Under the pieces are notes generated by a model, which ran no database searches, was not told the DNA's origin, and saw only the letters and a program-made list of their open reading frames with translations. Positions 1-39,613 of a stretch of 39,613 bases of DNA are shown piece by piece. The DNA lies in assembly GCA_947463705.1 (NCBI GenBank), contig CANHSO010000005.1, positions 1-39,613 of the forward strand. Reading direction: 5' to 3'. Source of the DNA: Bacteriovoracaceae bacterium (GTDB lineage: Bacteria; Bdellovibrionota; UBA1018). Within the stretch, counting starts at the first letter, position 1. Each line of letters begins with the position of its first letter. Position numbers and translations under genes: made by a program.

Positions 1-285
1 GAAATTGCCAAAAAACTCGAAGAAGCGGCACTCAAAGACTCTTACTTCATTGAGAAGAAACTCTACCCAAACGTAGACTTCTACAGCGGCATCATCTACA
101 GCGCTCTGAATATTCCCGTAAATATGTTCACTGGCATGTTTGCAATTGGACGTTTGCCAGGCTGGATTGCTCACTGGAAAGAAATGAACGAGAATTCTGC
201 CACTAAGATTGGCCGTCCACGCCAGATTTACACTGGCCCTACCAAGACGGACTATACGCCGATGAGCCAGCGCAAAGGTAAATAG
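1..285 (+). CDS. gltA: Citrate synthase, C-terminal part (5' end outside window)
   Basis: Open frame from base 1 translates [68 protein letters not shown], a typical citrate synthase C-terminus; stop TAG 283-285. Confidence 0.95.
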
Positions 286-302
286 CTCAAATTCGTTTCT
301 GT

Positions 303-343
303 GGTCCCTCTTGCAGCTTAATTTCTTAACTGCAAGAGGGACC
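303..343. terminator. Strong hairpin between convergent genes, probable bidirectional terminator
   Basis: Perfect 14-bp inverted repeat GGTCCCTCTTGCAG (303-316) / CTGCAAGAGGGACC (330-343) with 13-nt loop, between gltA stop and the convergent methyltransferase stop; no clear U-tract. Confidence 0.6.
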
Positions 344-355
344 CAGGAACTTAAA

Positions 356-1216
356 CTATTTCACTCCAATCACGTAAGACACCCAAGCAAAAGCGTTGTC
401 GCCTCGCTCCATCGGAAGATACTCACCGGTACCTTTGCCTTGATGGGCGGTCTCCCAATAAATGATGGATTTAGAAAATCCCGCGTCCGCGAGAGCATCA
501 CGTACTTCTGGAATCGACCAAAGTCTCCAATCGTAGACGAATTGATCCAGCATGACCCGCCCGCTAGCGAGTTTAAAATGAATCGCATAGTTTGCGTCAT
601 GAGTGATGGGATCAAACGACTTTTGATGCCAAGTGTAGACGAATTTTTCGTTCCGATTGAGCAAGACTTCTTTTTTCTCCCTCATCGGAGCAATCATGCC
701 TGGACCACCGGCTAATTCCAAAACGAGAAGGCCACCTTTTTTAAGCGAGGTCTTGCAGCTTTTGAAATACTTAACCAAAAGCTCTCGTTGTTTGAAAATG
801 TAAAACGAAAAGTTTCCAGCGCTGATGAGGTCCACGTCCGTGCGCGTGGATTCAAGGACATTTTTCTGAAGCAGTTTGACCCGCGACTTTTGATCCGGAG
901 TGAGCGCGGAGAGATGAGTCTCACGCCCATAATTGAGTGGTTCGGGATCCAGATCGAGACCTAGAGCGGTATTTTTTGCGTGACGTTTGACCCACTCACA
1001 AGACATTTTAAAGGTCCCACAAAAATCCTCTCGGATATTGCGAGCGGTCCCTTTTGTAATTGCCTTGTAGGTTTCATCAAGCCAAGCAGCATGCACATCT
1101 GGACTCTGAACAGAAGCCTCGTAGAGGGCGTACTTACTTGGCACCGGAGTGCGCACCTTGCGCTTAGGAACTGTCACCTTGCTTTTTTTACTGCGACTTG
1201 ATTTTTGAGTAGCCAT
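356..1216 (-). CDS. Class I SAM-dependent methyltransferase-like protein
   Basis: 286-aa ORF; DFCGTFKMSCEWVKR..ALGLDLDPEPLNYG and VDLISAGNFSFYIFKQRELLVKYFKSCKTSLKKGGLLVLEL resemble Rossmann methyltransferase motifs. Confidence 0.8.
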   Translation of the reverse strand: MATQKSSRSKKSKVTVPKRKVRTPVPSKYALYEASVQSPDVHAAWLDETYKAITKGTARNIREDFCGTFKMSCEWVKRHAKNTALGLDLDPEPLNYGRETHLSALTPDQKSRVKLLQKNVLESTRTDVDLISAGNFSFYIFKQRELLVKYFKSCKTSLKKGGLLVLELAGGPGMIAPMREKKEVLLNRNEKFVYTWHQKSFDPITHDANYAIHFKLASGRVMLDQFVYDWRLWSIPEVRDALADAGFSKSIIYWETAHQGKGTGEYLPMERGDNAFAWVSYVIGVK

Positions 1217-1228
1217 GTCAAACTCCGG

Positions 1229-3667
1229 TCAGCCTTTGGGTTTGAGATTACTGCGCAAAGACGCCAAGCCGCCAAACGGATTATTAAATGCCTCTTTGGG
1301 CTTAACTGGCTTCGACGGCCTGGAAGAAGGCTGCGGACGATCAGCACGAACTGCCCCAGTATTTGGAACAGGGATTCTGACCCCACCCCCTGTCGAAGGT
1401 AGCAAATGAGGCCGGTGAGAAGCACCCCCACGTTCCATCGGAGCACGAGGCTGAGCCGCTGGAGCAATGACTGCTTTAGGACGCTCAACGGTATTTTTCA
1501 TCGAAAGAGAGATCTGATTCTTCTCCACATTAACTTCCAACACTCGGACTTTCACACGGTCACCAGGGTTGACCACTTCGCGTGGGTCCTTGATGAACTT
1601 ATCACTCAGCTGCGAGATGTGAACGAGGCCGTCTTGGTGCACGCCGATATCGACAAACGCTCCAAAATTAGTCACGTTGGTGACGACTCCGGGACAAAGC
1701 AACCCGGGGATCAGGTCTTTCACTTCGTGAATATCATCGCGGAACTGGAAAAGAACAAACTCGTCGCGAGGGTCACGACCCGGTTTCTCAAGTTCTTTCA
1801 CAATATCGGCAAACGTGAATTCACCCACTTCGGATTTAAAAGTAGAATCTTCTTTCAGAAGCTTCACGCCTGCGCCAATGAAGTCCTTAACGCTTTTACC
1901 GAGTTTTTCAGCCAAGCTTTCGATCTTGGAGTAATTTTCCGGGTGAACGCCGGTATTATCGAGAGGATTTGAGCTTTCAGGCACTCGCAAAAACCCTGCA
2001 GCTTGTTCGTAGGTTTTCTTACTAAAACGAGTGACCTTGAAAAGGTCTTCACGAGATTGGAATAAACCCTTCTGCCCTCGGTATTCAACCAGGGCTTTTG
2101 CTAAGGATGGGCCAATCCCTGAGACATAAGCGAGCAAGTTATATGAAGCCGTGTTGATGTTCACGCCAACTTGATTCACACAAGACTCCACGACGTGGGT
2201 CAAGCTGCGCTTCAAAGCATTTGGAGAAACATCGTGTTGATATTGACCTACACCGATACTCTTGGGGTCGACTTTGACTAGCTCAGCGAGCGGATCTTGC
2301 AGACGACGAGCGATCGAGATTGCTCCTCGGACTGTCAAATCAAGCTCAGGGAACTCCTCGCGCGCAACGTCACTGGCACTGTAAACGCTGGCGCCCGCTT
2401 CGCTTACCATGATCACCGGAATATTGAGGCCGGCCTCCTTAAGGGCGTCTCGGATAAAGGTTTCAGTTTCGCGTCCAGCGGTACCATTACCGACCGCAAC
2501 GGATGAGATGCTACCGGTTTTAACAACTTCAGGAAGGAGCGCTTTTGCTTTCGCTTTCCCCTCTTCGCTGTTGAGAAAGATCACCGTGCTAGCAATGTAT
2601 TTGCCCGCATCGTCCACCACAGCCAACTTACAGCCCGTCCTAATTCCTGGATCAACACCCAGAACAGATTTGGAGCCATAGGGAGATGCCAAAAGAAGCT
2701 TACGCACGTTTTCAGAAAAGACGTGAATTGCCGCTTCGTCAGCGACTTCACGCAAAGCTTTATGAACTTCAGCCTCAATGCTAGTAAAAACGTGAACTTT
2801 AAACGCCATGCGGGCGGCTTTTTTAAGAACGTCGGCACCCGGCGAATCCAACACAGTGCAGGCTGTCACTTCAAATTGTTCAAGCATCCTCTTTTCAAAC
2901 TCAGTATCTTCTGCTGCACCCTCGATCGCCAGGGAGAGTTCCTCTTCGGTCCAACCCCGTTTGAGCGCTAGGTAGCGGTGAGAGTTCTGAGGGTTTGAGA
3001 GGGATTGAATCGCCTCGCGGTAGTCGAAGTAGTTTTCAAATTTACTATTGGGTTTAGCTTTCTTGGATTTCTCAGTTCGAATGAACCCTTTTTCAAAAAC
3101 ATGAGTTCTGACGCTCTGTCTCAGATCCTGCATTTCTGCCAATCTCTCAGTAAGGATATCTTGCGCTCCCGCGATCGCCGCGGCAGCGTCCTTGATTTCC
3201 TTGGCCTCATTGCGGAAAGTGAACGCCCAGATTTCGAGTGTTTGGCCGTCTTGCGGGGTTTCCGTGCCGTGGCCACAGCCCCAAATCCAGTCTGCCAGGG
3301 GCTCTAATCCAGCTTCCTTGGCAATGGCTGCTTTGGTTTTACGCTTAACTTTGTAAGGCAGATAGAGATCTTCGAGAAGTTCTGACTTAAACGTGCTGAG
3401 GATCTGTTGTTTCAGCTCGGGAGTGAGTTTCTTCTGATGCTCGATCTCTTTAACGATATATTCTTGGCGACTGAGGATCTGGTCCCATTTTTCCTTTTCG
3501 TCAATAACAGTTCGAATCCCCACTTCATCCAGGCTGCCGGTCTGTTCCTTCCGGTAGCGAGCAATAAAGGGAACGGTCGCACCTTCGGCGGCCAATGCAA
3601 GAACCGCAATAGCAGATCGGGTTGGGACTTCAGGATGATTTGATTGCAGCCATGTTTCAAAATTCAC
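1229..3667 (-). CDS. tex: Tex family S1 RNA-binding transcription accessory protein
   Basis: 812-aa ORF; SVLGVDPGIRTGCKLAVVD, YQHDVSPNALKRSLTHVVESCVNQVGVNINTAS, HhH YVSGIGPSLAKALVEYR, and S1 domain GVVTNVTNFGAFVDIGVHQDGLVHISQLSDKF. Confidence 0.95.
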   Translation of the reverse strand: MNFETWLQSNHPEVPTRSAIAVLALAAEGATVPFIARYRKEQTGSLDEVGIRTVIDEKEKWDQILSRQEYIVKEIEHQKKLTPELKQQILSTFKSELLEDLYLPYKVKRKTKAAIAKEAGLEPLADWIWGCGHGTETPQDGQTLEIWAFTFRNEAKEIKDAAAAIAGAQDILTERLAEMQDLRQSVRTHVFEKGFIRTEKSKKAKPNSKFENYFDYREAIQSLSNPQNSHRYLALKRGWTEEELSLAIEGAAEDTEFEKRMLEQFEVTACTVLDSPGADVLKKAARMAFKVHVFTSIEAEVHKALREVADEAAIHVFSENVRKLLLASPYGSKSVLGVDPGIRTGCKLAVVDDAGKYIASTVIFLNSEEGKAKAKALLPEVVKTGSISSVAVGNGTAGRETETFIRDALKEAGLNIPVIMVSEAGASVYSASDVAREEFPELDLTVRGAISIARRLQDPLAELVKVDPKSIGVGQYQHDVSPNALKRSLTHVVESCVNQVGVNINTASYNLLAYVSGIGPSLAKALVEYRGQKGLFQSREDLFKVTRFSKKTYEQAAGFLRVPESSNPLDNTGVHPENYSKIESLAEKLGKSVKDFIGAGVKLLKEDSTFKSEVGEFTFADIVKELEKPGRDPRDEFVLFQFRDDIHEVKDLIPGLLCPGVVTNVTNFGAFVDIGVHQDGLVHISQLSDKFIKDPREVVNPGDRVKVRVLEVNVEKNQISLSMKNTVERPKAVIAPAAQPRAPMERGGASHRPHLLPSTGGGVRIPVPNTGAVRADRPQPSSRPSKPVKPKEAFNNPFGGLASLRSNLKPKG

Positions 3668-3749
3668 GCGCTTTTACCTCTTCGCAATTCGCACTTTTCC
3701 ATCGAGGGAGAGTTTTACTGGAGATACTGATTTCGTTTCAACTAAATTC

Positions 3750-5570
3750 TCACTCAAGCTCGGACCAACGTAAATAAAGTCGCTCGATTTCAGCCTGGAG
3801 CTGAGTCATTTTCTGAGAAATCTCCATCAATTTTGCCGAATGACTCGTATTTTCAGGTTTTAAGCTCTCCGCTGTCCAATGAGCAAGCTCCGCCTCAATT
3901 TTATGAATGTTCGATTCCATCGAATCGAGTTCACGTTGCTCTTTAAAACTGAGCTTTCGTTTCTTTTGCTCCACCGCTGGCGCAGAGGCTACAGTGACTG
4001 AACTTCCGGCTGAACTACCCCCAGATCCTTGGAGTCGAGGCTTCCGGTTGGTATCTGTGAACCACGCCTCCCACTGTCCAAGGCTCGCGAAAGAGGTGAT
4101 TTGACCTCGTTCTTCAGGAAACGGACTAAATGCAAGAATTTGATTCGCTACTTGATCTAAAAAGTATCGGTCATGGGTAACCAAAAGAATTGCGCCCTGA
4201 AACTCAGTCAAGCACTCTTCCAAAACCGCAAGGGTCGCCATATCGAGGTCGTTGGTGGGCTCATCGAGCACGAGAATATTAGCGGGTTGGAGCATCAACT
4301 GAGCTATTAAAAGCCGTCCCTGCTCGCCGCCAGAGAGCTTACCGACAGCCATATCCATTTGCCCCTGAGTAAAAAGAAATCGATCCAGGTAGCCACGGAT
4401 ATGCATCCGATTCCCGCGATAATCGACAAAGTCACCCGAGGGACAAATGGTCTTAGCCACGGTCACCTTAGGATCGAGCGCCTCTCGATTTTGCTGAAAA
4501 TAAGCCACCTGCAAGCCATCGACGTGAGAAACCGAGCCTGTATCAGGCTCTTCCTCTTTCAAAAGAGTTTGAATCAAAGTCGACTTACCGCACCCATTCG
4601 AACCCAAAATCCCAACTCGCTTTCCGGGACTCAAAACTAAATCAACGCCGGAAAACAGAGGTCCTCGACCCCATGACTTAGAAATCCCCTTGGCCTCGAT
4701 CAGCTTTTTTGGATTCCTCTCAGTGGCCTGGAAATCGAGTTTTACGGTTCGACTTTGATTGCGGTAGCTAATTTCGCTCACCTCATCTTTGAGGTCGCCA
4801 GCCCGTTGAATTCTCGCCTGCTGCTTAGTAGTCCTGGCCTTAGCGCCTTGTCTTAGCCACTCGGTCTCGCGGCGGAGGGTGTTTTTTAAGATCACCTCGC
4901 GACGCTCCTGAGAAGCAACCAATTGTTCCTTAGCTTCCAAGTAGTTGACGTAATCTCCCTTGATGCTCAGAAGCCCCCCTGGGTTTCGGCGATCGAGCTC
5001 TAATATACGGTCTGAAACTTTTTGAAGAAAAGCGCGATCATGGGTGATCGTCAGGGTAGCGAGGCGCGCATTTCGGATCCATTCCTCAAGCCAGTAAATA
5101 CTATCGAGGTCCAAGTGATTGGTCGGCTCGTCGAGAAGCAACAAATCGGGCTGGCGGACCAGCTCGCGGCCTAAAGCTGCTCGCTTTTTCCATCCGCCCG
5201 AAAGCTCTTCAACCAATTGACTCGGATCTAGCAGCGAAAGTTTCGATGCGATCTCATCTGCAAGGGCAATAGACTCCCAATCATCTGGGTCAGCAGCGCC
5301 CTCGAGAAGGGTAGAATGGACAGTCGCCCCCTTTTTGAACGTGGGGGTTTGCTCCAGAAATCCCACTCGGAGCCCTCGCTGAAACGAGATCACCCCCTCA
5401 TCGGGACTTGCCTGAGAAGCGATCATTCGAAGAAGCGTGGATTTACCCGCCCCATTCGGGCCAATCAGCCCGATGCGTTCGCCGCTCTCGATAGAAAAAG
5501 TGAGCCCCTCAAATAAGGGTCGCGCTGCAAACGCCTTTCGTACTCCAGAAACACTAACTAAAATTGCCAC
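3750..5570 (-). CDS. uup: ABC-F family ATPase (Uup-like)
   Basis: 606-aa ORF with two ATPase domains (GPNGAGKST..LSGGWKKR..LLLDEPTNHLD; GSNGCGKST..LSGGEQGR..LVLDEPTNDLD) and a C-terminal coiled coil. Confidence 0.92.
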   Translation of the reverse strand: MAILVSVSGVRKAFAARPLFEGLTFSIESGERIGLIGPNGAGKSTLLRMIASQASPDEGVISFQRGLRVGFLEQTPTFKKGATVHSTLLEGAADPDDWESIALADEIASKLSLLDPSQLVEELSGGWKKRAALGRELVRQPDLLLLDEPTNHLDLDSIYWLEEWIRNARLATLTITHDRAFLQKVSDRILELDRRNPGGLLSIKGDYVNYLEAKEQLVASQERREVILKNTLRRETEWLRQGAKARTTKQQARIQRAGDLKDEVSEISYRNQSRTVKLDFQATERNPKKLIEAKGISKSWGRGPLFSGVDLVLSPGKRVGILGSNGCGKSTLIQTLLKEEEPDTGSVSHVDGLQVAYFQQNREALDPKVTVAKTICPSGDFVDYRGNRMHIRGYLDRFLFTQGQMDMAVGKLSGGEQGRLLIAQLMLQPANILVLDEPTNDLDMATLAVLEECLTEFQGAILLVTHDRYFLDQVANQILAFSPFPEERGQITSFASLGQWEAWFTDTNRKPRLQGSGGSSAGSSVTVASAPAVEQKKRKLSFKEQRELDSMESNIHKIEAELAHWTAESLKPENTSHSAKLMEISQKMTQLQAEIERLYLRWSELE

Positions 5571-5659
5571 CTGCGCACCTTACCAGATTGGGAGGAGAAT
5601 AGGGATAATTTGGTGGATTACTCAAGCAAAGGAGTCCGTCAAAACGTTTGCACTCCCTC

Positions 5660-5695
5660 AGAAGCATAGTATATACTAGTATATACTATGCTTCT
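5660..5695. promoter_or_regulatory. 36-bp perfect palindrome, putative autoregulatory operator of the NTase/RHH module
   Basis: AGAAGCATAGTATATACT/AGTATATACTATGCTTCT is its own reverse complement; contains two tandem copies of palindromic AGTATATACT; includes ATG at 5688. Confidence 0.8.
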
Positions 5696-6167
5696 CACAA
5701 GACTGATCCAAGCTTTAGCCACTCGAAACATTCCCTACGCCCTAGTAGGTGGTTATGCTGTAGCCCTCCATGGCGCCGTAAGAGGAACTGTAGACATTGA
5801 CCTAGTGATTCAGTTCAAAGAAGGCGACTTTATCGAAACTGAACAGGCTTTACACGAACTTGGACTAGAATCGCGACTCCCTCTGCACGGGGCCCAAGTT
5901 TATAAGTTCAGAAAAGAGTATTTGGAGAATCGAAATTTAATTGCCTGGAATTTTTACAATCCGAAAAAGCCGAGTGAACAAGTTGACATCATCCTCACTC
6001 AAAATCTCAGCGCAATTCAAGTGGTCACCGTTCAATTTCACTCATTTAAAATCAAAATTGCATCAATTCCAGACTTGATCAAAATGAAGCAAGCCTCCGG
6101 CAGACCACAAGACCTGGCCGACGTTGAATCCTTGCGCGAACTAATAAAACTGAGGAAATCGAAATGA
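5688..6167 (+). CDS. Nucleotidyltransferase-like protein (MNT/AbiEii-type), candidate toxin
   Basis: 159-aa ORF with YALVGGYAVALHGAVRGTVDIDLVI (GG..A..G..R.T.DID nucleotidyltransferase signature) and a second acidic motif QVDIIL. Confidence 0.82.
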   Translation: MLLTRLIQALATRNIPYALVGGYAVALHGAVRGTVDIDLVIQFKEGDFIETEQALHELGLESRLPLHGAQVYKFRKEYLENRNLIAWNFYNPKKPSEQVDIILTQNLSAIQVVTVQFHSFKIKIASIPDLIKMKQASGRPQDLADVESLRELIKLRKSK

Positions 6168-6466
6168 AGAAAACCGTGCAATACCTCACACCAGAATACC
6201 TAGAGCGCGCAAGCAAAATGAGCACAGTAGAAATCGTTCAATTTCTGGAGGATTTTAGAAAACTTCATGCCGAGGCCGAAACAAATCGCAACGCAAAGTC
6301 TAGATTGATCAGCATCAAGATCCCTGAAAATCTTCTCAATACATTTAAGACTGCTGCCGAACTCGAAGGCATCAAATATCAAACTCTGATTAAAAAAATC
6401 ATGAGAGATTGGTTAAGTTCTCAATCGATCGGCAAACAAAACTTGGCAAAAAGAAACGAAAATTAA
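6164..6466 (+). CDS. Ribbon-helix-helix-like small protein, candidate antitoxin/repressor
   Basis: 100-aa ORF overlapping the NTase gene by ATGA; SRLISIKIPENLLNTFKTAAELEGIKYQTLIKKIMRDWL resembles a CopG/BrnA-type RHH fold. Confidence 0.7.
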   Translation: MKKTVQYLTPEYLERASKMSTVEIVQFLEDFRKLHAEAETNRNAKSRLISIKIPENLLNTFKTAAELEGIKYQTLIKKIMRDWLSSQSIGKQNLAKRNEN

Positions 6467-6476
6467 CCATTTCGAT

Positions 6477-8498
6477 CTAAGGCAGAACAACGCGAATCAA
6501 CCCGCGATAGGCGCCTTTTGCGCTCGGATCGACCGTATTCATCCCTTTGAAAAACACATCTTCACTCACCCAATAAGGCTCATACCACTCACGATCGGGG
6601 TCGAGAACCAGGACCCGTTGATTCTCAGAATCATAGGCTCCCACGGGGGCGAAATGACCGACAGGCGCATCTCCGGTGTAAACTCCCTGAACGAAATTTG
6701 CGATGAGGAACACCTTCGGATTTTTCTCCATCTCCACTAGAATTTGGTGAATTTTTGCCCGCGATTCTGGATTTGCATGAATCATTTCAACCCATTTTGG
6801 CTTTGCATCGTAACCCGCAAGACCCGAGGTGAGGTAGCCCCCAAGGTCATCCAGGAGAACACCCCTCCCCATAAGACCTACCGAGAACCGCCACGCTGTA
6901 CTTTTCGAGTTTTTAATCACCTGAGCCTCGGTTGCCAGAGGCTCATCGGCTCTTAGGGCATGCCCGACTCGAGCTGCATTCACGACCATAGTAGCAGCCG
7001 CAACTGAGCATGAGCTTCCGGTCTGTTGAGGTGCATAATAAGGAATCAGGGCCCAAAACTGAGGAGCATCGTGACCCTTGAAATACTCATGCGACACGGA
7101 GAGAGGCATCGCATCTGGGCCATACTTTGGTTTTTGAGTTTGGACTTTTGCTGGAGCCACCTTGGACTGGGTAAGCACAACTCCAGCACTGGCTTGCGGA
7201 GTTGGCGTTTGGGCGAAACTCTGCGAAGAAACCATCGAGAATGACGCTATTAGAAGCAAAACCACACCAAGGCCTCGGAGTGCCTGAATTCTCTGTAAAA
7301 CTGGAGGATGAGAGTACTCCAAAACTACTTTCATCGGATGAGGATTAAGATGAGAGAGATGATCCACACTCATTTTTTTCAACGCTGAAACAAGAGCCTC
7401 GGGTTTACCGTAGGCCTCACGGGCGAAACGATCTGCTTCGAACTCATTCCTGCGAGATCTCCAGAGGGCCAGCACGGAAACCAGCCTGAGCACGGGCCCA
7501 GCGGCGCTACTTAGCAAGACAAGACTTGCGTAGATTGAGGTTGAATCCATTTTAAATGCTGCGAACAAATCAGGCCGATTGAGAAAAAGAGAAAACACGT
7601 AAAATAGGACCCCAGAGGATAAGACAGAAACGACCATCGATTGCTGAATATGTTTTTTCTCATAATGGCCAATTTCGTGAGCTAGCACTGCCACCAGTTC
7701 ATCCAAAGACTGATTTTGAATCAACGTATCAAAAAGGACCAATCTTCTCAGCTTACCAAACCCAGTAAAAAATGCGTTCGACTTAGTGGAGCGTTTAGAA
7801 CTATCCATCGTAAAAATTCCGCTCAACTTAAACTTGCGCTGAGCTGCAAAAATCTCAATCGCACGCTTCAGATCACCCTCGGGCAAGGGCTCAAACTTGT
7901 TAAATAAAGGCAAAATCAGTGCGGGAGCTAAATACGTCACCCCCACCTGAAACACAGTGAGAGCAAACCAAGCGTAAAGCCATGCAAGCGGCCCGGCGTT
8001 TTCAAAAAAATAAATCAGTCCCGCAAAGATCGGTGCACCCAGAAGCGCACTCAAAACTAGACCTTTGAACAAATCAGCAACAAAGGTTTGAGGCGTGGTA
8101 CGATTAAACCCATACCTGGCCTCGATCCCAAAGGTCGAGTAGACGGAAAATGGGAGCTGAATCACAAACCGAAGCGCAGAAATCAAAGCAACAAAAATGA
8201 TCCCAGTACCCACCGAGCCCAGCTCAAATTGCCTTGCCCATTGATCCGCCCAGTTCCACCCTCCGGCGAGCAAAAAACCTGCAAAGACCCCAAAACTCAT
8301 GGCCCGATGCAAAATCTCGAAGCGCGTTACTTCAGTCTGATACTGCAGCGATTTTCGGTACTTTTCGGAGTCGTAAATCCCTTGGAACTCAGCGGGAAGA
8401 TCTGACCTGAGTCGGCTCAAATTTAAAACATCTGCAACCGTTTCAGTCAGAAAAACCAAGCCAAACAATCCCAAAATCAACTCAGTAGTCAGTCCCAT
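6477..8498 (-). CDS. M48 (Ste24/CAAX-protease-like) metallopeptidase fused to a C-terminal phytochelatin-synthase-like cysteine peptidase domain
   Basis: 673-aa ORF: AVLAHEIGHYEKKH (HExxH) with multiple TM segments; after ~residue 410 a hydrophobic segment (LGVVLLLIASFSMVSSQSFAQ), then PYYAPQQTGSSCSVAAATMVVN, GHFAPVGAYD and VLVLDPDREWYEPYWV. Confidence 0.88.
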   Translation of the reverse strand: MGLTTELILGLFGLVFLTETVADVLNLSRLRSDLPAEFQGIYDSEKYRKSLQYQTEVTRFEILHRAMSFGVFAGFLLAGGWNWADQWARQFELGSVGTGIIFVALISALRFVIQLPFSVYSTFGIEARYGFNRTTPQTFVADLFKGLVLSALLGAPIFAGLIYFFENAGPLAWLYAWFALTVFQVGVTYLAPALILPLFNKFEPLPEGDLKRAIEIFAAQRKFKLSGIFTMDSSKRSTKSNAFFTGFGKLRRLVLFDTLIQNQSLDELVAVLAHEIGHYEKKHIQQSMVVSVLSSGVLFYVFSLFLNRPDLFAAFKMDSTSIYASLVLLSSAAGPVLRLVSVLALWRSRRNEFEADRFAREAYGKPEALVSALKKMSVDHLSHLNPHPMKVVLEYSHPPVLQRIQALRGLGVVLLLIASFSMVSSQSFAQTPTPQASAGVVLTQSKVAPAKVQTQKPKYGPDAMPLSVSHEYFKGHDAPQFWALIPYYAPQQTGSSCSVAAATMVVNAARVGHALRADEPLATEAQVIKNSKSTAWRFSVGLMGRGVLLDDLGGYLTSGLAGYDAKPKWVEMIHANPESRAKIHQILVEMEKNPKVFLIANFVQGVYTGDAPVGHFAPVGAYDSENQRVLVLDPDREWYEPYWVSEDVFFKGMNTVDPSAKGAYRGLIRVVLP

Positions 8499-8614
8499 AG
8501 CTCTGCCTCCAGCAAAGTTTTACTCAAAGAACAGCTTAGACCGTCAGTTCTAGCTTTGCTATTTCATTTTGGCTTTGCTATAGATGAAAACTGACTTGCT
8601 TGCCGCACACTCAC

Positions 8615-8705
8615 GGAGAGATGGCCGAGTGGCCGAAGGCACTCCCTTGCTAAGGGAGCATACGCCAAAAGCGTATCGAGAGTTCGAATCTCTCTCTCTC
8701 CGCCA
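8615..8705 (+). tRNA. tRNA-Ser (anticodon GCT), CCA encoded
   Basis: GGAGAGA/TCTCTCC acceptor stem, anticodon arm CTCCCTTGCTAAGGGAG, long variable arm TACGCCAAAAGCGTA, T arm GAGAGTTCGAATCTCTC, GCCA 3' end. Confidence 0.95.
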
Positions 8706-8757
8706 CTTCAAATGCGTGAAGGCAAATACCTAAATGAGCTCACCCTCCACTTCGTAG

Positions 8758-9969
8758 CTAAACTTTAAATTCCCAACCTGATTTCTGCACAGTCTTGATC
8801 TTCATATTCCGCGCCTTTAGGTATTCAAAAAATAGGAGCGGCGGTACCGCGATCTCAGCAGGTAAAGCCCCGCGCTCCGTGATTTCGCCCCTGGCAAGCA
8901 TCTGCGCAGCGATCGAGGGAGGACTCCCGGTGTCGATGTCCAGGCCGATTCCCCACTGCGGCATTCCGGCTGTGTGACACTCATGAATGAGCGTCACTTT
9001 TTTGCGACCCAAAGTACCCTTAACGACAGCTCGAACCACCTCATATTGATTCAACTTTCCGACCTGTTTTGGCGCAGGCTGTGACATTGCAACCCGATTG
9101 ATGACGTCAATTGGGCGAGCTTTTCCTCCTCCGGGCAAGGTAATCCATTCGTGGGACGCCATGCCCAAATCTCGAAGGAAACGAACACGATCGATAAATT
9201 CTGGGTCGAAGGCAATCTTAAAACTCACCTCCTGGACCCCCTGTCTCTTGAACGAGAGTGGAAGCGTCGCAACTTCTGAGTGAATCGTATACATGGGATG
9301 CCTAAGACCAATTGGTGCAGGAAATCGATGAGGTGTCGCTCCTGACATCGGAGCAACAAACTTGAACTTGCCCTTCGTGAAAACGGCAGGCTCAAAAGAA
9401 AACTCCTCTAAAATAGTCTGAAGCGAATAAGAAAGGGCAAGAGCAGGCTGAGTGCGATAGCGCGTTGCATCCATCGAGCCCACGCGAAGGTGAATTTCCT
9501 TTATAGTATCGAGCCGATCAGAAGCATGCCGAGCTAAAATATTTGTAATTCCCGGGGCAGCACCCATCCCCAAGAGAGCCGTTTTCCCAATTGCCTTAAA
9601 TCGACTGTCCCACTCGAGTTGCTGGCGGGTGACATGAAAGAGTCCACCAAGGTCAATGTAGTGAGATGAAATGGCCAAGGCAATCGCCATGACATCCAAG
9701 TTGAGCGAATATTGAGCGGCGTTAATCAGAACAAACGAACCTGCAAGAAGCTTCTGAGATTCGGCCTGATTCTTAACATCCACTCGAATCGCTCGAACGC
9801 GTGGATCCCTGAACTGTTCAGCCAGTGCCGAAGCCTGCTTCAGATCGTAATCTGCGATGAGAATCTCTACATTGCGAGAGGGCAGCGTTTCAACCAGGTC
9901 GCGAACCGTAATTCGCCCCATAGCACCCGCTCCCCCCACAACCGCGTATCGAATCAGATTTTCACTCAA
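8758..9969 (-). CDS. Saccharopine dehydrogenase family NAD(P)-binding protein
   Basis: 403-aa ORF; N-terminal VVGGAGAMGRITVRDL Rossmann motif, YIDLGGLFHVTRQQ, GMGAAPGITNILARHA. Confidence 0.85.
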   Translation of the reverse strand: MSENLIRYAVVGGAGAMGRITVRDLVETLPSRNVEILIADYDLKQASALAEQFRDPRVRAIRVDVKNQAESQKLLAGSFVLINAAQYSLNLDVMAIALAISSHYIDLGGLFHVTRQQLEWDSRFKAIGKTALLGMGAAPGITNILARHASDRLDTIKEIHLRVGSMDATRYRTQPALALSYSLQTILEEFSFEPAVFTKGKFKFVAPMSGATPHRFPAPIGLRHPMYTIHSEVATLPLSFKRQGVQEVSFKIAFDPEFIDRVRFLRDLGMASHEWITLPGGGKARPIDVINRVAMSQPAPKQVGKLNQYEVVRAVVKGTLGRKKVTLIHECHTAGMPQWGIGLDIDTGSPPSIAAQMLARGEITERGALPAEIAVPPLLFFEYLKARNMKIKTVQKSGWEFKV

Positions 9970-11492
9970 GAATTTGACTCCTTTTTTGAGGGAATTTTTC
10001 TTTGTCCGTAGGGAAACCAGTAAGACTTCTTTTCAGCAATATAATCGAGATGAACGTGTTTGGGCTCGCGAAACGCATCAAGCCCTTCTTCTCCGAGTTC
10101 ACGTCCAATCCCACTCCACCGCATTCCGCCAAAAGGAGCGGCATCATTGTCCGTAAGGGGGTCATTGATCCAAAAAGTTCCAGCCTTAATATTTTCCATC
10201 GCTCTCATCGAGACTTCAAGATTATTTGTGTAGATACAAGCTCCAAGCCCGTACTTGGAATCGTTGGCCATTTCGATCATCTCATCTGCATTTTCAGCCA
10301 CAGTAATCGAAAAGACGGGACCAAAGATCTCCTCCCGCGTAGGACTCGAACCGTGCTTAACATCACTCAAGATCGTAGGCTCAAAAAAATAACCCGGAAG
10401 GCCTTGTGGCTGAAATCGACTCCCGCCCAGAAGAAGCGTTGCTCCCTCTTGAATGGCCGCTTTCACTTGTGATTCAACTTTTTTCACCGCCTCTGCAGAG
10501 ATCAATGGGCCGATGTCAGTGTTCGGGTTCGATGGATCCCCAACTTGCAGAGTCTTTACGTGAGCAGAGAGTCGGTCAATAAACTCCTCCGCGATGGGGC
10601 GCTCTAAGTAAATACGCTTACTTGAAGTACAAACTTGCCCTGCATTGAGAAGTCTGGCCCAGGCTACGCCTGGGACCGCAATATCCAGGTTCGCATCTTT
10701 AAAAACTAGAAATGGATCGACAGAGCCCAACTCAAGATTCACTTTCTTGAGCTGACTCCCAGCCACTGCAGCAATCCTTCGACCGACCTGTGTAGAACCA
10801 GTAAACGCAATGAGGTCGATCTCATCGTGGTGAATCAACAACTCACCGGTATTTTCACCCCCTGTAATCACATTCACCACACCAGGTGGCAGCACCCCTT
10901 CATAAGCCCGAGCCATCATGAGATTAGTCAGCGGATTTTGATGAGGAGCTTTACAAACGACTGTATTGCCTGCAGCCAACGCTGGAGCAACTTTCCATGC
11001 CATCAATAGAAGAGGAAAATTGAACGGGACAATTGCTGCGACAACGCCATAGGGTTCTTTAATGGTAAAGTTAATCTGGTGCGGAGCCACAGGGGGAATG
11101 GATTTTCCATAGCTCGATCGGGCTACTTCAGCATAATACTCAAATGCTGCTGCCACCCAATCGATGCAATCTACCGACTCACACAAGGGCTTACCCGTCT
11201 CCTTGGTCATCATACGAGACAGATCGTGTTCCATCTCTCGAACGCGCCGCCCCACCTCTCTGAGGAGTTTAGCTTTTTCAACTCCAGGCACTTTCCACCA
11301 ACTCTGCTGAGCGCTACGAGCTGAAAGAACTGCAGCGTTAACATCGTCTTGGCTGCAATCTGCTGCAGTGCCCAAAAGCTCTAATGTGGCAGGATTTCGA
11401 ATCTCCCTGAGATGAGAAGATTGAGGCGTCACCCAATTTCCATGAATCAGAATCGTTTGCGGTAGATTGCTATCTTTCGACTTTTTGAGCAT
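9966..11492 (-). CDS. Aldehyde dehydrogenase family protein
   Basis: 508-aa ORF; VPFNFPLLLMAWKVAPALAAGNTVVCKAP, FTGSTQVGR, catalytic Cys in NAGQVCTSSKR, EEIFGPVFS. Confidence 0.92.
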   Translation of the reverse strand: MLKKSKDSNLPQTILIHGNWVTPQSSHLREIRNPATLELLGTAADCSQDDVNAAVLSARSAQQSWWKVPGVEKAKLLREVGRRVREMEHDLSRMMTKETGKPLCESVDCIDWVAAAFEYYAEVARSSYGKSIPPVAPHQINFTIKEPYGVVAAIVPFNFPLLLMAWKVAPALAAGNTVVCKAPHQNPLTNLMMARAYEGVLPPGVVNVITGGENTGELLIHHDEIDLIAFTGSTQVGRRIAAVAGSQLKKVNLELGSVDPFLVFKDANLDIAVPGVAWARLLNAGQVCTSSKRIYLERPIAEEFIDRLSAHVKTLQVGDPSNPNTDIGPLISAEAVKKVESQVKAAIQEGATLLLGGSRFQPQGLPGYFFEPTILSDVKHGSSPTREEIFGPVFSITVAENADEMIEMANDSKYGLGACIYTNNLEVSMRAMENIKAGTFWINDPLTDNDAAPFGGMRWSGIGRELGEEGLDAFREPKHVHLDYIAEKKSYWFPYGQRKIPSKKESNS

Positions 11493-11621
11493 GAGTTTCC
11501 TTGTATTTCATCTTAGATTCTCAAGTAGCAGAAAGTAGACTCTTTGTTAGGGTCTACTATTTTCAATAACATATTCCCAAATGACTTGGTTGGGAAGTTT
11601 TATGGAAAGGCCGCATCCAGA

Positions 11622-13064
11622 ATGATTCTCAAATCAGTCTTTCGAGCTCTCGCAATTTTCGTCTATTTTTCCAGCCTCGCTCTCGCACAGTTACCTCAAA
11701 AAACAGACGTTCTCATTATTGGTGCAGGACTCAGCGGTTTAGCAACAGCCTATCAGCTCAAAAAAGCAGGTATTCCTTATCACCTGGTCGAACTCACTCC
11801 ACGGGTCGGGGGAAGGGTCCGAACTGTGACGTACGAGACTGCGGGACAAGTCACACTTCACGCAGATTCGGGAATGGAGGAATACTGGGAAAGCAATCCC
11901 GCGGTAAAAATCCTAAAGGAACTCAAACTCCCCTTGAAGGTAGAAAGTTCAGCATCGAGCGTCGTTCTCAACCAAAAACTCGAGACTCTGGGACAAAAGG
12001 AGTCGGTAGAGGACTTTCTAACACGCATCTTCACACCTGCTGAAAAGGCCGCATTCGACTCGTTCCGGGCACAAGTCAGTCCTATGATTCAACGCATGAA
12101 CGGGCCACATCCCCTCCCAAAAGAGCTCATGAACCTCAAAGACATCGCATTGTCTCAATGGGTTCTTCAGCAAAACCTACCCAAGAGAGTATCCGAGTGG
12201 ATTCGGATCTCTGTCGAGTGCGAGATCGGAACACAGTGGGAGCAACTCTCTGCTTTGGATGGAATCTCTGAATTTCACATTTTTCTAGGAAAGGGAGAGG
12301 CGAGCTATCGGGTCATCGGCGGAAATGAGCGTTTTACTCAGGCGCTCACAAAATACATCAATCCTCACCGGATCAGTCTCAATGAAAGGGTGACTCGAAT
12401 AGAAAGCAAGAAAAGCCGGATTTTGATATCCGTATTAAACCAGGTCACTCATCAGAACCGGAGAATTGAAGCGAAGGCGGTGGTCAGTACAATACCTCTG
12501 TATCGCCTTTCAGAACTCCAATTTGATCCGCCGCTCTCAGAGAGAAAATGGGAAGCCATCAAAACTCAAACCTGGGGTTCATACTTTAAAGCTCACGTGT
12601 TCGTTTCTCGAAAGTCCGACCGACTTCAAACTAAAAAAGCGACAGAAGCGCTGCCGATCCTCTCAGACTCGGATTTAGGCGTGATCTACGATGGCAACCC
12701 GGATCAAAACACCGATACTAAGATTCTTTCGCTCCTGATTACTGGTTATCATGCTGAGAAATTTACGATGATGCCACTGGACGAGGTAAAAAAACAAATC
12801 GCGTCCGCTTTTGAACAACTTTGGCCCGGCTTTTCAAAGGACATTCAGAGTGTGGAATTTTATCGATATCACCCGCGAGCCATTGCCGGCTGGCCGGTGG
12901 GACGCTCTCGCTTCGACGAGCTCTCAGATGAGCTCAGGATACCCGAAAATCACATTTATCTTGCTGGTGATTTTACAGAGGGAACTCACTCCAGTGGCGC
13001 ATTTAAATCCGCAACCCGAGTGGCGCAACAACTGATCGCGCTCCTCAAAGGAGGACGAAGATGA
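11622..13064 (+). CDS. Flavin-dependent amine oxidase, putatively exported (upstream start at 11544 possible)
   Basis: TDVLIIGAGLSGLATAYQLKKAGIPYHLVELTPRVGGRVRT FAD-binding motif; C-terminal IYLAGDFTEGTHSSGAFKSATR; start at 11622 gives a signal peptide MILKSVFRALAIFVYFSSLALAQ. Confidence 0.88.
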   Translation: MILKSVFRALAIFVYFSSLALAQLPQKTDVLIIGAGLSGLATAYQLKKAGIPYHLVELTPRVGGRVRTVTYETAGQVTLHADSGMEEYWESNPAVKILKELKLPLKVESSASSVVLNQKLETLGQKESVEDFLTRIFTPAEKAAFDSFRAQVSPMIQRMNGPHPLPKELMNLKDIALSQWVLQQNLPKRVSEWIRISVECEIGTQWEQLSALDGISEFHIFLGKGEASYRVIGGNERFTQALTKYINPHRISLNERVTRIESKKSRILISVLNQVTHQNRRIEAKAVVSTIPLYRLSELQFDPPLSERKWEAIKTQTWGSYFKAHVFVSRKSDRLQTKKATEALPILSDSDLGVIYDGNPDQNTDTKILSLLITGYHAEKFTMMPLDEVKKQIASAFEQLWPGFSKDIQSVEFYRYHPRAIAGWPVGRSRFDELSDELRIPENHIYLAGDFTEGTHSSGAFKSATRVAQQLIALLKGGRR

Positions 13065-13313
13065 TCCCTGCATCCTCGCCTCTCTGATCGAAGCCAAAAT
13101 AATCCGGAAGCGACAACCCGAAATTCCCAATGGATCGGGTTCGCTCTGATTGCCCTAGTCCTTTGGGCAGGATCTCAAACCTTGGTGAAGTACTCATATA
13201 GTTTCCCCCAGGCCAGCGAAGTGAACTTAGCTCTCTGCAATACGGTTGGGGGCGCCCTGACTCTCGGAGTCTATATATTAGTTGGAATGTATTTAGCTAG
13301 TGCACCAACCTAA
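13065..13313 (+). pseudogene. In-frame 82-codon extension after the amine oxidase TGA, two predicted TM segments; remnant transporter N-terminus or readthrough tail
   Basis: Same frame as the amine oxidase, no ATG/GTG/TTG near its start: SLHPRLSDRSQNNPEATTRNSQWIGFALIALVLWAGSQTLVKYSYSFPQASEVNLALCNTVGGALTLGVYILVGMYLASAPT*; resembles the first part of an EamA/DMT half. Confidence 0.45.
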
Positions 13314-13331
13314 TCGAAAGATCAGGAAACC

Positions 13332-13347
13332 AAACCATTTATGGTTT
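13332..13347. promoter_or_regulatory. Short dyad AAACCAT-TT-ATGGTTT upstream of aldehyde dehydrogenase
   Basis: 7-bp perfect inverted repeat adjacent to TATGAT (13347-13352), 35 nt before the ATG at 13382. Confidence 0.35.
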
Positions 13348-13381
13348 ATGATAGACTACACGAAGATCAGGAGGATCTAAA

Positions 13382-14866
13382 ATGGCGAAGCTAAACCCTA
13401 TAAAGTCCTATCAGATGTGGATCAACGGAAAATGGGTTGCAGCGCTATCGGGTGCCACTCGCGAAATCACAGATCCAGGGAATGGAGATCTGATTGCTCG
13501 AGTACCAGAAGCTGGACCGAAAGACGTGGCGCTCGCAATTGATGCAGCTCGTCAGGCTTTTGACGCCGGTCCGTGGAGAAAGACCTCAGCTCTCGATCGA
13601 GGAAAATACCTCTTTAAAATTGCAGATGCCATCCGACGCGAAGGTCAATTTTTGGCCGAGCTTGAGGTTCGTAATTGTGGAAAGCCCCTCGCTGAGGCCG
13701 AGTTCGATGTCGCTGATGCGGCCAATTGCTTTGAGTTTTACGGAGGATTAGCGACCAAAATCCATGGGGAAACCATGAGCGTCCCCGCCAATTCGATTAG
13801 CTATGTGGTGCGCGAGCCGGTCGGAGTTTGCGGCCAGATCATCCCTTGGAACTACCCACTGATGATGGCCGCCTGGAAGCTTGCTCCTGCCCTCGCAGCT
13901 GGAAATGTTTGTGTCCTCAAACCCTCCGAGCTCACTCCAATCACTGCTCTCGAGCTTGCACGGATCATCGAAACCGTCGGCCTACCTCCAGGCGTGGTGA
14001 ATATCATCACAGGACCTGGCGCAGGGGCTGGCGAGGAACTCGCATCCAATCCGAAGGTGGATAAGATTGCATTCACGGGCGGCACGGTCACCGGCCGAAA
14101 AATTATGGTTGCAGCCAGTTCCAACCTCAAAAAAATATCGCTTGAGTTGGGAGGGAAAAATCCAAACATTGTTTTTGCCGATGCCGATTTTGAAGCAGCT
14201 GTAGACGGAGCACTGTTTGGAGCGTTTGCCAATCAAGGTGAGGTCTGCTCAGCAGGATCTCGCCTTTTGATTGAAAAGTCGATCCACGCAGACTTTGTAG
14301 CAGCTCTGATCAAGAAAGTTCCTCGAGTTAAGTTGGGCCACGGACTCACCCCAGGGGTAAAAATGGGGGCTCTGATCTCGGCAGATCACCTAAAAAAGGT
14401 GGAGAATTATATTAAAATTGGAATTTCTGAGGGCGCAAAGCTCGTCTGTGGCGGCCGGCGACCTATGGGTGCAGAATTCGAAAAAGGAAACTTTCTTGAA
14501 CCCACGATTTTTGACCACGTGACACCCCAAATGCGTGTTGGAAGAGAGGAAATATTTGGTCCGGTCCTCTCGATTATTCCCTTCGAAAGCGAGTCACAGG
14601 CGATTCAGATTGCTAACGATACTGAGTATGGCTTGGCAGCAGGAGTGTGGACCAAGAACGTGAATCGAGGACTACGAGTGATTCATAGTATCCGTGCCGG
14701 AATCACCTGGCTCAACACCTACCACCCCACTTTTAATGAAATGCCGTGGGGCGGATATAAGCAAAGCGGAATCGGTCGGGAGCTTGGACTTCATGGCATC
14801 GAAGCCTACCTAGAGATTAAGCAGGTCAATATCAACCTCGATGAAACACCGATTGGATGGTACTAA
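13382..14866 (+). CDS. Aldehyde dehydrogenase (betaine-aldehyde/aminoaldehyde-type)
   Basis: 494-aa ORF; PWNYPLMMAAWKLAPALAAGN, FTGGTVTGRKIM, SLELGGKNPNIVFADAD, NQGEVCSAGSRL; GGAGG-type RBS upstream. Confidence 0.95.
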   Translation: MAKLNPIKSYQMWINGKWVAALSGATREITDPGNGDLIARVPEAGPKDVALAIDAARQAFDAGPWRKTSALDRGKYLFKIADAIRREGQFLAELEVRNCGKPLAEAEFDVADAANCFEFYGGLATKIHGETMSVPANSISYVVREPVGVCGQIIPWNYPLMMAAWKLAPALAAGNVCVLKPSELTPITALELARIIETVGLPPGVVNIITGPGAGAGEELASNPKVDKIAFTGGTVTGRKIMVAASSNLKKISLELGGKNPNIVFADADFEAAVDGALFGAFANQGEVCSAGSRLLIEKSIHADFVAALIKKVPRVKLGHGLTPGVKMGALISADHLKKVENYIKIGISEGAKLVCGGRRPMGAEFEKGNFLEPTIFDHVTPQMRVGREEIFGPVLSIIPFESESQAIQIANDTEYGLAAGVWTKNVNRGLRVIHSIRAGITWLNTYHPTFNEMPWGGYKQSGIGRELGLHGIEAYLEIKQVNINLDETPIGWY

Positions 14867-14867
14867 T

Positions 14868-16196
14868 ATGGCAATTTCTCTAAAGACTTCGTTGCCTGGG
14901 CCCAATTCTCTCGCACTCATGAAGGAGCGCAAATCTCAGGTCGCCAGGGGACCCTTTCATACGACTCCCATCTTTGCATCCAGCGCCAGGGGAGCCTTGG
15001 TCCATGATGTAGATGGGAACACCCTGATTGACCTCGCCTGTGGCATTGGCGTAACTAATGTCGGACACGCCCCTGATACGCTCGTCCAAGCGATTCAACT
15101 CCAGGCAAGCCAGATGCTCCACACCAGTTTTAATGTTTTGCCCTATCGACAGTATATTGAAGTCGCCACGGCACTCAATCAATCCACACCAGGATCGTTT
15201 CCAAAAAAAACCTTACTCGTCAATAGCGGTGCAGAAGCCGTTGAGAATGCGGTCAAAATTGCCCGTGCCTTCACGAAACGTCCGTCCTTGATTTGTTTTG
15301 AGCACGGCTACCATGGACGCACTTACATGGCGATGACCCTCACATCGAAGGTCAAACCCTATCGCCAAGACTTTGGGCCTTTTAACTCAGAGGTTTATCG
15401 AGCACCCTTTCCCTACGCCTATCGCTGGCCGAACACCTCTGATCCTGAGCGAGTGTCTAGGGAATGCTTTCATCGTTTTGAGGAAATCGTAAACCATCAG
15501 GTGGGTGCAGCTAATACAGCGGCCGTCATCATCGAGCCTGTCTTGGGTGAAGGTGGATTCGTCCCAGCGCCAAAAACCTTCATGACACTTCTCAGAGAGT
15601 ACTGCACCGCTCATGGCATTGTTCTGATTGCAGACGAGATTCAAACTGGATTTGGACGCACTGGGACCTTATTTGCGTGTGAACAGCTAGATATCACTCC
15701 GGACTTAATCACCTCTGCCAAGGGACTTGCTGGAGGTCTCCCCCTAGCTGCAGTGACTGGGCGGGCCGAGATGATGGATGCACCCATGGAAGGGGGAATT
15801 GGGGGTACGTACGGAGGAAACCCTGTTGCATGCGCGTCCGCTCTGGCTGTTTTTCAGATGTTTCAAGATGGCACACTCCTTCTTCGTGCGAGAGAACTTG
15901 GTAAGCGAATCGAAACTCGCCTGGACCAATGGAAGTCTCAATTCCCGATCATCGGAGACGTCAGGGGACTAGGCCCCATGCGGGCATTGGAGCTGGTTAA
16001 GGATCGAACGACTCAAGAACCAGATCGGGACTCTACTGCAGCCCTCATTCAATATTGCTACAAAAATGGGGTGGTCATATTAAGTGCGGGCACTTATGGA
16101 AACGTAGTTCGTCTCCTCGTTCCACTCGTCATCCAAGATGCTGAGTTGAATGAGGCACTCAATGTCATTGAAGCGGGCTTGAGTTCTTTATCATGA
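14868..16196 (+). CDS. Class III (aspartate/GABA/ornithine-like) aminotransferase
   Basis: ORF annotated from 14841; start at 14868 avoids overlap. LIDLACGIGVTNVGH, VNSGAEAVENAVKIAR, LIADEIQTGFGRTG, TSAKGLAGGLPLAAVTGR (PLP lysine). Confidence 0.92.
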   Translation: MAISLKTSLPGPNSLALMKERKSQVARGPFHTTPIFASSARGALVHDVDGNTLIDLACGIGVTNVGHAPDTLVQAIQLQASQMLHTSFNVLPYRQYIEVATALNQSTPGSFPKKTLLVNSGAEAVENAVKIARAFTKRPSLICFEHGYHGRTYMAMTLTSKVKPYRQDFGPFNSEVYRAPFPYAYRWPNTSDPERVSRECFHRFEEIVNHQVGAANTAAVIIEPVLGEGGFVPAPKTFMTLLREYCTAHGIVLIADEIQTGFGRTGTLFACEQLDITPDLITSAKGLAGGLPLAAVTGRAEMMDAPMEGGIGGTYGGNPVACASALAVFQMFQDGTLLLRARELGKRIETRLDQWKSQFPIIGDVRGLGPMRALELVKDRTTQEPDRDSTAALIQYCYKNGVVILSAGTYGNVVRLLVPLVIQDAELNEALNVIEAGLSSLS

Positions 16197-16229
16197 ACGC
16201 CTAAAAAACGCTTGAATGAGCCCTGAATA

Positions 16230-16925
16230 CTAAGCCTTACAATCCTGGCGGCGATAGGCAATATACCGATGAAAAATCCAGTACACTCCGAGTGCCATGA
16301 GAAATCCAGCTATTACATCAACCATATAGTGCTGCTTAGTTGTCAGCGTAGAAACTGCAATCAGGGAACTCCAGATAAAAAAGTATGGAAATTTTTGTCT
16401 CTGATCGTCGAGAAAAATAAACGATGAGAGATACACACTACTCACGTGAAGGCTCGGACAACAGTTAGCAGCAGTATCGGCGGCCCTGAGCGAACTAAAA
16501 ACAAAAAAAGTAAGAGGATCAAGATCACTCGACAGTGGAAAAAGCTCGCGAGGGTAAGTAGTTGGCCAAATGATAAAGATCAAAACACTGAGAGACTGAA
16601 GAAAAAGAAAAGAATAAAAGTATTTATTCAAATTATTTAGATCGCGACTCGAAAAATACACTGCTGGAAAAAAAATATACTCGCTAATGTAGAGCCAAAC
16701 AGACCAGGGTAAAAATGGAACCGCCTCATCAATCCACCAGAATGGCAAAATACGAGGAGGAAACACGTGAAAATGATTCGAACCGACATAGAGCGCAGTA
16801 GCAATCACCGCCAGCCATAGGCCGACTCTGCCCTTATTCTCAGCGCTAATGAAGATTGGCAGAGACAGTCCAGAGAAAAAGTTTTTAATTTGAGCGGGTG
16901 TATAAGAAATCACTGACTTAGCCAC
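16230..16925 (-). CDS. PAP2-superfamily membrane phosphatase/phosphotransferase-like protein
   Basis: 231-aa multi-TM ORF; ANCCPSLHVSSVYLSSF and TKQHYMVDVIAG resemble PAP2 motifs 2 and 3. Confidence 0.82.
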   Translation of the reverse strand: MAKSVISYTPAQIKNFFSGLSLPIFISAENKGRVGLWLAVIATALYVGSNHFHVFPPRILPFWWIDEAVPFLPWSVWLYISEYIFFPAVYFSSRDLNNLNKYFYSFLFLQSLSVLIFIIWPTTYPRELFPLSSDLDPLTFFVFSSLRAADTAANCCPSLHVSSVYLSSFIFLDDQRQKFPYFFIWSSLIAVSTLTTKQHYMVDVIAGFLMALGVYWIFHRYIAYRRQDCKA

Positions 16926-17509
16926 CGCTGCACTTGTCCGATACTTTCTTGAGAAAACCAGTCCTTACCCCCCTCTTTGAGATCGAGCACTTTTCGATTC
17001 TGATTAAAAACGATGGTGGATGGAATAGCGTGCACATCAAAAAGATCGGCCACTTTGCCATCACTGTCTTTCAGCAGTGGAAATTCGATTTTGAGCTTGG
17101 CTCGAGTCCGCTCAATAGCAGAGTCAGGATTTTCGTCTAAATTGACCCCAATGACCTCGAAGCCCTGACCATGAAAGCGGTCTCTGAGCTTGGCAAAGCT
17201 GGGCATTTCCTCCATACAGGCTTCGCACCAGGTCGCCCAAAAATTCAGCACAACAACTTTAGCGTGCAAATCAGAAACCGAAATCACTCGATTCTCTGGC
17301 GATGAGAGAAGTGTAAAATCAGGCAGAACACTCCCCACCTTGATCTCAATTTGACTCGGAGCTTCAGAGTTGGAGTGCAAACTCTGCTGATTGAGAGCGA
17401 CCACTTTGAGTGCAACCAGCGCGATTGCAACTGTCGCCAAAACAATGACGATGGGCATAAGCGCTTTTTTCAGGCTAATTTTTGAATTTTGTTGGTTCGA
17501 AGCTGTCAT
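16910..17509 (-). CDS. TlpA/ResA-like thioredoxin-fold thiol-disulfide protein, membrane anchored
   Basis: VVVLNFWATWCEACMEEMPSFAKLRDRF (WCxxC) after an N-terminal TM; ORF track starts at 17569, but ATG ending at 17509 has AGAGGA RBS and avoids overlap with the divergent ORF. Confidence 0.9.
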   Translation of the reverse strand: MTASNQQNSKISLKKALMPIVIVLATVAIALVALKVVALNQQSLHSNSEAPSQIEIKVGSVLPDFTLLSSPENRVISVSDLHAKVVVLNFWATWCEACMEEMPSFAKLRDRFHGQGFEVIGVNLDENPDSAIERTRAKLKIEFPLLKDSDGKVADLFDVHAIPSTIVFNQNRKVLDLKEGGKDWFSQESIGQVQRWLSQ

Positions 17510-17539
17510 AGCAGGTCCTCTCATTATATACTGAAACAG

Positions 17540-17746
17540 ATGAACAAAGCTAGAAAAAGCAGAAATCAATTAGGTCAAGCGCTGGTTGAGTATATCCTAG
17601 TCCTAGCAGTAACCATTGCATTAGCAGCCACATTCGGAAATAGCATTAGAACTGCCATATTGGGACTTTGGACCTACATCACTCGAAGTGTCACTGCGGC
17701 TTGCCCAACGGGCTGTCCTGCCAACCCAGCTTATCGCCTGCGCTAG
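17540..17746 (+). CDS. Flp-type (class III prepilin-like) small pilin
   Basis: 68-aa MNKARKSRNQLGQALVEYILVLAVTIALAATFGNSIRTAILG...; G|QALVEY has prepilin-peptidase cleavage Gly and Glu at +5 followed by a hydrophobic helix. Confidence 0.7.
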   Translation: MNKARKSRNQLGQALVEYILVLAVTIALAATFGNSIRTAILGLWTYITRSVTAACPTGCPANPAYRLR

Positions 17747-17768
17747 TAAAAAGTCGAGCAAAGCTCTA

Positions 17769-18995
17769 CTACCAGGCAAATCGGTAATAAACTTCTTCAA
17801 ATTTCTGAAAGGGAAGAATCCAAAAATTGGCATCCAAGCCTGGTTCAAGCGTCCCCTTAGATGCTGACAAACCCAAGGCGCGAGCTCCATTGTAGGTCAC
17901 AGCAGCAAAGATCTCAGCACGTGTCATCCCCAAATAAAGAGCTGCTATCGTCATCACAGACGGGAGAGACAAGCCCATAAAAGTGCCTGGGTTAAAATCC
18001 GTTGCCAGGGCCACCCTGACACCTTGGTTCAGAAGCTTCCGTGCCGGCGCTTGAGCCGCCTTAAGGTAGAAAGCAGTACCTGGAAGCAGAACCGCAACGA
18101 CCTCTGAACAAGAGAGACTTTGCACTCCTCGATCCGAGACCCGGAGCAGATGGTCTGCTGAGAGCGCCCCCAGCTCTGCCGCCAGAGAGGCTGATTCAGT
18201 ATTATTCAACTCATCGGCATGGATTTTAGTTCTGAAGCCCATCCTCTTGGCTGCTCCAAGAATTTCGCGTCCTTCATCGCAAGTAAAATAGCCCTCGTCG
18301 ATGAATACATCGCAGGCATCCGCTAACCGTTTTTTCTGAATCTCAGGTAAAGTACGATGAATCATCTCTTGAATGTAGTCGCGTCGATCCCGACCTTGCG
18401 GTATTGCGTGCGCTCCCATGTAGGTCGCGGTCAAGGTCATCTGAGGAAACTTTTTTTTCAGCAGAGCAATGGCTCTGAGACTTTTCATTTCAGACTCAAA
18501 ATCAAGCCCATACCCACTCTTAATCTCAACCGTTCGAACTCCGCGACGATAAATTTCTTTTAACCGCTCAGCCCCCAGCTTAACCAACTGGGCCTCGCTC
18601 GATGCACGAGTCGCTTGGACCGTACTTAGGATGCCACCGCCCCTTTTTGAAATTTCTTCATAAGTTGCACCGGCACAGCGCGCGGAGAACTCCTCTGAAC
18701 GATCTCCGTCAAAGATGAGATGAGTATGACAATCGACGAGACCAGGAATCACTGCTTTTTTTCCTCGAAGATCTAAGTGAGGGATTTTTTTCCACCGCTT
18801 CGGAAGTTCTTCTGTGCTCCCCACCCACTCAATTCGATCCGGGACTTCATATCGCCCCACTTTTTTGGTCCGGTAAACCAAAGCTCCATCTGGGATGCGC
18901 CCAAGATCTTCGTCAGTCACCCGCACGCCGTCTTTTATTCGAACTCCAGCACCCGTGAGTAATTCACTTGCATGAGTAATTACCTTAAACGACAC
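17769..18995 (-). CDS. hutI: Imidazolonepropionase
   Basis: 408-aa ORF; VIPGLVDCHTHLIFDGDRSEEFSARCAGATYEEI, GGGILSTVQATR, EIKSGYGLD, LATDFNPGT; next to hutH. Confidence 0.95.
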   Translation of the reverse strand: MSFKVITHASELLTGAGVRIKDGVRVTDEDLGRIPDGALVYRTKKVGRYEVPDRIEWVGSTEELPKRWKKIPHLDLRGKKAVIPGLVDCHTHLIFDGDRSEEFSARCAGATYEEISKRGGGILSTVQATRASSEAQLVKLGAERLKEIYRRGVRTVEIKSGYGLDFESEMKSLRAIALLKKKFPQMTLTATYMGAHAIPQGRDRRDYIQEMIHRTLPEIQKKRLADACDVFIDEGYFTCDEGREILGAAKRMGFRTKIHADELNNTESASLAAELGALSADHLLRVSDRGVQSLSCSEVVAVLLPGTAFYLKAAQAPARKLLNQGVRVALATDFNPGTFMGLSLPSVMTIAALYLGMTRAEIFAAVTYNGARALGLSASKGTLEPGLDANFWILPFQKFEEVYYRFAW

Positions 18996-19004
18996 CGGGA
19001 CCTC

Positions 19005-20540
19005 TCAGTTTGAACTCACGCTTTGGATGATTTGGAGCATTTCATCAGAGTTCATCATTTCTAAAACTGCACCAAAGTCTTCCGAGAAAGGACGATCGCC
19101 ATCCAGGCGCTTGATTCTGCGTCGAATCATGTGGTGAACTTTCTCCAAAGGCTCGGTGCTTCTCAAGGGACGCAAAAGGTCCACCCCCTGTGCAGCCGCG
19201 AGCAACTCAAGGGAAAGTACACGTTGTGAGTTCGCAATAACCATTCCAGCTTTTCTCGCTGCCCAAGCCCCCATACTCACGTGATCTTCCTTGTCAGCAC
19301 TGGTCGGAATTGAATCAACGCTGGCCGGGTGACAAAGCGTTTTATTCTCAGAAACCAAACTTGCTGCAGTCACTTGAACAATCATAAAGCCACTATTCAA
19401 ACCGCCTTGGACGGTCAAAAATGCAGGCAAACCAGAGGTTGCTGGGTTCACTAGTTTTTCAAGTCTTTGTTCGGAAATGCTTGCAAGCTCCGCCGCAGCG
19501 ATCGAGAGCATGTCCATCGCGTTAGCCAGAATCTGACCGTGAAAATTACCCCCATTCAGAATTTTTCCCTCTTCAGGAAAAATCAGCGGATTATCAGTGA
19601 CTGAGTTCACCTCACGCTCTAATACCTGACGCACAAAAGTCAGAATATCGCGAGACGCTCCGTGCACCTGGGGAATACATCGAAGACTATAAGGATCTTG
19701 AACTCGATTACAGTCCTCATGGCTTTTTCCAATTTCGCTCCTCTGGCCCCTTGGAGTGAGCCACTTGAGGACATTTTCAGCGACTTGAGCTTGGCCGGGA
19801 TGAGGTCTTACTCGATGGATCGCTGGATCAAATGCTGCTGGCGTACCTCGAAGGGCCTCCACTGACATTGCCCCGATCAAATCAGCCAAGTCAGCAAGGC
19901 GCTCCGCCTTCAAAAGATGGAGAGTCCCTAGGGCCGCCATAAACTGAGTGCCATTAATGAGAGCAAGCCCCTCTTTAGGACCTAGGCGAATCGGTTGTAT
20001 CCCTGCTGCCTTAAGTGCCTGAGCCCCGCTCATCTCTTGCCCACGAAACCGAGCACGTCCCTCTCCAATTAACGGCAATGCTAAATGAGACAAAGGAGCT
20101 AAATCACCGCTTGCTCCGACCGAGCCCTGTTCAGGAACGACGGGAATCACACCCCGGTTCAGCAGGAGTAAAATCTGCTCAACTAGCTGTAGACTAACTC
20201 CAGAATGCCCAATGGACAAACTGGCGGCCCTGAGTACCAGCATGGCGCGAACTGCGGCATCTGGAAGTGCCGCACCTACACCACACGCATGCGATCGAAG
20301 TAAATTGTGTTGAAGCGACTCGAGATCAGCGGATGATATACGAACGTGAGAGAGAAGTCCAAAACCAGTATTCACGCCATAATAAGTTTCGCCCGTCAGA
20401 AGTCGAGACTTCAAAAATTCATGTGCTGCTTGAATTTTTGCTCTGGCTTGAGCAGAAAGATCAACTTGTTTCTGATTGACTGCAACCTGGAAAATATCTT
20501 CAAGTGTGAGTGGCTGTGCACCCAAATGCAATGTTTCCAT
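19005..20540 (-). CDS. hutH: Histidine ammonia-lyase
   Basis: 511-aa ORF; YGVNTGFG, GSVGASGDLAPLSHLALPLIGEG (ASG MIO motif), QDPYSLRCIPQVHGA. Confidence 0.97.
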   Translation of the reverse strand: METLHLGAQPLTLEDIFQVAVNQKQVDLSAQARAKIQAAHEFLKSRLLTGETYYGVNTGFGLLSHVRISSADLESLQHNLLRSHACGVGAALPDAAVRAMLVLRAASLSIGHSGVSLQLVEQILLLLNRGVIPVVPEQGSVGASGDLAPLSHLALPLIGEGRARFRGQEMSGAQALKAAGIQPIRLGPKEGLALINGTQFMAALGTLHLLKAERLADLADLIGAMSVEALRGTPAAFDPAIHRVRPHPGQAQVAENVLKWLTPRGQRSEIGKSHEDCNRVQDPYSLRCIPQVHGASRDILTFVRQVLEREVNSVTDNPLIFPEEGKILNGGNFHGQILANAMDMLSIAAAELASISEQRLEKLVNPATSGLPAFLTVQGGLNSGFMIVQVTAASLVSENKTLCHPASVDSIPTSADKEDHVSMGAWAARKAGMVIANSQRVLSLELLAAAQGVDLLRPLRSTEPLEKVHHMIRRRIKRLDGDRPFSEDFGAVLEMMNSDEMLQIIQSVSSN

Positions 20541-20542
20541 TT

Positions 20543-21229
20543 TTATCCCTCCCCGATTCGGTCCCTAAACTTTCGAATAGCATCCTTTCTATTCTTTTGT
20601 CCAAAAATCGCAGAACCTGCAACAAAGGCGTCGACACCCGCATTTCTCAAGACCGAAACATGATCAAGACTGACTCCCCCATCAATTTCGATGAGAAAAG
20701 GGCGTCCTGCTCGCATTTTTGCAATCTTCTTAACTTTTTCGAGTGATCCGTTCACAAACTTTTGCCCACCAAAGCCAGGATTTACGCTCATGACCAAGAC
20801 CAAATCTACAAAATCTAAAATCTCCTCCAAATGACTTACGGAGGTGCCTGGATTAATTGAAACTCCGGGGTGACATCCCAGCTCTCGAATTTGCTGAAGA
20901 AGTCGATTCAAATGACGGGTGGACTCAACGTGAACCGTGATCCAGTTCGCTCCCGCACGCGCAAAAGACTCAATCCAGTCCTCGGGGCGATCCACCATCA
21001 AATGGCAATCAATAGGAAGCTTCGTAATAGGCCGGATCGCTTCGACTAACCCCGGGCCAAAGGTCAAATAAGGGACAAAGTGTCCATCCATGATATCAAG
21101 ATGCAGCCAATCCGCCCCGGCCTGCTCAATCTCTTTTACTTCATCTGCCAAATAAGCAAAGTTAGCCGAGAGTAGAGACGGAACAATCAGGGGAGAATTT
21201 TTGGTTTTGTTTTTTTTCTGAGTCCTCAT
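20543..21229 (-). CDS. rpe: Ribulose-phosphate 3-epimerase
   Basis: 228-aa ORF; PSLLSANFAYLADEV, WLHLDIMDGHFVPYLTFGP, DCHLMVDRPE, VLVMSVNPGFGGQKF, EIDGGVS. Confidence 0.96.
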   Translation of the reverse strand: MRTQKKNKTKNSPLIVPSLLSANFAYLADEVKEIEQAGADWLHLDIMDGHFVPYLTFGPGLVEAIRPITKLPIDCHLMVDRPEDWIESFARAGANWITVHVESTRHLNRLLQQIRELGCHPGVSINPGTSVSHLEEILDFVDLVLVMSVNPGFGGQKFVNGSLEKVKKIAKMRAGRPFLIEIDGGVSLDHVSVLRNAGVDAFVAGSAIFGQKNRKDAIRKFRDRIGEG

Positions 21230-21289
21230 GCTTAAGTGGTAATGGAAACCACCGAGCTCGGCAAGAAAGTACGAAAGTGGCCTAGAAGA

Positions 21290-22243
21290 TTATGGAGCGA
21301 CTTGATCGACCTGGCCTACTTTAAGGGGAAGCTTCTGCCCTTTGCCCCGAAGGCCATTCAGAAAGCCAGCAGCATCAACCGATTTTTTGCCTTCCCACTG
21401 AACCACTTGGAGTTCAAGAGACCCCTGAGGAGTCCCCAGCAACACCATCCCGGTCTTCTCGAAGAGGACCCCGGGTTGCCCCTGGATATTTTCCCGTAAA
21501 TGGGCCTTTTTCACCTTGAGCCTCTGATCAAGCATCAGACTAGTTCCGGGCCAAGGATTCAAGGCTCGCATTTTTCGATCCAACTGAGCCGATGTCTCTC
21601 GATACGGATCTAGCCATTCCATCTCTTTGGAGAGCTTTGAAGCGTAGGTCACCTGGGCTACATCCTGAGATTGGCCAGCCAAGGTTTTATCCGCTAATCC
21701 ATGTAGAGTGGGTAGGATTAAACGAGCGCCGATCTCAGCAAGACGATCATGAACAGATCCCGCTGTATCAGTCGGAGAAATCACAGTTTTCTCCTGCAGT
21801 AGGATATCTCCTGCATCAAGCTCCTGCACAAGCCGCATGGTCGTCACTCCAGTAGCCTGATCACCTGCTAGAAGTGCCCATTGAATCGGCGCAGCACCGC
21901 GCCACCGAGGTAAGAGAGATGAGTGCACGTTCACACAACCGAGTGGAGGTAACTCCAAAACATTTCTTCTCAAAATCTGCCCATAGGCCACAACGACGAT
22001 CACGTCCGGCTTAAACTGCTGGAGCTGTTCGAATTGCCCGGATTGAGAAAGCTTTTCTGGCTGGACGATGGGCACGCCCCATTGCATCGCTCTTGCCTTA
22101 ACCGGTGAAACACGGGTCTCAAGTCCCCGACCCACTGGACGATCGGGCTGGGTGTATACAGCCACCAAATTAAAGGACGAATGAATTGCTTCAAGAGAGG
22201 GCACTGCAAACTCAGGGGTACCCATAAAAACGACTCTCAACAT
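21290..22243 (-). CDS. fmt: Methionyl-tRNA formyltransferase
   Basis: 317-aa ORF; VVFMGTPEFAVPSLEAI, TQPDRPVGRG, GCVNVHSSLLPRWRGAAPIQWALLAGD. Confidence 0.97.
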   Translation of the reverse strand: MLRVVFMGTPEFAVPSLEAIHSSFNLVAVYTQPDRPVGRGLETRVSPVKARAMQWGVPIVQPEKLSQSGQFEQLQQFKPDVIVVVAYGQILRRNVLELPPLGCVNVHSSLLPRWRGAAPIQWALLAGDQATGVTTMRLVQELDAGDILLQEKTVISPTDTAGSVHDRLAEIGARLILPTLHGLADKTLAGQSQDVAQVTYASKLSKEMEWLDPYRETSAQLDRKMRALNPWPGTSLMLDQRLKVKKAHLRENIQGQPGVLFEKTGMVLLGTPQGSLELQVVQWEGKKSVDAAGFLNGLRGKGQKLPLKVGQVDQVAP

Positions 22244-22251
22244 CAGATCAC

Positions 22252-22887
22252 CTAAATCTCAAAATCTCGTTTTTTCTTAGCTTTTTTTGATGGAGATTGA
22301 TCTCCCGCCTTCTCGCTCTCGCGAAGGGCTCTTTCTTCTCGGAGCATTTTGCGCACTTTTTCTTTTTTAAGTGGGCTGAGCCGATCGATGAAGAGGGTTC
22401 CATCGAGGTGGTCCATCTCGTGTTGAAGAGCAATCGCAAGCAAGCCATCGGCACTCAAGGTCTTGGTGAGGCCATCAATATCTTGAAAGCGCACCTTAAT
22501 TTTCTCGAATCGCTTGACCTCAGCATTAAACTCAGGAACTGAGAGACAACCCTCGGCAATGGCCGTTGTGCCCTCTTTATACGTGATCTCGGGATTGATG
22601 ATAATCTGGGGTCTTTTGTTGGTGATGAGGTTGTTACCCACCACTTCGACTCCTGTAGGGGGATGAGCCCCCTCCTCAAGCTCCTCCAAATCATACTCGG
22701 TATCGATCACTAGGATCCTCTGAAGGATTCCAACTTGGTTCGCTGCTAGGCCAATTCCTGGAGCTTCATACATGGTTTCTAGCATTTGATCAGCGAGCGA
22801 ATAGAGACTTCTCTCGACTCGAGCGATCGGCGCAGCCTTTTTGGTCAATATATCATCTGGAAAAGTAAAAATTTTCAGGGTAGCCAT
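22252..22887 (-). CDS. def: Peptide deformylase
   Basis: 211-aa ORF; PGIGLAANQVG, EGCLSVP, QHEMDHLDGTLFIDRL. Confidence 0.97.
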   Translation of the reverse strand: MATLKIFTFPDDILTKKAAPIARVERSLYSLADQMLETMYEAPGIGLAANQVGILQRILVIDTEYDLEELEEGAHPPTGVEVVGNNLITNKRPQIIINPEITYKEGTTAIAEGCLSVPEFNAEVKRFEKIKVRFQDIDGLTKTLSADGLLAIALQHEMDHLDGTLFIDRLSPLKKEKVRKMLREERALRESEKAGDQSPSKKAKKKRDFEI

Positions 22888-22936
22888 GGAATTTCTTTGC
22901 AGGGTATCAGGCCTGGGTTTGTAAGTCTAGACTAGA

Positions 22937-24013
22937 CTATCGGCCTTTACGAGCAATGAGCGTTGCCGCCAAGACTACGAAGATTAAACTCGGTAACCAT
23001 GCGGCGAGCCAAGGAGGCAACGCACCACTGGTTCCCAGAGATAAGCTGACTGAGTAAAAAAGCCAATAAAAAAATGTCACGGCCAGGCATAAAGCCAGAT
23101 CTCTAGCAGCCCCCCCCTCCCTCCTTGACTTCAAGGAAAAGGGCACAGCCAAGAAAAGCATCACAATTGGTATGAAACTGAGGCTTGCTCTCGAGTGGAG
23201 TTTAACTTCGTAAGCCTTAGTATCAGCACCCGCTTCCTTCATCCGCTCCACGTAGCGCCTGAGATCTCCGGTCCGTAGGCCATCAACTTCCTTATCAATT
23301 TCTTGGAAATCAGCTGGAGTTTCGGCAATTTGCATCTTTTTCGTTTTGAAGCCCTGGATCAAGGGAAACTGGCTTTCTGGGGTGAACACAGTAACAGTCC
23401 CATCTACTAGGTTCCAAGCCTGATCATCGAATTGAGCTTTTTGGGCCTCAATCACTTCAACGAGATTAAAATCTCCATCGAATGTAAAAACCGCGATCCC
23501 AAAAATTGTTTTTAGCCGATGGTCGAATCTTCGAAGATTATAGATCATATTTTTGGACCGGTACCAGATCTTGTCTCGCTGCAAATCCAAAAAAAAGTCC
23601 TGCTTCTTCTGAATTTCCCGCATGTAATAGCCAGTCCGTTTTTTGAAAAAGGCGGGCAGCACACGATCAGACATGACCCAATTCAGAACCGAAGTCGACA
23701 TCACAACAAACAAAATCAGTCCAATGATCCGCTTTAAACTCACCCCAATCGCATAATAGGCAATCAACTCATGAGTTCTTGAGAGACCAGAGAGAGTCAT
23801 CACTGTAGCTAGCAGCACTGCGGGTCCTGCTGACTGAACGAGAATTTGAGGAGTGTTTAACAAGTGGTAGTAGACCAGCTGCCCCACCGTAAACTTAGGG
23901 TCTAACAGACCAGCAGAGATCGCTTGAAACAGGAACAGTGCAATCATTGACACGAGTGACAAGATCAGGTTTCTAGCGAAAATCCCAAATAAATAACGAT
24001 CCAACAGTCTCAC
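22937..24013 (-). CDS. LptF/LptG family LPS export permease
   Basis: 358-aa ORF; LDRYLFGIFARNLILSLV, TMTLSGLSRTHELIAYYAIGVSLKRI, ELHSR-like VKLHSRASLSFIPIVMLFLAVPFSL. Confidence 0.9.
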   Translation of the reverse strand: MRLLDRYLFGIFARNLILSLVSMIALFLFQAISAGLLDPKFTVGQLVYYHLLNTPQILVQSAGPAVLLATVMTLSGLSRTHELIAYYAIGVSLKRIIGLILFVVMSTSVLNWVMSDRVLPAFFKKRTGYYMREIQKKQDFFLDLQRDKIWYRSKNMIYNLRRFDHRLKTIFGIAVFTFDGDFNLVEVIEAQKAQFDDQAWNLVDGTVTVFTPESQFPLIQGFKTKKMQIAETPADFQEIDKEVDGLRTGDLRRYVERMKEAGADTKAYEVKLHSRASLSFIPIVMLFLAVPFSLKSRREGGAARDLALCLAVTFFYWLFYSVSLSLGTSGALPPWLAAWLPSLIFVVLAATLIARKGR

Positions 24014-24088
24014 ACAAAAAAGTGTATCAAAAACCGAATCAACATTCTTCGATATTTCTCTACAAAATCATGGGCAGTCGAGTTATTC

Positions 24089-24895
24089 TTGCCGATTATG
24101 ACCAGCAATGACCATCAGAAAAGTGAGCAAAGACCTCAAACGAACGCCGAATGGATTATTGAAACGATTGTTTCGCTAGGCCTAGCAATTCTAATTATTC
24201 TGACCTTTCGCTCCAGCATTCTGGAAGCTTTCAAAATCCCATCAGGCTCAATGATTCCCAACCTTTTGGTCGGCGATCATATTTTGGTCAACAAGCTTGC
24301 CTACGACCTTAAGGTTCCCTTTTCGGATGACCTAACCCGAGATCCGATCTACATTTTCAAGCGGGAAAACCCGAAACGGGGAGATATCATCGTATTCAGG
24401 TGGCCGGAGAATGAAAAGATCTACTTCATCAAGCGCGTCATTGGACTTCCTGGCGATACGATTGAAATGAGGAACAAGATTCTCTTCATCAACAACAAGA
24501 TGGTGACTCGAGATCGAATTCAAGACTCAAGCGTCGAAAAAACCTTCGAGAACCTCGATAGTGACAAGTACCTCTTGTCAAACCTCGAGCTCTATTTGGA
24601 GCACCTGGACACAATGGATCACAGGCTCATGATCGACAAAGCAAGCTATGCGAGCGAAAACTTCCCTCCCAGACAGGTTCCGGCAGACCAGTTTTTTGTT
24701 ATGGGTGACAACCGAGACTATTCAAACGACAGTCGATCCTGGGGGTATGTCCCCAGAAGAAACATTAAAGGCCGTGCTGTGGTTGTTTTCTTTTCTTTCT
24801 GGATCAACTTTAACGAGTGGCACTCGATTTTGCCAAGCTGGGACGAACTCAAAATCACCTTCAGACCCAGCCGAATGGGCACTCTCATTCGTTAG
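24089..24895 (+). CDS. lepB: Signal peptidase I (TTG start; ATG alternative at 24098)
   Basis: IPSGSMIPNLLVGDHILVNKLAYDL (Ser), GDIIVFRWPENEKIYFIKRVIGLPGD (Lys), FFVMGDNRDYSNDSRSWGYVP. Confidence 0.96.
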   Translation: MPIMTSNDHQKSEQRPQTNAEWIIETIVSLGLAILIILTFRSSILEAFKIPSGSMIPNLLVGDHILVNKLAYDLKVPFSDDLTRDPIYIFKRENPKRGDIIVFRWPENEKIYFIKRVIGLPGDTIEMRNKILFINNKMVTRDRIQDSSVEKTFENLDSDKYLLSNLELYLEHLDTMDHRLMIDKASYASENFPPRQVPADQFFVMGDNRDYSNDSRSWGYVPRRNIKGRAVVVFFSFWINFNEWHSILPSWDELKITFRPSRMGTLIR

Positions 24896-25612
24896 AAAAA
24901 GTTTCGTAATTTTAGCCAAAGAGCTCACGATTTTACCTAGCCCTCTTCTGAGAGCTGGGTGAAGTGCGTCCACCTTTTGGGCTATTTGGGGACCATTTCG
25001 ATAGTACCACCTAATAAAACCACGACCCCAGGGTTGCCGAGCTAAGAATTCATCTCTAAAACGTCTGAGCGTTGGCAGAGCTGGTTCATCAATCACATCC
25101 AACAGGGAGGTCACAACAAAGCACCGAGAGACTGCTAAAATCTTATAAGCAGATTTAAACTCGTTGGGATGTTTTGGCTTTCCATTGGCAATGTATTTTC
25201 TCAAGGTTTCTGCACAGACGGCCTGAAAAGGCATCCCCTTGGTGAACTGGATGTATTTTCGCATGAATTGCTGAAACTCTTTATTCTCAACCGTCACTCG
25301 ATCATAAATTTTACAAAGGTCCCAGTACACTCCACTAATCATAATCAATTCATTACGATCTAGGGTCATATCAAAGTGCTGGGGGGTTAGCTCGCCATGA
25401 TCCACGCCTTTGACATCCTCGAGAATCCTCAAGTAAGTCACGAATGATTTGATGGCTGTGCCCATATCGTGTTTTTGAAAGGCTTGAACACCGTTTTTAG
25501 CTAGAGTGATCCGTTGACTCAGAAGCTTCCGTTTGCGATCTTCCGCAGCCACCAACATCGCATCTTCAATCTTTTTGCGAACCTGCTCTGAAGTGGTTTT
25601 TCTCTCACCCAT
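24722..25612 (-). CDS. Hypothetical protein with CFI-box-CTERM-like C-terminal segment; tail overlaps lepB antisense
   Basis: 296-aa ORF; RCFVVTSLLDVIDEPALPTLRRFRDEFLARQPWGRGFIRWYYRNGPQIAQKVDALHPALRR matches the CFI-box pattern (C-[FV]..T.....-..L..FRD..L....GR.FI..YY..GP..A). Confidence 0.75.
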   Translation of the reverse strand: MGERKTTSEQVRKKIEDAMLVAAEDRKRKLLSQRITLAKNGVQAFQKHDMGTAIKSFVTYLRILEDVKGVDHGELTPQHFDMTLDRNELIMISGVYWDLCKIYDRVTVENKEFQQFMRKYIQFTKGMPFQAVCAETLRKYIANGKPKHPNEFKSAYKILAVSRCFVVTSLLDVIDEPALPTLRRFRDEFLARQPWGRGFIRWYYRNGPQIAQKVDALHPALRRGLGKIVSSLAKITKLFLTNESAHSAGSEGDFEFVPAWQNRVPLVKVDPERKENNHSTAFNVSSGDIPPGSTVV

Positions 25613-25624
25613 ACTGATTGACCT

Positions 25625-27664
25625 TTAAACGCCATAAGGATCAACATCGATCTGAGTTCGTAGCTTACTCGCCCTACTCACTCGTTTAGAGTATCGGAGA
25701 GCCTTCTGCAAAACTTGAATTTCCCGGGCTTTAAGCAAAAGATCCCATCGAAAAATCCCGTTCGACTTCTCCAAAAAAGCCTCACTCGGACCCAACACAT
25801 CCAGCCCAGACCCCAGAGGAAACTCCGATCGCAAAAGATCCCCTAGACTTAGAGCTGCCCGGCTGACTTGGGCTTGATCAAGCCCTTCTACCCTCAATCG
25901 AGCAATACGACCAAATGGCGGATAATGGAGCGCCATTCTTAGCTCCCGCTCCGTCTCGAAAAAGCTCTCCTCGCTTTGAAGGCCCGAAACGACTTGCAAA
26001 ACCGGATGCTCCGCATCAAAGGCTTGAATCAGAACAGTTCCTGATTTTTCTCCTCGCCCAGCGCGACCCGAAACCTGCTTCAAAATTTGAAATGCTCTTT
26101 CAGGCGCTCGAAAGTCTGGCCATCTAAAGAGTGAGTCTGCCAAAACCACCACCACCAGGGTCACGTTGGGAAAGTCATGTCCTTTCACTAAGAGCTGAGT
26201 CCCCAAAAGCAGGTTAGATTGCCCTGATCTGAAACGATCCAAAATCTCATTCAGTCGGGAAGTACTCGTGACCAGGTCTCGATCGAGTCGAGCAATTCTA
26301 GCCCCTTGAATTAACTTTGGCAGGTCGTCCTCAAGACTCTCCGTACCTGCTCCCATGGCTTGAAGATGAGTTCCCTGACACCCCTTACAGTTGAAAGGAA
26401 TCGGTTCAAAATAACCACAGTGATGGCATTTCAGCTGCCGTTTCGACCGATGAACCGCTAAAGAAATCGAGCAATGACTGCACTCGCTCACTGTTCCACA
26501 CTCTTTACAAAGCAAGTAGGCCGCAAAGCCTCTTCGATTTAGGTAAACGATGACTTGATGGCCAGAATCTATGGTTTCTTGAATTCGGCTTAAAGCGAGC
26601 ACTGAAAGTGGGGCTTGAGTACCCTGAACTTTTTCTTCCGTTTTGAGATCAACGATTTCAACATAAGGCAGACCATGCGCTCCGACACGGTGTTTGAGCT
26701 CACCTAGAGCATACCGACCCTCTTTCACCCGCTCCAAACTCTCCAAACTTGGGGTCGCTGATCCAAGGACCACGAGTGATTGAGTAAACTTTCCTCGAAC
26801 CACAGCAAGATCTCGAGCATGGTATCTCACTCGATCCTCTTGTTTGTAGCTAGCGTCATGCTCCTCATCGACTACAATCAAACCTAGATTCTGCAAGGGG
26901 GCAAAAATCCCAGAACGCGCTCCCACCACCACACGAACTTCACCCTCAGCTAAAGACTGATTCAGATCTCGCCGTTTAGCTGCGGGTATTGCGGAGTGCC
27001 AAAGTCCTATTGGCTCCCCTAGACTCTCTTCAAATCTTCGGTGAAGTTGGGGGGTGAGAGCAATCTCAGGCAGCAAAACCAAAACGCCTTGCCCATCAGC
27101 AAGTGCCTTACGAGCCAGTTCAATATAAACTTCTGTTTTTCCGCTACCCGTAACGCCGTGCAAAAGAGCCGTCTTTCCCAGTCTGAGTTGTCTGAGCTGA
27201 TCGAACTGCCCAATCACCTGCAACTGATCCGCGGTAAGGTTGACACTTCGAGCCATTGCGCCAGAAAAAGCTATTTTTTTGGCGGGACGCTTGAGCTTAC
27301 GAACATCTGAGTTGAGCATCGGAGCGGCACACGCAAGCACCTCCCCGAGAGGAGCAAAATAATAGTCGTGTGCCCAGCGACACAAACTCAAGACGTCCTG
27401 AGCCATTTTAGGTACATCGCTCAGGACGTCTTCAACCTCTTTTAATTGATCCCACTCAAGACCAGGGGGTAGCTCACTTGCCGGCTTAGAAGGCTCAACA
27501 ACAAACGCATCTAAAGTGGCCTTACCAAAAGGCACCCGAACAAATCCGCCAACTTCAATTCTTGAACTCAGCCGCTCTGGCAGTCGATAAGTAAACAGTC
27601 CGTCTAAGGGACGGGGAACCGCTACAGATAAGATTTGCTGAGACTCCAAAATGAACCTCGTCAA
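25625..27664 (-). CDS. priA: Primosomal protein N' (PriA helicase)
   Basis: 679-aa ORF; LLHGVTGSGKTEVY, VDEEHD, GSATPSLES, CKECGTVSECSHCSISLAVHRSKRQLKCHHCGY zinc-binding region, VSGRAGRGEKSG. Confidence 0.96.
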   Translation of the reverse strand: MTRFILESQQILSVAVPRPLDGLFTYRLPERLSSRIEVGGFVRVPFGKATLDAFVVEPSKPASELPPGLEWDQLKEVEDVLSDVPKMAQDVLSLCRWAHDYYFAPLGEVLACAAPMLNSDVRKLKRPAKKIAFSGAMARSVNLTADQLQVIGQFDQLRQLRLGKTALLHGVTGSGKTEVYIELARKALADGQGVLVLLPEIALTPQLHRRFEESLGEPIGLWHSAIPAAKRRDLNQSLAEGEVRVVVGARSGIFAPLQNLGLIVVDEEHDASYKQEDRVRYHARDLAVVRGKFTQSLVVLGSATPSLESLERVKEGRYALGELKHRVGAHGLPYVEIVDLKTEEKVQGTQAPLSVLALSRIQETIDSGHQVIVYLNRRGFAAYLLCKECGTVSECSHCSISLAVHRSKRQLKCHHCGYFEPIPFNCKGCQGTHLQAMGAGTESLEDDLPKLIQGARIARLDRDLVTSTSRLNEILDRFRSGQSNLLLGTQLLVKGHDFPNVTLVVVVLADSLFRWPDFRAPERAFQILKQVSGRAGRGEKSGTVLIQAFDAEHPVLQVVSGLQSEESFFETERELRMALHYPPFGRIARLRVEGLDQAQVSRAALSLGDLLRSEFPLGSGLDVLGPSEAFLEKSNGIFRWDLLLKAREIQVLQKALRYSKRVSRASKLRTQIDVDPYGV

Positions 27665-27679
27665 AATGCGATCATGCCG

Positions 27680-28468
27680 CTATCGAAGACTTTGGTAGTA
27701 GGTTTGAATTAAGGTCTTCAAATTAGCGGAAGCAGATTCTCCAAGCGGTGTCCATCCCGGAGCGCTGCTTCTGAGTGGCTTTGGAATATCCGACTGAATC
27801 CCAAAATCTTGCACCTGCCCCGTCAACACGACCTCTCCTGAACTCCCACGAAGGGTTAGGAAGCGCGGAATCAAGTAATCTCTCCTAAAATTTTCATAGT
27901 TGAGGTCGTAGGTCCGAGTACTTTCCGAGGTCGAAAAAACTAAACGAAGGGGAAAAAAAGTGTCCTTCTCAAACCAAACTTGAGGTCCATCTTTTTGTAG
28001 GGGCTTTTGAGAAATCACCCATGATACCGAATCATTCATTCTCTTGAGATATTCTTGTTCAACTTTTTCCGGCTGTGGATCGGTTAAAATAGGAATTCCC
28101 TTTTCGATTAAATGGCGCATCAAATCACTCGAGTCTGAATTAAACAGGAGCTGAGAAGGGAGCGACAACTGCTTCAATCCTCGTTCTTGATAGTACAAGA
28201 CTTGATCGGAATCATTCATTGCCCAGCTCCGGGCAACTCCTGCCTCGGTGAGTACAAACAGTTCCTTGAACTGAACCGTCGCCCCCTGCCTCTTATCTCC
28301 TGTGGTCACCAGAGTTTTTAGCTTGAGCTTCTTGTGGTGGGCATGTTTTCCCACCCACGTTTTCACAATAAAAGCAGAGGGTGGAATGTATGCGTGACCT
28401 AACGTTCCAAATAAGGCCGTAGCCTGTAAGACGAACAAAAGTTTTGCGAGTCGATTCAGTTTTTGCAT
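27680..28468 (-). CDS. Hypothetical exported protein
   Basis: 262-aa ORF with N-terminal signal peptide (LFVLQATALFGTLGHAY); no family recognised. Confidence 0.75.
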   Translation of the reverse strand: MQKLNRLAKLLFVLQATALFGTLGHAYIPPSAFIVKTWVGKHAHHKKLKLKTLVTTGDKRQGATVQFKELFVLTEAGVARSWAMNDSDQVLYYQERGLKQLSLPSQLLFNSDSSDLMRHLIEKGIPILTDPQPEKVEQEYLKRMNDSVSWVISQKPLQKDGPQVWFEKDTFFPLRLVFSTSESTRTYDLNYENFRRDYLIPRFLTLRGSSGEVVLTGQVQDFGIQSDIPKPLRSSAPGWTPLGESASANLKTLIQTYYQSLR

Positions 28469-28470
28469 AG

Positions 28471-29349
28471 TTAGCTTCCTCGAAGGTGCTTCCTCAGCAG
28501 CTCCTGAACCCCCGGAGCCAACTCGGGTCTTTTCAGAGCATAAGCGAGGGTTGCATCAATCAATCCTAGACGATCTCCCGTATCATAGCGAGTCCCTTCA
28601 AACTCATACGCCAGAAGGCGCTCGACGCGGGCCAAAAGCTGGAGTCCATCAGTCAACTGTATTTCTCCACCTTTTCCAGGTTTGGTATTTTGAAGGCATT
28701 CGAAAATTCGATGGGACAGAACATACCGTCCTGGAATGGCGTAGCGAGAGGGAGCCAATTCAGGCGAAGGCTTTTCGACCAGTTGATCCACTTCAATCAG
28801 GCCAGGTCGTAGTGTTCTTCCACCCACTATGCCGTACTTTGAGACCTGGTCCTGAGGTACCTCCATCACACCCACAACGGAGGCTCCCTGACTTTCGTAG
28901 ATCTCCATCAACTGACGCGTACAGGGAACCTCGGAGTCAATCAGATCATCACCGAGCAGGACTGCAAAAGGCTCTTGTCCCACTACAGGGGCTGCGCAAA
29001 GAACTGCATGCCCGAGGCCCATTGGGGCTTTTTGTCGAATGGAGATCAGATTGCAAAGTCGCCCTATCGAACGGGAAATTTCAGCTAGATCTTTTTTCTG
29101 CTTCTGATCAAGGCTTTCTTCGAGTTCAAAATTAAAATCAAAATGATTTTCGATGGCTTCTTTGTGACGAGCAGTCACTAGAATCACATCATGAATACCG
29201 GAACGAACTGCTTCCTCTACAATGTGCTGAATCATTGGCACATCGACGATGGGGATCATTTCTTTAGGGATTGCTTTTGTAGCAGGTAGAAACCGGGTAC
29301 CTAAACCAGCAGCCGGGATCACGGCTTTACGAACTCTCAGTTGAGACAT
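28471..29349 (-). CDS. galU: UTP--glucose-1-phosphate uridylyltransferase
   Basis: 292-aa ORF; VIPAAGLGTRFLPATKAIPKEMIPIVDVPMIQHIVEEAV, VLLGDDLI, KGGEIQLTDGLQ. Confidence 0.97.
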   Translation of the reverse strand: MSQLRVRKAVIPAAGLGTRFLPATKAIPKEMIPIVDVPMIQHIVEEAVRSGIHDVILVTARHKEAIENHFDFNFELEESLDQKQKKDLAEISRSIGRLCNLISIRQKAPMGLGHAVLCAAPVVGQEPFAVLLGDDLIDSEVPCTRQLMEIYESQGASVVGVMEVPQDQVSKYGIVGGRTLRPGLIEVDQLVEKPSPELAPSRYAIPGRYVLSHRIFECLQNTKPGKGGEIQLTDGLQLLARVERLLAYEFEGTRYDTGDRLGLIDATLAYALKRPELAPGVQELLRKHLRGS

Positions 29350-29382
29350 TTGACCTCCTGGACTAACCCGGGAGGCGGCGGT

Positions 29383-29757
29383 TCAGTTCCGACCCGGGAA
29401 TCGATGTTCTTCGGACTCTAGCTCGGCTTTGCAATCGATGCAAAGAGTAGTAAAAGGAAAAGCCTCAATTCGACCTTCGGAAATGGCTTCGTCGCAACGC
29501 TCACACTCGCCGAATGACCCGTCATCCAATCGCTTGATCGCTTCGTCAATCTGCCAAAGCACATCGCGGTCGCGATTTTTCATTTGGAGCGTAAAATTTT
29601 TGTCCGTATCAGCGGCGGCTTGATCGACCGAATCCGTATAATAGGACTCATCGTTGATGAGTTGTGCCGTAGCTTGACGCAACTCTTCTGCCAAAGTCTC
29701 ACGTCTGAACGTCAATTTTTTCCGGTAGATCTCGATCTTTTCCTTGCCTAATGCCAT
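29383..29757 (-). CDS. dksA: DksA/TraR family zinc-finger regulator
   Basis: 124-aa ORF; FGECERCDEAISEGRIEAFPFTTLCIDCKAELE (CxxC..CxxC). Confidence 0.9.
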   Translation of the reverse strand: MALGKEKIEIYRKKLTFRRETLAEELRQATAQLINDESYYTDSVDQAAADTDKNFTLQMKNRDRDVLWQIDEAIKRLDDGSFGECERCDEAISEGRIEAFPFTTLCIDCKAELESEEHRFPGRN

Positions 29758-29805
29758 AAGAACGGAGACCTTTAACCTAAATCTTAAATGAAGTAAAGGC
29801 TAAAT

Positions 29806-30669
29806 ATGTTTAAAAACCCCTTGAAATACCATTGCTTCGGGCTGTTTTTTGCGTTTTTCTTGGCTTTCTGTCTGAAACCAGATCGGGGTGATTGCTCTGA
29901 TTTTCAATCATCAAGAACCATGGGACTCGGGGGAGCAGGGCATGCAAACCCTCTGCTGAACGACGCCATTTACATGAATCCTTCGTTTACCTCATTTATT
30001 CCCTATCGGAGCTTCGGCGCAAGTTACCTCTGGCATGGAACAGGGCAGAACACTGAATCAGGGACGGGATATAATCTATCGATCCTGGATGGATCAAAAG
30101 ATGCACTTTTCCAGGCAGGCGTGGGTTTTACTAAACGCGGGGACAGTTCTATTGTCCACATTGGAGCCTCTAAAAGCGTGATTGATCGACTTGGATTTGG
30201 CCTGGGAGCAAAGATCATTCTTCCAGCCGGAACCAACGATCGCCATTTTGAGTCCACACTTTCCTTCACAGGGATAGTTACAGACTGGTTTCAAGCGGCG
30301 ATTATGGTGGACAACTTATTCCAAAACCACGCTAATCTTGGGTATTATCGAGAGTGGATTTTGGGAACCAAAATTAATGCGCTGTCGATCGTATCTCTTT
30401 TTATTGACCCGCACTGGGTCCCTGCACTTCCGGCTGGCCAAAACTGGGGTTATGAAGCTGGCTTAGAATTTACTGTTTTCTCCGACTTTTACCTCCGCTT
30501 CGGAGAATTTCGAAACTCACTCATTCCTTTTAGAGCCACTCGCGGTAACGGATTTGGAGCAGGCCTTGGCTGGCTAGCACCTAAGATTTCAGTCGACTAC
30601 GGAATCTCCCGCACTCTCTCACCGGTCTTGGCTACTGCACACCAAATAGGGCTCACCATTTTCTTTTGA
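29806..30669 (+). CDS. Putative outer-membrane beta-barrel protein
   Basis: 287-aa ORF; signal peptide, GLGGAGHANPLLNDAIYMNPSFTS N-terminus as in FadL/OmpP1-like proteins, C-terminal ..HQIGLTIFF ending in Phe. Confidence 0.75.
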   Translation: MFKNPLKYHCFGLFFAFFLAFCLKPDRGDCSDFQSSRTMGLGGAGHANPLLNDAIYMNPSFTSFIPYRSFGASYLWHGTGQNTESGTGYNLSILDGSKDALFQAGVGFTKRGDSSIVHIGASKSVIDRLGFGLGAKIILPAGTNDRHFESTLSFTGIVTDWFQAAIMVDNLFQNHANLGYYREWILGTKINALSIVSLFIDPHWVPALPAGQNWGYEAGLEFTVFSDFYLRFGEFRNSLIPFRATRGNGFGAGLGWLAPKISVDYGISRTLSPVLATAHQIGLTIFF

Positions 30670-31442
30670 GTCTGTACCTCGAGGCCGGGATAAATTTGAG
30701 ACAGAATTTCAGGTTTGAGCATCTCTGAGGTTTCTCCGTCAGCCACAACTTCGCCTGCCTTTAACCAGATCGCTGAGTCTGCCCACTGAGAGACCCAAGA
30801 AAGATCATGAGAAACGCAAAGGACACCCTTTTTTAGAGTTTGAGCCCAGCTCTTTAGCATTTCAGAGACTCGATATTGGTGATCTAAATCCATCTTGGAC
30901 AATGACTCATCAAGAAGGAGGACCTCGGGCGATTGAGCAATGGCTCGCGCCAACCCAACGAGTTGTCTTTGACCTCCACTGAGAGACCTTAAATCTCGTT
31001 CACGCAGATTCCTGCAGAGGCATCGCTCCAGAGCCTCTTCAACTGCCTCCTGATCACTGACATGAGCCCCTTGCCAGCACGTCCGCCCCAACGAAACAGC
31101 CTGTGCAACCGTCAGAGGAAACTCCGTATAAAATTCAGATCCCACTAATGTGACCACCTTGGCCCTCTCCCGAGGAATGAGGGATTGCATGGTACGCCCT
31201 TTGGAGTGAATTAGATTTCGAGCCCCCCCTGAGGGCAGAGTAATTAGGCCGGCCAAAAGTTTCAAAAGAGTCGTCTTGCCTGATCCATTCGGCCCTAGGA
31301 GTGCCTTCAACTCACCCTCATGCAAAGTCAGTGATACATCTTTCAGGATCCATGAAGCTCCCACTTTTGGCCCAAAACCTAAACTAGAGGAGACTTGATC
31401 GATCTCGAAAATAGGCCCTCCCAGCCTACGAGCAGCATTCAA
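30597..31442 (-). CDS. btuD: Cobalamin/siderophore-type ABC transporter ATP-binding protein
   Basis: 281-aa ORF; GPNGSGKTTLLKLLAG, SLSGGQRQLVGLARA, LLLDESLSKMD; downstream of BtuC/BtuF-like genes. Confidence 0.9.
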   Translation of the reverse strand: MNAARRLGGPIFEIDQVSSSLGFGPKVGASWILKDVSLTLHEGELKALLGPNGSGKTTLLKLLAGLITLPSGGARNLIHSKGRTMQSLIPRERAKVVTLVGSEFYTEFPLTVAQAVSLGRTCWQGAHVSDQEAVEEALERCLCRNLRERDLRSLSGGQRQLVGLARAIAQSPEVLLLDESLSKMDLDHQYRVSEMLKSWAQTLKKGVLCVSHDLSWVSQWADSAIWLKAGEVVADGETSEMLKPEILSQIYPGLEVQTQKKMVSPIWCAVAKTGERVREIP

Positions 31443-32413
31443 GAGATCACAACCTTTCTCCTGATCAAAACCGCAATCAAGACAGGAGACCCCAACAGGG
31501 CAGTGATCACACCCACTGGTAACTCGTAAGGCCTAGCAATCCACCGCGAAAGCAAGTCAGCAATCACCAAAGTAATCGCACCCCAGATTGCTGTAAGTGG
31601 AAGTGAATTGCGATGCGGCGTACCCACCCAAAACCTCACTGCATGGGGCACTAATAGACCAACGAAACCAATTACTCCCCCGCCACTGACACACAATCCC
31701 ACTAAAACAGAAGTCAATCCAATCATGATCTTTTGCAAGCGAGCTCCATCGACCCCCATCGACTGTGCTTCTGACCCACCCAACAAATAAGCATCCAAAT
31801 CTCTGGCTTGAGTAAAAATAAGAGCAATCCCGCACACCACCCCCACAAACGTAAGAAGGGCACCTGAGAGCCTCGCCCGGGAGAGATCGCCAAAAAACCA
31901 GACCGTTGCACTTTGAAGCTGACTCGGTTCGGCCAGAGCAATCCAAAGTGCAAGCAAACCATTTCCCAAAAACCCAAGTACTACTCCCACCAAAAGTAGG
32001 GTAGTTTGACCTTGATGAGTACCCAGATGAAAAGTACGCTGGGAGATCCAGAAGAGAATGATAGCAAAGGTCAAAGCACCCAGAAATGATGTACCTACTA
32101 GCCCACCCAGATTTAAATGAATTCCTACTGACATTCCAATAACGACACCTAGAGCCGACCCCGAAGAAATGCCCAAAATATAGGGTTCGCAAAGGGGGTT
32201 ATTAAAAAGAACCTGAAGAACACCCCCGGATACGGCCAAACCCATTCCAATCCCTGCAGCTAGAATCACTCGAGGCAGACGTAAATCTCGAACCATTTCC
32301 CAGTCGGCGTCCGTAGCGCCTAAGCAAAGAGCTAACCCCATCGCAAAAACCAGAAGAGCGAAAGAAATCACATAATTCCAAAAAATTTTAGGGAATCTAT
32401 CTTCCTGGATCAT
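31439..32413 (-). CDS. btuC: FecCD/BtuC-family ABC permease
   Basis: 324-aa ORF; LRLPRVILAAGIGMGLAVSGGVLQVLFNNPLCEPYILGISSGSALG, GGVIGFVGLLVPHAVRF. Confidence 0.93.
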   Translation of the reverse strand: MIQEDRFPKIFWNYVISFALLVFAMGLALCLGATDADWEMVRDLRLPRVILAAGIGMGLAVSGGVLQVLFNNPLCEPYILGISSGSALGVVIGMSVGIHLNLGGLVGTSFLGALTFAIILFWISQRTFHLGTHQGQTTLLLVGVVLGFLGNGLLALWIALAEPSQLQSATVWFFGDLSRARLSGALLTFVGVVCGIALIFTQARDLDAYLLGGSEAQSMGVDGARLQKIMIGLTSVLVGLCVSGGGVIGFVGLLVPHAVRFWVGTPHRNSLPLTAIWGAITLVIADLLSRWIARPYELPVGVITALLGSPVLIAVLIRRKVVIS

Positions 32414-33332
32414 CGAGTAACTGCCTCAATTTTTTCAGTCCCTCAACAATTCGAGGGGTCGGTCTTAACAGCTCATCGCTGCGAATCAATTTCACTTGAG
32501 CCCTTTGAACCGCCCTAAGTGTCTTAAAATCCAACCATTTGCTCCTCATCTGCTCGTCTTGACTTGAATCAGCACCCAAAGACAGGATCAAAATCTGATC
32601 CGGATTTTTTGAAAGCGCATCTTCTAATGAAGGGTGAGGATAGGCCTGCTTCGACTCCAAGTAAACATTTTTAGCGCCCAGAGCCAGCAAGGCATCATTG
32701 AGAAAACTGGCGGCACCGGCAACTACGAGGGGCCGATCTCCCAACTGAAGCAAAACCCGCTGTGAACTTAAGGAATGAGATTTTTTCTGAAACTGGAGCA
32801 GCTCAGATCGATACTTCTGCGCGATCTCTCGACCTTTTTCGTTCATGGATAAGGCCTGAGCAACGAGCAAGACCGTATCAGCAATTTCAGCAAGGCTTTG
32901 CTGTCGCGTCACCACAACTGGAATGCCTAGATCCTGCAGGTGGTTTACCTGCTCCTTAGCATTGCCATCTGCAGTGGCCAAAACCAAGTCAGGCTTAAGC
33001 GCCACTACTTTTTCTAAACTAAACCGATGATACGGACCAATGGTCTGAATTTTTTTTACTTGAGCAGGAAAATCACTCCACTCAGAAACCCCCACCAGGC
33101 GATGGATCTCTGACTCCAACAACGAGGCGGCTATCTCAGAGAGAGAGGGAGCGAGAGAAATCACCCTTTGTGGGTGATCTCTCACTTCAACTTTCCGCCC
33201 AAGACTATCGACCAGTGCAGCAGCGGCGCTCGATCCCGAAAACAAGACTAGTGCGAGCGCACAGAACAGACTAGATCTTCGGAATAAATTTGGGCTCGCG
33301 CTGCTCCAAAAGAGCATCAATATTGGCTTCAT
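32397..33332 (-). CDS. btuF: BtuF-like periplasmic substrate-binding protein
   Basis: 311-aa ORF; signal peptide, VDSLGRKVEVRDHPQRVISLAPSLSEIAASL, IPVVVTRQQSLAEIADTVLLVAQAL. Confidence 0.88.
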   Translation of the reverse strand: MKPILMLFWSSASPNLFRRSSLFCALALVLFSGSSAAAALVDSLGRKVEVRDHPQRVISLAPSLSEIAASLLESEIHRLVGVSEWSDFPAQVKKIQTIGPYHRFSLEKVVALKPDLVLATADGNAKEQVNHLQDLGIPVVVTRQQSLAEIADTVLLVAQALSMNEKGREIAQKYRSELLQFQKKSHSLSSQRVLLQLGDRPLVVAGAASFLNDALLALGAKNVYLESKQAYPHPSLEDALSKNPDQILILSLGADSSQDEQMRSKWLDFKTLRAVQRAQVKLIRSDELLRPTPRIVEGLKKLRQLLDDPGR

Positions 33333-33942
33333 GTCTGAGTAATACCAGAAAAATCATCACAACGCCCACCCAGAGCTGAATCCCAACTGTATTCAACACA
33401 AGATATCCAACTGCAGCGCAGATCAATCCAGCAATACTCGCAAGCGATGTGATTTGTGAATAAAAGAAAAAGAGAGCAAATCCAAGCAATCCAAAAAGAG
33501 TAGAAACAGGAGAGAGCACGAGGATAACTCCAAAAGTCGTTGCTACTCCTTTTCCACCCCGAAACTTAAGCCAGGGAGAAAAACAATGACCCAAGACCAC
33601 AAATAGCCCTGAAGCCCAGGTCCAAACTAGACTCTCCTCATGAACACCTAAATCTCCTGAATCCCTTAAAAAAAAGCCCAAAAGTCGGTACCCCACCGGA
33701 CTCACTAGTAAGAGAGCCAAGACACCCTTCGCAAAGTCGAGGAAGATATTCAATACGCCCACCGGCCATAAATTTGTGGTCTCAGCCAAGTGAGGCCGAA
33801 GGAGCCCATGTGGAGCAGGCCTGCGAACTTCTTTTATTTTAAAAATTCGGGCAATCAGCAATCCGAATGGAATTGACCCTAAAAAAAAAGAAACACCTAA
33901 TAAGACAGCCGGCCAAATTTTCTCTAAAGAATTGAACTCCAT
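33271..33942 (-). CDS. plsY: Glycerol-3-phosphate acyltransferase PlsY
   Basis: 223-aa multi-TM ORF; LGSIPFGLLIARIFKIKEVRR, LNIFLDFAKGVLALL, LGHCFSPWLKFRGGKGVATTFG, HEANIDALLEQREPK. Confidence 0.94.
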   Translation of the reverse strand: MEFNSLEKIWPAVLLGVSFFLGSIPFGLLIARIFKIKEVRRPAPHGLLRPHLAETTNLWPVGVLNIFLDFAKGVLALLLVSPVGYRLLGFFLRDSGDLGVHEESLVWTWASGLFVVLGHCFSPWLKFRGGKGVATTFGVILVLSPVSTLFGLLGFALFFFYSQITSLASIAGLICAAVGYLVLNTVGIQLWVGVVMIFLVLLRHEANIDALLEQREPKFIPKI

Positions 33943-33953
33943 CTCTACTCCAG

Positions 33954-34781
33954 TTAATTTGCCCTATTAGGCTCTTGGATTGGAACTTGGTGCATCGTCT
34001 TGAAAGAGTTTTCCTGCTGCACCTGTCTCAAGCGATAAACCAGCATACCCACTGCTCCGGCAAATACAAAAATTGAGATAAACTGACTCGTCGAGATTAG
34101 CCCTTCTACAACAAAGCCTCGAACGATATCTCCACGAAAAAGTTCAATCACGCTGCGAATCACTGGATAGGCGATCAAATACGAAAGTGCAACCTGTCCA
34201 TCGAACATCTTTCGACGTAAAATCCAAAGTAGACCAAAACACAAAAGCACCAAAGAAGAGGCTTCGTACAACTGGGTTGGGTGAAGGGGAACGCCTTGAA
34301 GATAGGGCTCCACGATGCTCGAATAAAGCTTTACACCATAAGACGTCCCTGTTGGTTTACCATAGCAACATCCGGCAGCTAGGCATCCCAACCGACCAAA
34401 AGCGTGCCCCAGCGCGAGAGGAGGTGCAGAAACATCAAAAAATCTCCAAAGAGGTAACTTATGCTTTCTTGCGTACCAAACGAGGTAGGGTAAGACCAGC
34501 AGTGGGCCGCCTAGAAAAACAAATCCACCCTCCCACACGCGAAAGATCCCCATCGGGTCACGTGAAAATTCACTCCACTGTGTAATGACAAAGAGAACTC
34601 TAGCACCCAAGAATCCGATCAATAAACTTCGGTAAGCCGCATCAAGAACCTTTTCGGTATCAAGCTGAGCGCGAATCGATAGATTTCGCAGTACCTCAAC
34701 AGCCAAAATAAACCCCACTGCAATCAAAAACCCATAGGTATGCACTGGAAACGGACCTATTTTGATTAGCTCTGGGTACAT
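33954..34781 (-). CDS. lgt: Prolipoprotein diacylglyceryl transferase
   Basis: 275-aa ORF; VHTYGFLIAVGFILAV, LGHAFGRLGCLAAGCCYGKPT, HPTQLYEA. Confidence 0.96.
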   Translation of the reverse strand: MYPELIKIGPFPVHTYGFLIAVGFILAVEVLRNLSIRAQLDTEKVLDAAYRSLLIGFLGARVLFVITQWSEFSRDPMGIFRVWEGGFVFLGGPLLVLPYLVWYARKHKLPLWRFFDVSAPPLALGHAFGRLGCLAAGCCYGKPTGTSYGVKLYSSIVEPYLQGVPLHPTQLYEASSLVLLCFGLLWILRRKMFDGQVALSYLIAYPVIRSVIELFRGDIVRGFVVEGLISTSQFISIFVFAGAVGMLVYRLRQVQQENSFKTMHQVPIQEPNRAN

Positions 34782-34786
34782 GCAGT

Positions 34787-35347
34787 TCAGCTCCTTTTTC
34801 TCAAATCAGCCACCTGGCTACCTGAAATTTCAACCTGTTTTGGATGAGATTGAAACATGTCCAACATGAGTAAACTCACACCGATACAAATCGCCGAGTC
34901 AGCAACATTAAACGCTGGAAAATGGTAGCCTCCGTGCCAATGAAAATCCAAGAAATCCACGACAAACCCCAAGGAAAGGCGATCCATTAAATTTCCAATG
35001 GCTCCGGCAATCACCAAAGATAAGGCAGAAGACATCTTGAGATCCCGGTCTGGGAGTTTTCTAAAGACCCAGGCGATGGAAATCAGTGCGACCATTGGGA
35101 CAATTATAAAGAATGGAGTCCGGAAAGAGGGATGAGCATCAGCCAAGAAGCCAAAAGCCGCTCCCCGATTTTGAATATAGGTGAGATCGAAAAAATCAGA
35201 AATCACTGAAAGGGACGAACCCAAGGTAAACTTCTCCAAAATGAGAGCCTTAGTGTACTGATCCAGTAAAATGACAATGACTGTTAAAATTCCGAGAATC
35301 TTATACTTTAATTTGAACACCTTCCGGAGGTTTGCGGCTAGACTCAT
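34787..35347 (-). CDS. lspA: Lipoprotein signal peptidase II
   Basis: 186-aa ORF; LLDQYTKALI, NRGAAFG, IAGAIGNLMDRLSLGFVVDFLDF, FNVADSAICIG. Confidence 0.96.
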   Translation of the reverse strand: MSLAANLRKVFKLKYKILGILTVIVILLDQYTKALILEKFTLGSSLSVISDFFDLTYIQNRGAAFGFLADAHPSFRTPFFIIVPMVALISIAWVFRKLPDRDLKMSSALSLVIAGAIGNLMDRLSLGFVVDFLDFHWHGGYHFPAFNVADSAICIGVSLLMLDMFQSHPKQVEISGSQVADLRKRS

Positions 35348-35456
35348 GGACCCTTCTCCCTCTTTTTTAGATTCAAGTATGGCACACTCCTAGGAAATCG
35401 GATAGGCTCACCTGCAACTTCCCTCAACTCAATTGAAGTCTTAGACGGTTTTTTTC

Positions 35457-36764
35457 ATGGTCGGTAATCTCAAGCCTCACTCACAAAAGGCAACTATCAT
35501 TGGCGGTGGCATTTCTGGTCTACTGGCCGGTTATTATCTCACCCGGTCGGGCTACCACGTTGAGATTTTCGAAGCCGGCCCTCGCTGGGGTGGACTCATT
35601 CGAACACGTAGCACCCCCCGAGGAATTGCCGAAGAAGCAGCCCATTCACTTTTAGTCACACCCGAAGTGAGTACACTTTTTCGAGAGCTCAACATCCCCC
35701 TTCTGGAGGTGACCCCATCATCAAAATCCAGGTGGATTGTCCGCAAGGGGAAAATGAGACGAATGCCTCTATCCCTTTTGGAAATCATCGGAGCATTTTT
35801 CAGAGCAGCCTTCGTGCGGTCCCAACCCAACGAAAAACTGACCTTAGCCCATTGGGCAGAGCGCCATTTGGGTAAACCCGCATTGAATTACTTAATTGAT
35901 CCTATGCTGAAGGGAATCTTTGGGGCATCTCCTCAAGAAATCCTAGTCACGCCTGCATTTCCTGCCTTGAGCATCCCACACGGTCGCACACTCCTCGGAC
36001 ATTTCATCCGGAGGTGGCTGGGTTTAGCGAGTCAAGTCACCGCTCAGCCAAAATCGAAAATGATGAGCCCGAGGGAGGGAATGGAATCTCTCGTCCATGG
36101 AATCGTAAGCTACTTGGAGAAGCAGCCCAATGCACACCTCCATCTCAATCACGCGATCGAAACCCTACCTCAGGCAGAAAACTTAATTCTCGCGGTTCCA
36201 CCTCAAAAAGCAGCCCAGCTCCTAGAAAGCGTCGATCCTAGATTAGCCGCAGCTCTGAGAGGACTCCAATGGAGTTCGCTCATCACGACCACCGTTTTTC
36301 TAGAAAAAATACGACTTCAGAAAATTCCCGATGGCGTAGGAGTTTTGATGCCTTCGAGTGAAAATCGAAAGTGCTTAGGAATTCTTTTCAACTCAAGCTC
36401 CTTCGATGGCCGCGTGATTGACCCAGAAAACTGGGTTTCATTAACAGTCATTTGCGGAAATGGCCCAAAAGAAGAGGCTTCTGATGAATCAGTTTTGAAA
36501 CAAATTCAGGACGAACTCGAAAACCTCTTCGGATGGAGTGGGCCCATCGAACACTATGCTATGACGCGCTGGCCCAAGGCGATCCCCATTTACAACCATC
36601 CACTTGTACAAGCACTTGCTCTCGCCCAAACTCAATGGTGCTCCCAGCCGGGCCAAATCCTAGTTGGTAATTATACCGGGGAAGTCAGCATCCGGGGAAT
36701 GATTCAATCCACAGCGGTGCGATTTGGCCACCCTAACAAGCTACTCTCAGTGGGATCTAAATGA
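35457..36764 (+). CDS. Protoporphyrinogen oxidase-like FAD protein
   Basis: 435-aa ORF; ATIIGGGISGLLAGYYLTRSGYHVEIFEAGPRWGGLIRT; LNYLIDPMLKGIFGASPQEI; C-terminal NYTGEVSIRGMIQS as in HemG/HemY-type PPO. Confidence 0.88.
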   Translation: MVGNLKPHSQKATIIGGGISGLLAGYYLTRSGYHVEIFEAGPRWGGLIRTRSTPRGIAEEAAHSLLVTPEVSTLFRELNIPLLEVTPSSKSRWIVRKGKMRRMPLSLLEIIGAFFRAAFVRSQPNEKLTLAHWAERHLGKPALNYLIDPMLKGIFGASPQEILVTPAFPALSIPHGRTLLGHFIRRWLGLASQVTAQPKSKMMSPREGMESLVHGIVSYLEKQPNAHLHLNHAIETLPQAENLILAVPPQKAAQLLESVDPRLAAALRGLQWSSLITTTVFLEKIRLQKIPDGVGVLMPSSENRKCLGILFNSSSFDGRVIDPENWVSLTVICGNGPKEEASDESVLKQIQDELENLFGWSGPIEHYAMTRWPKAIPIYNHPLVQALALAQTQWCSQPGQILVGNYTGEVSIRGMIQSTAVRFGHPNKLLSVGSK

Positions 36765-36830
36765 CCCTGGGGTAATTCCGGGATCAAGGATCTATCGTTC
36801 TAAAATCGCTCACTCTTAGCTCCTAAAGCC

Positions 36831-36846
36831 CGGGGCGTGGATTGCA
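36831..36846 (+). promoter_or_regulatory. Sigma54-like -24/-12 element (weaker)
   Basis: CGGGGCGTGGATTGCA: GG-N10-GC spacing with TTGCA -12 half. Confidence 0.3.
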
Positions 36847-36862
36847 AAAACTCGATGGAGAT

Positions 36863-36878
36863 TGGCACGACACGCGCA
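36863..36878 (+). promoter_or_regulatory. Sigma54-like -24/-12 element upstream of a 33-aa micro-ORF
   Basis: TGGCACGACACGCGCA: perfect TGGCACG -24 half with GC at correct spacing; -12 TT replaced by GC. Confidence 0.35.
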
Positions 36879-36913
36879 AAATGAACGATGGATGTCAAAA
36901 ACGGAGAAGACTG

Positions 36914-37015
36914 ATGATAAAAAATCCAATTGTCTCGAGGCCCTTCATTCCAATCGTGCTCTTTTCTTTGACAATTATTTTTATCCTACTTCTGAACCAA
37001 CTTAGCCCTTACTAA
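36914..37015 (+). CDS. Putative 33-aa single-TM microprotein
   Basis: ATG..TAA: MIKNPIVSRPFIPIVLFSLTIIFILLLNQLSPY; GGAGAAG RBS-like sequence just upstream; absent from ORF track because of size. Confidence 0.4.
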   Translation: MIKNPIVSRPFIPIVLFSLTIIFILLLNQLSPY

Positions 37016-37029
37016 CTTGAAAATGGCAG

Positions 37030-37045
37030 TGGCGCGTGGATTGCA
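37030..37045 (+). promoter_or_regulatory. Sigma54-like -24/-12 element upstream of the Pro-rich lipoprotein gene
   Basis: TGGCGCGTGGATTGCA fits TGGCRCG-N4-TTGCW; shares GCGTGGATTGCA with 36835-36846. Confidence 0.45.
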
Positions 37046-37057
37046 CCGTGCGGGCGC

Positions 37058-38002
37058 ATGAAGGTTCAAAATCGGGTGAGTCTGGGGTTATTTTTGCTAA
37101 CACTTTTGACAGGTTGCGGGGCGGACAATTCTAACTCCCTTCCACTCGATGGAACCAGACGAGTCCCTCTGGGAAGCCGAGGAACCGACGCAGAAGGCAA
37201 TCAGGTGGTACTCCCAGTGATAGGTTCCGCCAGTTTTGGTAGCCAGTGTCCCCATGGTTATGTTGCGCCTCCCCAGCCCTCTCCGATCGAACTGGTGACT
37301 ACCAACACGTCACTCACGACTTTGGAATTAGGTGAGTCCCTGAGTCCCCTCGTCCTCCAAGTGGACTGCAAGAAAAACACAATCGACATCCGAGGTGTAA
37401 CTCGCACAGCCCCAGCAACCACTTGGGAATTTCCTCCCAGCGGCCTATTTGATTTCAATATCGAAGGGGGAATGATCCAAGTCAAAAATGATGGTGCAGG
37501 AAATCTCAATTGCAGTACGCCCTCCCTGGTCGAGATTCGAGGAAAAATAGACTGCAAAGAACCCGATTTTCCAGTAATTCGAGCTTATTTTTTTTGGAAT
37601 CTTGGGAGATCCATTCGAGATCTCAGCGCTTCGCCTCACCCTCAGTCTCAACCTGGATCACCCGGACCCTCACCCAGCGCCGTGCCCAGCGCCGTGCCGA
37701 GCACCACGCCATCCCCATCTCCCGCGCCCTTGCCAACTCCTGCCCCTAGCGCAACGACCTCTCCTAATCCAGCCGGGATTTCTCAGCCAACTCCCCCTGC
37801 ATCCCCACCTCCTCAACCAACTCCGACACTCCCGCCAGCTCCTGCCCCCACTAGAAACCCATTTGGATTCCATTTCCCATTCCCCTTCTTCAGAAGTCAA
37901 CTGAACGACGAGGCGAGCTCAGCACAGATCTCGTGCAAATTCTCAGAGGATTCCTATCTGCAAACTCCGCAACAAATTGAGATTAAACAGTGCGCAAACT
38001 AG
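37058..38002 (+). CDS. Hypothetical lipoprotein with Pro/Ser/Thr-rich region
   Basis: 314-aa ORF; lipobox LLTGC near residue 20; low-complexity PSPSAVPSAVPSTTPSPSPAPLPTPAP; Cys in C-terminal segment. Confidence 0.78.
   Translation: MKVQNRVSLGLFLLTLLTGCGADNSNSLPLDGTRRVPLGSRGTDAEGNQVVLPVIGSASFGSQCPHGYVAPPQPSPIELVTTNTSLTTLELGESLSPLVLQVDCKKNTIDIRGVTRTAPATTWEFPPSGLFDFNIEGGMIQVKNDGAGNLNCSTPSLVEIRGKIDCKEPDFPVIRAYFFWNLGRSIRDLSASPHPQSQPGSPGPSPSAVPSAVPSTTPSPSPAPLPTPAPSATTSPNPAGISQPTPPASPPPQPTPTLPPAPAPTRNPFGFHFPFPFFRSQLNDEASSAQISCKFSEDSYLQTPQQIEIKQCAN
37673..37708. repeat. 12-bp tandem repeat inside the Pro-rich lipoprotein gene
   Basis: CCCAGCGCCGTG CCCAGCGCCGTG CCGAGCACCACG (two exact copies, one diverged) encoding PSAV/PSAV/PSTT. 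Confidence 0.75.
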
Positions 38003-39378
38003 ATGCCCCAGAAAGGAGTAGCCGTTGCAGACTCATAAGTGTGGTAAATCGTCCGCCCCAGATAAAAGGGCAAACCAAAGTCCACTGTATTGAGCGATGC
38101 CCCATTCAACGGCGTAGAATCAGCACCCATGGCAAAGTTTGAGTAAACACCAGCAGAACTCGATTCACCACTATAGATCGAAATCGGATTCCCAATGCTT
38201 GCCGTGACATTGATAGTCGGAGATCCTTGATAGCCTTTCAGTGTAAACGTGAGGTCAACTGAGGTATTCGAGTTACCATTGGGGCAATAAACCCCAGAAA
38301 ACCCGGTGTCCCAGTTCGAACAATTACTCAAACTCCCCGAGGTTCCCTCCGGAGGAAAATGATAAAAAGTAGTTCCGCTGTCGATGAAAGCATCGTTATT
38401 CGCCCCATTCAGGATCGCGCTGATTTTGATCGTTTCTGGATCAACTGGCAGCTGGGTCACACTCCCATCGGGAGTGTTATTACTCTGGGTCCCCACTCCG
38501 AAAATCACATATCCAGTCGCTGACACTGCCCCAGAATATCCGACGCTCGGCAGCTGCACCACGATCCCATTCTTATTGACCGGCAGAAGAGAAACGGGAT
38601 TTTGGAGTTGGCTCCCCGTTGGCAAGGCAATTTCAGTGGTACTGCAGCTCGATGATGAGCTCAAACTCCCAGCGGAACAGGAGTAATAAAAACCTGGGTT
38701 CTCAGCAAGATTACTCAAAGTGCAACTACTCCCGCAATCCTGGGCATACATGCCGACGCCTAAAATACCATTATAACGTAGCTGACTCGGCCCAGTATCC
38801 AGAGTGACAGATGGTCCGAAACTATTACAAATAGTTTGCCCAACATAAGTGCCGTTCACCCGTCCGCCATAATACTCGTCAATGAGCTGAATCGGTGTTT
38901 GAACCCCTGACTCTCCGCCCATAAAGACAGTTGCACGAGCAAGAGGGCCCCAATTAGCCGTATAGTCACCGTAGGTAACGCACTCAGAAACGATCCTTCC
39001 CCCGTTGAGAACAGGAGTCAAACTATTCAGGAGATTTGAGTTCAGGACAGATCTAAATACGCGAAGGCCTATACTCCCCGTATCTAGTAAAAGCCCAGGG
39101 ATCACTTGGCAGGTCGAATCGCTCGAAGAACTTGCCGAAGGAGCGCAAATGGTGACGCTGACACAAGCTGCATTTGGCAAATCGGAGATGGCAGAGGGGA
39201 GACACTGGTCTCCATTGACTGTCACCTTCATATAATTGGTCCCTGAAGGCTCGGGAACTGAAGTACCATTGGTCAAACCCCTTAGTTTAGCGGGAAGCGA
39301 CTCTGAGGAGCTCCCACATCCTCCAAGGATCAGAGCAAGACCGCTGATGCTTAGACTAATCGATCTAGCGGATCTCAT
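37999..39378 (-). CDS. DUF3443-like lipoprotein with pepsin-like aspartic peptidase motifs
   Basis: 459-aa ORF; lipobox LILGGC; LLLDTGSIGLRVFRS, GRIVSECVTYGDYTANWGPLARATVFMGGE, AFIDSGTTFYHFPPEG. Confidence 0.75.
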   Translation of the reverse strand: MRSARSISLSISGLALILGGCGSSSESLPAKLRGLTNGTSVPEPSGTNYMKVTVNGDQCLPSAISDLPNAACVSVTICAPSASSSSDSTCQVIPGLLLDTGSIGLRVFRSVLNSNLLNSLTPVLNGGRIVSECVTYGDYTANWGPLARATVFMGGESGVQTPIQLIDEYYGGRVNGTYVGQTICNSFGPSVTLDTGPSQLRYNGILGVGMYAQDCGSSCTLSNLAENPGFYYSCSAGSLSSSSSCSTTEIALPTGSQLQNPVSLLPVNKNGIVVQLPSVGYSGAVSATGYVIFGVGTQSNNTPDGSVTQLPVDPETIKISAILNGANNDAFIDSGTTFYHFPPEGTSGSLSNCSNWDTGFSGVYCPNGNSNTSVDLTFTLKGYQGSPTINVTASIGNPISIYSGESSSAGVYSNFAMGADSTPLNGASLNTVDFGLPFYLGRTIYHTYESATATPFWGI

Positions 39379-39613
39379 CGGGCCTCACCCCAGCCGGAAG
39401 CAATGAAGGGACATAAGCAGAACCCCTGAAACTTCGAAGATGACCACTCATCGAAATTCGAATGTTTTCAGATTGAAGACGCTGACTTCTAGGCCCATGG
39501 TGACCTCCGAACCTTCCTTGTTTCGCTAAACTCTCCTGGTAGCTCTGAAGAGACTTTTTAAACTCAGAATGATACCCACCCAGTAGAACGGATAAGTCAG
39601 GATGGTGCGGTCC
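39365..39613 (-). CDS. DUF2844-like protein, C-terminal part (5' end outside window)
   Basis: Open frame to window edge, stop at 39365-39367: GPHHPDLSVLLGGYHSEFKKSLQSYQESL...ISMSGHLRSFRGSAYVPSLLPAGVRPDEIR*; overlaps the next gene by 14 bp. Confidence 0.65.
   Translation of the reverse strand, partial: GPHHPDLSVLLGGYHSEFKKSLQSYQESLAKQGRFGGHHGPRSQRLQSENIRISMSGHLRSFRGSAYVPSLLPAGVRPDEIR

Follow-up and report, generated by a model that had tools for sequence, protein, structure and literature searches.

A Ste24-type M48 protease joined in frame to a phytochelatin-synthase-like domain in one genus of Bdellovibrionota: a candidate polyprotein with an internal signal peptide

The fusion gene and its surroundings

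The stretch of DNA analyzed here (the window, 39,613 nucleotides) carries an open reading frame on its minus strand that runs from an ATG start at 8498 to 6477, stop included. The features of this gene and of its upstream flank are as follows.

6477..8498, minus strand: fusion ORF of 673 aa, made of a Ste24/M48 protease, a signal-peptide-like segment, a linker and a phytochelatin-synthase-like (PCS-like) domain
8506..8510, minus strand: Shine-Dalgarno GGAGG of the fusion gene, 7 nt before the ATG (-9.3 kcal/mol against the anti-Shine-Dalgarno)
7896..8423, minus strand: PF16491 (Peptidase_M48_N), aa 26-201, with five N-terminal membrane helices (E 5.2e-53)
7272..7886, minus strand: PF01435 (Peptidase_M48) catalytic domain, aa 205-409 (E 2.1e-34)
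7665..7679, minus strand: HEIGH zinc motif (HExxH), aa 274-278; the third-ligand motif NEFEAD is present as well
7212..7277, minus strand: signal-peptide-like segment R408-A429 (RGLGVVLLLIASFSMVSSQSFA), predicted eighth membrane segment
7119..7211, minus strand: low-complexity linker, aa 430-460 (pLDDT ~52)
6501..7067, minus strand: PF05023 phytochelatin synthase domain, aa 478-666 (E 3e-20)
7008..7010, minus strand: codon of the catalytic Cys497, invariant in 27 sequences and aligned to the catalytic Cys of Alr0975
6654..6656, minus strand: codon of the catalytic His615 (GHFAP), invariant in 27 and aligned to GHISP of Alr0975
6600..6602, minus strand: codon of the catalytic Asp633 (LDPDR), invariant in 27 and aligned to IMDVSR of Alr0975
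8615..8705, plus strand: tRNA-Ser(GCT), divergently upstream, which adjoins the fusion gene in the two other genomes of the genus too

An earlier note on this DNA had described an uninterrupted 673-codon frame with an M48 protease ending at HPPVLQRIQAL, a hydrophobic stretch and a Cys/His/Asp set, and all these elements are present: HEIGH, HPPVLQRIQAL (aa 397-407), the hydrophobic stretch (aa 409-429), Cys497, His615 and Asp633. Its assignment of the two halves to M48 and PF05023 has held in an HMM search, in which PF16491, PF01435 and PF05023 all exceed the Pfam gathering cut-offs. PF05023 scores 72.8 bits against a cut-off of 24.9, with an E-value of 2.7e-21 when the C-terminal half alone is the query. 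Peptidase C39 (PF13529, C39_2) remains under its cut-off of 24, at 18.5 bits with the whole protein and 22.3 bits with the C-terminal half. The M48-PCS fusion is a new domain architecture built from two known families; the pairing was found neither outside the genus in this analysis nor in the literature searched, which agrees with the remark in the earlier note that it was not known as a described architecture.

Two overlapping small genes on the plus strand (5688-6466) converge on the fusion gene. They encode a nucleotidyltransferase (DUF6036, with a weak AbiEii-like match) and a CopG-type antitoxin, and look like a small toxin-antitoxin-like pair. At 8758-11492 (minus strand) and 11544-20540 lie saccharopine dehydrogenase-like and aldehyde dehydrogenase genes, with a 4-base overlap, and near these are genes for a further aldehyde dehydrogenase, a class III aminotransferase, an amine oxidase and an aromatic amino acid lyase, which suggests an amino-acid or amine catabolism neighborhood. 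No gene neighborhood shared with genomes outside the genus was found.

Conservation and selection within the genus

The genus was sampled by three genomes, namely that of the window (G000) and two others (G001 and G002; records CANCQK010000005.1, a Bdellovibrionales metagenome-assembled genome, and CAINWE010000001.1, an Oligoflexia metagenome-assembled genome). G001 and G002 also have an uninterrupted fusion frame, with open frames of 680 and 694 aa, although the G002 copy ends at a contig end nine residues short of the C-terminus of the window protein. Over the two parts of the protein, the genus-mates are 93-98% and 68-69% identical to the window sequence. The stop or frameshift near 7260-7290 that would have split the gene in two is absent, the frame being open through the join in all three assemblies. 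Since no stop breaks it in three separate assemblies, chance or a frameshift is ruled out as its origin.

Between G000 and G001, dN/dS amounts to 0.09 for the protease, 0.31 for the signal-like segment, about 0.65 for the linker and 0.135 for the PCS-like domain. Relative to G002, synonymous sites are saturated, yet the frame remains open, and pN of the signal-like segment is about 0.61. The dN/dS values indicate that each half has been kept by selection while fused; as judged from these substitution rates, both halves are under purifying selection. The fusion is a real, conserved and genus-restricted architecture.

The protease half

In an alignment of 28 M48 proteins, H274, E275, H278, E352 and D356 are invariant. 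Searched against the PDB with phmmer, the M48 part matches ZMPSTE24 (5syt/4aw6) with an E-value of 1e-57 and yeast Ste24p (4il3) with 4e-52. By family models and motifs, it is a Ste24-type M48 protease, with predicted Zn-dependent activity.

The PCS-like half

A profile of 27 C-terminal domains searched against the PDB (hmmsearch) had Alr0975 of Nostoc as its sole match (E 1e-34), and the Cys, His and Asp positions of the two line up; the C/H/D triad proposed earlier therefore stands by alignment, C497/H615/D633 corresponding to the known triad of Alr0975. The expected PF05023-type fold was also recovered by structure prediction: the model of the C-terminal domain (pLDDT 87.9) is papain-like, as in Alr0975, and its nine best structural matches in Foldseek are all Alr0975 entries, with E-values from 4.5e-16 (6tho) to 4e-14. 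As only three alignment rows cover the C-terminal half, the model of the whole fusion has pLDDT < 50 there. A mixed alignment of both halves appeared misaligned and was left out of the results.

Cys497 is the only cysteine in the C-terminal half, and a single Cys is also found in nearly all relatives' catalytic domains. The PCS of Nostoc likewise has a single Cys, and its activity is independent of added thiols (PMC3561135). This enzyme, NsPCS, splits glutathione into gamma-glutamylcysteine and glycine (PMC12065762), and for short PCS proteins of this type a role in glutathione metabolism rather than in metal chelation has been argued (PMC11314372). By analogy, the PCS-like domain likely cleaves glutathione, or glutathione-like peptides or conjugates, to gamma-Glu-Cys and Gly.

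As for a source of the substrate, a strong GshB-like match is found in G000 and G002, and a GshA match (PF08886) in G002 only among the three incomplete genomes of the genus. In these incomplete assemblies, PF04262 was not found in G000, and searches of the three genomes gave no PF04107 match. Each of the three does carry a gamma-glutamyltranspeptidase, the G000 copy being partial. With this gene content, the bacteria of the genus may make glutathione or may act on that of other cells.

The join and the predicted topology

In relatives, the stand-alone proteases stop 0 to about 11 aa past HPPVLxRIxAL, apart from a few longer, distant ones, and the stand-alone PCS-like proteins mostly have an N-terminal signal peptide. 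The fused protease is complete to RIQALR and the hydrophobic core follows directly, in the place occupied by the signal peptides of the stand-alone relatives. The ends of these relatives thus uphold the earlier proposal that a formerly stand-alone secreted enzyme was joined in frame to the protease C-terminus. As both the protease C-terminus and the signal peptide of its partner are whole, nothing functional was lost on either side.

By inspection, a charged n-region, a hydrophobic core and S/A-x-A are present at the join in all three species. The segment ends in SSQSFA|Q in G000 and G001 and in TVAFA|A in G002; in the window protein, the signal-peptidase-I-like site (S-F-A|Q) falls after A429. 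The S/A-x-A at the segment end is kept in both lineages although segment and linker diverge.

Hydropathy analysis of G002 gives seven hydrophobic segments before the signal-like one, with K+R counts in the successive loops, from the N-terminus to TM8, of 0/5/1/4/0/14/1/9. In G000, helix 2 falls below the hydropathy cut-off of 1.5 and the remaining segments agree with G002. Under the positive-inside rule, these alternating loop charges place the protease C-terminus in the cytoplasm, so that the next segment leads outward. The predicted topology comprises seven M48 helices, a cytoplasmic catalytic domain and an exported PCS-like domain.

Distribution and origin

Among 55 genomes of the order, 40 have PCS-like matches at E <= 1e-25, while a frame long enough to take in the protease occurs only in the three members of the genus. 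Neither fusion nor adjacency was found in the 52 other genomes of the order or in the 78 other named loci, the named loci being the best 80 among 84,980 species genomes; within those 80, only the two genus-mates have an M48 gene within 3 kb of the PCS-like gene. In relatives where both genes could be placed, they lie on different contigs or, in one genome (G037), about 98 kb apart. The comparison with relatives suggested in the earlier note thus yields separate, non-adjacent genes outside the genus and the fusion within it. An ancestor with adjacent but separate genes was considered and rejected, as a two-gene intermediate is not seen: adjacency is absent from the other named loci and the genes are distant from each other in the relatives' genomes. 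A 492-aa open frame in another locus (L006) was considered as a second fusion and set aside, since what lies upstream in it is something other than M48 and the PCS-like gene begins at an ATG of its own.

Phylogenetic analysis of the PCS-like domain groups the three fused copies in a single clade (SH-aLRT 100), which makes one fusion event the simplest history; the tree does not resolve the closest stand-alone relative or donor lineage of that clade. The best explanation of these data is a single fusion, in the ancestor of the genus, of a complete Ste24-type (M48) inner-membrane protease with the complete precursor of a periplasmic PCS-like enzyme, signal peptide included.

PCS-like genes of this type occur in many Legionella and Azospirillum genomes (L090, L098, L101, L104, L107, L113-L114, L118-L144). 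Two stand-alone PCS-like proteins (L005:1444-2262 and L026:1384-2241) have lipobox-like signal peptides (GLFSC and LVLGC), a motif which suggests that such forms may be membrane-anchored in some relatives.

Fate of the fusion protein

The reading that we consider the most probable, with modest confidence, is that this single-origin joining of a complete protease and a complete precursor yields a polyprotein cut at the retained signal peptide. The terminal arginine of the protease, R408, would supply the old signal peptide with its positive n-region, and this peptide would insert as an eighth segment in the orientation of the ancestral signal peptide, so that the C-terminal domain is exported. 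Signal peptidase I would then cut after A429 (SFA|Q; AFA|A in G002). This step is the less certain one; it is inferred from motif and charge, and SPase-like motifs are short. The products would be a membrane protease and a soluble periplasmic PCS-like enzyme in 1:1 amounts.

Alternatively, and with distinctly lower probability, the fusion may stay uncut, with the PCS-like domain anchored permanently at the periplasmic side of the protease by the old signal peptide, now an eighth transmembrane helix. The hydrophobicity of the segment is sufficient for a helix (1.93 in G000 and 2.08 in G002, 19-residue Kyte-Doolittle), the predicted topology fits, and the lipoprotein-like appearance of L005 and L026 argues that membrane attachment is tolerated in the family. 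However, S/A-x-A after the hydrophobic core has been kept in both lineages despite fast divergence, and a pure anchor would not need it. The tethering put forward in the earlier note is thus one possibility: with a signal-peptidase-I-type site preserved in the fused signal peptide of all three species, the likelihood of release is no lower.

It is rather improbable that translation of the PCS-like enzyme begins inside the protease gene, close to its end, with nested in-frame starts and an incidental read-through frame. Each lineage does have a TTG at or in the segment with above-average Shine-Dalgarno pairing. In G002, the TTG lies at ALR; AAAGGA (-5.4 kcal/mol) precedes it, and the residues after it make up a well-formed signal peptide (MRVVALFGILFSTVAFA|A). 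G000 and G001 share a TTG at codon 414, with GAGG upstream (-5.9/-6.6 kcal/mol). However, these candidates are not at homologous positions, the pairing values are just 1-2 s.d. above background, and the best placed candidate of G000, GTG 412, is GTA in G001. A start at 414 would moreover leave a signal peptide without a positive n-region, with GAGG 13 nt away, and all three species lack a stop before the PCS-like domain. A conserved internal start, proposed earlier as a check, was sought around the segment in the three genomes of the genus and was not found, although a weak one may exist. The region showed neither a conserved promoter nor a sigma-70-like site.

Finally, the two named genus-mates are known from metagenome-assembled genomes, and the genome of the window is split into 173 contigs. 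A sequencing or assembly artefact that joins two genes can nevertheless be rejected with near certainty, as two further genomes have the same fusion: the join recurs unchanged across the three separate assemblies, at 68% identity in one of them, and beside the same tRNA-Ser.

Returning to the polyprotein, the selective reason for the fusion is probably that one polypeptide delivers both enzymes. More tentatively, it might be a genus-specific two-enzyme polyprotein whose PCS-like glutathione peptidase is released or displayed, the two enzymes being coupled in peptide or thiol handling in the envelope. The locus offers a clean case of a fusion that preserves both parent genes in full, and a candidate for a bacterial polyprotein that is divided at an internal signal peptide. 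Exported PCS-like enzymes are common in Bdellovibrio relatives, Legionella and Azospirillum, and if the two domains truly cooperate, the fusion would give a first hint of the role of such enzymes in the cell envelope.

Comparison with known systems

The protease half resembles Ste24/ZMPSTE24, the CAAX prenyl protease 1 (MEROPS M48A), in its family architecture (PF16491 and PF01435), its HExxH and ExxxD motifs and its seven-helix layout. Unlike these proteins, the fusion continues past the normal C-terminus with a signal-peptide-like segment and then another enzyme. The PCS-like half shares its predicted fold, Cys-His-Asp triad and single cysteine with Alr0975/NsPCS, the primitive phytochelatin synthase of Nostoc (PF05023), and both are short 'half-PCS' proteins that lack the eukaryotic C-terminal domain. 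In contrast, identity is ~25%, and the fused domain is the C-terminal part of a membrane protease, whereas Alr0975 stands alone. Closer in sequence are the stand-alone exported PCS-like proteins of Bdellovibrionota, Legionella and Azospirillum, with 35-52% identity over the domain and a triad invariant in the 27 aligned sequences; unlike the fusion, they are encoded by separate genes that do not adjoin M48.

The nearest known mechanistic precedent is FbcH, the bacterial cytochrome b-c1 precursor of Bradyrhizobium, in which a multi-pass membrane protein is followed by a second protein's signal peptide and exported domain, and which is processed at this internal signal sequence. The fusion protein is like FbcH in layout, with an internal signal peptide and then an exported domain, its own processing being predicted. 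The parts of FbcH are subunits of one respiratory complex, whereas the fusion unites two enzymes without a known joint pathway.
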